Notes under the pieces: generated by a model | What the model was told of the DNA's origin: nothing | Seen by the model: the letters and a program-made list of their open reading frames with translations, nothing else | Databases searched by the model: none | In this document: piece after piece, positions 1 to 64,000 of the stretch | Position numbering within the stretch: the stretch's first letter is position 1 | Layout of the letters: each line of letters starts with the position of its first letter | Assembly: GCF_003815915.1 (NCBI RefSeq) | Contig: NZ_CP033929.1 | Coordinates: forward strand, 2,418,001-2,482,000 | Source: Chryseobacterium indoltheticum | GTDB taxonomy: Bacteria; Bacteroidota; Bacteroidia; Flavobacteriales; Weeksellaceae | Length of the DNA stretch: 64,000 nucleotides | Direction of reading: 5' to 3' | Translations under genes and position numbers: made by a program

Positions 1-1
1 A

Positions 2-466
2 CTTGTCTTAATAACAGTAATGTCATGTAACAACAAAAATCAAGAAAAAATGAATAAAGAAAATACAACAGGTCTTTTCCCGAAAGGAGACCAATTACCA
101 AATGAATGGTTTACCGGAAATGCTTTTTTATCTCCTTTGGTAGCCAAAGATAAAAACAATGAATTTTCTGCAGGAGCAGTCACTTTTGAAATTGGCGCAA
201 GAACCAATTGGCATATTCATCCTAAAGGTCAGGTTTTGATCGTAACAGAAGGTTCTGGTTTTTATCAGGAAAAAGGAAAACCTGCACAAATCATTAAAAA
301 AGGTGATGTTGTGAATATCCCTGAAAATGTTGAGCATTGGCACGGTGCATCAGATAAAACGTCGATGACGCATATTGCCATTACCAACTTTAAAGAAGAT
401 GTACAGGTAACTTGGCTGAAGCCGGTTACAGATGAAGAATTTAATCAAGTCAATAACGAACAGTAA
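2..466 (+). CDS. Cupin-domain lipoprotein, 5' end outside the window
   Basis: The protein is a single small cupin barrel. Motif 1 is visible as WHIHPKGQ followed by an E and GSG, and motif 2 as GDVVNIPENVEHWHG, so the usual metal-binding His residues are present. The first ATG in the window is at 20, but the frame stays open to the window edge and reads LVLITVMSC. That looks like the end of a lipoprotein signal peptide with the lipidated Cys at bases 26-28, so the true start probably lies upstream and the 148-residue version is truncated. The stop is 2 bases before the next start, so it is cotranscribed with the secreted alpha/beta hydrolase. Cupins of this type often accompany small oxidoreductases or hydrolases; the substrate cannot be told. 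Confidence 0.8.
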   Translation, partial: LVLITVMSCNNKNQEKMNKENTTGLFPKGDQLPNEWFTGNAFLSPLVAKDKNNEFSAGAVTFEIGARTNWHIHPKGQVLIVTEGSGFYQEKGKPAQIIKKGDVVNIPENVEHWHGASDKTSMTHIAITNFKEDVQVTWLKPVTDEEFNQVNNEQ

Positions 467-468
467 AA

Positions 469-1524
469 ATGAAGAAACTCACATTAATGTTTGCCGCAAT
501 ATTGTCTTTAAGTCAATTTACAGCGCAAAGCAAACAAAAATCATTTGATAAAAACTCAAAGAAAATGAATACAACAGAACATTATACATTCAAACTCAGT
601 GATAATGTAACCCGCAAAACAGTAACCTTCAAAAATCGATACGGAATTACCTTATCCGGAGATTTATATCTACCTAAAAATGCAGGAAACGAAAAATTAT
701 CAGCATTGGTAATCAGCGGTCCATTTGGTGCGGTAAAACAGCAATCTTCAGGATTATACGCCAATGAAATGGCAAAAAGAGGTTTTGCCGTGATTGCTTT
801 TGATCCGTCTTATACCGGTGAAAGTGGTGGTGAACCAAGAAATTTGGCATCACCAGAAATCAATACAGAAGATTTTAGTGCAGCAGTTGATTTTATAGGT
901 CTTCAAAAAAATGTAGACAGAAATAAAATAGGAATCATCGGTATTTGTGGTTTTGGAGGCTTTGCACTGAATGCGACGGCGGTAGATAAAAGAGTAAAAG
1001 CTGTTGCCACAACAAGTTTGTATGATATGACAAGAGTAATGTCAAAAGGATATAACGATTCTGTAACACCGGAACAGCGTACCAAGACTTTGGAAGATCT
1101 GAGCCAACAACGTTGGAAAGATGCCGAAAACGGAAACCCAGCCAAAGGTTCGAGAAATTTACCCGAAACGTTGAAAGGTGACGAGCCGCAATTTGTAAAA
1201 GAATATTTTGATTATTACAGAACGCCTCGTGGTTTTCATGCCAATTCACTGAATTCTAATGGAGCTTGGTTGATGACCAATCCGCTTTCGTTTATGAATA
1301 TGCCGATCTTAACGTATGTGAAAGAGATTTCTCCAAGACCTATGCTTTTGATTGCGGGCGAAAATGCCCATTCACGATATTTCAGTGAAGATATTTACAA
1401 ATCTGCAGCTGAGCCGAAAGAACTCATGATTATCCCAAATGCAGTTCACGTTGATTTGTATGATAAAGTAGATGTTATTCCTTTTGATAAGCTGGAAAAT
1501 TTCTTTACAACAAATCTGAAATAA
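469..1524 (+). CDS. Secreted alpha/beta hydrolase (dienelactone-hydrolase-like)
   Basis: The 351-residue protein starts with a Sec signal peptide ending near QFTAQS (about residue 20), so it is periplasmic or secreted. An alpha/beta hydrolase fold follows. The nucleophile elbow reads GICGFGG with Cys160 in the nucleophile place, as in dienelactone-hydrolase-like enzymes, and not the usual Ser. A likely acidic residue lies in the IAGENAHS strand and the catalytic His in NAVHVDLYDK near the C-terminus. It sits 2 bases after the cupin lipoprotein gene, and the pair ends at a strong terminator. The substrate is unknown. The family is often annotated only as alpha/beta hydrolase, and the Cys nucleophile is my reading of the motif. 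Confidence 0.85.
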   Translation: MKKLTLMFAAILSLSQFTAQSKQKSFDKNSKKMNTTEHYTFKLSDNVTRKTVTFKNRYGITLSGDLYLPKNAGNEKLSALVISGPFGAVKQQSSGLYANEMAKRGFAVIAFDPSYTGESGGEPRNLASPEINTEDFSAAVDFIGLQKNVDRNKIGIIGICGFGGFALNATAVDKRVKAVATTSLYDMTRVMSKGYNDSVTPEQRTKTLEDLSQQRWKDAENGNPAKGSRNLPETLKGDEPQFVKEYFDYYRTPRGFHANSLNSNGAWLMTNPLSFMNMPILTYVKEISPRPMLLIAGENAHSRYFSEDIYKSAAEPKELMIIPNAVHVDLYDKVDVIPFDKLENFFTTNLK

Positions 1525-1544
1525 CTATTTTTCTAAAAAATTCT

Positions 1545-1585
1545 AAAAAGGTTTATTTGCAATTGATATGCAGATAAACCTTTTT
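1545..1585. terminator. Bidirectional rho-independent terminator
   Basis: A perfect 12-bp stem (AAAAAGGTTTAT with ATAAACCTTTTT) encloses a 17-base loop. It has T-rich ends on both strands and lies between the convergent hydrolase and TonB-receptor genes, so it can serve both. Confidence 0.85.
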
Positions 1586-1586
1586 T

Positions 1587-3911
1587 TTATAACCTGTTTG
1601 AAGTTTCATTAACGCTGCTTTCTTTATAATTCGATTTTTCAAGCCTGCCAAAATTGTATTTTACAGCAACCGAAATTGTAGGCGTGTTTCCGTAAAAATT
1701 ACCGGTAGAAATAATTTTATCATACGTCATGTTTTGAATGTAATTCATCTGTTTAAAAATATCATTATATCTGAACGTAAAATCAAAATCTGATACAGAT
1801 TTGGTGATTCCGAAATTGACGGCGCAAACTGCATTGTTTTCGTATAAACCTTCTGTACGTTTGCTGATGTAAGAACCGTCCATTAATAAAGAAAAGCGTT
1901 TAGTGATTTTTAAAGTATTATTGGTATAAATATAAAGGTATGGAGTCGATTTTTTAATTAATGCTAAACTGTCTTCTGTTTTACCATAATTAACCGACAT
2001 ACTGTTTTGTGAAGACCATATTTTCCATTCAAAAGGAACATCTACACCGAGACTTGCGCCAATTTCTTTGTCAAAATTGATGAGTGTAAATTTTGAAATA
2101 TTTTTTTCATCATCATACACCAAAGTATAACCCATCGGATTTTTGCTTGTGTAAACCGATGCGTTAACAGACCATTTTTTTAAACTTGTACTAAAAGACA
2201 ACGTATTCGTGTAAGTAGGTATTAAATTTGGGTTTCCTACATATTCTATGTATGGACTTCCGTATAATCCTCCGGAAGACAGATTGCCGTAACCAGGTCT
2301 AGAGATTGTTTTTCTGAAGTTTAAAGTATAAACATAATCTTTATTTTGCTGAAAAGAAATTTCGGCATTGGGAAACCAGTCAACAGCATTTCGGGATAGA
2401 GTAGTGTCTTTTAAAATATTGTCAAAACCTTTGGCTGAAGTGGTTTCCATACGGATTCCTGCTTTAAAGTTCCATTTATTTTTTTCAGTACTTAGATTGA
2501 CATATGATCCGGTATTACTTTCTTTGAAGAAATAATTAAAAAATTCGGGAGCTTTTACATCAGCAAAATCGGTAATGTTATCAGTAGTAGTTGCAGCTTT
2601 TGTGAAACTTGTTCCAAGTTCTAATTTGTAATTTTCATTTAGTTTTTTTTCAAAATCTATTCTTCCGGAATAAACATCACCTGCGTATAATTGTCTTCGG
2701 AATTGGCTGAATTCATAACCGGAATCATCAATATTATTTAGAAATTCATAATCTACATTGCGGCTTTCTCTGGTGTATTGAAATCCTGTAAAAATATTGG
2801 CATCCCAATCTGCCAACTTCTTATTATAATTAAAAATAGAATTAATAGAAGCTCTTTTATTATCCTGATGATTTAAAGTCAATATATTGGAAGAAATCCC
2901 ATTTTCAGTATATTTTGTATTGGTATTGTTATCTCCTTTATCCGGGCGAAAATTACTGTTAAAAGTCAAAGTAAGATAATCTCCGTCATCATTTAATTCC
3001 TGATACAAACTTGCTCCGAAAATAGTTTGCGGACGATTGGTAATAGAAACGATGGTGTAATCTGAGGAAATATTTTTGCTTGGAACTGCATAACTATAAC
3101 CGTTACTTTCCCAATGTTGAACAGCATTGAATGCAGCATTGATTTTCCATTCTGTTTTATTTTTTTTCTGCTGAAAATTGGCATTAAAATAATTGCTGAA
3201 TCTTTTTTGAAAGGTTGCCGTTTCAGATAATGCTAACTTAGAACCATCTCTTTTGCTCTTTTTTAAATTGATTTTGATGACCGCTTTACCTTCAGATTCA
3301 TACTTTACTGACGGATTTCTAATGATTTCAACAGATTTTATATCTTCCACCGAAATTCCAGACAACGTAGAAAAATCTACCCGTTGATTATCAACATACA
3401 ATAAAGGACTTCCTTTACCCACTACAGAAACACCTTCACCGTTGGCGTCGAGCGTTACAAAAGGTAATTTTGTTAGCAATTCTGAAGATGTAGCCACTTT
3501 ATTTAAAGGTGAATCTGTAATATCTAACGTTATATTTCCGTTTTCTACACTGAATTTTTTCTTCTCACCAATGATTGTAACGGCTTCAATTTCTTTTATT
3601 TTCGGTTGATAAATTATATTAAAATTTTCATTGCGATTCAGTAAGAATGGTTTTTCTTTTTGCTCTGTATTGCCGGAAGAAATCTGAAGATAATAGGTAT
3701 TTGATTTCAGATCATTAAACTCAAACTTAGATTCTCGTGTAACAGTGGTTTTAATAAGTTGATTTTCATTATCATACAGATAAACATCAACCGGTGTATT
3801 CCAATTGCTGTTATTGCTATTTAAAACTGTACCGCTGATATTGAATTTTTGCTGCGCAGAAACAATTACAAAATTAAAAATGAATAATAAAAAGATTTGG
3901 TATTTGGTCAT
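1587..3911 (-). CDS. Outer-membrane beta-barrel TonB-dependent receptor-like protein
   Basis: The 774-residue protein has a signal peptide ending at VSAQQ and then a carboxypeptidase-regulatory-like beta-sandwich (about residues 22-100, starting FNISGTVLN). A plug-like domain follows (about 108-215, with LLYVDNQRV and SVEIIRNPS), then a long beta-barrel rich in aromatic residues to the C-terminus. This order fits the outer membrane beta-barrel family PF14905, close to TonB-dependent receptors but distinct from SusC. No SusD partner or anti-sigma/sigma pair is adjacent, so it is a stand-alone receptor of unknown ligand. The shared terminator lies just past its stop. The divergent neighbour is an AsmA protein, which gives no clue to the ligand. 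Confidence 0.85.
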   Translation of the reverse strand: MTKYQIFLLFIFNFVIVSAQQKFNISGTVLNSNNSNWNTPVDVYLYDNENQLIKTTVTRESKFEFNDLKSNTYYLQISSGNTEQKEKPFLLNRNENFNIIYQPKIKEIEAVTIIGEKKKFSVENGNITLDITDSPLNKVATSSELLTKLPFVTLDANGEGVSVVGKGSPLLYVDNQRVDFSTLSGISVEDIKSVEIIRNPSVKYESEGKAVIKINLKKSKRDGSKLALSETATFQKRFSNYFNANFQQKKNKTEWKINAAFNAVQHWESNGYSYAVPSKNISSDYTIVSITNRPQTIFGASLYQELNDDGDYLTLTFNSNFRPDKGDNNTNTKYTENGISSNILTLNHQDNKRASINSIFNYNKKLADWDANIFTGFQYTRESRNVDYEFLNNIDDSGYEFSQFRRQLYAGDVYSGRIDFEKKLNENYKLELGTSFTKAATTTDNITDFADVKAPEFFNYFFKESNTGSYVNLSTEKNKWNFKAGIRMETTSAKGFDNILKDTTLSRNAVDWFPNAEISFQQNKDYVYTLNFRKTISRPGYGNLSSGGLYGSPYIEYVGNPNLIPTYTNTLSFSTSLKKWSVNASVYTSKNPMGYTLVYDDEKNISKFTLINFDKEIGASLGVDVPFEWKIWSSQNSMSVNYGKTEDSLALIKKSTPYLYIYTNNTLKITKRFSLLMDGSYISKRTEGLYENNAVCAVNFGITKSVSDFDFTFRYNDIFKQMNYIQNMTYDKIISTGNFYGNTPTISVAVKYNFGRLEKSNYKESSVNETSNRL

Positions 3912-4125
3912 TAGAGTAGGCTTATATTTTTATAGACAATCGGCATGATAAAAATATTACATCTGATCATAATTACTGCGGCATTATAACAAATACCTGA
4001 GAATTATCTATTCCTGAGAAAACTAGTGCCACAAGGCATTCTAAAATATTTTCAATGGCTCGATTTTAGATGATAATCAATTATTATTATAGAATTTATA
4101 CGTATAATCACAAAATGATTCAGTC

Positions 4126-7017
4126 ATGCATAAGTTTAAAAAAATATTATTGAAAATTCTGAAATGGACCGGAATTTCCATTGCTTCCATTCTTTTTCTC
4201 ATGTTTATCATTCCGATTTTATTTCCCGGAAAGGTTTCTGAGCAAGTAAAACTTTTTGCCAATAAGCATCTTGCTGGTAAATTGGATTACAGAAAAACAC
4301 ATCTTACTTTTTTCAGACATTTCCCGTCATTGACAGTTTCAGTCGATGATTTTTTACTGAAAGGTTCAAAGCCTTTTCAAAATGATACCTTGCTTGCTGC
4401 AAAAGAAGTTGCAGTTGGTATTAATCTTAAAAATTTAATTTTTGACGGCGAAGTTAAAATTGATGAAATATATGTTACAGACGCTTATGCCAATGTTTTC
4501 GTCAATACTAAAGGTGAAGCCAATTATAATGTTTACGTTTCAAAACCTTCAGAAAAACCAAAAGATACAACAAGTACAGGTGCCTCAATAAAGCTTGATC
4601 TTATTAAATTAAGAAACTGGAATGTTAAATATAATGATCATGCTGCAAGAGTTTTGGTTGATGCAAAAGGTTTAAGTTATACCGGAAAAGGTGGGCTGAG
4701 TGAAGATATTTTTGATCTTGAAACTGACTTGGATATTGATAAATTAGACTTTAGTTTAAACAGAATTTATTACGCCAAACAAAAAACTTTACATGCAGAT
4801 TTAATTACCAGGATTAATACCAATGCGTTAACCTTTGTACTTAGAAAAAATGAGTTGAGAATTAATGATCTGCCTTTAAAATTTACGGGTTTTGTAAGTA
4901 TTTTAAAAGACGGTTATAATCTTGACATCAATGCCGCATCTGAAAAAACAACGATTCGCGATATGATTTCTGTGCTTCCGCCTCAATATTTAGATTGGGC
5001 AAAAGATACCAAAATTGAAGGTGACAGTGACTTCTTTTTCAGTCTGAAAGGAAGATTCAGTGAGCAAAAAAATCAAAAACCAAGATTAAAAGCAAAGTTG
5101 ATGGTAAAAGATGGCTTTGTATCCAACGGTAAAGCGCCGGTTCCGATGAATAATTTTAATATGGATCTCAATGTTGATTTACCTGATTTAAATACAGAAG
5201 AATTAGGACTTAATTTGAAAAATTTAAGCTTCGATCTTGGTCCGAGTAACAACTTTAAAGCGGTCGTAAAAACAAAAGGTTTAGACGAAATGCAAATCAA
5301 TGCGAATGTAAAAGGTGCGGTCAATTTACAGACTTTGACTCAGGCTTTAGGGTTAAAAGATATCGATGCGAGAGGCTTGATGGACACCAATATCAAAGCA
5401 AACGGAATTTTTAGTTTAGATAAAAAATTATTTCCAAAAACAAACGGTTATCTCAATCTGAAAAACGGTTGGCTAAAAACAAAATATTATCCAAATCCCA
5501 TTCAGAATATCAATATTGTCGCAAATATTATCAATACCGATGGTACTTTCAAGAGTTTAGGGGTAAAGCTTGATCCTTTTAAATTTAATTTTGAAGGAAA
5601 CCCTGTGTTTGTGAATGCAAATCTGCAGAATTTTGAAGACGTTCTTTATAAAGTGCGCGCAAAAGGAACTTTAAATGTTGGGCGAATTTATAAAGTTTTT
5701 GCCAAAAAAGGCTTGGATGTAAGCGGATTAATCATGGCTGATTTGTCTCTGAACGGTCGACAAAGTTATGCAACAACCGGTCAGTACAGCAGATTAGATA
5801 ATCGGGGAAATTTAATTTTAAAAAATATAAAAGCCACGACAGAATATCTTCCGAAATCATTTTACATTAAAGAAGGAAACTTCGAGTTTGAGAATGAAAA
5901 AATGTGGTTCAGGAAGTTTTTCGCGAATTACGGAAAGTCAGATTTTGCTTTAAATGGTTATCTATTAAATACAATTAATTATTTTATTGAAAGAAAAGGA
6001 ACGCTTCATGGAAAGTTTAAATTAAAATCACGATACATTCTCATTGATGAATTTATGGCACTGAAAGACGGTGATAATTCAAAAAAATCAATAGAAGTTG
6101 ATTATGCAAAAGTAGAAAATCCGAAAAGCAGCGGCGTTGTGATTATACCAAAAAATCTTGATGTTTCATTGGAAGCAGATGCTAAAAATGTTGAGTTTAA
6201 AGGCTTGAATCTTAATAATCTTTTCGGCTTGGCCTCGATTAACAAAGGTGAAGTTTTTCTTAAAAATACTTCATTTGACGTTGTGGGAAGCAGAATGAAA
6301 ATTGATGCCCGTTATCAGGATGAGTCACCATTGACAGCCAATTATGATGTTGCTCTGAACGTTTTAGATTTCGATGTTCAACGAGCGTATAATGAAATTG
6401 ATATGGTGCGTGAAATGGCAACTGCAGCCAAAAATGTGAAGGGAATTGTTTCTCTGAATTACAAATTAAAAGGAGATTTTGATAAAAATATGAAACCTAT
6501 TTATCCGTCTTTGGAGGGTGGAGGAGTTGTTAATCTTCGTGATGTGGAAGTGAAAAATCTTAAAATGCTTTCTGCAGTCGGTGATAATATTGGTGCAAAA
6601 GCGTTCAATGATCCTGATATGAAAGGAGTAAATATTGAAACGCACATCAAAAACAATCTGATTCACGTTGATAAATTTACGTTTAAAGTTTCTATTTTGA
6701 GACCTACCATCAGCGGAACAACCAGTTTTAATGGATTGCTTGATTTGAGAGTTCGTGTCGGGATTCTTCCTGGAGGATTGATTGGTTTCCCGATTGTTGT
6801 TACCGGAACTCATGAAAAACCAAAAGTGAAAATCTTCAGTAAAACCGGACAGGGAATTGTTGACGCTTTGTACAATCAAAAGTCAAACAAAGTAATTCGT
6901 GAAGAGAGACGTGCCGAGAAAAAGACAAAAAGACAGCAGCGAAAAGAAAAAGCAGCTCAGGAACAGAAAGCTAAAAATGCTGAAAAACAAATTAATACAG
7001 ATTTAAAAGAAAAATAA
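4126..7017 (+). CDS. AsmA-family inner-membrane protein
   Basis: The 963-residue protein has one N-terminal membrane segment (about residues 12-33), then a very long periplasmic region of repeated beta-strands. An AsmA N-terminal domain is recognisable (the stretch around RHFPSLTVSVDDF), and a C-terminal AsmA-like part ends near FPIVVTGTHEKP. The length matches the large AsmA/TamB-like bridge proteins that in Proteobacteria move phospholipids between the membranes; that role here is inference. The C-terminus (about 920-963) is an unusual Lys/Arg/Glu/Gln-rich tail (RREERRAEKK-type), probably helical and charged. It is monocistronic: divergent from the TonB receptor and followed by a strong terminator. 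Confidence 0.85.
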   Translation: MHKFKKILLKILKWTGISIASILFLMFIIPILFPGKVSEQVKLFANKHLAGKLDYRKTHLTFFRHFPSLTVSVDDFLLKGSKPFQNDTLLAAKEVAVGINLKNLIFDGEVKIDEIYVTDAYANVFVNTKGEANYNVYVSKPSEKPKDTTSTGASIKLDLIKLRNWNVKYNDHAARVLVDAKGLSYTGKGGLSEDIFDLETDLDIDKLDFSLNRIYYAKQKTLHADLITRINTNALTFVLRKNELRINDLPLKFTGFVSILKDGYNLDINAASEKTTIRDMISVLPPQYLDWAKDTKIEGDSDFFFSLKGRFSEQKNQKPRLKAKLMVKDGFVSNGKAPVPMNNFNMDLNVDLPDLNTEELGLNLKNLSFDLGPSNNFKAVVKTKGLDEMQINANVKGAVNLQTLTQALGLKDIDARGLMDTNIKANGIFSLDKKLFPKTNGYLNLKNGWLKTKYYPNPIQNINIVANIINTDGTFKSLGVKLDPFKFNFEGNPVFVNANLQNFEDVLYKVRAKGTLNVGRIYKVFAKKGLDVSGLIMADLSLNGRQSYATTGQYSRLDNRGNLILKNIKATTEYLPKSFYIKEGNFEFENEKMWFRKFFANYGKSDFALNGYLLNTINYFIERKGTLHGKFKLKSRYILIDEFMALKDGDNSKKSIEVDYAKVENPKSSGVVIIPKNLDVSLEADAKNVEFKGLNLNNLFGLASINKGEVFLKNTSFDVVGSRMKIDARYQDESPLTANYDVALNVLDFDVQRAYNEIDMVREMATAAKNVKGIVSLNYKLKGDFDKNMKPIYPSLEGGGVVNLRDVEVKNLKMLSAVGDNIGAKAFNDPDMKGVNIETHIKNNLIHVDKFTFKVSILRPTISGTTSFNGLLDLRVRVGILPGGLIGFPIVVTGTHEKPKVKIFSKTGQGIVDALYNQKSNKVIREERRAEKKTKRQQRKEKAAQEQKAKNAEKQINTDLKEK

Positions 7018-7035
7018 AAATAATCGTTTATTTCA

Positions 7036-7077
7036 ACAAAAAGAGGAATTGCTACAATTAGAAATTCCTCTTTTTGT
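7036..7077. terminator. Terminator between asmA-like gene and ydeI-like operon
   Basis: A perfect 15-bp stem (ACAAAAAGAGGAATT with its complement) encloses a 12-base loop. T-rich sequence follows on the + strand, just after the AsmA stop. It may also stop transcription from the convergent operon. Confidence 0.85.
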
Positions 7078-7168
7078 TTTAATTTTTCAAAGTTGACTTC
7101 ATTAATCTTTATTCATGAGATTATTCATTCTATTCTTTTGCATTCAGAATGATAGTTGCGTAATCAAA

Positions 7169-7750
7169 TCAATCATCAATTCCTTTTCCATCGAGAATAT
7201 TTTGGTAATATTTTTCAATTCTGGTTTCGCGCGTTTTGGATTGTTTAGCCTGATTAAAATAGAATAAATATCCTTTTTGTCTTCCCGGACTTAGAGCATA
7301 AAATGATTCGTTTAAAGTTTTGTCTTCATCTAAAGCTCGTTGAAATTCTTCAGGAAACGGATATTCGGAAACCTTTTTTAATTCTACTTTTTGACCTGAT
7401 TGTTCGATTTTTACAGCTTCCTGAATGTATTTTTTGATAATCGCTCGTTGTTTTTCTACTTCCTCAATATTTCTGAATCTGATCTGTCTTGCTGACTGTA
7501 CATTTTCAGTCTGCTGAATTAAAATATTTTGAGGATCTTTCATCAATACACCTTTATGAAAGAGCAACGCACAATATTCTTTAAAACCATGAATAAGCAC
7601 CACGTTTTTTTCGTCTAATGTGTAGCAAGGATGCATCCATTTGTAATCTTCTTCAAGAGAATCATTTTCGGTGATGATTTCCCGCAACAAATAAAATTCT
7701 TCCTTCCATTTCTTTGCTTTTTCGAAAAATTGTTCAGCTTGTAGATTCAT
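7169..7750 (-). CDS. YdeI/OmpD-associated family protein (DUF1801 plus OmdA domain)
   Basis: The 193-residue cytoplasmic protein has an N-terminal DUF1801-like half (about 10-110, with DYKWMHPCYTL and ALLFHKGVLM). Its C-terminal half is OmdA-like (about 130-190), carrying the diagnostic ALSPGRQKGYLFY and IEKYYQNIL stretches. The family has been loosely tied to antimicrobial-peptide resistance in other bacteria, but its biochemical role is not established. It is the last gene of a four-gene operon (ArsR, SRPBCC, DoxX, this gene) with a 1-base gap to the DoxX gene, so the ArsR regulator probably controls it. Confidence 0.85.
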   Translation of the reverse strand: MNLQAEQFFEKAKKWKEEFYLLREIITENDSLEEDYKWMHPCYTLDEKNVVLIHGFKEYCALLFHKGVLMKDPQNILIQQTENVQSARQIRFRNIEEVEKQRAIIKKYIQEAVKIEQSGQKVELKKVSEYPFPEEFQRALDEDKTLNESFYALSPGRQKGYLFYFNQAKQSKTRETRIEKYYQNILDGKGIDD

Positions 7751-7751
7751 T

Positions 7752-8135
7752 TTAATTGTTTTTTGAGATTATTCTTCTGTCTGAAGGTCTGAAGTACCAA
7801 GATAAAACGGTTACTAGTAATAAGATCAAAGCAGGAATAGCTTCTGTAAAAGATTGTCCTACTGCGAAATGAGAAATTGCTGCACCCGACATTGCAAAGA
7901 AAAAACCTGCATACGCCCATTCTTTCAGCAAAGGAAATTTGGGAATAAGAATGGCAATTACACCTAAAATTTTCCAGATTCCTAGGATGGATAAGACATA
8001 TAAAGGATAATGTAATTTGGTGATTATCTCGTTGTAACCACCTATTTGAAGCATTTGTTGTATTCCTCCTGCCAGCATTCCGACAGAAAGAAAAACAGTG
8101 ACAATCCAGTAAATGATTTTGTTTCTTTTGTCCAT
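7752..8135 (-). CDS. DoxX-like family membrane protein
   Basis: The 127-residue protein has four predicted membrane helices (about 8-27, 45-65, 72-92 and 98-116) and the DoxX-like pattern with a KLHYPLYVL loop after helix 1. DoxX-like proteins are small inner-membrane proteins. Some act with oxidoreductases, but many lie, as here, behind an ArsR regulator and an SRPBCC protein without a known function. Spacing is 13 bases from the SRPBCC gene and 1 base to the YdeI-like gene, which makes an operon very likely. Confidence 0.88.
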   Translation of the reverse strand: MDKRNKIIYWIVTVFLSVGMLAGGIQQMLQIGGYNEIITKLHYPLYVLSILGIWKILGVIAILIPKFPLLKEWAYAGFFFAMSGAAISHFAVGQSFTEAIPALILLLVTVLSWYFRPSDRRIISKNN

Positions 8136-8148
8136 TTTGCAGGTTATT

Positions 8149-8607
8149 TTAATTGGTGAAAATATTTTGAAGTTTGTCGTGCGCCATGCTCAAACCTTTT
8201 GCGAAAGGCATTTTTAAAAGCTGGTTTCTGTATTCTACCGATTTGAATATCTGCTGAATTGTCAGTTTGCTTTTTTTATTTCCAATTTCTTCAAACGTCA
8301 GAAACTCTAATTGCACCGGAAATGGACTGTTTTCCATTTCGAAAGTTCGGGTGATTTTTTCGTTCGGAATAAATTCGAGAATTACTCCGTTTGCAGAAAA
8401 CACCACTTGTCCGTCGTGAGAAGTTTCAAATTTCCAGCTTCCGTGTTTGTAGTTTTCAAGTTTTATTACTTTAGTATTCATCCATTGTTCAACGATTTCA
8501 GCATCTTCATATGCTTTAAAAAGTAACTCTAAAGACAAGTCAAATTCTCTGGTAATGAAAAGTTCCTGCGTGTTTTCTTCTGCTTTAATTTTTGTTTTAA
8601 GTTCCAT
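8149..8607 (-). CDS. SRPBCC (AHSA1/START-like) domain protein
   Basis: The 152-residue protein is a single helix-grip SRPBCC domain of the AHSA1 type. The N-terminal strand reads LFITREFDLSLELLFKAYED, and the C-terminal helix ends in MAHDKLQNIFTN. AHSA1-like SRPBCC proteins bind hydrophobic ligands or act as co-chaperones; no catalytic residue can be assigned. Its start lies 1 base after the ArsR stop. ArsR plus AHSA1-SRPBCC is a very common gene pair, and the SRPBCC protein is thought to sense or carry a small hydrophobic compound (inference). Confidence 0.88.
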   Translation of the reverse strand: MELKTKIKAEENTQELFITREFDLSLELLFKAYEDAEIVEQWMNTKVIKLENYKHGSWKFETSHDGQVVFSANGVILEFIPNEKITRTFEMENSPFPVQLEFLTFEEIGNKKSKLTIQQIFKSVEYRNQLLKMPFAKGLSMAHDKLQNIFTN

Positions 8608-8608
8608 A

Positions 8609-8932
8609 TTAGTCTTTGTTTTTGTAGTTTTTCATGATAGATTCCAGCGTGTTGAAACGCTCGTCCCACATTTTCCGGAAAGGTTCGATAAAGTCTGCTA
8701 TTTCTTTCATCTTTTGAGGATTAAGATGATAGATTATTTCTCGGCCGTTTTGCTCAGAAGTCAAAAGTTCGCATTCCGTTAAGATTTGAATATGCTTTGA
8801 AACAGTTGGTCGCGCAGTATCAAAATTTGAAGCAATTGCTCCGGCCGTCATCGATTGTGCGGCTACTAAAGCGAGAATTGATCTTCTTGTAGGATCGGCA
8901 ATAGCCTGAAAAACATCACGTCTTAAATTCAT
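8609..8932 (-). CDS. ArsR-family winged-helix transcriptional repressor
   Basis: The 107-residue protein is a compact winged-helix domain with the recognition helix around [13 protein letters not shown] and the wing around [12 protein letters not shown]. There are no Cys residues suited to a metal site, so it is not an obvious arsenic- or metal-sensing ArsR. It fits the group paired with SRPBCC genes that responds to other signals. It is first in a four-gene operon, and inverted GTAGTTA/TAACTAC sequences lie in its own promoter, so autoregulation is likely. The inferred leader is only about 13 bases. Confidence 0.9.
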
Positions 8933-8945
8933 TATGAAGTCATTT

Positions 8946-8981
8946 GACTACAAATTTAAATGTAGTTATTTAACTACGCAA
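8946..8981 (-). promoter_or_regulatory. Promoter with ArsR-type operator for the ArsR-SRPBCC-DoxX-YdeI operon
   Basis: On the minus strand, TTG (8981-8979) is followed by exactly 20 bases and then TAAATTTG (8958-8951), which matches the Bacteroidota -33/-7 consensus. Between the two boxes lies a perfect inverted repeat GTAGTTA-2-TAACTAC (8962-8977). A third half-site (GTAGTC on the minus strand, 8946-8951) overlaps the end of the -7 box. A bound ArsR dimer would cover the promoter. The binding itself is inference. Confidence 0.65.
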
Positions 8982-9191
8982 GTATTTTTTGAAAAAATAA
9001 TAATTAGAAAAAGGAATAGTCTGTTTAGAAATATTCAAAAATGGTATTATAAGGCATTTTTTTCCAATTTATAAGACAGAAAATGTCTCTGAAATTTCAT
9101 CAAAACCAATCTCTTTAGAGTCGGAGAAATAATTCTGATGCAATTTAAAAAGGCTCAGAGAAGCATTGTATTTAAATAATAAGCTTTTAAA

Positions 9192-10529
9192 TTAGATACT
9201 TACCTGGTTTGATTGATGTAAAACAATATATTCCCAGGCATTCATATTGAAAATCATATTATCTAAAACTTTCTGCTCTTTTCCGGTAAATAAGTTGGTA
9301 TAAATTCCCTGATCAAACGATGTGTCGCATTGCACAATTATCGGGTTATTACGTAGATTAATAATCGTTAAAACTCTGTCGCCATCCTTTTCTCTTACAA
9401 AAGAGATCACCTGATCCAGACGGTCATTCATAATTCTTACCATTTCCCCGCCATGACGACCGTTCCAGAGTGCTTTATTTTTGTGTTTCAGTTGAAAAAG
9501 TACCGTGTACAGAGTTTCAATTTCATGAGTTTTCCAGTCAATCGGGTCTTTTTCAAAAAATTCCAGAGATCGGTCAAGTCCTGCTTCCTGTCCGCTGTAA
9601 ACCAACGGAATCCCATCCATCATTACCGTAAAAACGATTGCTGCTTTGAGGGCTTTCCCAAAATTACTGTATTGGTTTCCTTCCCAGGAATTCTTGTCAT
9701 GATTGTCGACAAAATTCATACGGATCGCTTCTTTAGGAAAAAAAGAAACATGCTCGGCCAGATATCCTTCCGTCAGTGTTTTAATACTGGTTCCATGTGC
9801 GGCAATCTGATGCAAAATATTCCACAAATTCCAATTATAGGTCGCATCAAATGCTTTACGATGCAAGTCTTTGTCTTCAGCTTCGGCTAGCATAAAAACT
9901 GGTTTTATGTTTTCAAGTTCGGCTCTTGCATTTTCCCAAAAATCAATGGGTACAAAGCTTGCAATGTCACAACGATATCCGTCAATATTATATTCTTTTA
10001 CCCAAAATTTAAGAGCATCTGTCATATACTTGCGCAGTTCAGAACTTATATAATCCAATTCTATAATGTCATCATAATCTCTCCAGCGTGTAGACTGAAA
10101 AGTTCCTTTTCTCGATTTCATGTACCATTCGGGATGCTCTGCTACCATTTGATTATCCCAACTGGTGTGGTTGGCAACCCAGTCAATAATTACATACATT
10201 CCTTGTTGATGAATGGCATTGATGAGGCTTCTGAAATCTTCTTCTGTACCAAACTCAGCATTAATCGCAAAATAATCTTTTACTGAATAATAACTTCCCA
10301 GATTTCCTTTACGATGCAATTCTCCAATAGGATGTATCGGCATCAGCCAGATAATATCAATACCCATTTTTTTTAAACGCGGAAGCTGTTTTTCAACTTC
10401 TCTGAATGAACCTTCATCTGAAAACTGCCGGATATTCAATTCATAAAGCGTGGCATTTTTTACCCAATCCGGAGTAGTGAGCTGTACATATTTTTTGGGT
10501 TGGTACCTATTTTCATTTTCTTGTATCAT
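9192..10529 (-). CDS. Cytoplasmic GH13 alpha-amylase-family glycoside hydrolase
   Basis: The 445-residue protein has a full GH13 (beta/alpha)8 barrel and no signal peptide. Conserved regions are visible: DWVANH (Asp116, region I), GYRCDIA (Asp188, nucleophile), LAEAED (Glu216, general acid/base) and FVDNHD (Asp278, transition-state stabiliser). A short C-terminal beta-domain follows. All catalytic residues are present, so it should be active on an alpha-glucan or maltodextrin inside the cell. It stands alone, divergent from a GT32 glycosyltransferase, with no maltose operon around. The exact specificity (amylase, glucosidase or transferase) cannot be told. Confidence 0.88.
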   Translation of the reverse strand: MIQENENRYQPKKYVQLTTPDWVKNATLYELNIRQFSDEGSFREVEKQLPRLKKMGIDIIWLMPIHPIGELHRKGNLGSYYSVKDYFAINAEFGTEEDFRSLINAIHQQGMYVIIDWVANHTSWDNQMVAEHPEWYMKSRKGTFQSTRWRDYDDIIELDYISSELRKYMTDALKFWVKEYNIDGYRCDIASFVPIDFWENARAELENIKPVFMLAEAEDKDLHRKAFDATYNWNLWNILHQIAAHGTSIKTLTEGYLAEHVSFFPKEAIRMNFVDNHDKNSWEGNQYSNFGKALKAAIVFTVMMDGIPLVYSGQEAGLDRSLEFFEKDPIDWKTHEIETLYTVLFQLKHKNKALWNGRHGGEMVRIMNDRLDQVISFVREKDGDRVLTIINLRNNPIIVQCDTSFDQGIYTNLFTGKEQKVLDNMIFNMNAWEYIVLHQSNQVSI

Positions 10530-10762
10530 AAATATTCAGATTGGAAAGATTGAAAGATATTAGTCAACATTTGTATAAGTAAGAAATGTGCCATTATACA
10601 AGATGTTTACATTACAATATCAATATTTTGGTCTTTATATAAAAATTAATCAGTAAGGTTAATTTTTAGACAAATAATTGCGGCAATATGATGTTAAGGT
10701 TTAATTTTTGCAAGATGTAGAAAACTGATATAGCAACTTTATCAATATAAAATAAAAAATTA

Positions 10763-11533
10763 ATGATACCGAAAAAAATACACTATTGCTGGTTTGGAGG
10801 CCATGCAAAACATGAATTGGCTGAACATTGTATTGCGTCCTGGAGAAAAATTCATCCTGATTTTGAAATTGTTGAATGGAATGAAAGTAATGCACCTCTC
10901 GAGGATAATGAATATGTGAAGGAGGCTTTTGCTCAAAAGAAATGGGCTTTTGTTTCAGATTATGTACGTTCTAAAGTAATGTATGAGCACGGAGGAATTT
11001 ATATGGATACCGATATGGAGCTGAAATTACCTCTGGATGAATTTCTTAATGAAAAAGCTGTTTGTGGTTTTGAAGTAAAAGGTGTTCCTTATTCAGCCTT
11101 CTGGATGGCAGAGCCAAAACATCAGCTTTCTAAGGATTTTGTCGCGTATTATAATAATCAGGAACATTTCGTAGAACGCATCAATACAGATATATTTTCT
11201 GAGATGCTTGAGAAAGAATATGGTGCAGACCGTTACAGCGATACCATTCAAAAGCTGAAACATGATGTAACCCTTTACCCGTCTGTTTATTTTTCTCAAG
11301 ACTTACCAAGGAATTACGTAAGCCATCATTTTAATGGTTCGTGGTTTGGTGGTGACGAAGAGAATACGCATAAAAAAATGGTTAATGTTTATGGGCTTTT
11401 AGAGCAGCTAGTCAATTATCCTGATGCCGCAAAATCAGTGGATGCAGTAATAAATGAACACAAAATAATCGATGTCAACAAACTTTTAGACCTTATTCCG
11501 AGAGATAAAATAGAGGCATATTTAAAGAAGTAA
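10763..11533 (+). CDS. GT32-type glycosyltransferase with DxD motif
   Basis: The 256-residue protein begins with the typical IPKKIHYCWFGG motif of sugar-transferring proteins related to yeast Och1 and capsular polysaccharide transferases (GT32). It has the conserved FVSDYVRSKVMYEHGGIYMD block and the metal-binding DTD at residues 82-84. It is cytoplasmic and likely transfers a sugar onto a surface-polysaccharide or lipid-linked acceptor. There is no polysaccharide cluster nearby: the gene is monocistronic, divergent from GH13, and closed by a terminator. Donor and acceptor are unknown. Confidence 0.87.
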   Translation: MIPKKIHYCWFGGHAKHELAEHCIASWRKIHPDFEIVEWNESNAPLEDNEYVKEAFAQKKWAFVSDYVRSKVMYEHGGIYMDTDMELKLPLDEFLNEKAVCGFEVKGVPYSAFWMAEPKHQLSKDFVAYYNNQEHFVERINTDIFSEMLEKEYGADRYSDTIQKLKHDVTLYPSVYFSQDLPRNYVSHHFNGSWFGGDEENTHKKMVNVYGLLEQLVNYPDAAKSVDAVINEHKIIDVNKLLDLIPRDKIEAYLKK

Positions 11534-11602
11534 ATTTTTAAATAAACTCTATTTAAAAAGGTTAGCAAAAGTTATTTTTTAGCAGAATCTTAGAAAAAAC
11601 TA

Positions 11603-11629
11603 AAAAAGCGGTGTATTTCACCGCTTTTT
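11603..11629 (+). terminator. Rho-independent terminator after the GT32 gene
   Basis: The 11-bp stem AAAAAGCGGTG pairs with CACCGCTTTTT around a 5-base loop and runs straight into a T-tract. It lies 70 bases past the GT32 stop. Confidence 0.85.
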
Positions 11630-11754
11630 CTATAAAACAGTTTTATTCATTTTATGTCTATATTTTAACGTATGTTTAACTTCTTAAAAGGGTTTATTTT
11701 GGCAGAATATCTCAGGAATAAGCGTACATTTATCGCCTAATAAATTAATGTAAG

Positions 11755-12780
11755 ATGGGGTTATTTGATATGTTTACGGTGGAAATTGCAATGGATCTTG
11801 GAACGGCTAATACCCTAATTATATTTAATAATAAGATTGTAATCGATCAGCCTTCTATTGTTGCTATTGACCGATTAACAGGAAAAGCAATTGCTGTAGG
11901 GGAAGAAGCAAAGCTGATGCAGGGAAAAACGCATGAAGATATCAGAGTTATACGACCACTGAAAGATGGTGTGATTGCAGATTTTCATGCTTCCGAACAT
12001 ATGATAAAAGAATTTATCAAACAGATTTCTCAAATCAAAGGTAAATTTATACAACCGGCACTTAGAATTGTAATATGCATCCCTTCAGGGATTACGGAAG
12101 TTGAAAAAAGAGCCGTTAGAGATTCTGCTCAAAAGGTAAATGCCAAGGAAGTTATTATGATCTATGAACCAATGGCTGCTGCTATTGGAGCAGGTATTGA
12201 TGTTGAAAGTCCGGAAGGAAATATGATCGTTGATATTGGTGGCGGAACTACAGAAATTGCTGTAATTGCTTTGGGTGGAATTGTCTGCGACAGATCATTA
12301 AAATTAGCGGGTGATGTTTTTACGAATGACATTGCATATTTTATCAGATCACAGCACAATCTGGATATTGGCGAAAGAACAGCTGAGAAAATAAAAATTG
12401 AGATAGGTTCTGCATTAGAAGAACTAGAATTCCCTTTAGACGATATTTCAGTACAGGGTAAAGATCTTCTCACCGGTAAGCCTAAGGAAATTATGGTAAA
12501 TTATAAGGAAATATTTAAAGCCTTAGACAAATCTATCATGAGAATTGAAGATGCTATTTTGGAAACGCTTTCGATCACACCACCGGAATTGGCAACAGAT
12601 ATCTATAAGACAGGGATTTTTCTTGCAGGCGGCGGCGCATTGCTAAACGGATTATCAGACAGAATTCACAGAAAGACAGGATTGCCGGTTTTTGTGGCAG
12701 AAGATCCATTGAGAGCTGTAGTTCGCGGAACCGGTATTGCTCTGAAAAATATAGATCGATTCAGATTTCTTATGAAGTAG
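11755..12780 (+). CDS. mreB: MreB-family rod-shape-determining actin homologue
   Basis: The 341-residue protein is a full-length MreB. It has phosphate-1 motif AMDLGTANTLI, phosphate-2 motif MIVDIGGGTTEIAV, adenosine motif GIFLAGGGALL, and an N-terminal MGLFDMF stretch suited to membrane contact. MreB filaments guide cell-wall synthesis with MreC, MreD, PBP2 and RodA. None of those genes is adjacent; the gene stands alone between a terminator and a convergent kinase gene. In flavobacteria the main mreB usually heads an mreBCD cluster, so this copy may be a second, accessory MreB. That needs the rest of the genome to decide. Confidence 0.9.
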   Translation: MGLFDMFTVEIAMDLGTANTLIIFNNKIVIDQPSIVAIDRLTGKAIAVGEEAKLMQGKTHEDIRVIRPLKDGVIADFHASEHMIKEFIKQISQIKGKFIQPALRIVICIPSGITEVEKRAVRDSAQKVNAKEVIMIYEPMAAAIGAGIDVESPEGNMIVDIGGGTTEIAVIALGGIVCDRSLKLAGDVFTNDIAYFIRSQHNLDIGERTAEKIKIEIGSALEELEFPLDDISVQGKDLLTGKPKEIMVNYKEIFKALDKSIMRIEDAILETLSITPPELATDIYKTGIFLAGGGALLNGLSDRIHRKTGLPVFVAEDPLRAVVRGTGIALKNIDRFRFLMK

Positions 12781-12921
12781 AATCGAGGTTTTTATCTAAA
12801 AAAGTAGTTTTTTTAATTAGCTTAGTTTTTTCAGGATTATCAAAACGCATTTACAAAATTTGTAGATGCTTCATTCTATATTGTTGCTTTTTGAGGAAAA
12901 ATTGGAATACTTAATATGATA

Positions 12922-14040
12922 TTAAAGCTTTAATTGATGTTCGTTCTTAAAGGTAAAACAGGTTTGTACGTCATCAGATTGTACCGTTAATGTGCCATGA
13001 TGTGCCTTTGCAATTTCGGAGGCAATATACAAGCCAAGACCTAAACCATTGTTGCTGGAGTGTGATTCGGCTCTTTGAAAAGGGTTAAAGAGATTCTCTA
13101 ATGCTTTTTCCGGAATTGCCGTACCTTGGTTAATGACATCTATTTTCCATGAATTTCCATTCACATCAGCTTTTAAAATTATGGGTGTTTCACGGGAACC
13201 ATGAGTAATTGCATTGGCCAAAAGGTTTGAAACCATTTGTGAGATTCTTCCCGGATCGCATTCTACAAGATTATTAATATTGAATTCTGACTTGATAATT
13301 CTATCAGGCCAGGTCACTTTTAATTCGCCACTTACCTGATTCAGAAGTTCTTCCAGATCTACTGAACTTGTATTAATGGAAATACCACCGCCAAGACGAC
13401 CACGTGCAAGATCCATAATATTATCGATCATCTCATGCATTCTTTTTGAGCTGTTCTGCAATATGTTAACCATTTTCAGATCACGGTCACTAAGTTTTGA
13501 TCTCAGAAGCACTTGCGTGGCGCCCATTATTCCGCTGAGCGGATTCCGCAAATCGTGGCCAAGCACTGCGATGAATTGTTCTCTGATTACTGCGTTTTCC
13601 TGCTCGATATTCAAATTTTTCTCGGCATTTTTTTTTGCAATTTGAAGGTTTTCTTCATAAAGCCGTCTGTCTGAAGCTCTGAAAATCGTAAAACGCATAA
13701 AGATAGGCTTGTTGTTTTCATCTTTTCTTTCATAGCCATTAATATACACAGGAATTTTTCCTTTGCCCGTATCTGCCAGTTCTACAGCAACTTCATCGAA
13801 GTGACCCTGCATTCTCAACAGAGGCCAGAGATGGGTTTCGAAATAAATCTTTCCACCAATTGAAAGAATGTCAGAAAATCGTTTACCTATGAAATGATCA
13901 CATGTAGTATTCAGCCAATCTGCTGTGCGCTTATTAATCCTGATAATGTTTCCTTCACCATCGGTAATGATGAAACCAGATAATGATGACTCAAAAAAAT
14001 CGTCAAAATCTTCAGAAGATGAAAGTGAGTTTTTAATCAT
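12922..14040 (-). CDS. PAS-domain sensor histidine kinase, coupled to an RsbQ-like gene
   Basis: The 372-residue soluble kinase has an N-terminal PAS domain (about 10-125). It is the subtype with an IGGKIYFETHLWPLLRMQG stretch, also found in front of PP2C phosphatases. A short coiled coil follows (about 125-155), then a HisKA domain with phospho-acceptor His162 (VLGHDLRNPLSG) and a HATPase_c domain (N-box NLLANAITHG, G2 box GLGLGLYIA). The G1 box has Asn where most kinases have Asp (VINQG), a variant known in active kinases. No response regulator is adjacent. Its ATG lies 8 bases inside the 3' end of the upstream hydrolase gene, so translation is probably coupled. There are no membrane segments, so the signal is cytoplasmic. 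Confidence 0.88.
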   Translation of the reverse strand: MIKNSLSSSEDFDDFFESSLSGFIITDGEGNIIRINKRTADWLNTTCDHFIGKRFSDILSIGGKIYFETHLWPLLRMQGHFDEVAVELADTGKGKIPVYINGYERKDENNKPIFMRFTIFRASDRRLYEENLQIAKKNAEKNLNIEQENAVIREQFIAVLGHDLRNPLSGIMGATQVLLRSKLSDRDLKMVNILQNSSKRMHEMIDNIMDLARGRLGGGISINTSSVDLEELLNQVSGELKVTWPDRIIKSEFNINNLVECDPGRISQMVSNLLANAITHGSRETPIILKADVNGNSWKIDVINQGTAIPEKALENLFNPFQRAESHSSNNGLGLGLYIASEIAKAHHGTLTVQSDDVQTCFTFKNEHQLKL

Positions 14041-14827
14041 TTAAAAAACTTCTTATTGCTGCAATGGTTTCTTCCGGTGCGCTTAGGTTGGGACAATGTC
14101 CGGTGGCTTTCATCACAACAAGTTTGCTGTTCTTGATCTGCTTGTGCATATAATGTCCCACTTCTAGTGGAGCAATGATATCATTGCTGCATTGAAGGAT
14201 TAATACAGGAACTTTTGTATGTTGCAGTATATCACGTTTATCGGTCAAAAAAGTTGTTTTTGCGAAATGTTTGGCTATCTCCGGGTCGGTTTTACAAAAA
14301 CTGTTTGCGAGCTCTTTTCCAAGCTCTTCTCTTTCGGGGTTTCCCATTATTACAGGTGCCATCGCCATTGACCATCCGAGGTGATTATTATTCATCGACT
14401 CCAGCAATTCATCTATTTCTGAACTGCTAAACCCGCCAATGTAATCTCCCTGATTGATGTAAGAAGGAGAAGGGCCGATGAGAATAAGACTTTTAAAAAT
14501 ATCAGGAGCCTTATTTGCTGCAATAAGTCCCATAATGGCACTTACAGAATGCCCAACAAATACGGCATCTTTAATATTAAGCTCTTTAGCAATTTCTACA
14601 ATATCTTCAGCATATCCTTCTAGCTCATCATACTTTTGGAATGAGTACGCAGAAAGATCAGAGTTGCCTGCACCTACATGATCAAAAAGAACAGTTGTAT
14701 AATTATCCTGAAAAGCAGGATAAACATACCTCCACATGTTCTGATCGCATCCAAATCCGTGTGCAAACATGATTACATTTTCGCCGTTTCCGTTTATAAC
14801 GACATTATTCCTTTTGATAGCGCTCAT
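14033..14827 (-). CDS. RsbQ-like alpha/beta hydrolase (energy-stress or small-ligand sensor)
   Basis: The 264-residue protein closely resembles Bacillus RsbQ and the plant KAI2/D14 receptors. It has the FAHGFGCDQNMW oxyanion loop, nucleophile elbow VGHSVSA (Ser94), Asp216 (CSNDIIAP) and His244 (ATGHCPN), the same triad spacing as RsbQ. In Bacillus, RsbQ acts with the PAS domain of the phosphatase RsbP to signal energy stress. Here the gene overlaps by 8 bases a PAS histidine kinase whose PAS resembles those of RsbP-type phosphatases. The likely role is ligand sensing or hydrolysis that sets kinase activity. The family call is strong; the partnership is inference from the overlap. Confidence 0.88.
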   Translation of the reverse strand: MSAIKRNNVVINGNGENVIMFAHGFGCDQNMWRYVYPAFQDNYTTVLFDHVGAGNSDLSAYSFQKYDELEGYAEDIVEIAKELNIKDAVFVGHSVSAIMGLIAANKAPDIFKSLILIGPSPSYINQGDYIGGFSSSEIDELLESMNNNHLGWSMAMAPVIMGNPEREELGKELANSFCKTDPEIAKHFAKTTFLTDKRDILQHTKVPVLILQCSNDIIAPLEVGHYMHKQIKNSKLVVMKATGHCPNLSAPEETIAAIRSFLND

Positions 14828-15329
14828 TCAATAAAGTAACTTTGGTAAATTTAACATATTAATATTGACAATCCAAAATATTAATTATTTGGTGGATAAT
14901 TTTTTCAGAAAAATGATTGGTCAAAACAGCTATTCAGAATGGCTAACTCCCAAAGTAATACTATCTTTTAAATTACTTTTATTGTTTACCGAACATAATT
15001 TATTTATTTTTGCAAATCAATCAGTTAGAATATTCAACTGAAAGATTAATAACAAGAAAAAAAACTTTCAATTGATCAAATTTTTTAAACTCTAAATGAT
15101 ATTTTTTCCCCTAATAACAGTAAAGATAAAGAGTGTCAATCGCTTCCAACAGAGAGTGGAATCACAATCGCAATCTAAAGACTATTTATTGGTGAGTACT
15201 GATTATAACGGTTGAGTGTAAAAAAAATTGGAATTTGGAATTTTGTTTACATAATTAATTATTAGTAAAAATAATTGATTTTTAAGCTTTAATAAAACTA
15301 ATATCATTTCTAAAAGAAGACGCTACCAT
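14828..15329. other. 502-bp divergent intergenic region
   Basis: No ORF, tRNA or strong hairpin is visible. It separates the RsbQ-like/kinase operon from the hybrid kinase. The one recognisable element is a good promoter match at 14982-15012 for the hybrid kinase, which would leave an untranslated leader of about 310 bases. Confidence 0.5.
14982..15012 (+). promoter_or_regulatory. Bacteroidota-type promoter, probably for the hybrid kinase
   Basis: TTG (14982-14984), a 20-base spacer and TATTTTTG (15005-15012) match the -33/-7 consensus with the same spacing as the ArsR promoter. The first gene downstream is the hybrid kinase at 15330, so the leader would be unusually long. It could instead drive a small RNA. 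Confidence 0.4.
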
Positions 15330-18300
15330 ATGGATAAATACCCTGTCCCTGATAACGAATACGAAAGAATTAATAAGCTCAAATTTTTTGATCTTTTGCA
15401 GCTAGAGAAGGATCCGAAGCTAGATATTTTTGCAGAAACGGCATCTCTCATTACAGACTGTCCGGCTGCCCTTATCGCAATGATGGAAAGTGATGCGCAG
15501 GTCATCCAAAGTTGTATAGGACTCGACCTTGATTCTGTAGACAGGAAAAGTACTTTATGCCAATACACTATTGCTAGTGGCGATGTTGTAATAATCAATG
15601 ATACATTACTAGACGAAAGATCTCGAGAAAATCCTTTGATATTAGCAGGAGGAATTCGTTTTTATGCGGGAATTCCACTTTTAGATGATGAAGGATTTGC
15701 ATTAGGAACTTTATGCGTAATTGATTATAAACCGAAAACAATTACAGAAAAGCAGATCACTGCTTTGAAAAAAATAGGAAGTGCTGTTACCACTCTGTTA
15801 ATAGGAAAAAGGAATAATATTCAGGCTGAATATTTTCATCAGACTTTCAATATATCCAATAACTTGATCTGTGTTTTGGATAGTAATTTTATGCTGAAGG
15901 ATGCTAATCCTGCTTTCGAGGAAATTTTTAAGTTCAGTAAAGTAAATGCTACTGGTCAGAATTTTTTTGAGATCCTGGGCAAAGATAATAGTGAATTGCA
16001 GCACCTCATCAAAAAACTCACGGATATTCAGGAAGAAGTTACATTTTCTACTTCCACAAAAATAAGCGATGATACGGTGGTTATCGTAGAATGGTCTCTA
16101 AAACAGAACCAAAATAACTCTGAAATTTTCTGCTTCGGAATAAACACTACCCAACAGATCGAAGAAAAGCAAAAACTTGAAAGTTCAGAGCGTCGTTTCA
16201 GAAGTTTTTTTGAAAACGCAATCGGACTAATGAGTATGCATGACATGCAGGGAAATATACTTTCTGTTAATGAAAAAGGAAGAAAAATACTTCAATATTC
16301 GCCAGAAGAGGTTAAAAAATTGAATTTAAAAGATCTCGTTCCTGAAAAAAACTGGCCTTTACTTGCCCAATATCTTGAAAGAATTAATAACAATCAGGAA
16401 GATCTTGGTACCATGATCCTAAAATCGAAGGAAGGAGAGGAAATGGTCTGGATGTATCATAATCTCGTAGAAACAGATACAGAAGGAATGCCGTATGTCG
16501 TAAGTACAGCTTTGAATGTTACAGAAAGAATGTCTCTTGAAAAAGATTTGCTGTATACCAAAAAAATGCTGGAACAAACAAGTTCTGTAGCTCAGGTTGG
16601 AGGCTGGGAAGTAAATCTTAAAAACAATACTGTCTTTTGGTCGCAGTCCACCAGAGATATACATAAAATAGACAAATCATTTGAGCCTAATTTTGAAAAT
16701 GCTTTGGGTTTTTATAGCGAAAAAAGCAGAGAAAAAGTACAGTTCTTATTTGAGCGAGCTGTAAAAGAAGGGTTACCTTATGATGAAGAATTGCAGCTTA
16801 TCCGTAATGATGGAATAATGATCTGGGTAAGGGTGAAAGGTATACCTGAATTTGAGGATGGTGTCTGTACAAAAGTATTTGGAATTATTCAGGATGTTGA
16901 TGTCTTCAAAAAAATATATATCGAGCTGGCTACAAAAGAAGCAATGATGCAGTCGTTTGTTACCTATGTTCCGACTGCGGTCGCGATGTTTGATAAAGAC
17001 CTTAATTATCTCTCGGTAAGCAGCAGCTGGAAAAATGAGTTTCAGATGCAGGATATAGATCTTATCGGACAAAATATGTTTACAATTTCGCCCGATGTAC
17101 CGGAAGACAGGAAAAAGATATATAGAGATGCGCTTGCCGGTAAGACCTACATCAATAAAGATATGGCTTTACAAGTTCCTTATAAAGAAGAGATTCAGCA
17201 TTACAACATTGTCGTAAACCCATGGTATTTATCAGCTGACGTGATGGGTGGAGTTATTGTTTCTGCCCAAAATATTACAGAATCTGTAACAATCAATGAA
17301 GAGCTTAAAAATGCAAAGGAGATGGCAGATATTGCCAATAAAACCAAATCTGAATTTTTAGCTAATATGAGCCACGAAATCAGAACTCCGCTTAATGGAG
17401 TAATCGGGTTTTCTGACCTTTTGCTTCAAACGCCATTAAACGAGATCCAGACGCAATACCTTAATTATATCAACGAGTCGGGTGAAAACTTGCTCAATAT
17501 TATCAATGATATTCTTGATTTTTCTAAAATTGAATCAGGAAAAATGGAGCTTTTGATCGAAAAAGCCAATGTTTATGATATGGTGAGTCAGGTAATCAAT
17601 GTGATTCTTTATCAGTCTCAGAAAAAAGATATCGAACTTCTTTTAAATATTGAACCGGGATTACCCAAAACAATATGGCTAGATGAAACACGCCTGAAAC
17701 AGATTCTCATCAACCTGCTTGGGAATGCAGTAAAGTTCACAGCAGAAGGCGAAATAGAATTAAAAGTAGAAAAGCTGAGTAGCGACAATGAAAATATCAC
17801 CTTAAGATTCTCAGTAAGAGATACAGGAATTGGTATTCCGGTAGAAAAACAGCAGCATATCTTTAATGCTTTCACTCAGGAAAACAGTTCTATCAGTAAA
17901 CAATACGGAGGAACAGGTCTTGGGCTGACCATTTCAAATAATATTTTGAGATATATGGGCAGTCAACTTACCCTTAAGAGCGAGATTGATAAAGGGTCTG
18001 TTTTTTATTTTGATATTGAGATTCCTTATGATCTTTCTGATCACAGTGAAGATGAGACATTTAATATCAGCAGAGTTCTTATTGTAGACGATAACGAAGC
18101 AAACAGAATTATTCTTCAGCACATGCTTGCATACAAAAACATAGATTCTGTATTGGCCGCTAACGGAATGGAAGCGCTGCAATTGTTATTAGCAGGCGAG
18201 CAGTTTGATGTTATTCTGGTAGATTATCATATGCCGATTATCTCGGGATTAGAAACAATCGAAAAAATAAAGCAGTTATTTAATGAGCAGAATAAAGTAT

Positions 18301-19238
18301 CACCTCTTGTCATACTTCATACTTCCTCTGAAGAGCACAATGTTATCAATACAATAAAGAAAGAAGAGAATTCATATTTCCTGCTTAAACCTATTAAGTC
18401 TGAGGAATTGTACAAGACATTACGACGAGCTATAAAAAGTTCAGAAAAAGAAACAACTGCTCAGATTGCGCTGCAGAAGGAAGAATCTTATAATTTCATT
18501 AATTCGCCACTCGTTTTGCTTGTTGATGATAATCCTGTGAATATGGTTCTTAATCACAAAATGATGAAATCGTTAATTCCCGATGCACGTTTAGTAGAAG
18601 CAACTGACGGTCTGCAAGCCGTCGAAAAATGTGGAGAGCAGCATTTTGACCTTGTTTTAATGGATGTTCAGATGCCAATAATGGATGGTATAGAGGCTAC
18701 AAAACAGATCCGACTGTTACCAGAATACTCCAATGTGCCAATTATTGGAGTAACAGCAGGAAACGTAGTGGGCGAAAAAGAAAAATGTCTGGATTCGGGG
18801 ATGAATGACTTCCTTCCTAAGCCTCTAAGACAAGCCGATCTTTTAGAAATGCTGAAGAAGCATGTAGGGATTGGTACCCAGCAACTGTATGAAGATCATT
18901 TACAGCCTGAAAAATATTTAGATATGAATCTTCTCAATGAGCAGATGGGTGATGATGAAGATTTCAGAAAAATATTTTTGGAATTAGTGATACAGCAACT
19001 TTCTGAAGCAGAAGAGAATATAAAGTCAGGAGTAAAAGAAAGAAACTTAGACTATCTGAAACAGGTTCTTCATAAGCTCAGAGGAACTGCCGGAACTGCC
19101 GGTTTAGTACAACTTGCAGAACAAACTTCGAACTGGGAAAAACGTATTGATATCAGCATGGATTACATGTCTATGGAAGATGAAATTATTCCTGAAATAG
19201 CAATAGGATTAAAATTAATTAAGGATTTAATACAATAA
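15330..19238 (+). CDS. GAF/multi-PAS hybrid histidine kinase with two receivers and HPt
   Basis: The 1302-residue soluble multisensor has these domains in order: GAF (about 20-165), four PAS domains (about 170-650), HisKA with His near 682 (NMSHEIRTPLNG), HATPase_c (LLGNAVKF, VRDTGIGIP, GGTGLGL), receiver 1 (about 912-1035, phospho-site in ILVDYHMP), receiver 2 (about 1060-1180, phospho-site in LMDVQMP), and a C-terminal HPt (about 1205-1300, His in LHKLRGTAG). All phosphorelay residues appear intact, so phosphate can pass from His to Asp to His and out to an unlinked regulator. There is no membrane segment. It is monocistronic, divergent from the RsbQ-like operon. The output partner is not in the window. 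Confidence 0.92.
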   Translation: MDKYPVPDNEYERINKLKFFDLLQLEKDPKLDIFAETASLITDCPAALIAMMESDAQVIQSCIGLDLDSVDRKSTLCQYTIASGDVVIINDTLLDERSRENPLILAGGIRFYAGIPLLDDEGFALGTLCVIDYKPKTITEKQITALKKIGSAVTTLLIGKRNNIQAEYFHQTFNISNNLICVLDSNFMLKDANPAFEEIFKFSKVNATGQNFFEILGKDNSELQHLIKKLTDIQEEVTFSTSTKISDDTVVIVEWSLKQNQNNSEIFCFGINTTQQIEEKQKLESSERRFRSFFENAIGLMSMHDMQGNILSVNEKGRKILQYSPEEVKKLNLKDLVPEKNWPLLAQYLERINNNQEDLGTMILKSKEGEEMVWMYHNLVETDTEGMPYVVSTALNVTERMSLEKDLLYTKKMLEQTSSVAQVGGWEVNLKNNTVFWSQSTRDIHKIDKSFEPNFENALGFYSEKSREKVQFLFERAVKEGLPYDEELQLIRNDGIMIWVRVKGIPEFEDGVCTKVFGIIQDVDVFKKIYIELATKEAMMQSFVTYVPTAVAMFDKDLNYLSVSSSWKNEFQMQDIDLIGQNMFTISPDVPEDRKKIYRDALAGKTYINKDMALQVPYKEEIQHYNIVVNPWYLSADVMGGVIVSAQNITESVTINEELKNAKEMADIANKTKSEFLANMSHEIRTPLNGVIGFSDLLLQTPLNEIQTQYLNYINESGENLLNIINDILDFSKIESGKMELLIEKANVYDMVSQVINVILYQSQKKDIELLLNIEPGLPKTIWLDETRLKQILINLLGNAVKFTAEGEIELKVEKLSSDNENITLRFSVRDTGIGIPVEKQQHIFNAFTQENSSISKQYGGTGLGLTISNNILRYMGSQLTLKSEIDKGSVFYFDIEIPYDLSDHSEDETFNISRVLIVDDNEANRIILQHMLAYKNIDSVLAANGMEALQLLLAGEQFDVILVDYHMPIISGLETIEKIKQLFNEQNKVSPLVILHTSSEEHNVINTIKKEENSYFLLKPIKSEELYKTLRRAIKSSEKETTAQIALQKEESYNFINSPLVLLVDDNPVNMVLNHKMMKSLIPDARLVEATDGLQAVEKCGEQHFDLVLMDVQMPIMDGIEATKQIRLLPEYSNVPIIGVTAGNVVGEKEKCLDSGMNDFLPKPLRQADLLEMLKKHVGIGTQQLYEDHLQPEKYLDMNLLNEQMGDDEDFRKIFLELVIQQLSEAEENIKSGVKERNLDYLKQVLHKLRGTAGTAGLVQLAEQTSNWEKRIDISMDYMSMEDEIIPEIAIGLKLIKDLIQ

Positions 19239-19320
19239 ATAAAATTACGGCAATCCTAATTCAGAAGATGACGACGAGGCATCACATGATAACAATTTTA
19301 CTGAATCTAACTATTCAAAA

Positions 19321-19349
19321 CTTTGTCTTTCCTGGCGGGAAAGACAAAG
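19321..19349. terminator. Strong hairpin after the hybrid kinase, possible terminator
   Basis: The perfect 12-bp stem CTTTGTCTTTCC / GGAAAGACAAAG encloses the loop TGGCG. It lies 82 bases past the kinase stop, before a convergent gene. The downstream T-tract is poor on both strands, so it may be an RNA-stabilising or repeat-derived hairpin and not a classical terminator. Confidence 0.5.
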
Positions 19350-19430
19350 AATTTTAAGTAAAAAAACTCAAATCAAGCTAAATAAAGCCGTTTCACTTAT
19401 TGTCAAAAGAAAATGAATTAATAGTTATTT

Positions 19431-20459
19431 TTAAATATTTGTTGTTTCTATAGTTATGCCTTCATATTCTGATAATGATTGGAAAAGATTTTCGGGATTG
19501 TGGATTTGATGGGCAAAATAAATTTTGTTTTCCAGCTCATTTTTCACCAATATTTCAGCATGCAGACTGGCAGCGAGCGCAGTAAGTTCAGCCTGTCCTT
19601 TTTCACTTTGAAGGCTCAGTTTTTTCTCTCCAAGATGATTCTTAATTACAATTTCAAACACAGACTGATCACCATTTCCACTAGACCCGAAAATAGATCG
19701 ACGCTGCTTCAGCGATAAAATATCGAAAATTCTCATTTTTTGAAATGCGCCCAGAAGCCATGTTATTGATTTTGAATCGTAGGTCATTTTTACATTAACT
19801 GTCGGTATTTTTTCAACCTTATTTAAAATATAAAGATCGGGAACGTCAAAATTATAAGCCTGTCTTTTTCCAATACCAAAGGAATATCTGAAATCTTCGG
19901 AATTCAAAAAATGCCTTACAGAAATCTGTCGATTATTTTGATAATTAATAAATGGTTTAGCAACATTTTCAGCCATAAAATATGCTGAACTTTCACCAGC
20001 CAGATCTTTTGTAGAATAGTAAACGTACACTTTTACCTCCAGAATATTTTTTATGTCAGGATAAAGAACTTTAAGAAGACCGCCCACAAGACCGCCCATC
20101 CATCCGGAACCGAAGACAATCCTGCTGGTTATTTTATTGTTTTCTGCTTTGGCTAGTGCTTTTACAAGATCAGGAGTGGGTTTTGTAATGTCAATATAAT
20201 CGATACCGTTATCAATGGCAAATTTTAGAATGTGATCTTGTTTATCGTTAACGGCAAGGATTATAAGATTGATATTTCTGTTCAAAACAGGCTTAAAAGT
20301 TTCAGGCTTATCGACATCAATCATTAAGTCATATTCTGATATTTCTTTTTTTCGGCTTCCTATAAAAATTTTAAAATCCGGATTTCTGGTTTGAAGAATA
20401 CGATGAATAGTTTTTCCAACCATTCCTTTTCCGCCGACAATTAAGATATTTGTACGCAT
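19431..20459 (-). CDS. Saccharopine-dehydrogenase-like NAD(P)-binding protein
   Basis: The 342-residue protein starts with a Rossmann fold (NILIVGGKGMVGKTI, dinucleotide-binding Gly motif at about 8-14). The following beta-alpha pattern (LMIDVDKPETF, INLIILAVNDKQDHIL, IDYIDITKPTPDL) is typical of the saccharopine dehydrogenase / catalytic-domain superfamily. The C-terminal half has no motif I can assign to a substrate. It is cytoplasmic and monocistronic. The reaction is unknown; lysine metabolism should not be assumed, since this superfamily includes many short-chain oxidoreductases of other roles. Confidence 0.75.
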   Translation of the reverse strand: MRTNILIVGGKGMVGKTIHRILQTRNPDFKIFIGSRKKEISEYDLMIDVDKPETFKPVLNRNINLIILAVNDKQDHILKFAIDNGIDYIDITKPTPDLVKALAKAENNKITSRIVFGSGWMGGLVGGLLKVLYPDIKNILEVKVYVYYSTKDLAGESSAYFMAENVAKPFINYQNNRQISVRHFLNSEDFRYSFGIGKRQAYNFDVPDLYILNKVEKIPTVNVKMTYDSKSITWLLGAFQKMRIFDILSLKQRRSIFGSSGNGDQSVFEIVIKNHLGEKKLSLQSEKGQAELTALAASLHAEILVKNELENKIYFAHQIHNPENLFQSLSEYEGITIETTNI

Positions 20460-22125
<1,666 letters not shown>

Positions 22126-22159
22126 TTTTGGCTTAAAAAAAAACTAAAATCAGATATTT

Positions 22160-22678
22160 TCAATGCAATGAAAGTTTCATCATAATGTCAATTTGCTCTT
22201 CGTCCCCTAATTTAAAAAGATGTTTATCAAACGCTGTGAATCCGTTTTTCTCGTAAAAGCGTATTGCTCTTAAATTTTGTTCCCAAACGCCCAGCCAGAC
22301 GAAATCTACGTTTCTTTCATTAGCCAGTTCGATTGCTTTTTCGTACAGTAACTGTCCTACTTTTTTTCCATGAAAGTCTTTCAAAACATAAATTCGTTCA
22401 ATTTCTAATGCATTTTCATTTTTTATTTCCGTTTGTGATTCTCCGTAATTTACTTTTAAGTATCCAATAATTTCATTCTCAAATTCAGCAAAATAAAATT
22501 CTGCATTTTTATCTGCTAATTCGGATGTAATTTTTTCGGTTGAAAAAGCGGTTTCCAGATATTCGTTTAGATTCTGTACGCTGTTGTCTTTGGAAAATGT
22601 TTCTGAAAAGGTGATTTTTCCGATGTTTTGTAAGTCAATCACATCTTTATCCTGCGCTTTTCTGATAGTAATATTCAT
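22160..22678 (-). CDS. GNAT-family N-acetyltransferase
   Basis: The 172-residue protein is a single GNAT domain. It starts MNITIRKAQDKDVIDL and has the acetyl-CoA-binding stretch IERIYVLKDFHGKKVGQLL and the C-terminal WEQNLRAIRFYEKNGF motif. The acceptor is unknown; small GNAT proteins of this type acetylate amines, amino acids or protein N-termini. It lies 70 bases after a Crp/Fnr regulator in the same direction, so regulation by that protein or joint transcription is possible but not shown. Confidence 0.88.
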   Translation of the reverse strand: MNITIRKAQDKDVIDLQNIGKITFSETFSKDNSVQNLNEYLETAFSTEKITSELADKNAEFYFAEFENEIIGYLKVNYGESQTEIKNENALEIERIYVLKDFHGKKVGQLLYEKAIELANERNVDFVWLGVWEQNLRAIRFYEKNGFTAFDKHLFKLGDEEQIDIMMKLSLH

Positions 22679-22748
22679 TTGTTCAAATTTTTTACAAAGC
22701 TCTGCATTTCATATAAAAAAGAATTTTACAAATGATAAAAAAACAGCG

Positions 22749-23312
22749 CTATTTGATATTTGCTCTTATTCGGCTTAAACTCACTTGTGTGATGCCAAGA
22801 TAAGAGGCAATATAGCCTAACTGAACTCTCTGTAATAAATTGGGGTAGTTTTTCAACAGTATTTCATATCGGTTGGTAGCAGTTCCGAATTGTCTGGTCA
22901 GCAATCGGTCTTCTGCCTTCATGAGTTCATTTTCTGCGAACTTGATGCCCCAATTTGCAATCTCAATATTTTCAGTATACAGTTTTCTTATGTCTTGCGT
23001 ATTGAGTTTATACACTAAACAATCTTCCAGAAGTTCAACATTTTCATAGCCTTTCTGATTGGCAATATAACTCTTCATAGAGATGATGGTATCACCTTCT
23101 TTTCCAAAAGAAAATGTAGTTTCGTCGCCATCGGTATAAACAAATGTGCGTGCAATTCCTTTTTTGATAAAATAAAAGTCTTTTTCTATTTTATCTGCTG
23201 AAATAAGAATCTTATTTTTAGGAAAGCTAAGTTCAACAATATGATTTTTGAGTATCAGTTTAGAAGATTCTGACAAAGGATATATTTTATCAAGTATTTG
23301 TTCGATATCCAT
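22749..23312 (-). CDS. Crp/Fnr-family transcriptional regulator
   Basis: The protein is about 187 residues, with an N-terminal cyclic-nucleotide-binding-like beta-barrel (about 5-120, IKKGIARTFVYTDGDETTFSFG) and a short C-terminal helix-turn-helix (LGYIASYLGITQVSLSRIR). I chose ATG at 23312 (MDIEQILDK) and not the longer TTG-initiated frame from 23333, because family members begin here. The barrel lacks a clear cAMP-binding RSA motif and has no Fe-S Cys cluster, so its ligand is unknown. This is the common flavobacterial Crp type. It is followed by a GNAT gene. Confidence 0.87.
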   Translation of the reverse strand: MDIEQILDKIYPLSESSKLILKNHIVELSFPKNKILISADKIEKDFYFIKKGIARTFVYTDGDETTFSFGKEGDTIISMKSYIANQKGYENVELLEDCLVYKLNTQDIRKLYTENIEIANWGIKFAENELMKAEDRLLTRQFGTATNRYEILLKNYPNLLQRVQLGYIASYLGITQVSLSRIRANIK

Positions 23313-23373
23313 TTTAATGATATTGGAATGCAAGATATAAATTTCTCCTATGTTATGGGTTATATATGTTTAA

Positions 23374-24222
23374 TTAATGACGATAAGAAGCACCCACAAA
23401 ATAATGCTTTGCTGCGATGTCTTGTATTCCGTAATTAACTCCGGCGTCCAATTTAAAATCTTTTGCGACTTCTATCTGAATCGCTGCATTTACATAATTA
23501 GATAATTGATGTGCCTTAAAATCGTAAGTATAATAGGTTTCTGCTATTCCGTCTATTCCTTTAGATAAAGGATGGCTGATCGTCAGTGTCTGTAAAAGCT
23601 CGGTATGCATTGCCTGCTGATCCAGATCTTTAAGGCGATCAACTTCTACCTGCCATCCAAGTTTCCATTCACCGGGTAATTTATATGACATTGGTACAAT
23701 CAAACCACCTTCAAAACGACTTTCGTCATCATATTTAGATGTCGGCAGTTTTACATAAGGCAATAGAGCCAAAGCAAAATTACCGTTATTATTTCCTATA
23801 ATATTCTGTTTTACTCTGAGTGTGACATCACCCATCCCATTACTTTTTAAAGAAGATCCCGTCGCAATTTCTTTTTCATTTTGCCAACCATAAGTCTGGA
23901 AACCAACTTGTATTGCTGTACTGCCCGTAATCCCTAATTTTATGTTAGCCTGATTGATTAAAACTGTACTCGTATTATGGAGATCAGATTTTTCTTTTAT
24001 CAGCCTTACTAAGTCTGTTTCATATTGGAAATGACCTGCATCAACGGTATAAGGAGATTCTGTAACATCAGGACGGTCGGTTTCCATCTCTCTCATCTGA
24101 GCTCTCGGAACAGGATTGAAAAGTGAATAGTTTTGCTGTGGTTTTTCTTGCTGTGCAACACAAAAAGCAGGAATGAATATAGAACCCAGGACTAATTTTA
24201 CAAAAAATTGATATTGCTTCAT
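23374..24222 (-). CDS. Outer-membrane transporter-like protein (phenol MetA-like barrel)
   Basis: From ATG 24222 the protein is about 282 residues with a signal peptide (MKQYQFFVKL to CVAQQ). The longer frame from 24258 adds 12 residues before a good signal peptide and is less likely. The mature part opens with METDRPDVTESPY, a hallmark of the MetA-pathway-of-phenol-degradation/transporter barrel family, and continues as alternating beta-strands to a C-terminal aromatic strand (YFVGASYRH). It likely sits in the outer membrane. Its substrate is unknown. It is divergent from a CDF metal transporter, which may be chance. Confidence 0.78.
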   Translation of the reverse strand: MKQYQFFVKLVLGSIFIPAFCVAQQEKPQQNYSLFNPVPRAQMREMETDRPDVTESPYTVDAGHFQYETDLVRLIKEKSDLHNTSTVLINQANIKLGITGSTAIQVGFQTYGWQNEKEIATGSSLKSNGMGDVTLRVKQNIIGNNNGNFALALLPYVKLPTSKYDDESRFEGGLIVPMSYKLPGEWKLGWQVEVDRLKDLDQQAMHTELLQTLTISHPLSKGIDGIAETYYTYDFKAHQLSNYVNAAIQIEVAKDFKLDAGVNYGIQDIAAKHYFVGASYRH

Positions 24223-24440
24223 ATCAGGATGTTTTTTTATTGGTACAGCCAGGCTCATCCAAGAATAAGACCAATATCACAGAAAAAAAATATTGTGGTA
24301 TATTTTTTAGTAGTTATTTAAATAGGTTCTTTTCGAACATATTTTTGTTGATTAAAACCAATATTTTAGTAAAAATTTTAATTAGGAATTATATTAAATT
24401 ATATCTGATTATAAATTTATCATATTTACATCTATAACTA

Positions 24441-25334
24441 ATGGCCAATAATAATAAATCGATTTATAGTGCGCTTGCGGCTAATCTTTTAATCGCATTA
24501 ACCAAGTTTATTGCAGGGGCATATACCAATAGTTCGTCTATGATTTCTGAAGGAATTCATTCAACAGTTGATACCACAAATCAATTATTGCTTTTATATG
24601 GGCTGAAAAGAAGTAAAAAAGCAGCAGACCAATTTCATCCGTTCGGATATGGTAAAGAACTTTATTTTTGGTCTTTTGTAGTTTCTATTCTGATATTTGG
24701 CTTAGGTGGTGCTCTATCAATCTACCAGGGCATTGCACACATTAAAGAACCAGAAGTAATGAAAGATCCTTTCTGGAACTATATTGTATTATTTCTTTCG
24801 CTTATTTTCGAGGGAACTTCTTTATTTATTGCCGTAAAAGAATTTAATAAAACCCGAAACGGAATGGGGTGGTGGGACGCAATTATAAAAAGCAAAGATC
24901 CCTCTAGTTTCCTGGTGGTATTTGAAGATGGGGCAGCAGTAGCGGGGCTTATTGTGGTAATGATATTGATGGGGATGAGTCACTGGCTGCAAATTCCGGA
25001 GCTGGATGGATTGGCATCAGTAATTGTAGGATTATTATTGGTTTTTGTTTCTTTTATTTTGGCAAGAGAAAGCAGGAGCTTATTGATGGGAGAAGGCATA
25101 GCCCCGGAAACGAGAGAGAAAATAGCGCAACTCGCTGAGAAAGATGTTGCTGTACTCAAAACGAAAAACATTTTGTCTACTTATCAATCACCTGAAGAAG
25201 TGATATTGATGCTGATCTTAGATTTTGAAGATCATCTCGACACAGAAGAGATCACTGTGGCCATACATCGTATCCGCGAAAGTATTAAAAAAGAGTTTCC
25301 GCTCGTTCGGTTTGTTATTATTCAGCCAGAATAA
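24441..25334 (+). CDS. Cation diffusion facilitator (CDF) metal transporter
   Basis: The 297-residue inner-membrane protein has about six helices (starting near 8, 30, 78, 112, 160 and 190) and a C-terminal cytoplasmic ferredoxin-like domain (about 215-297). The TM2 metal motif is EGIHSTVDTTNQ (HSxxD). TM5 carries FEDGAAVAGL, where many CDF proteins have HxxxD. This is the variant seen in the SLC30A9-like group, so the metal may not be the usual Zn. It exports a divalent metal by proton antiport (family knowledge). It is monocistronic; a weak hairpin follows the stop. Confidence 0.87.
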   Translation: MANNNKSIYSALAANLLIALTKFIAGAYTNSSSMISEGIHSTVDTTNQLLLLYGLKRSKKAADQFHPFGYGKELYFWSFVVSILIFGLGGALSIYQGIAHIKEPEVMKDPFWNYIVLFLSLIFEGTSLFIAVKEFNKTRNGMGWWDAIIKSKDPSSFLVVFEDGAAVAGLIVVMILMGMSHWLQIPELDGLASVIVGLLLVFVSFILARESRSLLMGEGIAPETREKIAQLAEKDVAVLKTKNILSTYQSPEEVILMLILDFEDHLDTEEITVAIHRIRESIKKEFPLVRFVIIQPE

Positions 25335-25454
25335 ATAAAGGATTATTTAATGAATACGTTCACACCAATTAATCCTTATTAGCCAAAATTATTATTAAAA
25401 AATCTTTTTGAATGAGAAGTCTTAGTGGATAATTTATATGATTTGACACCAATT

Positions 25455-26294
25455 TTACTCTTCAATAAATATTTTCTTTTTAGCAATATCAATCGTTAAA
25501 ATCTTACCCAGCCACTCTATACTGGTTTTTCCTTCATATACTAAACCATCAACAAATGCAATGTCTAAGCCTTCCAGCTGAGATAATTTATTTACTGTAC
25601 TCAATTTTGATAGTTTACCGATATAGTAGTTGTTTTCCTTATTAAAGTCACTTTTTATGGGAACGGATTTAAAATCTTTTTTGTCGAGTGAGAGAGGTGT
25701 CAAAAATTTTGAGCTGAGCCAAAATGAGTTTTTCCCGGCACCGCTATCCAATAACGTTTGAATTTTAAGAGAATTATTAAGTTCGACGTACGTAAAAATA
25801 TCAATTGCTTTTCCTGCATAATCCGCAATCTGAATATCAATACTCTTTTTATTTTTTGTAGACTTGTCAAAAAAGATCTTTTTGTTGATATAATCGATTG
25901 TAATAGGTGTATTTCTGAATGGTTGCAGTGATATCAATCCATCAATATCACCAAATTCCAGATCGATGATCGTATATTGTTGATCCCCAAATTGTTTATT
26001 GTTGATCTTGAGACTTTTAGCATTGTAAAGATCCACATTCAATTCTTCGCCGGTTGCTCTATGTCCTACAAAAAAATTAGGAGTCTTTTCATTTTCGATC
26101 TTTTTAGAAAATTTAGTAAAAATAGCATTAAGCCCCGCCCCGGTATCAAGAATAAATTTTCCTTCGACATTATTTATTTTTGCTTTGATAATGATATGCC
26201 CGCTGCTTGTTGTTTCAAAAGGAATTTGTGCATTTATTTTTAAAGAATAAAATAAAAGTATAAAAAGAATTGTTGCACTTATTGATTTTTTCAT
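25455..26294 (-). CDS. Secreted retropepsin-like aspartic protease with two DTG/DSG motifs
   Basis: The 279-residue protein has a signal peptide ending near KINAQ. Two aspartyl-protease half-domains follow in one chain: ILDTGAG (Asp50) and LLDSGAG (Asp183). Both catalytic Asp motifs are intact, so a single chain could form the full active site of a clan AA peptidase. There is no PDZ domain, unlike the second family member at 36660-37823. It is periplasmic or secreted. The target is unknown. It is convergent with the CDF gene. Confidence 0.83.
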   Translation of the reverse strand: MKKSISATILFILLFYSLKINAQIPFETTSSGHIIIKAKINNVEGKFILDTGAGLNAIFTKFSKKIENEKTPNFFVGHRATGEELNVDLYNAKSLKINNKQFGDQQYTIIDLEFGDIDGLISLQPFRNTPITIDYINKKIFFDKSTKNKKSIDIQIADYAGKAIDIFTYVELNNSLKIQTLLDSGAGKNSFWLSSKFLTPLSLDKKDFKSVPIKSDFNKENNYYIGKLSKLSTVNKLSQLEGLDIAFVDGLVYEGKTSIEWLGKILTIDIAKKKIFIEE

Positions 26295-26354
26295 GGCTAG
26301 TTTTTTTTAAGATTAGGTTATTAATGTATTTTGCTTATTATGAGTGCTCAGGTA

Positions 26355-27044
26355 TTATTCGTTTATTTTCAATCCGTTAAAATAAGCGCTTTTCATCGTA
26401 ATATCTGTTACGAATTTATTTGAATAATGTTCTGATTTTTTTAATTCGTCAAAAACACGCTTTGCATTTCCGAATAATTTTTGTTCCTTCAAATAATTGT
26501 CGAAAGCATGCTGCGCAAGATCCTGAGTTCCGAAGAAACATAAGAAATCTATTGGAAGATTTTGATGTTTTGTGTCAAAATGCTCATTTAGTTTTAATCC
26601 GTCCTCAGAAATTTCAGTGATTACTTTTTCTATATCTTCGAACTTCTCAAAAACAGGAAGAACGTAAGTCTTAATCAGCTCAATTAACTTTGGGATAACG
26701 TTTTCCTGATTGGTTAAGGTAATATTCCAGTCGTGATTTTTGTTTTTTAATGGTGTGAGGTTTTCTAGTTTTGCGGAAAATATGACTCCGTTTTCGTTGT
26801 CGGAATTATATTTTTCTTTTTGCCATTTTTTTAATGAGTCTGAACTGACTAGAATTTGTGGTAAAATAGAAACACTACCGCTCCAGTTTTTTGTACTCGA
26901 CTGAAAGTATATTTCAAATTTTAATTTCTTGTTACGTGATATTTTTTTTAACAATTGTCCTTTTTGAGTCGATTTAAAACCAAAATGCTGTAATTGTTCA
27001 GCAATTTTTTGACAGCCTGTTTGAAGCATTTCTTTTGTCTGCAT
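26355..27044 (-). CDS. DUF4304-like hypothetical protein
   Basis: The 229-residue cytoplasmic protein resembles DUF4304 proteins in its first half (GFKSTQKGQLLKKISRNKKLKFEIYFQSS, read as short blocks). Its C-terminal half is helical and charged. There is no signal peptide, membrane segment or catalytic motif I recognise. It lies between an aspartic protease and a sensor kinase on the same strand, with gaps of 60 and 109 bases, so cotranscription is uncertain. Function unknown. Confidence 0.65.
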   Translation of the reverse strand: MQTKEMLQTGCQKIAEQLQHFGFKSTQKGQLLKKISRNKKLKFEIYFQSSTKNWSGSVSILPQILVSSDSLKKWQKEKYNSDNENGVIFSAKLENLTPLKNKNHDWNITLTNQENVIPKLIELIKTYVLPVFEKFEDIEKVITEISEDGLKLNEHFDTKHQNLPIDFLCFFGTQDLAQHAFDNYLKEQKLFGNAKRVFDELKKSEHYSNKFVTDITMKSAYFNGLKINE

Positions 27045-27153
27045 TCTACAAATTATTCGTTTGATCTTAAATTAATTCAGAAATATAAACATAAAAATTT
27101 GTTATCAATTTGTCGATACAGTCAATATAATTTTACGTCAATAATTGCTTAAC

Positions 27154-29835
27154 TTATTTTAGAGGTAATTCGAAAGAGAAAGTTGAGCCCTTTCCGAATT
27201 CGCTTTCTGCCCATATTTTACCGCCGTGTGCTTGTATAATTTCTGCACTTAGATAAAGTCCGATTCCAAATCCGCCAATCGTACTTTCTTGTTGCACTCT
27301 GTAATATTTGTCAAACAGCTTAGTAAGGTTTTCAGATTTAATTCCCATTCCTTCATCTTTAACTGTTACTCTGATCCTGTTTTCTGATTTTTTGAGCGAG
27401 ACATAAATCTTTGTTCCATTTCCGGAATATTTTACAGCATTACCGACTAGATTGTTGAGAACCTGCGCCAGCTTTAATCGATCTGCACACACGATAACAG
27501 ATTGTGGTGATGTAAAAATAAGTTCGTGAGATGAGTACTGAATTTTATAATCTGCCTTAATTTCTTCCAACAGATCACAGATATTAAATTCAGTTTTATC
27601 TATATGTAATTTTCCCGATTCGAGCCTTGAGACATTAAGAAAGCCGTTAATCATTTCGGTCATATTTCTTACCTGTTTCAGACTTTGTGCATAGGCTTGC
27701 TTCAGAAATTGATCATCGGTCTTTTCTGCTTTTCGTAAAAGAAGCTGTAAGTATGCGTTGATCGAGGTAAGTGGTGTTTTAAGCTCATGCGAGACCATGC
27801 TTATAAAGTCGTTTTTTCGCTGCTCTTCCTCTTTTAGCCCTTGTATATCTGTAGTAGAACCCACCCACATGGTTATATTACCATCTTCGTCCAGAATGGG
27901 TGATGCAATATTGAGATGCCAGATGTATTTTCCTTCGGTATTTTTAAAACGCATCTCAGAAATATGTGGTTTACGGTTAGCAGCGGCCTCTGCCAGGCCA
28001 GTTTGAAACTTTTCAATTTCGTCGGGATGCATCATTTCGTGGTAACCAAAATCTCTTAAATCTTCAAAATTCATTCCCGCAAATTCAAGCCAACGCTTAT
28101 TAAAAAAGGTAACTTCACCGGTTGGTAGTGCATTAGATATTTTTGAAGGTACAAGATCGGCAAGCATTTTAAAGTACGCTTCACTTTTTTCTATCAGTTT
28201 GCGGGCATTTACCTGTTCTGTAATATCTGCAGCAACAACCAATATGTCTGCAATATTTCCATCGGCATCTGCAATTGGTTGATAAACTACATTAAAGAAA
28301 ATTTCTCTAAGCTCACCATCATGCAGAAGTTCAGCTTTAATTTCGTTTGCATAAAATGGAGTGCCCGTCTTATATACATTATCTAAAAAGCCCAAAAAAG
28401 GTTGATCTTTGATCTCAGGAAGTGCTTCTGCCAGCGTAAGCCCAATTACCTGATCTGTTTTTCCCCAAACCTCTAATATTTTGCTGTTGGCAGATTCAAT
28501 AATAAGATCTTTTCCTCGAAGCAAACCAATCGCAACGGGAGCTTTTTGAAAAACATATTTGAACCTTGATTCACTTTTTGAGAGTTGATTAATTAAAATT
28601 GAAAGTTGGTCATTAGCCTTTGAGAGCTGATCTGCATATTCCTTCAACTGCCTCTGCGCAAGCACTCTGTCGGTAATTTCGAAAGACATCACCAAGACAC
28701 CATCTCGTTTCCCATCCAATCCGGTTAAGGGCTGATACGTATAATCTACAAAAGTCTCCCGGATGGTTCCGTCGGGCTCTGTAAAAAGAACGGGACTCTC
28801 TTTAACATCGATGATTTCTCCTGTTTCCATCACTCTTCTAAGCTGTCCGGCAAATGGCTGATCAGCAAGATCAGGTAATATTTCTAAAAATGGTTTGCCA
28901 ACAACTTCATCTCTCATTTTTTTCCAGTAGCTGAGATTGGCATCATTGATCATTTCTACGATAAGATTGTCATATCTTATAATGACAACAGAAGCGGGGA
29001 GCATATTGATAATCTGATTCAGATTATTGCTTGTTCTTTCCAGATTAACCTTGTTGTCTACTGCATGTGTAACTTCGGAGGTGAAAATAAAAATTCCATC
29101 AGTTAATCCATCATCATTTATTCTGGGAATCAGCCTGTAAGTGAAGTACCGTTGCTTCTGCTGATTAATATTAGTGTTTGAAAGCGGAACAAGATCATCA
29201 CTAAAACTTAATGATACTCCTTCAGAATATACTTTTTTCAATGATTTTTCTAATTCCGAACCCATTAATTCGGGTAATGCTTCTAAAAATGGCTTACCGA
29301 TAAGCGTTCTACCAGGTACTAAATTTTGATACGCTGTATTGACTAATTCAAAGACAAAATCTTTTCCTGATAATAAAGCGATGCTGGCAGGGATTTCTTC
29401 TAAAAGTTTGCTGAGATGATTTCGCTCAGATATAATATGTTTTTTATTATCTGTTTCTCTTTTTTTTGTAGAATTCTGAGTCATCCAGATCGCAAGTTTT
29501 ACCACTTTATTCTGATCATCTGCTATAGGCGCATAGAGTGGGGTTATTACTGTAGCAGGCTTATTATCATGATTAACATCTAAGGAAAATTTATCTCCAT
29601 AAAAAGAATTATTTGCTGCTATCACTTTCGAAACAAGAGCAGTATCTGCAATAAATTTACTATTCAGAAAATCTAGAAGTTGTTTTTCTGAATAGTTTTT
29701 AGATTCTTGGCTATAAAGCTGAAGAAACTTATCGTTATAAAGCTCAATTTTACACAGATCGGCATTTATAATGCAGACTGGCAGAGGAGTATGATTTATT
29801 ATATTCTTAAGTAGCGGTGTATCTGTAAATTTCAT
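27154..29835 (-). CDS. Multi-PAS sensor histidine kinase
   Basis: The 893-residue soluble kinase has about five PAS/PAC domains in a row (about 10-130, 145-265, 275-395, 425-540 and 550-665; for example LPASVVIIRY, APVAIGLLRG). A HisKA domain follows with His near 682 (MVSHELKTPLTS), then HATPase_c (NNLVGNAVKYSG, VKDEGMGI, GGFGIGLYL). Three PAS units share a repeated signature, GKPFLEALPEL, GKPFLEILPDL and GLTLAEALPEI, which suggests internal duplication. It lacks receivers and has no regulator gene nearby, so it is an orphan kinase. Signals are cytoplasmic, perhaps redox or light through bound cofactors, which cannot be read here. Confidence 0.9.
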   Translation of the reverse strand: MKFTDTPLLKNIINHTPLPVCIINADLCKIELYNDKFLQLYSQESKNYSEKQLLDFLNSKFIADTALVSKVIAANNSFYGDKFSLDVNHDNKPATVITPLYAPIADDQNKVVKLAIWMTQNSTKKRETDNKKHIISERNHLSKLLEEIPASIALLSGKDFVFELVNTAYQNLVPGRTLIGKPFLEALPELMGSELEKSLKKVYSEGVSLSFSDDLVPLSNTNINQQKQRYFTYRLIPRINDDGLTDGIFIFTSEVTHAVDNKVNLERTSNNLNQIINMLPASVVIIRYDNLIVEMINDANLSYWKKMRDEVVGKPFLEILPDLADQPFAGQLRRVMETGEIIDVKESPVLFTEPDGTIRETFVDYTYQPLTGLDGKRDGVLVMSFEITDRVLAQRQLKEYADQLSKANDQLSILINQLSKSESRFKYVFQKAPVAIGLLRGKDLIIESANSKILEVWGKTDQVIGLTLAEALPEIKDQPFLGFLDNVYKTGTPFYANEIKAELLHDGELREIFFNVVYQPIADADGNIADILVVAADITEQVNARKLIEKSEAYFKMLADLVPSKISNALPTGEVTFFNKRWLEFAGMNFEDLRDFGYHEMMHPDEIEKFQTGLAEAAANRKPHISEMRFKNTEGKYIWHLNIASPILDEDGNITMWVGSTTDIQGLKEEEQRKNDFISMVSHELKTPLTSINAYLQLLLRKAEKTDDQFLKQAYAQSLKQVRNMTEMINGFLNVSRLESGKLHIDKTEFNICDLLEEIKADYKIQYSSHELIFTSPQSVIVCADRLKLAQVLNNLVGNAVKYSGNGTKIYVSLKKSENRIRVTVKDEGMGIKSENLTKLFDKYYRVQQESTIGGFGIGLYLSAEIIQAHGGKIWAESEFGKGSTFSFELPLK

Positions 29836-30082
29836 CGGAATCCTTCTATATGCGAAGGTAGGGTAATCTTTTATATTTCAAAAATTGTAGCATTTAAACA
29901 AATACCACATGATAGAAGATTGAGATTTATGCTATCTTAAATATTGAATATAATGATATAAATGTAAATCATTAATATTAAATCATTGTATAATGAAATC
30001 CTATATGTCTATCTAATACATTGTAAAGTCTTATAAAAATCAATACTTAAAAATATAAGGATTTCAATTGTAATGTTTTATG

Positions 30083-31075
30083 TTAACTGTTTACAGCGAG
30101 TTTTTTAAGAGAAGCCCATTGCTTTAGAGTAGTCCTTGCTTCAGCAGCAGGATAACCAAGATAGGTTTTACCGGCAGGTACATCACCCGCAACACCAGAT
30201 CCTGCGCCTATAGTTGCACCATCCCCAATTGTGGTATGATCTTTAATAGAAGCACCGCCGCCAATAACAACACCATTACCTAACGTAACGCTGCCCGCAA
30301 GGCCACTGTTACCTGCAATTATACAAAACTTACCCAGAATACTGTTGTGACCAATCTGAACAAGATTATCAATCTTACAGCCATCACCAACAATGGTCGA
30401 ACTGAATTTACCCCGGTCAACACATGCACCAGCACCAATTTCTACCCAGTCGCCAATGATAACATTACCAATTTGCGGAATTTTTGCAAGTCCTCTTTCC
30501 GGGCACGGCCTAAAACCAAATCCATCGGCGCCGATCGTAGCATTGGGATGTAGTATAGTGTTTGCACCTATATGACAATTTTCTCTGATCACGACACCAC
30601 TCCATACCGTACTGTTTGTACCGACAGTGCTATGATCTAAAATGGTAGCATTAGGATAAATAATCACATGATCGCCTAATTTTACTTTAGGCCCAATGTA
30701 TGCTCCGGCGCCAATTCGTGTACCATGACCAATGATAGCAGTAGGATGAACCGATGCAGAAGGGTGGATATCAATATCACTTTGTTCATAAACAGGCGCA
30801 AATAATTCCAGAATCTGACACATCGCAAGATCTGCATTAGCAACTTTTATAAATGCCCTATTCTCACCGGGACTAATAGAAATATCATTGTTCACAATAG
30901 CTATTGATGCCTTACTGCCGGCCCATAGTTTCTCGTATTTTTTGCTTCCTATAAAGGTAATCTGGCTATGATCGGCATGTTCTATTTGCTCAGGAGAGGA
31001 TACAGAATATGAAGTATCGCCTATGATACATCCCTGTAACAAGGCATTAATTTCTACTACTGAATATAATTTCAT
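30083..31075 (-). CDS. lpxD: LpxD: UDP-3-O-acyl-glucosamine N-acyltransferase, stand-alone copy
   Basis: The 330-residue protein has the LpxD N-terminal uridine-binding domain (about 1-100, QITFIGSKKYEKLW) and a left-handed beta-helix of hexapeptide repeats (about 103-300). The catalytic His is in QIGHNS (His243, matching His239 of E. coli LpxD). The motif GADGFGFRP is also typical. It adds the second 3-hydroxyacyl chain in lipid A synthesis. In Bacteroidota lpxD usually sits beside lpxC/fabZ and lpxA. Here the gene stands alone, so it may be a second LpxD with another acyl preference or another sugar substrate (inference). Confidence 0.88.
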   Translation of the reverse strand: MKLYSVVEINALLQGCIIGDTSYSVSSPEQIEHADHSQITFIGSKKYEKLWAGSKASIAIVNNDISISPGENRAFIKVANADLAMCQILELFAPVYEQSDIDIHPSASVHPTAIIGHGTRIGAGAYIGPKVKLGDHVIIYPNATILDHSTVGTNSTVWSGVVIRENCHIGANTILHPNATIGADGFGFRPCPERGLAKIPQIGNVIIGDWVEIGAGACVDRGKFSSTIVGDGCKIDNLVQIGHNSILGKFCIIAGNSGLAGSVTLGNGVVIGGGASIKDHTTIGDGATIGAGSGVAGDVPAGKTYLGYPAAEARTTLKQWASLKKLAVNS

Positions 31076-31366
31076 AAAGGATTTTTTGGATACGTTCCTC
31101 AGTTGGGCGCTTGTGCAAAAGTACGACGAACGGAGCTAAGAATGATAAGATTTGTTGATTGACTACAATTGAATAACAATTATAACGTGGAAAAAGAAAA
31201 ATTATTCTAATTAAATATTAAATTTTTAATAAAATATTAAATTAGATCAAACAATCGCAAACGTTGATCATTATTACAGCCAAATTTAAAATATGCTCAG
31301 TGAGTAAAGAATGGTACGTTTATGTATTTTAATTATTGTCAAAATTGTAAACTAAGAAACATTTTT

Positions 31367-32206
31367 TCAAACGGGATTATTTCTTTTTGTAAAATTTAAA
31401 TCGTAGCTAAAAGCACGGGGCTTTATCAGCGTACCTGTACGAAGATCTACTGCTGATCCGTCGACAAGGATCTGGCCTTTAAGGTTTTTAACATAGATTG
31501 ATGCCCCACGGATGAAAGGCTTCATGCTTTTTGCCGTCACTGCTCTTGCATTAATAATCATTGCAGATCCTTTGCCTTTGCACACAGCTTGATAACCTTT
31601 TTCAATAATCACCGACATTCCCCCACGAATTGACAGCCCCAAATAGTTCCTTTGAGTGAGTATAGATTTTATCAGTTTCTTATAATCGGTTTGCTCTTCT
31701 GTTGGAGTATAAATAACACATTTTTTAACGAAACCTAATCCTTTTTCTGTGCATTTTTTACTGATCATCTCATCAGATAATGCCATAGCTGCGGTATGAA
31801 TTCCGACCAGTGTAAATTTTTCGTCTGTCATGTATTTATTATGTAAAAGCTCACCAATTGAGTTTTTACTTAAAAAGGTGTGTATTTCAGATTGATTCCC
31901 CAGAAGAATAATGATATCTGCTTCAGCTATGCGTGAGTAATAGCCGTTGTTATCGTTGCATTCTTTATGAATACTGATGATGCCATAATTTGTATGCCCT
32001 TTTTCGCTAATTGCATCACAACACACTTTAAGAGATTCATCAGATGATGGTAAAGAGGTAATGATTTCGATATGCGCTTCTTTTTTAAGGGAAATGCATG
32101 AAAATAAGCTCCGCCCATGATTTTGTTTTACAACCAATTCACCGTTGTCGTTATATTGAGTGTCAATAAGTTGACCTAATAATATAAGTTTACCTTTTGG
32201 ATACAT
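31367..32206 (-). CDS. Cyanophycinase-like protein lacking the catalytic triad (pseudoenzyme)
   Basis: From ATG 32206 (MYPKGKLILLG) the protein is 279 residues and aligns end to end with the cyanophycinase encoded at 33458-34321. The longer frame from 32248 overlaps the upstream lipoprotein gene and is rejected. The peptidase S51 fold seems kept, but the active site is gone. The nucleophile motif GTSAGA reads GIHTAA (Ser to His137), the catalytic His in DTHFVH reads YTPTEE, and the Glu in GLGEDT reads SIRGGM. The Arg residues that bind cyanophycin are also lost. It cannot be a peptidase of the known kind and may be a binding protein. It follows a small lipoprotein gene by 16 bases. Confidence 0.75.
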   Translation of the reverse strand: MYPKGKLILLGQLIDTQYNDNGELVVKQNHGRSLFSCISLKKEAHIEIITSLPSSDESLKVCCDAISEKGHTNYGIISIHKECNDNNGYYSRIAEADIIILLGNQSEIHTFLSKNSIGELLHNKYMTDEKFTLVGIHTAAMALSDEMISKKCTEKGLGFVKKCVIYTPTEEQTDYKKLIKSILTQRNYLGLSIRGGMSVIIEKGYQAVCKGKGSAMIINARAVTAKSMKPFIRGASIYVKNLKGQILVDGSAVDLRTGTLIKPRAFSYDLNFTKRNNPV

Positions 32207-32222
32207 AGTTTCTGAAATTAGG

Positions 32223-32423
32223 TTACTCGTTATCTGTTTTAAGATCAACCTTTTCTGCTCCCATTTGTATAGTATCTGAGGTTTCCGTTAAGGTTTTAAT
32301 GGTATCAGACTGTCTGTTGTTTACAGTCTGTCGTTTATTTTCCTGATTGTAATATTGCGTTTCAGATTTGGTACAGGCAACTGCAGTAGACAGTGCCGTA
32401 AATAACAGCGCTATGTTTTTCAT
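32223..32423 (-). CDS. Small lipoprotein of unknown function
   Basis: The 66-residue product has a signal peptide and a lipobox ending TAVAC (Cys17), followed by a short polar tail rich in Thr, Gln and Asn. After cleavage only about 50 residues remain. It is the first gene of a likely two-gene unit with the cyanophycinase-like pseudoenzyme. No family is recognised. Confidence 0.65.
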   Translation of the reverse strand: MKNIALLFTALSTAVACTKSETQYYNQENKRQTVNNRQSDTIKTLTETSDTIQMGAEKVDLKTDNE

Positions 32424-33126
32424 AAATTTTGATTTGGTAAATCAAACATAAGCAGGAAATTATTAAAAATTTTATGATGTTAGTCACAGAAATGATAAAA
32501 TTTAATTTTATATGATAAAGCACCTAATTCTTCTGTTCTGATTCTGTTCTCAACGTATCAAAAAGAAACCCTTCTCCGAAGAGAAGGGTAAAAAACACAA
32601 ATGATGAAAAAAATTGTTGCGTATTTCTACGTCTCAATATTTACAAAAATAGATATAACAATAATAAAGGGATATGGCTCAAATCATAGATGTATTTTTT
32701 TTATTTTACTATTTTATACAGCTCTTCGGAGTATTGTTTTGCACGTTCATCTTTGCCTGGCGGGAATAAAAATCGCACCTAGCATTTTACAGACATTCTA
32801 CATGAATATTTATAGTCTGCAGACAAGACAGAAAAATAAAAGTTGCTGTGTACAGAAGAAACGAAACGCCAAATCTTCGGACGGATTTTTTTTAAAAATC
32901 AAGAATATTGTTACTGCTTTACTAGCAATTGCAGGGAAGTAAAAATACAACGGAAAAGCTTTACCAACTCTCTAATAGACCTGCATGAGGAATAGAAAGC
33001 TGTAGGCGACGCTCTTGATTGATTTAAATCATAAAAAGTTTATATCAAAAATTTGTTATTTCATATTAATATTTAGTTCAGCATTAGCTGATAGCTATTT
33101 ATGATCACCAACAAATTACAATTTAT
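32424..33126. other. 703-bp gene-poor region
   Basis: An ORF of 113 codons is open at 32601-32942 (+), but its composition (mixed Cys, Ile and basic residues, no recognisable fold) does not look coding. A clear hairpin lies at 32568-32589. CCTGGCGGGA at 32756-32765 also occurs in the hairpin at 19331-19340. It looks like decayed or accessory DNA between the two cyanophycinase-type genes. Confidence 0.5.
32568..32589 (-). terminator. Hairpin with minus-strand T-tract and no upstream gene
   Basis: The 9-bp stem ACCCTTCTC / GAGAAGGGT encloses the tetraloop CGAA. On the minus strand it is followed by TTTCTTTTTG, as in a rho-independent terminator; on the plus strand it is followed by A residues. 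No minus-strand gene lies upstream within 2 kb. Confidence 0.5.
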
Positions 33127-33423
33127 ATGAAAAAAAGCTTTTTTGAAAGGTTTTCGGGCTCTGCCTTGTGTGGAAACGGCAAACATTCTGTTTTTGCTTC
33201 TCTTATTATAATTCTTACTAATAGCATTATTTCAATGCCAAAAATCGACTTTACCGAAATTTCCAGACTCGTATTTAATGTTGGAGCTGCAACTGTTATT
33301 TTGCTGATGATCCTTGTAAGAAATCCACGGAAAATTAAGGTCTTTTTTAATTGGTTAATAATTCAGCTTCACCTGGAGTCTGAAACAAAACTGTTAAATG
33401 CACTTTTACTCTATTTAATTTAA
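33127..33423 (+). CDS. Small putative membrane protein, uncertain
   Basis: The 98-codon frame could encode a protein with two membrane helices (about 20-37 and 49-65). It ends 34 bases before the cyanophycinase start on the same strand. No family is recognised, and no RBS or strong promoter supports the start. It may be real and cotranscribed with the cyanophycinase gene, or a chance ORF in AT-rich DNA. Confidence 0.35.
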   Translation: MKKSFFERFSGSALCGNGKHSVFASLIIILTNSIISMPKIDFTEISRLVFNVGAATVILLMILVRNPRKIKVFFNWLIIQLHLESETKLLNALLLYLI

Positions 33424-33457
33424 AAAAAAGATACTAACCTATAAAGCAAATATAATT

Positions 33458-34321
33458 ATGATTTCAAAAGGAAAATTATTACTAATCGGTGGCAGTGAAG
33501 ACAGAAGTGATACAAATAATGAGATGGAAAAGAAAAATCGTGATTTTATACCTCATGAAATTTTAAAATTACTGATACAAGACAAAAATGATCGCATTGA
33601 AGTCGTAACAACGGCAAGCTCAGAGCCGGAAAGCATGCGAAAGACATACACCGAGACTTTCGATGAGCTTGGTTTTACCAATTACGATTTCCTCCATTTG
33701 TGTGATCAGCAATTGCATTCCGATCATTATTTTAAACGTGTAGAAGCGGCTAAAACTATATTTTTTACAGGAGGAGACCAAAACAAAATTTGTGAAGAAC
33801 TAAAAAATTCATCAATTAACGAACTGATACTTCATAAATATAGAAATGAAGAAGGTTTTCTTGTTGCAGGAACTAGCGCCGGAGCTATGTGCATGCCCGA
33901 CATCATAATCAGCGATGCTGTAAATGGAGAAGCTATTCTCGATGAGGATATTAAAATACTGCCAGGCCTGGGGCTCATTGATCATTGTATCGTAGATACC
34001 CACTTTGTGCACAGAGGCAGATTCAGCAGATTAGCTCATGCTTCAATTCTGCATCCTGATCATTGGGGAATTGGCTTGGGAGAAGATACAGCACTTATTA
34101 TCGAAGAAGGACATCGTGCAAAATGTAAAGGCTCAGGGATGGTGTTGGTGATATCCGCTAAAAACATTAAGCAGACTAATGTTTCTACAGCAGAAAAGGG
34201 CGAGCCTGTATATGCTGAAAATCTTCAGGTACATATTCTTACTGACGGTTGTTCGATAGACTTCGATAGCGGTATAATAACCACCGATGAGGCAGAGCGT
34301 TCAAAAAATACAACAGAGTAG
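33458..34321 (+). CDS. Cyanophycinase (peptidase S51)
   Basis: The 287-residue cytoplasmic protein is a full peptidase S51. The active site is intact: Ser140 in AGTSAGAM, His182 in VDTHFVHRGR and Glu209 in GLGEDTAL. The spacing of 42 and 27 residues equals that of the Synechocystis CphB triad (Ser132, His174, Glu201). The Arg residues of HRGRFSRL (186, 188, 191), which hold the beta-Asp-Arg substrate, are also kept. It should cut cyanophycin to beta-Asp-Arg. No cyanophycin synthetase or isoaspartyl dipeptidase is in the window, so it may use imported polymer or a partner gene elsewhere. A catalytically dead relative lies 1.25 kb upstream on the other strand. Confidence 0.9.
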   Translation: MISKGKLLLIGGSEDRSDTNNEMEKKNRDFIPHEILKLLIQDKNDRIEVVTTASSEPESMRKTYTETFDELGFTNYDFLHLCDQQLHSDHYFKRVEAAKTIFFTGGDQNKICEELKNSSINELILHKYRNEEGFLVAGTSAGAMCMPDIIISDAVNGEAILDEDIKILPGLGLIDHCIVDTHFVHRGRFSRLAHASILHPDHWGIGLGEDTALIIEEGHRAKCKGSGMVLVISAKNIKQTNVSTAEKGEPVYAENLQVHILTDGCSIDFDSGIITTDEAERSKNTTE

Positions 34322-34402
34322 GGATGTAAAGATTCTCAAACGAATATAGGTGCTTTGTACAAGCGTTAAACTGCTATTGGTCAGGCTTCCCTGAGTTTTT
34401 CG

Positions 34403-34466
34403 TGACCTATTTTCAAATTTTCAGAATGGGTCACGGAATAGGTCATATAAATCTTGACCTATTTTG
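34403..34466. repeat. Cluster of four TGACCYATT motifs in both orientations
   Basis: The motif occurs at 34403-34413 (+), 34425-34433 (-, one change), 34437-34445 (-) and 34455-34466 (+). The last two form a perfect inverted repeat with 9-bp arms and a 9-bp spacer. The cluster lies just downstream of the tRNA-Ser gene and its terminator, where tyrosine-integrase sites often occur. No integrase is present. Confidence 0.55.
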
Positions 34467-34494
34467 ATTTTTTTTAATACTAGCGCAAAAACAA

Positions 34495-34528
34495 AAAACG
34501 CTGTAAACATTGATGTTTATAGCGTTTT
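34495..34528 (-). terminator. Terminator of the tRNA-Ser transcript
   Basis: A 16-bp stem (AAAACGCTATAAACAT on the minus strand, one G-T pair) encloses a 2-base loop. T-rich sequence TTTTTTGTTTTT follows, 21 bases after the tRNA 3' end. Confidence 0.85.
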
Positions 34529-34549
34529 AGCTTATTTTGGTTCCCCAAC

Positions 34550-34637
<88 letters not shown>

Positions 34638-34671
34638 AAAAACTCCGATTGTATCGTTGTTTTCAGTGGTG

Positions 34672-34702
34672 CAAATATAAAACGTTTTTTTATTCCGACA
34701 AA
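34672..34702 (-). promoter_or_regulatory. Promoter of tRNA-Ser
   Basis: On the minus strand, TTTG (34702-34699), a 19-base spacer and TATATTTG (34679-34672) are a perfect match to the Bacteroidota consensus. Transcription would start about 30 bases upstream of the mature tRNA end. Confidence 0.7.
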
Positions 34703-34758
34703 GAAAAAATTGAAAATTATCGCAATTTTTCGCTAATGCTCAAACAATGAATTGGTTA

Positions 34759-36468
34759 TCAAACAGAAACTTCTTCAATGATTTCTTCATAGCTTACGGG
34801 ATCTGCTGTTTTCTGATAACGTTCCCATTCAGCTTCGAGGTTTTTATCGGTTTTCATTTCTTCCTCAAGCTTCAGCGTTTCTCTATATTGCTTTGCTTCT
34901 GCCAAAAGTGTCCATTTACAATTGATTCCGATAATTTCAAGATGATTTTTCAGATCACTTAAATTAAGTCTGAAAAATTCTTTTCTAGGATTTATTTTAT
35001 TAAGTTGATTTTTAAGAAACTGCTTATGTAACTGCCTTTCTAAAGCGGGAGCATCCTCTGAATAAATCATTGCATGTACATCAAATTCAAAAGGAACACT
35101 TGCATCTCCCAATTCACGAACGCGGTCTAAAGGCTCTAAACGTCTCGTCATCCCAATTTTATAAACATGCTCTCCAAAAGAACCGATGTTTGAAATGACA
35201 TATACATTTCCGGTTTTTGTCTGTTGAGCCATTGAGATAGCTCTTTGATTTTTTTCTTCTGCCTGCTCTAGTTTTCCTTGTAGCTCCTCAAGTTTTTGCT
35301 GAAACACAGCTTTTTGTGCTTCATTGGCTATGGAAACTTGTGCTTCGGCTTTTTCAATTAAACGTTTTAAAGTTTGTTCCTCTTTTTCGGCATCTTTTAT
35401 TGCTTTTTCAAACTCCTTTCGGGCTTTCTCTTCTTCACGGATCTGTTCACGAATTTGCCTTTGCTCTTCGAGTTCCGTGGCCCGTAATTCCTGTGCTACA
35501 ACTGCCCATTTAAGTTCTTCAAGCCTCGCCTGGTGATAAACATCTGAAATTCTTGCATTCCTGAAAGCTTTTCCGTTAAAATTAACCAACTGAAAAGCAT
35601 CTTCGATTTTCTGTTTCAAAATTCCATAATTATCTTTTCTCACGGTTGACAAAATAGAGTCTACCTTTCCGTTGTAAGCATCAATCACAAAATCTACAGC
35701 CGTTTTTTTTCTTTCATTGTCCATATATTCACAGATTCCGGCTTGTCGGTTGACGATCATCATTTTATTATTCTGACGAAGCTTTTTGAGATTTTCACCT
35801 GCGTCTTTATGGCTGAAATCTTCAGCTAGCTGATCAAGAAGAGTGTAGCTCGGTACAAGATATTCGTTTCCGTAACCTTTAATAACGTTTTTCATTGCCT
35901 GGATTCTGCTTGCAATTTCATCAGCTTCTCTAAGGCTTCTGTATGCATCGCCGCCGATAGTTTCTGCTTTGTTTTCAGCTTGATTGATGATTCTTGTAGA
36001 TTCTCGTACTGCATTTTCATACAAAAGTTCAATTTCTCTTTGCTTCTTTTCGCTCAGCTCTTTAATGTTTCTTCGTGATTCTTTTGCGCTTTCCTGAGCT
36101 TCAGATAATTCCAGATTACCTCTTTCTCTCAGTTTTTCATAATCTTTCTGAGCTTTTTTAAGCAGATATTCACATTCAATTTTCACATCGATAATGTTTT
36201 GATATTTGCTTAGCTCAGCAATTTTATCTTTTAATTCCCGATTGGTAATCTGAATATAAGACAAGTCTTTTTTTGCAGACTGAAGGTTTGTTTTTAAAGA
36301 ATTATTTTCATTCTGGTATTTTAATATTTCAGATTGAAACTGATTAATAATTTTTGTTAAATCATTAATTTTAAGGTCTTTGTTTTTAATTTCGGTCTTT
36401 AGTTTATTAGATCTTGTGTAGAAATACACAGCCAATCCAACCAAAAATAAAATGAGAAAAATTTCCAT
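34759..36468 (-). CDS. SNIPE-like membrane nuclease: DUF4041 plus GIY-YIG (Mug113/T5orf172) domain
   Basis: The 569-residue protein has one N-terminal membrane helix (about 2-19), then a long coiled coil (about 22-165). DUF4041 follows (about 170-340, with GYGNEYLVPSYTLLDQLAEDF and FVIDAYNGKVDSIL stretches), then a second charged coiled coil (335-415) and a GIY-YIG nuclease domain (about 420-505). Nuclease residues are visible: VYVIS (422), VYKIG (435-439), Arg451, Glu477 and Asn493. This is the architecture of SNIPE, a membrane-anchored nuclease that cuts phage DNA as it is injected (established for the E. coli type). It is monocistronic and ends about 120 bases from tRNA-Ser. A defence role here is inferred. 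Confidence 0.87.
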   Translation of the reverse strand: MEIFLILFLVGLAVYFYTRSNKLKTEIKNKDLKINDLTKIINQFQSEILKYQNENNSLKTNLQSAKKDLSYIQITNRELKDKIAELSKYQNIIDVKIECEYLLKKAQKDYEKLRERGNLELSEAQESAKESRRNIKELSEKKQREIELLYENAVRESTRIINQAENKAETIGGDAYRSLREADEIASRIQAMKNVIKGYGNEYLVPSYTLLDQLAEDFSHKDAGENLKKLRQNNKMMIVNRQAGICEYMDNERKKTAVDFVIDAYNGKVDSILSTVRKDNYGILKQKIEDAFQLVNFNGKAFRNARISDVYHQARLEELKWAVVAQELRATELEEQRQIREQIREEEKARKEFEKAIKDAEKEEQTLKRLIEKAEAQVSIANEAQKAVFQQKLEELQGKLEQAEEKNQRAISMAQQTKTGNVYVISNIGSFGEHVYKIGMTRRLEPLDRVRELGDASVPFEFDVHAMIYSEDAPALERQLHKQFLKNQLNKINPRKEFFRLNLSDLKNHLEIIGINCKWTLLAEAKQYRETLKLEEEMKTDKNLEAEWERYQKTADPVSYEEIIEEVSV

Positions 36469-36659
36469 GGTTATTCGTTTTATGTTGCAATAATAGGCAA
36501 ACCATACACACTTTTTTTACGGGAAACCGTATTTGATTTAAATTAAAAGTAAGGCGAAAAGAAAATGATTAAAATGTTTGAAGACAAAAGCTTGTAATCT
36601 ATTTAATGCAATCATTTGGCTGTATCGGCGATAAAATACTATTTTTATAGAAAATAAAT

Positions 36660-37823
36660 ATGAAAAAATATATACTCGCTATTTTAATACTATTCACAAT
36701 TACAGTTTCAGCACAAGGGAAAAGATTTTTCGAAAATGGTGAAGCCGAACTGCAGAATTCTGTTGAAAAAATTAATCTGACGTATACCAACGAATTACCT
36801 TTTGTAAAAGTAAATATCAACGGAAAAATATATCAGTTTCTTTTCGATAGTGGCGCTCCGACTGTGATTTCTACCTCAATTTACAGCGAGCTAAATCTTA
36901 AGAAAAAACATCGCAGTAAAGTCACAGATTCCAAAAAAAATAAACAGGAACAGATTTTTACGGTAATACCCGAAATGAAAATTGATCAAATTACTTTCAA
37001 AAATATTGGTGCCATTGTGATGGATTTAAAGGGAGTTGAATTTGAATGCTTTAAGATTGACGGCATTATTGGAGCCAATCAAATGGCAAAACTTTTCTGG
37101 AGAATCAATTATTCTGAAAACTTATTAGAAGCGACTAAAGATCTGACAAACTTTTCCAAAGAAGGCTATGAAACGGTATTTTCTTTCGATCCTAAACCCC
37201 AAAAAACGCCTGTTATAAAAGCTCAGATATTAGATGAAAAGATAAATCTTACTTTTGATACCGGTTTTACAGGGACCTTTAGAATTTCTAACACAGAATA
37301 TGATCCCACAAATGCTAAAGTAAAATCTGTTGAAACGTACGGAACTGCTTCTGTAGGAGCTTTTGGAGCAGGAAAACACGAAAGTTCCTATTATTTTAAA
37401 CCAGAAAATGTTCTTTTGGATGAACAAAAATTTGAAGATGAAATTGTCTCTACCGGCTCTTCAAGTCTGCTGGGAAACGAATTTCTGAAAAAATTCAGAT
37501 TTATAATGGATTGGAAAAACAATAAAATATATTTAAATAGAATTAAAAATTATCCTGCAAAATTGGAATCTTTCGGTTTTGGATACCGTTTTATCGATCA
37601 AAAAGCAAAAGTTGTATTGCTATTTAGCGGAAATGATGTTCCTTTGAAAATTGACGATGAAATTCTGAGCATTAACAACGTAAGTTTAGAAAATCTGGAT
37701 AAAGATTCTGTTTGTAAATATCTGCAAAATCGCATAGAAAGAGATCAGAATTCTATTGATGTAAAGGTGAAAAGAGACGGAAAAGTTTTAGATTTTACAA
37801 TTACTAAAAAAGAATATTTGTGA
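36660..37823 (+). CDS. Secreted aspartic protease with C-terminal PDZ domain
   Basis: The 387-residue protein has a signal peptide ending VSAQG. Two retropepsin-like half-domains follow, with FDSGAPT (Asp63) and FDTGFTGTF (Asp about 200). A PDZ-like domain closes the chain (about 300-387, with DEILSINNVSLENL). The order aspartyl protease plus PDZ is common in Bacteroidota periplasmic proteases of unknown target. Both Asp motifs are present. It begins divergently from the SNIPE-like gene and is followed by a hypothetical gene 38 bases downstream. Confidence 0.85.
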   Translation: MKKYILAILILFTITVSAQGKRFFENGEAELQNSVEKINLTYTNELPFVKVNINGKIYQFLFDSGAPTVISTSIYSELNLKKKHRSKVTDSKKNKQEQIFTVIPEMKIDQITFKNIGAIVMDLKGVEFECFKIDGIIGANQMAKLFWRINYSENLLEATKDLTNFSKEGYETVFSFDPKPQKTPVIKAQILDEKINLTFDTGFTGTFRISNTEYDPTNAKVKSVETYGTASVGAFGAGKHESSYYFKPENVLLDEQKFEDEIVSTGSSSLLGNEFLKKFRFIMDWKNNKIYLNRIKNYPAKLESFGFGYRFIDQKAKVVLLFSGNDVPLKIDDEILSINNVSLENLDKDSVCKYLQNRIERDQNSIDVKVKRDGKVLDFTITKKEYL

Positions 37824-37861
37824 TATCATCCTTTATTCACTCTTAATTATTTGATGACTAA

Positions 37862-38344
37862 ATGGATAATGAAATTCTAGAAGAAAACATTAAAATAACT
37901 ACTGATCATCTGCTTGAATTAGTTAAGAAAAATTGTTGGAATATTATTACAAACCGTTACCAGTATATTTTGACTGATGTAAACAGTTTAGAATACAGTA
38001 ATTTACATAAATTAAGAATAATAAAACAAAAAATTAATTCAAAAAAAACACCTCAAAACCTGAATTCAGTTGTTGAGACTTTGGCTGAATTTAATGACGA
38101 TCTCTACGATGTAGTCTTGTATATTTTTAAAGCAAAAAATACTAAAACAATTATCGAAATTGAATACTTAAAAAAGTCAGATTTAGATCCTGAGTATTAT
38201 CAAAAAATTAAAGATAATTCGCCAATGTTTCATGCAAAAATAATAATGCCTCCACACCAAAATCAATTGGTAAAATTTGATGCTAATTGGCAAAATAACA
38301 ATGTTTTAAATTCAGTAAAAAAAATATTATCTCAATTTAAGTAA
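37862..38344 (+). CDS. Hypothetical protein
   Basis: The 160-residue, Lys/Asn-rich cytoplasmic protein has no signal peptide, membrane helix or known motif. Predicted secondary structure from the sequence is mostly helical in the first 100 residues and strand-rich after. It lies 38 bases after the PDZ protease gene and ends in a terminator, so it may be the second gene of that unit. I do not recognise the family. Confidence 0.6.
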   Translation: MDNEILEENIKITTDHLLELVKKNCWNIITNRYQYILTDVNSLEYSNLHKLRIIKQKINSKKTPQNLNSVVETLAEFNDDLYDVVLYIFKAKNTKTIIEIEYLKKSDLDPEYYQKIKDNSPMFHAKIIMPPHQNQLVKFDANWQNNNVLNSVKKILSQFK

Positions 38345-38345
38345 A

Positions 38346-38368
38346 AAAGTCCTCGATTTGAGGACTTT
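38346..38368. terminator. Terminator between convergent genes
   Basis: The 9-bp stem AAAGTCCTC / GAGGACTTT encloses the loop GATTT, with T-rich flanks on both strands. It separates the hypothetical gene (+) from the frameshifted M28 peptidase gene (-). Confidence 0.8.
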
Positions 38369-38373
38369 CTATT

Positions 38374-39728
38374 TTACCACTTATTATCGATCATGTAAAT
38401 CATTTGCGTCATAATTGTAGCTCCCAAAAGCAATTCGCGGCGATTTACTTTTTCAAAAGTATCTTCTTCGGTATGATGAATATCAAAATATCGCTGAGAA
38501 TCCGGAACGAGTTCTGCAGTAGGAATTCCCATATCTTTTAAAGGATAAATATCTGTTCCGGAATATCTTCCTTCAAAATCATAAGCTCCGTAAGGAAGAA
38601 ATAGGGGAGACCAGCTTGTAATCTGATTGATTTTATCAGCGTCCATTTCCAAAGCAATTCCCCTCGGAGAGAAACCTCCCGCATCAGATTCTAAGGCAAA
38701 AAGATGTTTTTCGTTATTCTCTTTTACTGTTTTCCCGTATTGTTGACCGCCTTTCACACCGTTTTCTTCATTTGCAAAACAAACCACTCGTATCGTATGA
38801 TTATTTTTTAGGCCTAAATTTTTAAATGTTCTCAAAACTTCAATGCTCTGTACAATGCCGGCTCCGTCGTCATGAGCACCTTCACCAACATCCCACGAAT
38901 CTAAATGTCCGCCCACAACAATGACGCTTTATCTTTATTTCCGGTAATCTCACCAATCACCGAGTGAGAGAGCTTTTCGGCTTTCATTCCGCAATTTGAA
39001 TTGAGTTTAGCGGTGATTTTTTGGGATTTTAAAAGAGCTTCCAATTCATCTGCAGTGGTATTTCCAATGGCAACAGCCGGAATTTTATCTGAATCACCAT
39101 ATCTCATCGCTCCGGTATGCGGAACATCATCAAAAGCAGAAGAAAGCGATCTTACAATGGCAAATTTCCCTCCTTTTTTTGCCGTCAAAGCCGCCGCAGT
39201 AGAACGGTAAATTGCCGCATCGCTGTAGGCTTTGAAAGTTTGAACATACGACTGACTGAAGGGATAATTAAAGAAAACAATCTTGTCTTTCACCTGTTCC
39301 GGACTCAGTTTGTCATATTCCGCCAATGATTTCACCATGATGATCTCTCCTGAAACATCTTTTCCTTTTGTTCCTTCAGAATTCCCAAGAGAAAGCATTT
39401 TTAGAGATTTCCATTTCCCGTTTTGAGCTTTTATTTTTAAAGATTCTTTTCCTCTTTCCCACACGGGAATCATTACTTCCTGCAGCCAGACTTTGTCGGC
39501 TCCGGCTTCTTTAAGTTTTTGTTCTGTCCATTTTACCGATTTTTCATACGCTTCAGAACCGCTCAATCGATGCCCTATATTTTTGGTTAAATCTCTAAGT
39601 TCATTGTAAGATTTTCCTTTATTTAAAATTTCTGTTGAAATTCTGCTGAATTGTATAGAATCTTCTTTGGTCTGCCCGAATAAGTTTAAGCTTAAAAAGA
39701 CAACCGCAGCTGATAGAATATTTTTCAT
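38374..39728 (-). pseudogene. M28-family zinc peptidase, broken by a 1-base frameshift
   Basis: Two frames, 38901-39728 (signal peptide plus protease-associated region) and 38374-38916 (catalytic half), together match the intact paralogue at 40290-41690. The join lies near 38921-38932: reading GATAAAGCGTC with one more base restores KDK-VIVVGGHLDSWD. The first frame instead stops at TAG (38903-38901). The catalytic half has all M28 residues: His and Asp in GGHLDSWD, DD in GAHDDGAG, the Glu pair in ANEENG, Asp in LESDAGG and His in DIHHTEED. It would be an active secreted aminopeptidase or carboxypeptidase-Q-like enzyme if the frame were whole. The frameshift may be real or a sequencing error. 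Confidence 0.85.
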
Positions 39729-39755
39729 AGTTACTACTTTGTTTAGATTTTAAAA

Positions 39756-40220
39756 TTAAAATTTCAGCTCTACATCAATCTGTCTTCCTTCCTGCAAAGC
39801 TTTTTTATCCATTGAAGAACCTACTGCAGCTCCGACACCTAAACCAATTGGTAATCCTATTGCCATTAATCCCATATTTTTCATTAGTAAACCAAAAACG
39901 ACTCCGATTGGTAAGCCGAAAGCCGTCATTCCTACTGCTAACCAAAGTTTTTTATAGTAACCTTTAGGAACGATTTTATGTTCTTTTTCCAAATATTTTA
40001 TGATGAGATTTTGCTTGTCTTTTAAAAACTTCAGCAATGCTTTATCCTGTAATGTTGTTGAATTCGCTTGTTCAACAATATCATTAATATAATGTACCGA
40101 TTCAGAAGGTAATTTTTTATCGTTAAGTTTTTCTAAAATTTCCTGAAACTGAGAATAAAGATCGCCAAGTTTTGGGTTATTTATAGAGTCGAATTTTAAG
40201 TCTAATTGATTGATTTCCAT
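39756..40220 (-). CDS. Glycine-zipper membrane protein of unknown function
   Basis: The 154-residue protein has a helical, charged N-terminal half and two closely spaced membrane segments (about 93-112 and 117-135) with many Gly (FGLPIGVVFGLL, GLPIGLGVGAAVG). This is a glycine-zipper pattern. It lies between the two M28 genes with gaps of 27 bases (to the frameshifted gene) and 69 bases (to the intact gene), all on one strand, so the three may be cotranscribed. No function is known. Confidence 0.7.
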   Translation of the reverse strand: MEINQLDLKFDSINNPKLGDLYSQFQEILEKLNDKKLPSESVHYINDIVEQANSTTLQDKALLKFLKDKQNLIIKYLEKEHKIVPKGYYKKLWLAVGMTAFGLPIGVVFGLLMKNMGLMAIGLPIGLGVGAAVGSSMDKKALQEGRQIDVELKF

Positions 40221-40289
40221 TATATTTTTTTTTGATTTGGCTTTTAATATTATTTTAGAAATGATTTTTATAACTTAAAGTATAATTTT

Positions 40290-41690
40290 CTACCAATTCT
40301 TATCAATCATAAAAACAAACTGCGTCATCGCAACAGCTCCAAGCAATAATTCTCTTTTGTTTACTTTATCAAAAGTATCTTTTTCAGAGTGATGATAATC
40401 GAAATAGCGTTGCGTATCGACCACCATTTCAACCAATGGAATATCCAGTTTTTTTAATGGTGCAATATCCTGAATTGCATAAGTCTGGTTAAAATCATAA
40501 ATTCCGTAAGGTAGAAAGTAGTTTTTCCATTCGAAAATAAGCCTTCTTCTTTGTGGCGACATATCTAAAGAAAATCCTCTTGGAGAATATCCTCCGGAAT
40601 CACTTCCTAAAGCCAAAATATGTTTTTCTTCTTTCTTTTTTACACTCATTGCATAGGTTTCACGACCCATTCCGCCATTTTCACTGTTGGCGTAAAGCAC
40701 AACTCTTATCGTATGATTGTTGTCGTAACCTAAAGCTTTAAACGTTCTCAAAACTTCCATACACTGTACCACTCCGGTTCCGTCATCATGAGCGCCTTCA
40801 GCAAAATCCCAAGAATCGAGCTGTGCTCCGAGAACAATTACTTTAGAATCTTTTTTACCGGGAATTTCACCGATAATATTGTGATTAATTGTTTCACCTT
40901 TTGACTCGGCAGACATATTAATTTTAGCTTTAACAGAAGTCTTTTTAAGAAGGCTTTCAAGTTCATCTGCCGAACGAGCGCCAATCGTCATTGCAGGTAT
41001 TCTTGCCTTATCATCTGGTTCGTAATAAACCTGTTTCGCATGCGGAATATCATCAGAAGCTGTTGTTAATGATCTTATAATTAAAGCTTTTGCTCCTTTC
41101 TGACCAATAACGGATGCCGAAATAAGTTTAGATTTTGCCGCAATCATGTAAGAATCTACTGTGCTGATTATCGTAGGGTCGATAGGGTAGTTGACAAAAA
41201 TAATTTTATCTTTTGCATCTACAATTCTCAGATTCACCAATTCCTGAACGTTATTCACCAAAAGAATATCAGCAGTAAGATCTTTTCCTTTGGTACCTTC
41301 AGAATTTCCGAAAGAAAGCATTTTTATGTTTTTCCAATCACCGCTTGAAGTTTTAATCTGTAAAGATTCTTTTCCTCTGATCCAAATGGGAACTCTTACT
41401 TCCTGTTTCCAGATATTTTCTGCACCAGCTTCTTTTAAGTTTTTTTCAGCCCATTCTGTAGCTTTTGTATAGCCCGGCGTCGCACTGAATCTTGATCCAA
41501 TTCCTTTTGTTAATTCACCAAGATTGTCGTAAGCGGTTCCGTGAACGAAAATTTCGTCAGAGATTTTCTTAAATTCTTCGTGGTAATTGAATTTAGGGAT
41601 TGGCTTTGCCTTTTTTGAAGGAGTTTTTTTCTGAGAAAATAAAAATCCACTCAAAAAGAGTGGAAATATGATAAGTAAGATTTTTTTCAT
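40290..41690 (-). CDS. M28-family peptidase homologue with a substituted active site
   Basis: The 466-residue protein has a signal peptide (about 1-20), a protease-associated insert (about 130-260) and an M28 domain (about 265-466). Two key positions are changed. The first zinc ligand, His in GGHxD, is Gln290 (GAQLDSWD), and the general-base Glu of the EE pair is Ser336 (ANSENG). The other ligands (HDDG, GSDSGG, YHHSEKD) remain. By comparison with the well-studied Aeromonas aminopeptidase, it should bind zinc poorly and be inactive or act differently. Its neighbour has an intact site but a broken frame. Confidence 0.85.
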   Translation of the reverse strand: MKKILLIIFPLFLSGFLFSQKKTPSKKAKPIPKFNYHEEFKKISDEIFVHGTAYDNLGELTKGIGSRFSATPGYTKATEWAEKNLKEAGAENIWKQEVRVPIWIRGKESLQIKTSSGDWKNIKMLSFGNSEGTKGKDLTADILLVNNVQELVNLRIVDAKDKIIFVNYPIDPTIISTVDSYMIAAKSKLISASVIGQKGAKALIIRSLTTASDDIPHAKQVYYEPDDKARIPAMTIGARSADELESLLKKTSVKAKINMSAESKGETINHNIIGEIPGKKDSKVIVLGAQLDSWDFAEGAHDDGTGVVQCMEVLRTFKALGYDNNHTIRVVLYANSENGGMGRETYAMSVKKKEEKHILALGSDSGGYSPRGFSLDMSPQRRRLIFEWKNYFLPYGIYDFNQTYAIQDIAPLKKLDIPLVEMVVDTQRYFDYHHSEKDTFDKVNKRELLLGAVAMTQFVFMIDKNW

Positions 41691-41742
41691 TTTTACTGAC
41701 CGTTTTCTTTTCGGAGCATAAAAATAAATAAAAAATAGATAA

Positions 41743-42987
41743 TTATGGCTTCATATCGTACATTAATAATGCAGTAACCAGTTTAGGCTCAATAAATGTA
41801 CATTTTGGAGGCATACGCAACTTTAAATCAGATATTTTAATCATGTCATTAAAGCTTACCGGATAGATTCCAAAACCTACTTTTCCTTCACCATTGTCGA
41901 TTTTTTCTTTCAATAATTTAATTCCTTCAATATTTGATGTTCCTTTCACGTAGGTAATCTGATCTGAACTGTCAGAATCTTCAATATTCAGAATATCTTT
42001 AATGATATATTTATCTAAAATATGATGATCCAAATTATCAAGTGACATTTCCGGGGAACGCAAATCGTGTTTTACGTGAAGTGAATAAAATTTCCCATCC
42101 AAATACATTGAAATATGGAATTTCTGAGAAGGGTAGTACGGAGTCTGGTCTTTTTCGTGAATAAGGAAATATTTTTCCAGTTTCTTCAAGAAATCTTCAG
42201 TAGATAAATCTCCGATACTGCTCAGAATTCTGTTGTAATCGTGAATTTTTATAGATTGATTGGAAACGATAAAACTATACACAAAATTATAGGCTTCAGT
42301 TCCGTTATGGCGCTTGTTTTTTTCTTTAAGACGCTTTGCGTGAAGTGCTGTAGAACCAATTCTGTGGTGACCGTCTGCAATATAAAAAGACTCGATCTGA
42401 TCGATTACTTCTTTAAACTGCTGCAGTTTCAGACGGTTATCTATTCTCCAGATTTTATGTCTGATCCCTATCGTATCAACATGATTGAAAATCGGAACAT
42501 TTTTTTCTTCATGATTCATCAGCAATTCAATTTTTGAATTTGACTGATAAGTCAGCAAAACAGGTTCTGCCTGAAGATTCACTTTATCAAGATAATGCGC
42601 CAGCTTTTCTTTTCTCTGAGGAATGGTACTTTCGTGTCTTTTGATTTTTCCATTCCAGAAATCTTCAATACTCGACAAGCCAAGAAGCCCTCTGAATATC
42701 TGCTTATTCGGATAAATCTGCTCATAAAGATAATAGGCAGAGCTGTCCTGAACTAAGGTTTTATCTTCCAGAAGTTCTTCAAAAGTAGTACGTATTTTCC
42801 TTAAATTCCGGTCGACATCTTTAGATTTACTTACAACATAGGGTTTAATCATATTGATGTAAGTTTTTTCTTTTTGTGCTTTTTCAGCAATTTCAGCCTG
42901 AGTGAAATTATCTAAAGGATGAGTAGGAAACGTTGCCTCATGGTCTTTGTGAGGGCGTATTCCACGGAAAGGTTTAAAAACTGGCAT
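41743..42987 (-). CDS. DUF1015 family protein
   Basis: The protein is about 414 residues from ATG 42987 (MPVFKPFRGIRP, the conserved family start). The longer frame from 43038 overlaps serA and is rejected. It has the DUF1015 hallmarks FYIADGHHRIGST and RILSSIGDLSTEDF. The family is widespread and often next to serA/serC. Relatives with kinase-like phosphoserine activity (SerK/SbnI type, free-serine kinases with a ParB-like fold) have been described, so a link to serine or phosphoserine metabolism is plausible but not shown here. The gene lies 7 bases after serA. Confidence 0.87.
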   Translation of the reverse strand: MPVFKPFRGIRPHKDHEATFPTHPLDNFTQAEIAEKAQKEKTYINMIKPYVVSKSKDVDRNLRKIRTTFEELLEDKTLVQDSSAYYLYEQIYPNKQIFRGLLGLSSIEDFWNGKIKRHESTIPQRKEKLAHYLDKVNLQAEPVLLTYQSNSKIELLMNHEEKNVPIFNHVDTIGIRHKIWRIDNRLKLQQFKEVIDQIESFYIADGHHRIGSTALHAKRLKEKNKRHNGTEAYNFVYSFIVSNQSIKIHDYNRILSSIGDLSTEDFLKKLEKYFLIHEKDQTPYYPSQKFHISMYLDGKFYSLHVKHDLRSPEMSLDNLDHHILDKYIIKDILNIEDSDSSDQITYVKGTSNIEGIKLLKEKIDNGEGKVGFGIYPVSFNDMIKISDLKLRMPPKCTFIEPKLVTALLMYDMKP

Positions 42988-42994
42988 ATATAAT

Positions 42995-43954
42995 TTATAG
43001 TTTCTTTTTAATTTCAATAATCTGATTGGCAAGTTCAATACCTATTTTTTCTTGCGCATCTACCGTATTACCTCCTAAATGTGGTGTAAGAGACAGGTTA
43101 GAATTCATCAATAAAATCAGTTCAGGTGACGGTTCGTTTTCAAAAACATCAAGCGCTGCTCCTGCAACTTTACCAGATTCTATAAAATCAAGCAAAGTAA
43201 CTTCATTGATTACGCCGCCTCTTGCAGTATTGACGATATAAACACCATCTTTCATTTTTTCAAACTGTGGAGTATCAATGATATACTCATCAGTTTGTGG
43301 CGTATTGATGCTGATAAAATCGGTATCTTTTAAAAACTCTTCAGTATTATTCGTAGAAGTAATTTCAAAATTTAAAGTTTGTCCGTCGAAAAAATGTAAG
43401 GCTAAAACTTCTGTTCTGGGTTTTCTGGTCAGAACTTTTACTTTCATTCCCAAAGAAATTCCCATTTTCACCACCTCCTGACCAATACTTCCGAAGCCAA
43501 TTACTCCCAAAGTTTTACCTGAAAGTTCGTATGCTTTGCTGAAAGATTTTTTCATCGCATTGAAATGAGTTTCCCCTTCCAATGGCATAAGTCTGTTAGA
43601 TTCATGTAAAAATCTTGCTAAAGAAAAGAAATGTGCAAAAACCAATTCAGCCACCGATTTTGAGGAAGCAGTTGGGGTATTGATCACATATAATCCTTTT
43701 TCAATCGCATATTCAACATCGATATTATCCATACCGATTCCGCCTCTTCCTATTATTTTCAGATTGGGACAAGCGTCAATTAAATCTTGTCTTACTTTGG
43801 TAGCACTTCTCACCAAAAGAACATCTACGTTATTTTCATTAATAAAATTAATAACGTGATCCTGAGCAACTCTGTTGTCAAGCAGTTCTATCCCGGCTTC
43901 TTTTAAAGCTAGTTCTCCGGCTTTGGAGATTCCGTCGTTGGCTAAAACTCTCAT
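42995..43954 (-). CDS. serA: D-3-phosphoglycerate dehydrogenase
   Basis: The 319-residue protein is a D-isomer-specific 2-hydroxyacid dehydrogenase with a Rossmann motif (GVIGFGSIGQEV), catalytic Arg in VNTARGGVINE, and His in LTPHLGGNT. It is the short form without an ACT regulatory domain, so feedback by serine through ACT is not expected. It oxidises 3-phosphoglycerate to 3-phosphohydroxypyruvate, the first step of serine synthesis. It follows serC by 108 bases and precedes the DUF1015 gene by 7, the standard flavobacterial serine cluster. Confidence 0.92.
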   Translation of the reverse strand: MRVLANDGISKAGELALKEAGIELLDNRVAQDHVINFINENNVDVLLVRSATKVRQDLIDACPNLKIIGRGGIGMDNIDVEYAIEKGLYVINTPTASSKSVAELVFAHFFSLARFLHESNRLMPLEGETHFNAMKKSFSKAYELSGKTLGVIGFGSIGQEVVKMGISLGMKVKVLTRKPRTEVLALHFFDGQTLNFEITSTNNTEEFLKDTDFISINTPQTDEYIIDTPQFEKMKDGVYIVNTARGGVINEVTLLDFIESGKVAGAALDVFENEPSPELILLMNSNLSLTPHLGGNTVDAQEKIGIELANQIIEIKKKL

Positions 43955-44062
43955 TGTTATTATTAATCTAATATTTTTAAGATGAATTTAATAGTTTCGC
44001 AAATTAAGAAAATTTAAAAGAATGAAAAAACATCTTTTAATTGTTGATTTCTTACCCGCTAA

Positions 44063-45127
44063 TTACTTTATAGATTTCATTACATCTACCAAGACCTGCA
44101 CACTTTCTATTGGCAATGCGTTATACATACTTGCTCTGTAACCGCCCAAACTTCTGTGTCCGTTTAACCCATTGATTCCGGCAGCTTTCCATGCAGCATC
44201 GAATTCTTCTTTTTTACTTTCATCGAGTAATTTGAAAGAAATATTCATCAGCGAACGATCTTCTTTCACACAGAACGTTTCAAATAAAGGATTAGAATCT
44301 ATTTCGTCGTATAATAATTTAGCTTTAGCTTCATTTCTTGCTTCTGCCGCTGCAATTCCTCCGTTTTTCTCCAAATACTGTAAAGTCAGTAAAGATGCAT
44401 AAACAGGGAATACCGGTGGCGTATTGTACATCGATTCTTTAGCAATATGCTGAGAATAATCGAAATAAGAAGGCATATTTTCTCTTTCTGATTTTTCAAG
44501 AATTTCTTTTTTTACAACCACTAAAGTTACTCCTGCAGGTCCCATATTTTTCTGAGCTCCGGCGTAGATTAAATCAAATTTAGAAAAATCTAATTGTCTT
44601 GAGAATATATCAGAACTCATATCACAAACCATTAAGGTTTCCACTTCAGGGAAAGTTTTCATTTGAGTTCCGTAGATGGTATTGTTTGATGTGCAGTGGA
44701 AATAATCGTATTCTGCACCTATTTTATAATCTTTAGGAATGAAAGAGTAATTTTCTTCTTTTGAAGAACCTACAATATCTACACTTCCTACTTTTTTAGC
44801 CTCTTTTATAGCTCCTGCAGCCCAAGTTCCTGTATCCAGATAAGCAGCTTTTCCACCTACTTTCATCAAATTGTAAGGCACCATTGCAAACTGAAGACTT
44901 GCACCGCCTCCCAAATACAAAACTTCATAATCGTCACCCAGATTCATCAGTCTTTTTACAATCGCACGAGCTTCATCCATTACGGCAACAAAATCTTTAC
45001 TTCTGTGCGAGATCTCAAGAATAGATAAACCAATCCCGTTAAAATCTAAAATTGCTTCTGCTGATTTTTCAAATACTTCCTGAGGTAAGATACATGGTCC
45101 TGCGCTGAAATTGTGCTTTTTGCTCAT
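44063..45127 (-). CDS. serC: Phosphoserine aminotransferase
   Basis: The 354-residue PLP-dependent enzyme starts with the family signature KHNFSAGPCILP and carries the PLP-binding Lys in YAGAQKNMGPAG. Its C-terminus has GHRSLGGYRAS. It converts 3-phosphohydroxypyruvate to O-phosphoserine using glutamate and, in some bacteria, also serves pyridoxal phosphate synthesis. It heads the serC-serA-DUF1015 cluster. A phosphatase SerB is not in the window. Confidence 0.94.
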   Translation of the reverse strand: MSKKHNFSAGPCILPQEVFEKSAEAILDFNGIGLSILEISHRSKDFVAVMDEARAIVKRLMNLGDDYEVLYLGGGASLQFAMVPYNLMKVGGKAAYLDTGTWAAGAIKEAKKVGSVDIVGSSKEENYSFIPKDYKIGAEYDYFHCTSNNTIYGTQMKTFPEVETLMVCDMSSDIFSRQLDFSKFDLIYAGAQKNMGPAGVTLVVVKKEILEKSERENMPSYFDYSQHIAKESMYNTPPVFPVYASLLTLQYLEKNGGIAAAEARNEAKAKLLYDEIDSNPLFETFCVKEDRSLMNISFKLLDESKKEEFDAAWKAAGINGLNGHRSLGGYRASMYNALPIESVQVLVDVMKSIK

Positions 45128-45227
45128 AATTTTACTTGTTGTTTTTGCAAATTTTATTCAATATAGACAAAATCTGCGGTTTCATTATTACTATTTTGAA
45201 GAGATTTAATTTAAATATAAAATAAAA

Positions 45228-45250
45228 CCGTCTCATAATTTATGAGACGG
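45228..45250. terminator. Terminator after the ferredoxin gene
   Basis: The 10-bp stem CCGTCTCATA / TATGAGACGG encloses a 3-base loop. It has a T-tract on the minus strand (TTTTATTTT) and a weaker one on the plus strand. It closes the ferredoxin gene. Confidence 0.85.
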
Positions 45251-45256
45251 AAGTTT

Positions 45257-45607
45257 TTATTCACCGTGTAAGAACGCTTTTTTATTAAGCAAAGCCTCTT
45301 CAGACTCTACATGATCTTCATCCGGAACACAGCAGTCTACCGGGCAAACCGCGGCGCACTGTGGCTCCTCATGAAAGCCCTTACATTCTGTACACTTGTC
45401 TGTTACAATAAAATAAACATCGTCACTCACAGGCTCCTGTGGTGAGTCGGCATCAACCGTAAGACCTGATGGTAAGGTTACGGTTCCTGAAAGCTCAGTA
45501 CCTTCGGATGCTTTCCAATCTACTGCCCCCTCATATATTGCATTGTTTGGGCATTCCGGTTCGCAGGCTCCGCAGTTAATGCATTCATCAGTTATTTTAA
45601 TAGCCAT
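45257..45607 (-). CDS. Two-cluster [4Fe-4S] ferredoxin
   Basis: The 116-residue protein has the motif CINCGACEPECP near the N-terminus and CTECKGF...CAAVCPVDCC further on. These supply Cys for two [4Fe-4S] clusters. An insert of about 40 residues separates them, and an acidic tail follows. It is the long bacterial ferredoxin found in many flavobacteria. It carries low-potential electrons in the cytoplasm; the partner is not clear. It is divergent from an acyl-CoA reductase gene with only 59 bases between the starts. Confidence 0.9.
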   Translation of the reverse strand: MAIKITDECINCGACEPECPNNAIYEGAVDWKASEGTELSGTVTLPSGLTVDADSPQEPVSDDVYFIVTDKCTECKGFHEEPQCAAVCPVDCCVPDEDHVESEEALLNKKAFLHGE

Positions 45608-45666
45608 CGCTAATTTTTTTTAAATTTGCACAAAATTACAAAATATTCCCCAATTTTGCAGTAATT

Positions 45667-46701
45667 ATGAATATCGAAAAAAGAGTTTTAGGACTAAATG
45701 AATTAAGTGGTTATATAAAAGAGTTTTTAGCAAAAAACTCCGAATATTATAATGAAAATGATGTCGAATTTCAGCAAGTATTGAAAAAATCAGAAATTGA
45801 AAACCCATGGTTTACGGCTGATAATCAAAAGTATGCCTTAAAACAATGGGCAGATTTGCTGACAAAGGAAAATATAAATGAATGGTTGCAAAACTATTCA
45901 CCATCGAAAACTTCAAAAAAAGTAGGTTTAATTCTTGCCGGAAACATTCCTTTGGTAGGATTTCACGATGTAATTTCTGTGATTTTAAGCAATCATATAC
46001 CATTGATTAAGCTGTCATCAAAAGACAAGCAAATGGTTCCGTTTTTACTTAAAAAATGGAAAGAATTTTCTGACGAAACCATTGATTTTGAATTTGTAGA
46101 AAGATTAGAGAATTTTGATGCTGTAATAGCAACAGGAAGCAACAATACAGCTAGATATCTGGAATATTACTTTAAAAATCATCTAAGTATTATCCGTAAA
46201 AACAGAACTTCAGTTGCGGTTTTGAAAGGTGACGAAACAGAAGAAGAGCTGAAGCTTTTGGCCCATGATATTTTCCAGTATTTTGGCTTGGGATGCAGAA
46301 ATGTAACCCGAATTTTCATTCCTCAGGATTTTGTAATCGACAGATTGTTTGAGAGTTTCTTAGATTTTAAAGAAATCATCAATCATAATAAATATGCTAA
46401 TAATTACGATTACAACAGAGCAGTTTACCTTCTAAACCAAGATAAATTCTGGGATAATAATTTTGTAATGCTGAAAGAAGACGCTCAATTATTCAGTCCG
46501 CTTTCTGTGATTAATTTTAGCAGATATTCTTCTTTGGATGAAGTGAAAAATTTCATTGCTGAAAACGAAGAAAATATTCAATGTGTTGTTGCACAAGAAG
46601 AGTTAGGAATTGATTCTATTCAATTTGGTGAAGCACAAAACCCGGGATTGGATACTTATGCAGATAATGTAGATACAATGAAGTTTTTGGAGGTTATTTA
46701 A
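45667..46701 (+). CDS. LuxC-like acyl-CoA reductase
   Basis: The 344-residue protein fits the LuxC/acyl-CoA reductase family: LILAGNIPLVGFHDVISVIL near residue 90, VIATGSNNTARYLEYYF near 155, and a Cys in YFGLGCRNVTRIF that matches the acyl-binding Cys of LuxC. It would reduce fatty acyl-CoA to the aldehyde. Luciferase genes (luxAB) are absent, as is usual for this flavobacterial version, so a lipid-modification role is more likely than bioluminescence. It is divergent from ferredoxin, and the two may share a control region. Confidence 0.85.
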   Translation: MNIEKRVLGLNELSGYIKEFLAKNSEYYNENDVEFQQVLKKSEIENPWFTADNQKYALKQWADLLTKENINEWLQNYSPSKTSKKVGLILAGNIPLVGFHDVISVILSNHIPLIKLSSKDKQMVPFLLKKWKEFSDETIDFEFVERLENFDAVIATGSNNTARYLEYYFKNHLSIIRKNRTSVAVLKGDETEEELKLLAHDIFQYFGLGCRNVTRIFIPQDFVIDRLFESFLDFKEIINHNKYANNYDYNRAVYLLNQDKFWDNNFVMLKEDAQLFSPLSVINFSRYSSLDEVKNFIAENEENIQCVVAQEELGIDSIQFGEAQNPGLDTYADNVDTMKFLEVI

Positions 46702-46831
46702 TTTATTTAGCTTAAATTAGGTCAGCCAAATTTAAATCTTGTCTAAATGAAATCACTTTTGATTAAATTTCGTATAAATCTCGTTCTTTGTGGTGATTCC
46801 ATATGACAAATAAAAACAATATCATCTACAT

Positions 46832-47278
46832 ATGAAAAAATTAATCGTTGTTCTTTGCCTGTTTTCAGTCTCATCAGCTTTCGCACAAGATGTGAAAAAA
46901 GTTGAAGTTCAAAATCCTGCAATGGATATTTCGGCTTCTATTCCGAAGGATAAAATTGAATTTTACAATCAGTCGTTCTCCAAATTTGTTTCTGCCTTGA
47001 AAACTGCAGACAAACAAGCGGTGGGTTCTCTGATTTCTGAAAAAGTGAAGAGTTTGGTAGACGAAAATATGATTCAGAAACTTTCGGGCGGAATAAGCTT
47101 CGAAAGAAAAACAGAAGTTTATCAGTCGGGCTATCAAAAATTGCTTGATAATCAAACGTATCCTGCTATTCAGTATAAATATACAGATGATCAATCTAAT
47201 CCACCAAAAGATTTCATTACGGTAATTTTTGAAAATGACGGTAAAATTCTAGGTGTAAAACCGAGTTACAGTAAATAA
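46832..47278 (+). CDS. Secreted protein of unknown function
   Basis: The 148-residue protein has a signal peptide ending SSAFAQ, then a small soluble domain (about 35-148) that ends in a strand-rich part (FITVIFENDGKILGVKP). The size and pattern suggest a cystatin/NTF2-like or DUF3887-like fold, which I cannot confirm. It lies 28 bases before a Bax-inhibitor-type gene on the same strand and could be its partner. Confidence 0.7.
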   Translation: MKKLIVVLCLFSVSSAFAQDVKKVEVQNPAMDISASIPKDKIEFYNQSFSKFVSALKTADKQAVGSLISEKVKSLVDENMIQKLSGGISFERKTEVYQSGYQKLLDNQTYPAIQYKYTDDQSNPPKDFITVIFENDGKILGVKPSYSK

Positions 47279-47306
47279 AAAAATAAAAATTATAAATAGA
47301 AAACTT

Positions 47307-47993
47307 ATGATGACAGATGTTTTAGTCGCACATTCTTCCGATGTAGAAAAGGCTAGTTTTTACAAAAAAACCTATTTGCATGTTGCTTTTGCAATTCTAG
47401 CATTTATAGGTGTTGAGACGGTTTTGCTAAATATTGTGCCAGAACAATTAATTTTGGCAATGTTTGCTCAGCGTTATCTTTGGCTTTTGATTATCGGTGT
47501 ATTTTGGTTGGCATCTTTTTTAGCTACCAAATGGTCTCTTTCACAAAGTAAATCTACTCAATATCTGGGGTTAGGTTTTTATGTACTTCTGGAAGCAGTA
47601 ATATTTTTACCATTGATATATATTGCGGTAGTGTATGCAGGAGGTTCTGTAATTTTTCAGGCTGCAACACTTACTGTAGCTATGTTTGCAGGAATTTCGG
47701 CTGTAGCATTTACTTCTAAAAGAGATTTTTCTTTCCTTAGAAATATTATTACAATCGGAGGCTTCATTGCCATAGGATTAATTGTTGCGGGGATGATTTT
47801 CGGATTTAATCTTGGATTATGGTTTTCTGTAGGAATGGTAATTTTAGCTTCAGCAACTATTTTGTATCAAACCAGCAAATTAAAGGATGCGTATGTAACG
47901 GATCAATATGTGGGAGCTTCATTGCAGCTTTTCGCATCTATCATGTTACTGTTTTGGTATATTCTTAGCATTTTAATGAGCAGAAGAAGCTAG
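47307..47993 (+). CDS. Bax-inhibitor-1/YccA family membrane protein
   Basis: The 228-residue inner-membrane protein has seven predicted helices and the family motifs YLGLGFYVLLEAVIFLP and TLTVAMFAGISAVAFTS. In bacteria BI-1 relatives (YccA, YbhL, BsYetJ) act as pH-sensitive calcium leak channels or FtsH modulators; which applies here is not known. It follows the secreted-protein gene by 28 bases and is closed by a terminator. Confidence 0.9.
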   Translation: MMTDVLVAHSSDVEKASFYKKTYLHVAFAILAFIGVETVLLNIVPEQLILAMFAQRYLWLLIIGVFWLASFLATKWSLSQSKSTQYLGLGFYVLLEAVIFLPLIYIAVVYAGGSVIFQAATLTVAMFAGISAVAFTSKRDFSFLRNIITIGGFIAIGLIVAGMIFGFNLGLWFSVGMVILASATILYQTSKLKDAYVTDQYVGASLQLFASIMLLFWYILSILMSRRS

Positions 47994-48061
47994 TTTTACT
48001 AAAAAATTATGAATTATAAATTATGAGTTTAATCAAAATTTTAATTCACTTTTATAAACCC

Positions 48062-48095
48062 AAAAAATCCTGATGTATTTTCATCGGGATTTTTT
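48062..48095 (+). terminator. Terminator after the Bax-inhibitor gene
   Basis: A 14-bp stem (AAAAAATCCTGATG with CATCGGGATTTTTT, one T-G pair) encloses a 6-base loop, and the second arm ends in a T-tract. Confidence 0.85.
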
Positions 48096-48173
48096 ATTAA
48101 AAAAATATAGGGAAACTTCAAAAAGTTTATATTTTTATAATAATTGAAATTTTTAAATATTTCAATCTTAAAT

Positions 48174-48422
48174 TTACTTGTCAATTGACCCTAAAACCTT
48201 TTGAGCAAAAGAGTTTAAAGCATCTTTCTCACTCATTCCGTTTTGTACGTTTGCATGAACTTCCAAAGCGCCACAGATATTGGTAATCAATTCACCTGCA
48301 ACATTCATATCTTCTTCTGTAGTTCCTCTAAACTCTGTGAAAGATTCTAAAACCTCTAAAGTTTTTTCTAAATTTTCCGGAGTTTGGTTTTGGAAAAACT
48401 GTCTGATTACTGGTAACTTCAT
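48174..48422 (-). CDS. DUF6952-like small protein
   Basis: The 82-residue, helical, acidic protein (MKLPVIRQFF... VEVLESFTEF-type helices) lacks Cys for catalysis and has no signal peptide. Its start overlaps the thioredoxin stop by one base (TAATG), so the two are translated together. This small protein is found next to thioredoxin in many flavobacteria, which suggests a shared redox role. No activity is known. Confidence 0.8.
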   Translation of the reverse strand: MKLPVIRQFFQNQTPENLEKTLEVLESFTEFRGTTEEDMNVAGELITNICGALEVHANVQNGMSEKDALNSFAQKVLGSIDK

Positions 48423-48730
48423 TATGCTAATTCATTAAAAAGGTTAATTAAACTTTCCGCCTGGTTAGACTGCACTTGGTTGACCAATTCACCGTTTTTG
48501 AAAATTGCGAAAGTAGGTAAGTTGTCTACTTTTGCTAATTTTCTGCTTTCCGGCAATTTTTCTGCATCTACATATAGAAAAGGAATTGCGTCGTTTTCAG
48601 CTGCCAGTTTTTTAAATTTAGGCTTCATAATTCTGCAGTTTCCACACCATGTTGCGCCGTATTGTACGACTACTTTTTCATTGTCGCTAACGATATTTTT
48701 TAACGTATCTTCTGTTAATTCTGTATACAT
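48422..48730 (-). CDS. Thioredoxin-family protein
   Basis: The 102-residue thioredoxin fold carries the active site ATWCGNCR (Cys29, Cys32) and the cis-Pro loop NLPTFAIF. GN between the Cys residues differs from the GP of classical thioredoxin, which should change its redox potential. It is cytoplasmic. It shares TAATG with the DUF6952-like gene and lies downstream of a peroxiredoxin gene on the same strand, across a 112-bp inverted-repeat element. It may reduce the peroxiredoxin (inference). Confidence 0.9.
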   Translation of the reverse strand: MYTELTEDTLKNIVSDNEKVVVQYGATWCGNCRIMKPKFKKLAAENDAIPFLYVDAEKLPESRKLAKVDNLPTFAIFKNGELVNQVQSNQAESLINLFNELA

Positions 48731-48754
48731 AAGTTTATTTTTTTATAAAAAATA

Positions 48755-48866
48755 AACAATGTAGCAATCTAATAATTTACCAGTGTAACAATTAAATTTA
48801 GTAGACCCTAAATATTGGTAAACTGCTACATTGCTATAATGGTACATTATATTTTGCTACATTGTT
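48755..48866. repeat. 112-bp fold-back repeat with 13-bp inverted ends
   Basis: The ends AACAATGTAGCAA and TTGCTACATTGTT are perfect 13-bp inverted repeats. Inside, TTTACCA pairs with TGGTAAA, and GTAGCAAT/CTACATTG motifs recur. It fills the gap between the peroxiredoxin and thioredoxin genes, has no coding capacity, and looks like an intergenic repetitive element inserted in an operon. Confidence 0.55.
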
Positions 48867-48878
48867 ACCTTAATTTTA

Positions 48879-49511
48879 TTAGTTCTTCGCTAAATATTCA
48901 GCAGTAGAAGTTCTATCAGCTTTCATTGCATCTTTACCTTCTTCCCAGTTTGCAGGGCAAACTTCACCGTGCTTCTGAACGTGAGTATAAGCATCGATCA
49001 ATCTTAAATATTCTTTTACGTTTCTTCCTAGAGGCATATCATTTACCGACTCGTGGAATACTTTTCCTGTCTCGTCGATCAAATAAGTTGCTCTGTAAGT
49101 AACATTTGAACCTGTGAAATACTCATTTCCTTCTTCGTCAAACTCTAGATCCTGATCTACAATATCTAATAAGTTTGCCAATTGTCTGTGAGTATCAGCT
49201 AAAAGCGGATAAGTAACTCCTTCAATACCACCGTTGTCTTTTGAAACATTCAACCAAGCAAAGTGAACTTCGTTTGTATCACAAGAAGCACCGATTACTT
49301 TAGTGTTTCTTTTTTCAAATTCACCTAAAGCTTCCTGAAATGCGTGAAGCTCAGTCGGGCAAACAAAAGTAAAATCTTTTGGATACCAGAATAAAATCAC
49401 TTTTTGTTGGTTTTTTGTAGTTTCTTCAAAGATGTTGATTCTAAGATCATCACCCATTTCAGACATTGCGTCAATCGTTACGTTTGGAAATTTTTTACCT
49501 ACTAAAGACAT
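48879..49511 (-). CDS. Typical 2-Cys peroxiredoxin (AhpC-like)
   Basis: The 210-residue protein has the peroxidatic Cys51 in DFTFVCPTEL and the resolving Cys185 in HGEVCPANW, the classical 2-Cys arrangement. It reduces hydrogen peroxide and organic peroxides in the cytoplasm. AhpF is not adjacent; the thioredoxin gene downstream is a likely reductant source. A good -7 box lies 38 bases upstream of the start. Confidence 0.92.
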   Translation of the reverse strand: MSLVGKKFPNVTIDAMSEMGDDLRINIFEETTKNQQKVILFWYPKDFTFVCPTELHAFQEALGEFEKRNTKVIGASCDTNEVHFAWLNVSKDNGGIEGVTYPLLADTHRQLANLLDIVDQDLEFDEEGNEYFTGSNVTYRATYLIDETGKVFHESVNDMPLGRNVKEYLRLIDAYTHVQKHGEVCPANWEEGKDAMKADRTSTAEYLAKN

Positions 49512-49548
49512 AATTTTCTAATTTTTTAATTTGATTAATTTTACAGTG

Positions 49549-49556
49549 CAAATATA
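49549..49556 (-). promoter_or_regulatory. -7 box of the peroxiredoxin promoter
   Basis: TATATTTG on the minus strand fits TAnnTTTG and stands in the same TATATTTGCAC context as the tRNA-Ser promoter. The -33 region is weak. The leader would be about 33 bases. Confidence 0.5.
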
Positions 49557-49627
49557 CACAGTTTTGTCTATTGAAAAAATAACTTTCGATAAATAAAATC
49601 TATAATAGTTTTTACAATTAAATAAAA

Positions 49628-49651
49628 AAAGAGCTTCTTTCAAAGCTCTTT
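49628..49651 (-). terminator. Terminator after the M16 peptidase gene
   Basis: The 9-bp stem AAAGAGCTT / AAGCTCTTT encloses a 6-base loop. A run of T follows on the minus strand, 8 bases past the M16 stop. Confidence 0.8.
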
Positions 49652-49658
49652 CTGGTTT

Positions 49659-52598
49659 TTAGTAACCGAATATTTCTGTAAGACTTAATTTTTTAAGTTC
49701 ACCTAATTTCAGTAGATCTTCATCCTTTACTTTATCTTGCGAAGCAACAAGACAATACGTGTAATTTTTCCCTTTCATTTCATTATCATGGAAAGTATTG
49801 ATGTCTGCAAAACTGATTTTCGGAGACTGATCATAGACACTTTTTCTTCTGTCATAATCAAGACCTAATTTTTGAGCTGATAAATAAGAAAAAATGATTC
49901 CGTCTTGTGTAATTCTTTCTGCAGCGATTGTTTTTCTTAATCCGCTTTTTGCGGTTTCAAATAGCTGCTCAGATTTTGGAAGAGTCGTTAAAAGCTCATT
50001 CATTGCGGTTGTAGATTCATTCAATTTATCGGCCTGAGTTCCTACATAAGCAGTAATCATATTTTTGTTTTCTTTTTTGTTTGGCTGTCCGAAATATGAA
50101 TACGTAGAATATGCCAAAGCTTTAGATTCTCTGATCGTCTGGAAGACAATAGATCCCATTCCGCCACCAAAATAATTATTAAACAAACTTATTGTCGGAC
50201 TAAGTTCCGGGTTATAATTATCTGCATTCCTTACCCAGAAAATTTCTGCCTGTACCATGTCATAATTGGCAAACAAAACTTTATTTTTATCGGTAGGAAT
50301 CTGCGCAAAAGTTTTAGATTTCGGCATTTCTTTCAACGTTGCCGGAACTTTATGAATCAGCGTTAAAGAAGATGCAACTCCGTGTGCAGATTTTGGTCCG
50401 TAGTGAAGAATTTTGTGTTTATAATTAAATAAATCATGCAGGATATTCACCAAATCTTCTGCTTTTAAAGCATCTAATTCTGCATCAGTTAAAACATTGT
50501 TGAAAGGGTTTTGAGAACCATATTGAGCATAACTTCTTAGTCCACTCATGATTGTTCCTTTGTTTTGTTTTGCGTTGGCTCTCGCTTTTTTCAATCTTGC
50601 TTTATAAGCGGTTAATGCTGCTTCATCTGCCTGACAGTTTTTAATTAAATCTTCAAATAAATCTGCTGTTTTATCAAAGTTATCATTTAAACCTTCTAAA
50701 GAAACATACGTATCTTCGTTACCAGCGCTTACGTTAAAGCTTGAAGCTAATTTGTAAAATTCTTTGCTTATGGCTTCAGAAGATTTATCTTTTGTTCCTA
50801 AATATTGTAAATATTCTGCAGCTAAAGGAAGCATTTTGTTGTTCCATTTTCCAGAATCGAAGTAATAATACAATCTGAAAAGCTCATTATCTGTATTTTT
50901 TACAGAAAGAACATCTACACTTTTTACTTTGCTTTTCTCAATATCTTTATCAAAATTTAACCAAACCGGCGAAATAGTATTTTCCGGCATCTCCTGGATC
51001 TTTTTAAGAAACGGAGAATTATCTTCTCTGTTTACAGAAACCGGCGTTATTGTTGGCTTATCTACTTTTACAATACTTTTATCTTCGCCTTTTTTCTTAT
51101 AAACTGCGACATAATTATTATTCTGAAGATATTTAGATGCAAAATCCATAATATCTTTTTTGGTAAGTTTAGAGATTTCTTCTAAATATTCCAAAGAAGC
51201 TTTATGATCAATATCAGAGGTAAATTCATCCATTAAGATGCTTGCTCTGGAAGAATATTTTTCATCTTTCTGAATGATACTTTTCTTCTCATTATTAACG
51301 ATAGACTGAATTAAATCATCAGAAAATTCACCTTTTCTAAGTTTTTCAATTTCCTGAAGAAGAAGAGTTTTCACTTCATCCAATGATTGACCTTCGGTTG
51401 GTCTTCCTTGTAAAATTAAAACAGAATAATCTTTTAAAACATACGGAAAAGCATATGCATTAAAGAGTTTTTGTTTTTTCACAAGATCCAGATCAATCAA
51501 TCCGGCTTGGCCATTGGTCAGCATATTTCCGATTAAATTTAAAAGCCTTGCGTCTTTGGTGGTAGCTCCCGGAAATCTGAATCCCATCATTACACTTTCA
51601 GGATTAGGGCCTACAACTTCTTTTATAACTGGTGAAGAAATTGGTTTTTCCTGTCCTACAACGTATTCCGGAACGGCTTTAGACTTCATGTAAGAAAAAG
51701 CCTTATCGATTTTCGCAATCATCTCATCCGGATTAAAATCTCCCGACATTATCACTCCCATATTGTTGGGAACATAATAATTGTCGTAATATTCTCTAAT
51801 TGCTTTTAAAGAAGGATTTTTCAGATGCTCGATTTTTCCGATTGTCGTTTGTTTACCATAATTGTTATTCGGAAACAACGTTTCAAATATTTTATCGTAT
51901 ACTTTGTCTGTATCATCATCCAAAGTCCTGTTTTTCTCTTCGTAAACTGCTTCAAGTTCTGTATGGAAAAGCCTTAAAACAGGCGCTCTGAAACGTTCGA
52001 ACTGTACAGCGAGAAATTTATCAACCGCATTAGCCGGAATATCTTCTACATAAACAGTTTGCTCAAAAGAAGTAAATGCATTCGTTCCGTCTGCGCCCAT
52101 TCCTGACATCATTTTATCGTATTCATTGGCAATCGCATAGTTTGCAGCTTCTCCCGAAACCTTATCTATTTCTTTGTAAATTTCTTTTCTTTTGGTCTCG
52201 TCTTTTGTCTGATTGTATTTCTCATAAAGAGCATCCACTTTATCTAAAAGAGGTTTTTCTTTTGCCCAATCTTTTGAACCAAACTTATCTGTACCTTTAA
52301 AAAGCATGTGTTCCAGATAATGTGCAAGACCAGTGTGGCTTGCCGGATCGGTTTTACTACCTGCTTTTGTCGCAATGTAAGTCTGAATTCTAGGTTCTTT
52401 ATTGGTCGCACTTAAAATGACAGTCAATCCGTTTTTAAGCTTATAATATCTTGCAGAAGTAGGATCATTGGTTACATATTTATAGGTATAACCATTTGAT
52501 TTCCCTTCTTTCCATTGGAAATCCTGAGCCTGTGCATATCCACAAAAACTTGCTGCTGCAACGCTCGTTACAATTGTAATTTTTTTAAATAAATTCAT
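49659..52598 (-). CDS. M16-family zinc peptidase, full-length two-lobe form
   Basis: The 979-residue protein has a signal peptide (about 1-25, ending YAQAQ). An active M16 lobe carries the inverted zinc motif HYLEH (His93, Glu96, His97) and a distal Glu in EAVYEEKNR; an inactive lobe occupies the C-terminal half. The size and layout match the pitrilysin-like periplasmic M16 peptidases common in Bacteroidota, which degrade oligopeptides. The gene lies 6 bases after an aminotransferase gene on the same strand and is likely cotranscribed with it. Confidence 0.9.
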   Translation of the reverse strand: MNLFKKITIVTSVAAASFCGYAQAQDFQWKEGKSNGYTYKYVTNDPTSARYYKLKNGLTVILSATNKEPRIQTYIATKAGSKTDPASHTGLAHYLEHMLFKGTDKFGSKDWAKEKPLLDKVDALYEKYNQTKDETKRKEIYKEIDKVSGEAANYAIANEYDKMMSGMGADGTNAFTSFEQTVYVEDIPANAVDKFLAVQFERFRAPVLRLFHTELEAVYEEKNRTLDDDTDKVYDKIFETLFPNNNYGKQTTIGKIEHLKNPSLKAIREYYDNYYVPNNMGVIMSGDFNPDEMIAKIDKAFSYMKSKAVPEYVVGQEKPISSPVIKEVVGPNPESVMMGFRFPGATTKDARLLNLIGNMLTNGQAGLIDLDLVKKQKLFNAYAFPYVLKDYSVLILQGRPTEGQSLDEVKTLLLQEIEKLRKGEFSDDLIQSIVNNEKKSIIQKDEKYSSRASILMDEFTSDIDHKASLEYLEEISKLTKKDIMDFASKYLQNNNYVAVYKKKGEDKSIVKVDKPTITPVSVNREDNSPFLKKIQEMPENTISPVWLNFDKDIEKSKVKSVDVLSVKNTDNELFRLYYYFDSGKWNNKMLPLAAEYLQYLGTKDKSSEAISKEFYKLASSFNVSAGNEDTYVSLEGLNDNFDKTADLFEDLIKNCQADEAALTAYKARLKKARANAKQNKGTIMSGLRSYAQYGSQNPFNNVLTDAELDALKAEDLVNILHDLFNYKHKILHYGPKSAHGVASSLTLIHKVPATLKEMPKSKTFAQIPTDKNKVLFANYDMVQAEIFWVRNADNYNPELSPTISLFNNYFGGGMGSIVFQTIRESKALAYSTYSYFGQPNKKENKNMITAYVGTQADKLNESTTAMNELLTTLPKSEQLFETAKSGLRKTIAAERITQDGIIFSYLSAQKLGLDYDRRKSVYDQSPKISFADINTFHDNEMKGKNYTYCLVASQDKVKDEDLLKLGELKKLSLTEIFGY

Positions 52599-52604
52599 TT
52601 ATGT

Positions 52605-53798
52605 TTAATTAAATTTTGCTAGTAAATCTTTTATTCTTCTCATCGCTTCTCTCAAATCGTCTTCAGAAGCTGCATAAGAAAACCGGATACATTCCGGGCT
52701 ACCGAATGAAACTCCACCAACACATCCTACATGAGCCTTTTCCAAAATAAACATGGCAAAATCGTCTGCATCTTTTATTTCGGTTCCGTCTAATGTTTTT
52801 CCTATATAATGAGAAATATCCGGAAAGAAATAGAAAGCAGCTTTCGGTAAAAGCACTTTAAATCCAGGAACTTCCTTCATCAAACTGTACACAAGATCTC
52901 TTCTTGTTTTGAAAGCATCAATCATGTATTTATATTCTGAAGGATCAGTTTTTAAAGCAACAATTGAAGCTCGTTGAGCAACAGTATTCGCTCCGCTCGT
53001 CATTTGTCCCTGAATTTTTTCACATGCTTTTGCCAACCATTCCGGACAAGCAGAATAGCCGATTCTCCAACCTGTCATTGCAAAAGCTTTAGACATCCCG
53101 TTAATGACTGCAGTTTGCTCATAAACTTCCGGAAACTGAGCGATCGAGGTGGTTTTAGTTTCGTAATTGATATATTCGTAGATTTCGTCAGAAATTATCG
53201 TTACATGAGGATATTTAGCAATAACTTTCGCTAAAGATTTCAATTCATCATACGTATAATATCCGCCTGAAGGATTACAAGGCGAGCTGAAAAGAACGGC
53301 TTTTGTTTTTTCATTAATCGCTTCATCCAACTGTTCTGCAGTGATTTTAAAATCAGTAACATAAGAAGTGGGAAGCATTACAGAATTTCCGCCCATCATT
53401 TTTACCATTTCATCGTAGCTTACCCAGAAAGGAGTCGGGAGAATTACTTCATCACCATCATTGATAATCGCTGCTAAGACGTTGATAATTGCCTGCTTAG
53501 CTCCATTTGAAACACAAATCTGTGTAGGTTTATAATCGAGTTGGTTATCTCTTTTTAATTTTTCTGAAATCGCCTGACGAAGTTCTAAAAATCCCGGAAC
53601 AGGCGAGTAGTGGCTGTAATTTTCATTAATTGCCGTAAAGGCAGCTTGTTTAATATTATCGGGAACATCAAAATCAGGCTCACCCAATGTTAAAGAAATC
53701 ACATCTATTCCGCTGGCTTTCATCTCTCTAGCTTTGTTTGACATGACGAATGTCTGGGAGTAACCCAATCTGTTTACTCTGTCTGAAAGTTTATTCAT
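52605..53798 (-). CDS. Class I/II pyridoxal-phosphate aminotransferase (aspartate type)
   Basis: The protein is about 397 residues from ATG 53798 (MNKLSDRVNRLGYS); the frame from 53822 adds 8 unconserved residues. It has a fold-type I PLP site: SPCNPSGGYY, ISDEIYEYINY, and the PLP-binding Lys in GMSKAFAMTGWRIGY. It is most like the aspartate/prephenate aminotransferase group (AspC/AAT type Ib). It precedes the M16 peptidase gene by 6 bases, which could link amino-group metabolism to peptide breakdown. Confidence 0.9.
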   Translation of the reverse strand: MNKLSDRVNRLGYSQTFVMSNKAREMKASGIDVISLTLGEPDFDVPDNIKQAAFTAINENYSHYSPVPGFLELRQAISEKLKRDNQLDYKPTQICVSNGAKQAIINVLAAIINDGDEVILPTPFWVSYDEMVKMMGGNSVMLPTSYVTDFKITAEQLDEAINEKTKAVLFSSPCNPSGGYYTYDELKSLAKVIAKYPHVTIISDEIYEYINYETKTTSIAQFPEVYEQTAVINGMSKAFAMTGWRIGYSACPEWLAKACEKIQGQMTSGANTVAQRASIVALKTDPSEYKYMIDAFKTRRDLVYSLMKEVPGFKVLLPKAAFYFFPDISHYIGKTLDGTEIKDADDFAMFILEKAHVGCVGGVSFGSPECIRFSYAASEDDLREAMRRIKDLLAKFN

Positions 53799-54054
53799 GT
53801 ATTCTTTTTGTCTTTTAAACAAATATATATAAAAACTTAATTTTAACAGAACATAATTTTGGATTTAATGTTAATGATTTTTTTACAATCATAATAGATT
53901 ACGCATCTTTTAAACCTGATTATCTGATACTTAACATAATAAATTAATCACTAAAATGTTTGTAAACTATTCTTTTTTTGCTTTGTTTTGTAATGTTTTA
54001 AAATTGTGCACAAAATTTTGAAAATTAATATTACTAACAATAAAAAAAAAGAAT

Positions 54055-54519
54055 ATGAAAAATTTTAAAAGTATTTTTTCTGTCTTAGTAATGTCTTTGA
54101 TGATGTTTTCTTGTAATGAGAGCAATCAACGAGAAGAAGTTACAAACGAAATAAAAAGAGTAGAAACCATCATTTTGCCAGGTGGTACAAATGCAAAAGG
54201 CGAAATATCCGGAACTGTAGAGTTTACCTTTAATGAGAATTCCGAAGCTGTCACAGATATTGTAATGAGTCCAAATCTTTCTGATTATTTAAATCTTTCT
54301 GATGAGGAATTAGAAGTAATGGTTAATAATGAAGTCCAAGCAACTACCGCAGGGGCTGGTGAACATGATCACGCAAGTTGTATACAGGGATGTAATACAA
54401 CATATACTAATGCTGATGGAACTAAAAAACCAGGTAGAGGTGCTTGTAAGTTTAATTGTTGGGTTTCAACAACAGTACAGGTTTTAAAGGCAGTTGCAAC
54501 AATAACAGCAAGTACGTAA
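54055..54519 (+). CDS. Small lipoprotein with a C-terminal four-Cys motif
   Basis: The 154-residue protein has a lipoprotein signal peptide (lipobox MFSC, Cys20). The central region is acidic (about 60-95), and the C-terminal segment has HDH (104-106) and four Cys at 109, 113, 131 and 135 (C-x3-C-x17-C-x3-C). The spacing suggests two disulfides or a metal site formed by a helical hairpin. The last 20 residues are small and hydrophobic (VLKAVATITAST). I do not recognise the family. The next gene encodes a TraB/TIKI-like lipoprotein, separated by a terminator-like hairpin. Confidence 0.72.
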   Translation: MKNFKSIFSVLVMSLMMFSCNESNQREEVTNEIKRVETIILPGGTNAKGEISGTVEFTFNENSEAVTDIVMSPNLSDYLNLSDEELEVMVNNEVQATTAGAGEHDHASCIQGCNTTYTNADGTKKPGRGACKFNCWVSTTVQVLKAVATITAST

Positions 54520-54534
54520 TTAATATTGGTAATT

Positions 54535-54565
54535 TCAAGGGTCGGCTACCTACCCTTGATCTTTT
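54535..54565 (+). terminator. Hairpin with T-tract between the two lipoprotein genes
   Basis: The 8-bp stem TCAAGGGT / ACCCTTGA encloses a 9-base loop and is followed by TCTTTT. It lies 12 bases before the TraB-like start, so it may terminate or attenuate transcription between the genes. Confidence 0.65.
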
Positions 54566-54576
54566 ATAACATATTT

Positions 54577-55293
54577 ATGGTTAAAATAATTGTTTTATTG
54601 CTAATGTTATCTTTTTCACTTGTTTCTTGTCAGTCAATTTTAGCGAAAATAGTCAGTGACAAAAACATTAATAAGAAAAAACTAGTTTATAAGAATAAGC
54701 AAGGCAAATATCTCGTTTATCTTCCTACCGTTCACATAGGCAAAAAAGAATATTATTATTCAATAAAGAAAGAAGTTGATTCTTTAAGGAAAGAAGGTTT
54801 TATAATTGCTTACGAAGGAATTATTTTTGAAATAGAAAAAAATGATTTTGAGAAAAATGCAAGAAAAGCCAGAAAAATCATTGGATATAATATTGCAAAT
54901 ATCAATTACAATAATATTAATAGTTTACCAAAAGAATATTCAATAAAAAACTATATAGTTCAAAGTAATGAAAAAACTGGAATAGTAAATACGGATTATA
55001 ATGTAGATATGTCACTTCATGATCTTATTGAAAAATATGAATTAAAATATGGTTCAGTAATACTGTCCGAATGTGACTTACAAACACCATTATCTGCAAA
55101 ATACATTTGCAAAGAAAAAAAGAAACTTCCTAAATACTATTTTACTGATGAACTAAGGAATAATGAAGCCTTAACTAAAATTTCGTTGTTGATAAATAAA
55201 AATATTGTTCTTTTGTATGGTAAGGGTCATAAATTTATGATTCATGCAGGTCTACTAAATAATGGTTATGAACTAGTAAGTGGCAAACTATAA
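54577..55293 (+). CDS. TraB/TIKI-like lipoprotein
   Basis: The protein is 238 residues from ATG 54577, with a lipobox LVSC (Cys18); the frame from 54526 is rejected because the signal peptide begins here. It shows TraB/PrgY/TIKI features: YLPTVHIGKKEYY with His53, a conserved Glu80 in AYEGI, and LLYGKGHKF (GxxH, His218) near the C-terminus. The first GxxH has Pro for Gly. TIKI proteins are metal-dependent proteases of signal peptides, and bacterial PrgY/TraB blocks self-made pheromones. It is lipid-anchored outside the cytoplasm. The protease role here is inference. Confidence 0.7.
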   Translation: MVKIIVLLLMLSFSLVSCQSILAKIVSDKNINKKKLVYKNKQGKYLVYLPTVHIGKKEYYYSIKKEVDSLRKEGFIIAYEGIIFEIEKNDFEKNARKARKIIGYNIANINYNNINSLPKEYSIKNYIVQSNEKTGIVNTDYNVDMSLHDLIEKYELKYGSVILSECDLQTPLSAKYICKEKKKLPKYYFTDELRNNEALTKISLLINKNIVLLYGKGHKFMIHAGLLNNGYELVSGKL

Positions 55294-55316
55294 ACTTGTT
55301 GTAGCATTATATTTAA

Positions 55317-55353
55317 AACTTCTTTATATACAAAGAAGTTTTTTTTATTTTTT
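55317..55353 (+). terminator. Terminator after the TraB-like gene
   Basis: The 9-bp stem AACTTCTTT / AAAGAAGTT encloses a 6-base loop and is followed by a long T-rich tract. It lies just upstream of the rsmG promoter. Confidence 0.85.
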
Positions 55354-55358
55354 AAACT

Positions 55359-55366
55359 TATTTTTG
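55359..55366 (+). promoter_or_regulatory. -7 box of the rsmG promoter
   Basis: TATTTTTG matches TAnnTTTG, 18 bases before the rsmG ATG at 55385. The -33 element is not clear because it would fall in the preceding terminator. Confidence 0.45.
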
Positions 55367-55384
55367 CCCTTTAGAATTACTTTT

Positions 55385-56020
55385 ATGTCGATAGCAATCA
55401 TTCAAAAATACTTTCCGGATCTTTCAGAAAAACAAATTGAGCAGTTTACAATGCTTGAAAGCCTTTATGGAGAATGGAACGAGAAAATAAATGTCATTTC
55501 CCGAAAAGATATGGAATCTCTTTATGAGAAACATATTTTACATTCTTTAGGCATCGCAAAAATCATGGAATTTGCTCCCGGAACGAAAGTTTTAGATGTT
55601 GGAACCGGAGGTGGTTTTCCCGGAATTCCTTTGGCAATTCTGTTTCCTGAAACTCAGTTCACCTTAATAGATTCTATTGGTAAGAAAATTACGGTTGTAA
55701 ATGCTGTTGCAGAAGGCGTTGGCTTATCAAATCTTACGGCAATCCATGGAAGGGCAGAAAAAGTAAAAGAAAAGTTTCATTTCGTGGTGAGTCGTGCCGT
55801 TACTCAAATGCCCGAATTTTTAAGATGGCTTAAAGGTAAATTTGAAAAAGAACAGCTAAATGCAAAGCATAACGGAGTTTTATATCTAAAAGGCGGAGAC
55901 CTTGCCGAAGAACTTGCCGGATTAAAATGTGAACTTTTCAATCTAAAAAATTACTTCGATGAAGAGTTTTTTGACACCAAAAAAGTAGTTTATCTTTCAA
56001 AGGGTAATTTTAATTCTTAA
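55385..56020 (+). CDS. rsmG: RsmG: 16S rRNA (guanine527-N7)-methyltransferase
   Basis: The protein is 211 residues from ATG 55385 (MSIAIIQKYFPDLSEKQ). The longer frame starting at 55280 overlaps the TraB-like gene and is rejected. It has the SAM-binding motif VLDVGTGGGFPGIPLAI and the RsmG/GidB N-terminal helices (EWNEKINVISRKD). It methylates G527 of 16S rRNA; loss in other bacteria gives low-level streptomycin resistance. Monocistronic, with its own promoter behind a terminator. Confidence 0.93.
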   Translation: MSIAIIQKYFPDLSEKQIEQFTMLESLYGEWNEKINVISRKDMESLYEKHILHSLGIAKIMEFAPGTKVLDVGTGGGFPGIPLAILFPETQFTLIDSIGKKITVVNAVAEGVGLSNLTAIHGRAEKVKEKFHFVVSRAVTQMPEFLRWLKGKFEKEQLNAKHNGVLYLKGGDLAEELAGLKCELFNLKNYFDEEFFDTKKVVYLSKGNFNS

Positions 56021-56083
56021 GATAGTATTATTTGGAATATTTTTTTGCTAAATTTATACTTCCAAACGATCAAATCCGATGTC

Positions 56084-56491
56084 ATGAAATCTCTATTAAA
56101 AATTAGTTTTGCTGCGGCAGTTTTAGGTGTTTTTTTTACTTCATGTAAAGATGATGATGATTATCAGACGATAGAATCTGTAGATAAAGTAAAGATCGAC
56201 AGTGTGAAAATCGTTAGTGACACGATGAGTGTTTTTTCGGTTCAGAGTATCAGAACGTATTCAACTTACGCTTCAGGATGCGAGGGATTTTACGGGTATG
56301 ATTATATTCACAAAAGCGATTTTGAAAGGGATGTTACCGCATATCAGTATTTCACAAACGGTATATGCACACAGGCAAGTCATCAGTCAGCAAATCAGAT
56401 TAATTTTAGTCCGCAGAAAAAAGGAAATTACACATTCAGATTCTGGAATGGTGATAACAACTGGATTACTAAAACAATTGTAGTGGAATAA
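56084..56491 (+). CDS. Hypothetical lipoprotein
   Basis: The protein is 135 residues from ATG 56084, with lipobox FTSC (Cys21) followed by an Asp-rich CKDDDD stretch, a common flavobacterial lipoprotein export signal at the surface side. The frame starting at 56045 is rejected because the signal peptide begins here. The C-terminal part looks like a small beta-sandwich (KKGNYTFRFWNGDNNW). It overlaps the DUF922 gene by one base (TAATG), so the two are translated together. Family unknown. Confidence 0.72.
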   Translation: MKSLLKISFAAAVLGVFFTSCKDDDDYQTIESVDKVKIDSVKIVSDTMSVFSVQSIRTYSTYASGCEGFYGYDYIHKSDFERDVTAYQYFTNGICTQASHQSANQINFSPQKKGNYTFRFWNGDNNWITKTIVVE

Positions 56492-57027
56492 TGAAGTTTT
56501 TTTTAATAATTTTTATATTGATTTTCAATAATATATCAGCTCAAAATATTTACTGGAGCGTAGATCAAAAATTGGTTTGGGATAATTTTAAAAGCAAAAC
56601 CAACAATCTGGGTGGCTCAACAGTAGTAGCCTACACCCATTGCGGCTGGGAATATTCTGCAACGACATCAAGCGATCCTAAAGTTCCCGTAAAAATCACT
56701 ATTCAGACGGTTTTTAATGAGAACAAATCATGGAAGGATGTCAAAAGGATCAATGATTATGTATTGCTTCATGAGCAAAAGCATTTTGATATCGCCGAAA
56801 TTCATGCCAGAAAACTCAGAAAGGAAGTTTCAGAAAAAATAAAAACAACAGCCGATTACAATAAGTTTTTCAAATCAATTTATGCTAAAATCTCTTCCGA
56901 ATACAAAAATTTTCAGGCTAATTACGACCGTGCTACCGAGCATGGAATGAATAAAGAAAAGCAGGCAGAATACAATCTTTTGATTACCGAAGAACTCGAA
57001 AAACTAAACAACTACCAGAAACTTTGA
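56491..57027 (+). CDS. DUF922 secreted putative zinc protease
   Basis: The 178-residue protein has a signal peptide ending NISAQN and a DUF922 domain carrying LLHEQKHFDIAE, an HExxH zinc-metalloprotease-like motif with Glu and Asp nearby. Proteolytic activity has been proposed for the family but is not well shown. The gene shares TAATG with the lipoprotein gene upstream and overlaps the AddB-like gene by 4 bases downstream, forming a three-gene unit. Confidence 0.8.
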   Translation: MKFFLIIFILIFNNISAQNIYWSVDQKLVWDNFKSKTNNLGGSTVVAYTHCGWEYSATTSSDPKVPVKITIQTVFNENKSWKDVKRINDYVLLHEQKHFDIAEIHARKLRKEVSEKIKTTADYNKFFKSIYAKISSEYKNFQANYDRATEHGMNKEKQAEYNLLITEELEKLNNYQKL

Positions 57028-59723
57028 AATTTCTAAATAAAATCATCGATGAATTATTAGTCCAAAACACTGATTTATCGCAATTTAGTATTGTTCTTCC
57101 AGGTAAAAGACCGATCGTTTTTATACGTCAGATTTTAGAAGAAAATAATTATTCCGGGTTTCTGCCTAATTTTTATACGATTGAGGAACTGATCGTAAAT
57201 ATCGTAGATCAACAGACCATTCAGGGGATTTCTTTGTGGCTTTTCGCATTTGATGTTTATAAAAGCTTAAATCTTATTCCAAACGACGATTTTTCCGAAT
57301 TTTTGAAATGGTTTCCTACACTCCAAAAAGATTGGGATGATATTTTAAAATTTTCAGATTCTGATGAAGCCGTTTTACAATATATGTTTGATGAAGAACG
57401 TATAAAAGAATGGGCACAGGATTTGGGTGACGATGATGAAATTCCGCGAAAAAAGTTTCTGAATTTCTGGCGCAATATGAATATTTTTCTTCCTGTTTTA
57501 AAGAAGAAACTGAAAGAAAAAAACTGGGCAACTCCGGGAATGATTCACGAATCGGCAAAAGCAAAAATAGGGGAGTTTGCGAAAAACAATATCGAAAATT
57601 TTGTTTTCTGCGGTTTCAACGCATTTACTCCTGTTGAAGAAAAATTAGTGAGGAATCTTCTCCAGTGGAATAGAGCACAATGCTTTTTCCAGGCAGACCG
57701 ATATTATTTTGATGACGAAAGACAAGAAGCCGGAAAATTTCTTCGAAATCACAAAATGTGGAAAGAATTTAATGACAGTAGAGCTTTCAACTGGATAGAA
57801 GACGACTTTAACCAAACTAAAAAAATAAAAGTCTATGAAGTCTCGGGTAATGTAACGCAAACCAAGATTTTACCTGAATTATTTAAAAACATCAATAATA
57901 AAACATATACCAACACGGCGGTTGTTTTGCTTGATGAAAATCTTCTTCCTGCAAGTCTGGATGTAATGCATGAGGTTGAAAACCTAAACATTACAATGGG
58001 TTTTCCGCTAAAAAACCTTTCTTTTTCTAATGCCGTAAAACAGCTTTTTTATCTTCAGAAACAGCTTGAAAAAAGCAAATCTTCTTATTATTACCGCGAT
58101 GTTTATCCAATTCTTGAAGAACTGCCAAAATCTGATGATGACGAAAAAACAATCAACGATTTCAAATCTAAAATAGAAGAAAGAAATATCGTTTATATTT
58201 CTCAAAAACTTTTAACTGAGCTTCTGGGTAACCTTTCATATTTTAATTTACTTCAGAAAGCAGATTCCGGATATCAGTTTTTGGATGATCTTATAGCATT
58301 TTGCAAAAAAATCAAATGGCTTGAGCTGGATGATATTCAGTATGAAAACGTTTCTCATTTTGAAAATGCATTCAGAATTATTAAAAATCAGATTACGCCT
58401 TATGGTTTTGAAATCAAGATGGAAACGCTTGAAATCCTTATCAACCAACATATTAATTCAGAAAGTATAGATTTTCAGGGTGAACCGTTAAAGGGACTTC
58501 AGGTAATGGGACTTTTGGAAACCCGTCTTTTAAACTTCGAAAACGTGATTCTACTATCAGTTAACGAAGGTAAATTACCGCTCGGAAACTCACAAAACAC
58601 CTACATTCCTTTTGATATAAGAAGGCACTTTGACTTGCATACATTCCTTGAAAATGACAGTATTTATGCGTATCACTTTTACCGATTAATTCAGGATGCA
58701 CAGAATGTACATTTACTTTTTAACGCATTAAGTTCGGGAGTAAATACGGGAGAAAAAAGCAGGTTTATTACTCAGATCGAAATGGAAAGTTCTCATCACA
58801 TCGAGCACGTTATAGTTGAAAATTCTTCAGAGCCTATTTTAAGCCAGCCAATCGAGATTTTCAAGACTGAAATTGTTGAGCAGCAGCTTTTAAAATGGAA
58901 AGAAAAAGTTTCGGCTTCGCATTTAACAAGCTACCTTTATAACCCTATTGATTTTTATCTTTCAAAGATTTTAAACACCTCTGAAGCGGATGAAATTGAA
59001 GAAGAATTATCTATTAGAAATTACGGAAATTTAGTTCATTACACGCTTCAAGAAGTGTATGAAGTATTAAAAGGTAAAGTTTTAAAATCAAATGATTTAC
59101 AGACTTCAATTAAACGGATAGATGAATTTATAAATATTGCTATTGAAAAGCTAAAACATCAGCCTGAATTTTACAATAAAGGGATGAATTTCATTCATAA
59201 AGCCATTGCTAAAAAAGTAATTGAGAATATTCTAAACCACGATTTAGAATTAATAAAAGCTGGTAATTCTTTAGAAATAATTGATATTGAAAGAAGATTT
59301 GAAAGTGTAGATTTTTATCTGAATGAAGAAAGATCTGACAAGGTTTCTTTCTTTGGTTTTATCGACCGAATTGACCGATTAAACGGAACAGTAAGAATTA
59401 TCGATTATAAAACTGCAAAAACAAAAAATCTTACTGTAAAAATTGATGAATTAAATAAATCAGACTATTTCCAGAATAGCGACAGAAAACAGGCGATGCA
59501 GCTTTGTTTGTACCAATACGTGATACAAAGTTTACCCGAATTTTGGGGATTTCCTGTAGAAACCGGAATCTGGAGTTTTGCAGATGCTAAAAAAGGAGTA
59601 GTGTCATTAGAATTTGCTCAGGGAAGTCTTGATGAGGCTATGGTTTCTATTCAAAATTTAATACACGAAATTCTGAATCCTGAAATTAGTTTCCTAGAAA
59701 ATGTGAAAAATTATAATTTTTAG
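57024..59723 (+). CDS. AddB-like PD-(D/E)XK nuclease/helicase-family protein
   Basis: The 899-residue protein begins with TTG at 57024, overlapping the DUF922 stop by 4 bases (TTGA). There is no nearby ATG in frame, so the TTG start is likely. The N-terminal two-thirds resembles an inactivated helicase of the AddB type (FSIVLPGKRPIVF at the start; LETRLLNFENVILLSVNEGKLP near 500). The C-terminus is a RecB-family nuclease domain with GFIDRID and RIIDYKT. It probably pairs with AddA to repair double-strand breaks. AddA is not in the window. The link to DUF922 is by overlap only. Confidence 0.83.
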   Translation: MKFLNKIIDELLVQNTDLSQFSIVLPGKRPIVFIRQILEENNYSGFLPNFYTIEELIVNIVDQQTIQGISLWLFAFDVYKSLNLIPNDDFSEFLKWFPTLQKDWDDILKFSDSDEAVLQYMFDEERIKEWAQDLGDDDEIPRKKFLNFWRNMNIFLPVLKKKLKEKNWATPGMIHESAKAKIGEFAKNNIENFVFCGFNAFTPVEEKLVRNLLQWNRAQCFFQADRYYFDDERQEAGKFLRNHKMWKEFNDSRAFNWIEDDFNQTKKIKVYEVSGNVTQTKILPELFKNINNKTYTNTAVVLLDENLLPASLDVMHEVENLNITMGFPLKNLSFSNAVKQLFYLQKQLEKSKSSYYYRDVYPILEELPKSDDDEKTINDFKSKIEERNIVYISQKLLTELLGNLSYFNLLQKADSGYQFLDDLIAFCKKIKWLELDDIQYENVSHFENAFRIIKNQITPYGFEIKMETLEILINQHINSESIDFQGEPLKGLQVMGLLETRLLNFENVILLSVNEGKLPLGNSQNTYIPFDIRRHFDLHTFLENDSIYAYHFYRLIQDAQNVHLLFNALSSGVNTGEKSRFITQIEMESSHHIEHVIVENSSEPILSQPIEIFKTEIVEQQLLKWKEKVSASHLTSYLYNPIDFYLSKILNTSEADEIEEELSIRNYGNLVHYTLQEVYEVLKGKVLKSNDLQTSIKRIDEFINIAIEKLKHQPEFYNKGMNFIHKAIAKKVIENILNHDLELIKAGNSLEIIDIERRFESVDFYLNEERSDKVSFFGFIDRIDRLNGTVRIIDYKTAKTKNLTVKIDELNKSDYFQNSDRKQAMQLCLYQYVIQSLPEFWGFPVETGIWSFADAKKGVVSLEFAQGSLDEAMVSIQNLIHEILNPEISFLENVKNYNF

Positions 59724-59778
59724 CTTGATTAGAAATAATAATACTGGAAATTAATTTTCGATAAATTAATAAATAAAT

Positions 59779-59812
59779 AAACCTCACAGGTTTTAAAAAA
59801 CCTGTGAGGTTT
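59779..59812. terminator. Perfect 16-bp palindromic hairpin, bidirectional terminator or repeat
   Basis: The arms AAACCTCACAGGTTTT and AAAACCTGTGAGGTTT have only a 2-base loop. It lies between the convergent AddB-like and glutaryl-CoA dehydrogenase genes. Its symmetry and GC-rich core suggest an intergenic repeat unit that also terminates transcription. Confidence 0.75.
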
Positions 59813-59831
59813 GAGAAAATATAACTTTAGC

Positions 59832-61010
59832 CTAAAAAGCATTAATTCCTGTAATATCAAGACCTGTAATCAACAAGTGAACATCGTGTGTTCCCTCATA
59901 TGTAATTACCGATTCTAGGTTGGCTGCGTGACGCATCATTGGGAATTCTCCCATGATTCCCATTCCGCCAAGAATTTGTCGTGATTCTCTTGCAATATCA
60001 ATTGCCATTTTCACATTATTTCGCTTTGCCATAGAAATCTGAGCAGGACTCGCCTTGTGATCGTTTTTCAAATTCCCTAATTGTAAACAAAGCAATTGAG
60101 CTTTAGTGATTTCTGTTAAAAATTCCGCCAATTTTTTCTGTTGCAGCTGGAACCCACCGATTGGTTTGCCAAACTGTTTTCTTTCTTTAGAATATTGAAC
60201 AGCCGTACAGTAACAGTCGATTGCTGCTCCGATTACCCCCCAAGAAATTCCGTATCGTGCAGAATTTAAGCAAGATAAAGGCCCTTTAAGTCCTGTTACA
60301 TTAGGTAATAAATTTTCTTTGGGAACTTTCACATCGTTGAAAACCAATTCACCGGTTTTAGAAGCTCTTAAACTCCATTTATTATGAGTTTCGGGAGTGG
60401 TAAAGCCTTCCATTCCTCTTTCAACAATTAATCCCTGTACTTTTCCTTCTTCATTTTTAGCCCAGATTACTGCAATATCGCATAACGGAGAGTTGGTGAT
60501 CCACATTTTGGCCCCATTCAAAAGATAATGATCTCCCATATCTTTAAAATAAGTTTCCATAGAGCTTGGGTCTGAACCGTGGTTAGGCTCTGTAAGACCG
60601 AAAGATCCGATCATCTCACCGGAAGCTAGCTTGGGTAAGTATTTCTTTTTTTGCTCTTCAGAACCGAACTCATTGATCGGGAACATCACCAAAGAACTTT
60701 GTACTGACGCCGCAGAACGCACCGCAGAATCTCCTCTTTCCAATTCCTGCATAATCAAACCGTAAGAAATCTGATCAAGACCAGAACCACCGTATTCTTC
60801 AGGAATGTATGGTCCTAATGCACCAATCTTCCCCAATTCTTTCATCAGATTCGGCAGATCGGTATGATTTTGCGCTGCTTCATCAATATTCGGCATTACA
60901 AAACTCTCCACCCAATCTCTTACAGATTGACGTATAAGCTTGTGTTCTTCGGTAAGTAAGGCATCAATCCCGTAGTAATCGGGAATGCTTGTAAGAGGAT
61001 AATATGACAT
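59832..61010 (-). CDS. Acyl-CoA dehydrogenase, glutaryl-CoA dehydrogenase type
   Basis: The 392-residue flavoenzyme closely matches glutaryl-CoA dehydrogenases. It has VRSAASVQSSLVM, with the Arg that holds the substrate gamma-carboxylate. It also has FGLTEPNHGSDPSSMET, and the catalytic Glu near the C-terminus in TYEGTHDVHLLI. It oxidises and decarboxylates glutaryl-CoA to crotonyl-CoA in lysine and tryptophan breakdown. It is monocistronic, closed by the palindromic hairpin. The electron-transfer flavoprotein genes are elsewhere. Confidence 0.88.
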   Translation of the reverse strand: MSYYPLTSIPDYYGIDALLTEEHKLIRQSVRDWVESFVMPNIDEAAQNHTDLPNLMKELGKIGALGPYIPEEYGGSGLDQISYGLIMQELERGDSAVRSAASVQSSLVMFPINEFGSEEQKKKYLPKLASGEMIGSFGLTEPNHGSDPSSMETYFKDMGDHYLLNGAKMWITNSPLCDIAVIWAKNEEGKVQGLIVERGMEGFTTPETHNKWSLRASKTGELVFNDVKVPKENLLPNVTGLKGPLSCLNSARYGISWGVIGAAIDCYCTAVQYSKERKQFGKPIGGFQLQQKKLAEFLTEITKAQLLCLQLGNLKNDHKASPAQISMAKRNNVKMAIDIARESRQILGGMGIMGEFPMMRHAANLESVITYEGTHDVHLLITGLDITGINAF

Positions 61011-61081
61011 GTAATTTAATTTTCCTAAAAATAAGATTTTTTCGGAATGCTGAAAAAAAAACTTTTTAAAGAAAGAAAAAA

Positions 61082-61822
61082 CTACTTTTTAATAAACTTA
61101 TAGAGATAAGGTGCTTTATTTGCAGAACCATCAAATAACTTCTCCATTCTTTCTAAAGAATTGGTACTTAATATTTTGCGCTGAAAATTATTTCGTCTGA
61201 ATTTTTCACCTAAAATTGTTTCATACAACGACTGCAAATCTTTCATTGTAAATTTTTCGGGCAATAAATTACTTGCAGCAACCTGAGTATCAATATTCTT
61301 TCGCAAATATTCTAATCCTTCGGCAATAACCCTGTCGTGATCAAAAGCCATTTGTGGAAGTTTATTTACTTCAAACCATGCACAAGATTCATTAAAAGCA
61401 TCCGGAAAAGTATTGGCCATTGTAAAATCTATCAGACTGCAGTATCCAACTGTGATAAATCTCTGTAAAATCCAGTGATCTTTAGGAACGTCAAGACCTT
61501 TGTTATTGATCAATGTTTTGTGAACATTATTGTGTGTTCTATCTAGTCTTCCGAAAGTATGAAACTGTTCTAAAAACAGCCCTTTAAGATGTGTTCTTTC
61601 ATACAAAACACGATCTGCAGCTTCTCTTAAATCTTCATCAATAAAAACAAAACCACCGGGAAGTGAATACAAATTGAGGTCGTGGTACTTTAATAATAAG
61701 ACTTTCAGGATATTATCATGAAACCCAAAAATAGTGCAATCTACCGATACATTGGGTATAAGGTCTTTACTATCAATAAGTTCTTTTAATGTTTCTATGT
61801 TTTTATTGTGATCAGTTTTCAT
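61082..61822 (-). CDS. NrtR/AraR-type Nudix-domain transcriptional regulator
   Basis: The 246-residue protein has an N-terminal Nudix-like domain (about 20-155) and a C-terminal winged helix (about 180-246, ILGEKFRRNNFQRKIL). The Nudix box (GGFVFIDEDLREAADRVLYERTHL, in pieces) has lost the catalytic REUxEE residues (RE becomes RV, EE becomes ER), as in regulators that bind sugars or nucleotides but do not hydrolyse them. In Bacteroidota such proteins control sugar-use loci. It lies 22 bases after the MFS transporter gene and near the divergent SusC gene, so it likely controls both. Confidence 0.85.
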   Translation of the reverse strand: MKTDHNKNIETLKELIDSKDLIPNVSVDCTIFGFHDNILKVLLLKYHDLNLYSLPGGFVFIDEDLREAADRVLYERTHLKGLFLEQFHTFGRLDRTHNNVHKTLINNKGLDVPKDHWILQRFITVGYCSLIDFTMANTFPDAFNESCAWFEVNKLPQMAFDHDRVIAEGLEYLRKNIDTQVAASNLLPEKFTMKDLQSLYETILGEKFRRNNFQRKILSTNSLERMEKLFDGSANKAPYLYKFIKK

Positions 61823-61844
61823 GCAGTAAAAATAAAATTATTTT

Positions 61845-63029
61845 TTAAATTCTATCAGAACTAAGTTTAAAATAAGAATATGCCAGAACAGAAACCATTA
61901 TTACGGCTCCCAAAATATAGAGAGAATAATAGGTAAGTATCTGATTTTTAAACAGTATCGAAATAGATATTGAATTTATTGAGCTGCTTATTGAAGATAC
62001 GCTTACTATTAAAGAAGTAAAAGTATTGATCTTATTCTTTTCAATTTTTGCAATCATTTTTGAATTGATCACCGGATAGAGAGGTGAAAGAAACAAACCA
62101 ATGACTGGAAAAAGAAATAATAAAACCTTTGTATTTTCACTGAAATAAAATTGAAGTCCTGAAATAATAATCAGCAAAAAGATAATCATCATTACGCAGA
62201 ACATAAAATATTTTGATAATGAAAAACGCTGAATAATCTTTGATGTAATCGTTCTGCCTGTGTAGGAAAAGAGTGCCAGAAATGAAGATGCCTGAAGTGC
62301 GAAGAAAGAATTTACCTTTAAATGATCTTTGTAAAATGATGGAAGCCAGGAATTAAAGCTTTGCTCGATGAAAATAATAAAAAAACTTACTGCAAAGAAA
62401 AGAATGATGGTTTTTTTACCAAATCCTGACAAGTCAGGAAAGATTCTCGTGGTTTTGTTTTCCGGTTCTGCAATTTTAATTTTCGAAAAAAGATAAACCG
62501 TAAAAAAAGAAATCAGAGAAATAGACATGAAACCAAATTTCCAATATTCACCAAACTGACTGGAAATTAACCACCCAAAACCGGTATTGACTGTAAAAAT
62601 ACCAATCATAAAAGAGGCTTCAACACTATTCATGGTTTGGGCTAAAGATTTTTCTTCGGTCATATTATTTCGAATGATACCATAAACACATATTTTCCCT
62701 ATCGCAAAACAGGTTCCGATAATGGCAAACCATAATTTGAAAAACCAAAATACTTCAACAAATGGTAAAAACAATGAGCAGGTTCCAACGAGCATCAAAG
62801 CAAATATCAGTGATTTTTTGGTTCCGAAACGGCTTATAAAATTAACAGCAAAAAGTGAAAATATAGCAATCGGTATATCTTTAAAAGATTCTAAAAAACC
62901 CAGCTTATCGTAGGTAATATTTTGCTCCGAAAGCTGAAGAATTACAATCCCCATACAATTTAAAACCATCGAAAAAATAAGGAAAGTTAGTTTCAGCGGA
63001 AGTGCAATATTGGGTTGTTTGGCTGCCAT
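61845..63029 (-). CDS. MFS transporter, probably for a sugar
   Basis: The protein is 394 residues from ATG 63029 (MAAKQPNIALPLKLTF); the frame from 63062 starts with TTG and is rejected. It has 12 predicted membrane helices. There is a central loop after helix 6 (KIKIAEPENKTT) and a typical MFS motif in the loop between helices 2 and 3 (ISRFGTKKSL). Together with the downstream Nudix-type regulator and the divergent SusC-like receptor, it suggests uptake of a mono- or disaccharide. The substrate is unknown. Confidence 0.88.
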   Translation of the reverse strand: MAAKQPNIALPLKLTFLIFSMVLNCMGIVILQLSEQNITYDKLGFLESFKDIPIAIFSLFAVNFISRFGTKKSLIFALMLVGTCSLFLPFVEVFWFFKLWFAIIGTCFAIGKICVYGIIRNNMTEEKSLAQTMNSVEASFMIGIFTVNTGFGWLISSQFGEYWKFGFMSISLISFFTVYLFSKIKIAEPENKTTRIFPDLSGFGKKTIILFFAVSFFIIFIEQSFNSWLPSFYKDHLKVNSFFALQASSFLALFSYTGRTITSKIIQRFSLSKYFMFCVMMIIFLLIIISGLQFYFSENTKVLLFLFPVIGLFLSPLYPVINSKMIAKIEKNKINTFTSLIVSVSSISSSINSISISILFKNQILTYYSLYILGAVIMVSVLAYSYFKLSSDRI

Positions 63030-63174
63030 TTTAGGGAATTTATACAAGCCGTATTTTAACAAATCATGAATTATTTATTAAGTTCAACAGCCTTTGATTG
63101 CCCAAAAATAGTGGAAATATTAAAATATTTATTAAAAAAATGTTAATTATTAAAAAAAAAATATATTTTTATTG

Positions 63175-63187
63175 TCTCAATTTGAGA
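63175..63187. promoter_or_regulatory. 13-bp palindrome in the MFS/SusC divergent region
   Basis: TCTCAA-T-TTGAGA is a perfect inverted repeat around one T, 19 bases before the SusC ATG. It overlaps a -7-like TCAATTTG. It is a candidate operator for the adjacent Nudix-type regulator; the match is not yet supported by a second site. Confidence 0.4.
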
Positions 63188-63206
63188 ATTAAAAAACTAA
63201 CTATAT

Positions 63207-64000
63207 ATGAATGTAAAAATATCAAAGAGTCTAGGGTTGGTTGCTGTACTATATTTTACTGCAAATTTCAATGCCCAAAGCACGGCTACTGATACTATTT
63301 CTAGAGAGCAAAAAATCGAGGAAGTAGTAATGATTGGTTACGGTACTCAGAAAAAGAGTAATGTAACAGGAGCTATCTCAAGCTTAAAAGCCTCGGATAT
63401 TGAAGATATCCCTACCGGAAGGCCAGAGCAAGTTTTACAAGGTAGAGCTGCAGGTGTTTCTGTAATATCAAACTCCGGACAACCAGGATCCGCTGCAACA
63501 GTAAGAGTTCGTGGTATTACCAGTTTTGGAGCAGGTAGTAATGATCCTCTCTGGGTTGTAGATGGAATTGTCGTAGACAATATCGAATGGCTGAACCAAG
63601 CTGACATCGAAGGAATGGAAATTCTAAAAGATGGTGCTTCTGCTGCTATATATGGTGTTTCTGCTGCCAAAGGTGTTATTCTTATTACGACTAAAAAAGG
63701 AGCTAAGGGAAAGCTAAACCTGAACTATAACGGTTTTTTTGGTGTAGGAACAGCAGCACGAAAGCTAGATTTACTTAATGCTTCTCAATATGGTACGATT
63801 ATGAATGAAGCGAGTGTAAATGATGGAGGATCTGCTATTTTTGCTAATCCTGGATCTTTAGGTATGGGAACAGATTGGCAAGATGTTATTTTCAACAGCG
63901 CACAAAGACAATCTCATGAATTCAGTATAAGTGGTGGAAGCGATAAATCTACTTTTTTTACATCTTTCGGATACTATGATCAAGAAGGTATTGTAATGAG
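63207..64000 (+). CDS. SusC/RagA-family TonB-dependent receptor, 3' end outside the window
   Basis: The frame is open from ATG 63207 to the window end (264 codons seen). It shows a signal peptide (about 1-24, ending NFNAQ), a TonB-box-like EEVVMIGYGTQ (about 38-48) and a plug domain with SLKASDIEDI, RAAGVSVISNSGQPG, VRGITSF, LWVVDGI and ILKDGASAAIYG, then the start of the barrel. These are SusC family hallmarks. It lacks the carboxypeptidase-regulatory domain that many SusC proteins carry between the signal peptide and the TonB box. A SusD partner probably lies beyond the window. It imports an oligosaccharide or peptide with a SusD lipoprotein. Confidence 0.9.
   Translation, partial: MNVKISKSLGLVAVLYFTANFNAQSTATDTISREQKIEEVVMIGYGTQKKSNVTGAISSLKASDIEDIPTGRPEQVLQGRAAGVSVISNSGQPGSAATVRVRGITSFGAGSNDPLWVVDGIVVDNIEWLNQADIEGMEILKDGASAAIYGVSAAKGVILITTKKGAKGKLNLNYNGFFGVGTAARKLDLLNASQYGTIMNEASVNDGGSAIFANPGSLGMGTDWQDVIFNSAQRQSHEFSISGGSDKSTFFTSFGYYDQEGIVM

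Follow-up and report, generated by a model that had tools for sequence, protein, structure and literature searches.

The window, the 64,000-nucleotide stretch of the Chryseobacterium indoltheticum genome analysed here, carries on its reverse strand (34759..36468) an open reading frame with an ATG start that encodes 569 amino acids. A tRNA-Ser(TGA) gene (34550-34637, reverse strand) lies 121 bases downstream of its stop codon. The coordinates, strand and length of the gene, together with a distance of about 120 bases to a tRNA-Ser, had been given correctly in a preliminary description, which proposed a SNIPE-like membrane nuclease with a likely function in phage defence. Two PADLOC models for PD-Lambda-1 (SNIPE) match the protein with E-values of 3.2e-107 and 1.5e-103; scored with the same PD-Lambda-1 model, it reaches 357 bits against 658 for E. 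coli SNIPE.

The single membrane helix proposed for the N terminus is likewise predicted from hydropathy, the strongest hydrophobic stretch covering residues 1-17 (Kyte-Doolittle 2.25) and being followed by basic residues, as expected of a helix whose C-terminal side is cytoplasmic. Combining the hydropathy maximum with a helix in the structural model, we place it at approximately residues 3-18 (36415..36462; this and the following protein features are all on the reverse strand), the exact ends being set by eye. A hydrophobic segment at the N terminus is shared by all 42 intact Chryseobacterium proteins of this membrane-helix type, the 15-residue mean being 2.35 or higher in each. A coiled-coil stalk of approximately residues 19-197 (35878..36414), delimited by alignment and model, precedes DUF4041 at residues 260-315 (35524..35691). 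The HMM search for this domain, on whose outcome the preliminary description had made its assignment depend, returned Pfam PF13250 with E 1.3e-12 and 47.8 bits against a cut-off of 27. There follow a linker helix (residues 316-416; 35221..35523), visible in alignment and model, and a GIY-YIG nuclease domain (residues 421-511; 34936..35208) recognised by its conserved residues and by MUG113 (PF13455, residues 436-511, E 4.6e-18) and T5orf172 (PF10544, residues 421-511, E 7.5e-14); all Pfam matches to the protein exceed the curated cut-offs. The nuclease motifs VYVIS (422-426) and VYKIG (435-439) are in place, as are Glu477 (codon 35038..35040), which aligns to the catalytic E414 of E. coli SNIPE, and Asn493 (34990..34992). 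Arg451, which had been counted as part of the nuclease core, is present, yet the conserved arginine is Arg449 (35122..35124): in a family alignment of 402 sequences (360 database hits plus the 42 genus proteins) Arg449 occurs in 401, with one gap, and Glu477 and Asn493 each occur in 400, with two gaps each; the four commonest residues at position 451 are R (254), K (90), D (50) and N (3).

Structure prediction, which had been suggested as a further check, yielded an AlphaFold2 model with a mean pLDDT of 86.6 and a pTM of 0.58, in which helices 2-87, 90-172 and 174-197 precede the DUF4041 region and helices 309-380 and 383-416 follow it. The DUF4041 region itself is compact and helical, and the nuclease domain lies C-terminal to the long helices. 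Helices flank DUF4041 on both sides, in line with the long coiled coils previously described there, but the coil after DUF4041 is not peculiar to this protein, since 101 residues of it can be aligned to E. coli SNIPE without a gap. Judged on the PADLOC models, Pfam domains, domain order, predicted membrane helix, nuclease residues and alignment to E. coli SNIPE, the window gene is a member of the SNIPE family, as had been proposed.

The repeat motifs noted behind the tRNA-Ser are present, and we read them differently. The segment 34356..34549 (reverse strand), made up of a hairpin and AATAGGTCA/TGACCTATT repeats, matches the end of an integrative element: over these 194 bases, which directly follow the tRNA, identity to the sequence ahead of a tyrosine integrase gene in two related species (G037 and G064) is 88 and 90%. 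By sequence, the repeats have the look of a scar left by an island end. Among the ORFs following this end Pfam detected no integrase, and a second copy (at least 13 bases) of the tRNA or of the 60 bases after it was not found in the window. The island side of the tRNA also carries two cyanophycinase-like genes, at 31367-32248 (reverse strand) and 33458-34321 (forward strand); against TIGR02069 one scores 176 bits, above the cut-off, and the other 38 bits, far below it. An M28-type peptidase gene at 38374-39728 (reverse strand) is split into ORFs of 275 and 180 amino acids in different frames; several related species have a single M28-type ORF of 451-452 amino acids at the matching place, and an intact paralogue is located at 40290-41690 of the window.

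Comparison with E. coli SNIPE and the wider family

As a reference we used E. coli SNIPE from phage PhiR26_1, annotated as PD-lambda-1, because nine of the nine checked residues named in the available text of Saxton et al. 2026 (PMC13190303) are found in it at the right positions. The same text gives PD-lambda-1 as the plasmid name for SNIPE, and the 2022 screen, in the part available (Vassallo et al. 2022, PMC9519451), describes a membrane anchor, DUF4041 and a C-terminal DNA-cleaving domain. The two proteins are alike in having an N-terminal membrane helix, DUF4041, a gap-free linker of 101 residues and a GIY-YIG domain. Identity is highest in the nuclease (65 of 99 positions), lower in the linker helix (46 of 101, zero gaps) and falls to only 11 of 55 in DUF4041; the N-terminal 105 residues share little sequence and show no clear match, the window protein being about 62 residues longer before DUF4041. 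SNIPE mutants that defend better against one phage group carry changes at E223 and W257 (PMC13190303, section 8); the window protein has Lys285 and Lys320 at the aligned positions. According to the text available from the same paper, 34% of SNIPE homologues are without a membrane helix, and across bacteria the N-terminal region is poorly conserved and DUF4041 moderately diversified (section 9). The genomic settings also differ, in that the E. coli SNIPE copies examined sit among lambdoid phage genes whereas the window gene is a lone chromosomal gene.

Between DUF4041 and the nuclease, 343 of 401 family members have a linker of the same length as the window protein; it is four residues longer in 50, four shorter in seven and eleven shorter in one. 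Long-stalk relatives that align with the stalk included are found in Acinetobacter (L047, a short draft contig; 45% identity over residues 9-535), in the genome of Klebsiella phage KP12 (46.5% over 3-540) and in that of Marinitoga camini virus 2 (44.7% over 3-539). Relatives were found in 184 records of plasmids and 37 of phages. SNIPE relatives to which at least 80% of the query aligns are carried by phages of Klebsiella, Marinitoga and Synechococcus (OM835953, KP836356, PP438427 and OM868080), the annotation reading chromosome segregation ATPase for two of them and hypothetical for the other two; such phage-borne relatives are possibly unrecognised superinfection-exclusion genes. A system of the same name, PD-Lambda-1 of S. 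thermophilus, blocks phages from a chromosomal locus in a Gram-positive host, according to the available part of its description (PMC12322248). A paper on a SNIPE of Bacteroidota was not found in searches of the open-licence literature, where none of the matches listed combined PD-Lambda-1 with Chryseobacterium or Flavobacter, and the main text of the SNIPE paper (PMC13190303), as far as available, contains no word starting with 'bacteroid'.

The stalk is where Chryseobacterium proteins differ in length, its natural variants including protein types of 553, 560, 567 and 574 amino acids. Among the 42 intact genus proteins, internal length changes are confined to residues 38-77 and comprise 7, 14, 21 or 49 residues, with a single-residue change near the C terminus as the exception. 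Adding 120 database proteins contributed one more change of 7, one more of 14 and one of net 14 (17 residues out and three in), with one exception of 18 residues at residue 123. In the multiple alignment, the stalk indels of the Chryseobacterium type are thus 7, 7, 7, 14, 14, 14, 21 and 49, plus the one of 18, and between residues 124 and 558 no length change occurs among the 162 proteins. Such steps in whole heptads fit a coiled coil that keeps its register. A looser pairwise count for the Chryseobacterium type gave multiples of seven in 21 of 31 size-and-position classes. We rejected a heptad rule for the whole family, since multiples of seven make up 41 of 267 in the E. coli type and 39 of 318 in the Acinetobacter type, as expected by chance (1 in 7), pairwise counts for these two types being noisy because their stalks are less alike. 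Stalk length steps among the Acinetobacter-type database hits are 11, 7, 4 and others.

Sites, inheritance and selection within Chryseobacterium

A homologue was detected in 48 of 173 Chryseobacterium genomes (E 1e-10). The gene is hence far from universal in the genus, with 125 genomes giving no match, and the prospect raised in the preliminary description, of this gene at one and the same place in all relatives, is not borne out. Of the 48 homologues, 45 are of the membrane-helix type. The remaining three are DUF4041 nucleases of 452 amino acids (L106/G042, L115/G070 and L129/G161) that start with MGxFDFLKKKEL, have no membrane helix (top 17-residue hydropathy 0.8-1.2), retain a DUF4041 match and align to the query from residues 149, 193 and 152, respectively, to 538 at 39, 41 and 40% identity. 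In 296 genomes drawn from the family, DUF4041 was found in 44, 40 of them in Chryseobacterium and four outside; DUF4041 reading frames of 460-466 amino acids occur in three genomes of other genera. Three of the 45 copies are broken by an in-frame stop (L032 in G010, L036 in G064 and L126 in G148), which reflects either decay or sequencing error; these and the three 452-residue proteins were excluded from the 42-protein alignments and from dN/dS analysis.

By neighbouring genes, 35 of the 45 copies fall into three sites. Site A, between an aspartyl protease gene and the tRNA-Ser, is occupied in ten genomes including that of the window; site B, between two small genes, in 15, three of which have one extra gene beside SNIPE; and site C, with somewhat variable flanks, in ten. 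The other ten copies form the looser groups H (3), F (3, with flanks common only in pairs), D (2) and E (2). In 15 of 45 copies, namely those of site A and groups H and E, SNIPE is followed by a tRNA-Ser (13 by ARAGORN, two visible in part where Ns or a contig end cut the sequence short); the other 30 are not beside one. In three genomes with an empty site B the flanking genes are only 75, 147 and 201 bp apart, so that gain or loss seems to involve SNIPE by itself.

To follow inheritance, we compared SNIPE with three markers (a DUF1015 protein, SerA and SerC) in 38 of the 42 genomes, G046, G048, G104 and G111 being left out for lack of marker sequence. The ratio of SNIPE to marker divergence is 2.11 within site A, 2.44 within B and 3.12 within C, and 2.25 between A and B, 2.18 between A and C and up to 3.44 in other comparisons; within the three sites the two divergences correlate with 0.87, 0.85 and 0.80. 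This parallel rise fits descent from a single old gene. Lower ratios (A-H 1.35, A-F 1.57, within F 1.24) point to transfer for groups H and F, and one pair at site C (G069 and G121) has a ratio of 0.35. In the SNIPE tree B and C each hold together and H and F nest inside A. In the marker tree (72 of 173 genomes, three markers, FastTree, midpoint rooted) neither B nor C is separate from other genomes, with G097, G150 and some genomes that have no SNIPE interspersed. Two genomes, G030 and G075, fall inside the site A group of this tree yet are without the gene, which is a further departure from a fixed occupancy of the site; their M28 peptidase gene adjoins the tRNA-Ser with neither SNIPE nor the protease between, and we read them as loss of SNIPE. 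Eight SNIPE-less genomes on the neighbouring branch keep the order DUF1015-M28-protease, and in the 20 kb read there neither SNIPE nor a tRNA-Ser is present at that locus.

The gene is under purifying selection, with the highest dN/dS in its first part. For sites A, B and C, NG86 dN/dS over the whole gene is 0.056, 0.044 and 0.046, rising to 0.141, 0.096 and 0.111 in the first 105 residues and amounting to 0.027, 0.029 and 0.008 in DUF4041 and 0.032, 0.046 and 0.039 in the nuclease; DUF4041, linker and nuclease span 0.008-0.046 where computable, and the values at B and C are rough because dS is near saturation. The 38 close pairs agree (0.050 overall, 0.124 and 0.025). In protein sequence, SNIPE diverges at two to three times the rate of the markers and is in that sense less conserved than these housekeeping proteins. 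Across bacteria both the N-terminal region and DUF4041 vary, according to the available text of PMC13190303, whereas within Chryseobacterium only the N-terminal part is fast. The window gene seems to be an ordinary SNIPE member that has long been resident in one genus.

Proposed role and alternatives

On the basis of its domain make-up, family membership, conserved catalytic residues, sites and selection, all read directly from the genomes, we consider it quite likely that the window gene encodes a SNIPE-type defence nuclease. Membrane location, topology, DNA cutting at injection, tape-measure binding and phage defence are carried over from E. coli SNIPE, whose defence against phage was established by test, as stated in the available text of PMC13190303. 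By this analogy, the long coiled-coil stalk would carry DUF4041, which may bind DNA as well as a siphovirus's tape measure protein during injection; the linker helix, nearly fixed in length, would position the GIY-YIG domain to cut phage DNA during entry, and anchoring would keep SNIPE away from the chromosome. In Chryseobacterium it would do so as a solitary, long-resident chromosomal gene under purifying selection, at times lost, moved or transferred. Phage defence is thus the most likely role by homology. It is not to be assumed for each member, since of two S. thermophilus PD-Lambda-1 homologues that are 98.5% identical one is inactive, as reported in the available part of PMC12322248.

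A gene resident for so long in the genus might also have a different role. The protein could be a membrane-bound nuclease with a host role, or with a wider role against incoming DNA (plasmids, natural transformation), rather than one directed at phage injection. Its mostly site-stable presence in the genus, the low dN/dS that includes DUF4041, the lack of a defence partner gene beside SNIPE in the window, on the side of the tRNA where SNIPE lies, and the name 'cell division protein FtsL' given to two among the 120 relatives listed would all suit such a function. We nevertheless regard it as improbable, because SNIPE is absent from 125 of 173 genus genomes, three of 45 copies carry an in-frame stop, groups H and F look transferred, and relatives reside in the 184 plasmid and 37 phage records.

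That SNIPE is instead cargo of a mobile island inserted at the tRNA-Ser was suggested by the flank itself. In related species this tRNA is a hotspot for island insertion on its 3' side. Four of these species have tyrosine-integrase genes there (two recognised by Pfam, one of these lacking a catalytic-domain match, and two through membership of the same sequence cluster). Genes for a resolvase, an ISL3 transposase, a GmrSD pair and a type I methylase are also found; a TPR protein at this position in G068 has an NB-ARC match below the cut-off and no PADLOC match. The window retains an island end after its tRNA-Ser, and groups H and E also have SNIPE beside a tRNA-Ser with differing upstream genes. 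The GmrSD pair (L036 11523-14964, G064) and the methylase gene, HsdM (L040 10201-11769, G097), are located 3' of the tRNA-Ser behind SNIPE; they are restriction genes arriving beside a resident SNIPE. We rejected the island reading as very unlikely: in all 13 cases measured, SNIPE is found on the upstream side of the tRNA, 105-147 bases from its 5' end, and hence outside the insertion point. SNIPE is also present in G093, G038 and G165, where a plain terminator-like hairpin (judged by eye) follows the tRNA, and it is not beside a tRNA-Ser in 30 of 45 copies, with just 75-201 bp between the flanking genes at the empty site B of three genomes. A decaying remnant without function, as the in-frame stops in G010, G064 and G148 might suggest, has still less in its favour, given an intact window copy that keeps the conserved residues and a mean dN/dS of 0.05 over 38 close pairs.

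Returning to a SNIPE-type defence nuclease, we tentatively suggest, with more doubt than confidence, that SNIPE is here a resident membrane sentinel, not a passing defence gene, that an early ancestor probably already had and that occupies a few fixed sites. Its head, which would face DNA and phage, is kept by strong purifying selection, and change gathers in the stalk, reset nearly always by full heptads, which would move the head towards or away from the membrane with the coiled-coil register kept. What is specific here, long residence in one genus and a stalk that changes heptad-wise, is a modest addition to the published system. Distinction of self from non-self by place of entry, not by sequence, has been shown for SNIPE in E. 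coli, and a Bacteroidota member differing in stalk and DUF4041 would show whether this principle holds with another envelope and other phages. The N-terminal region has been suggested as an adapter (PMC13190303, section 9, as available), and the 42 intact copies, the empty sites and the natural stalk lengths within the genus make that suggestion directly testable.
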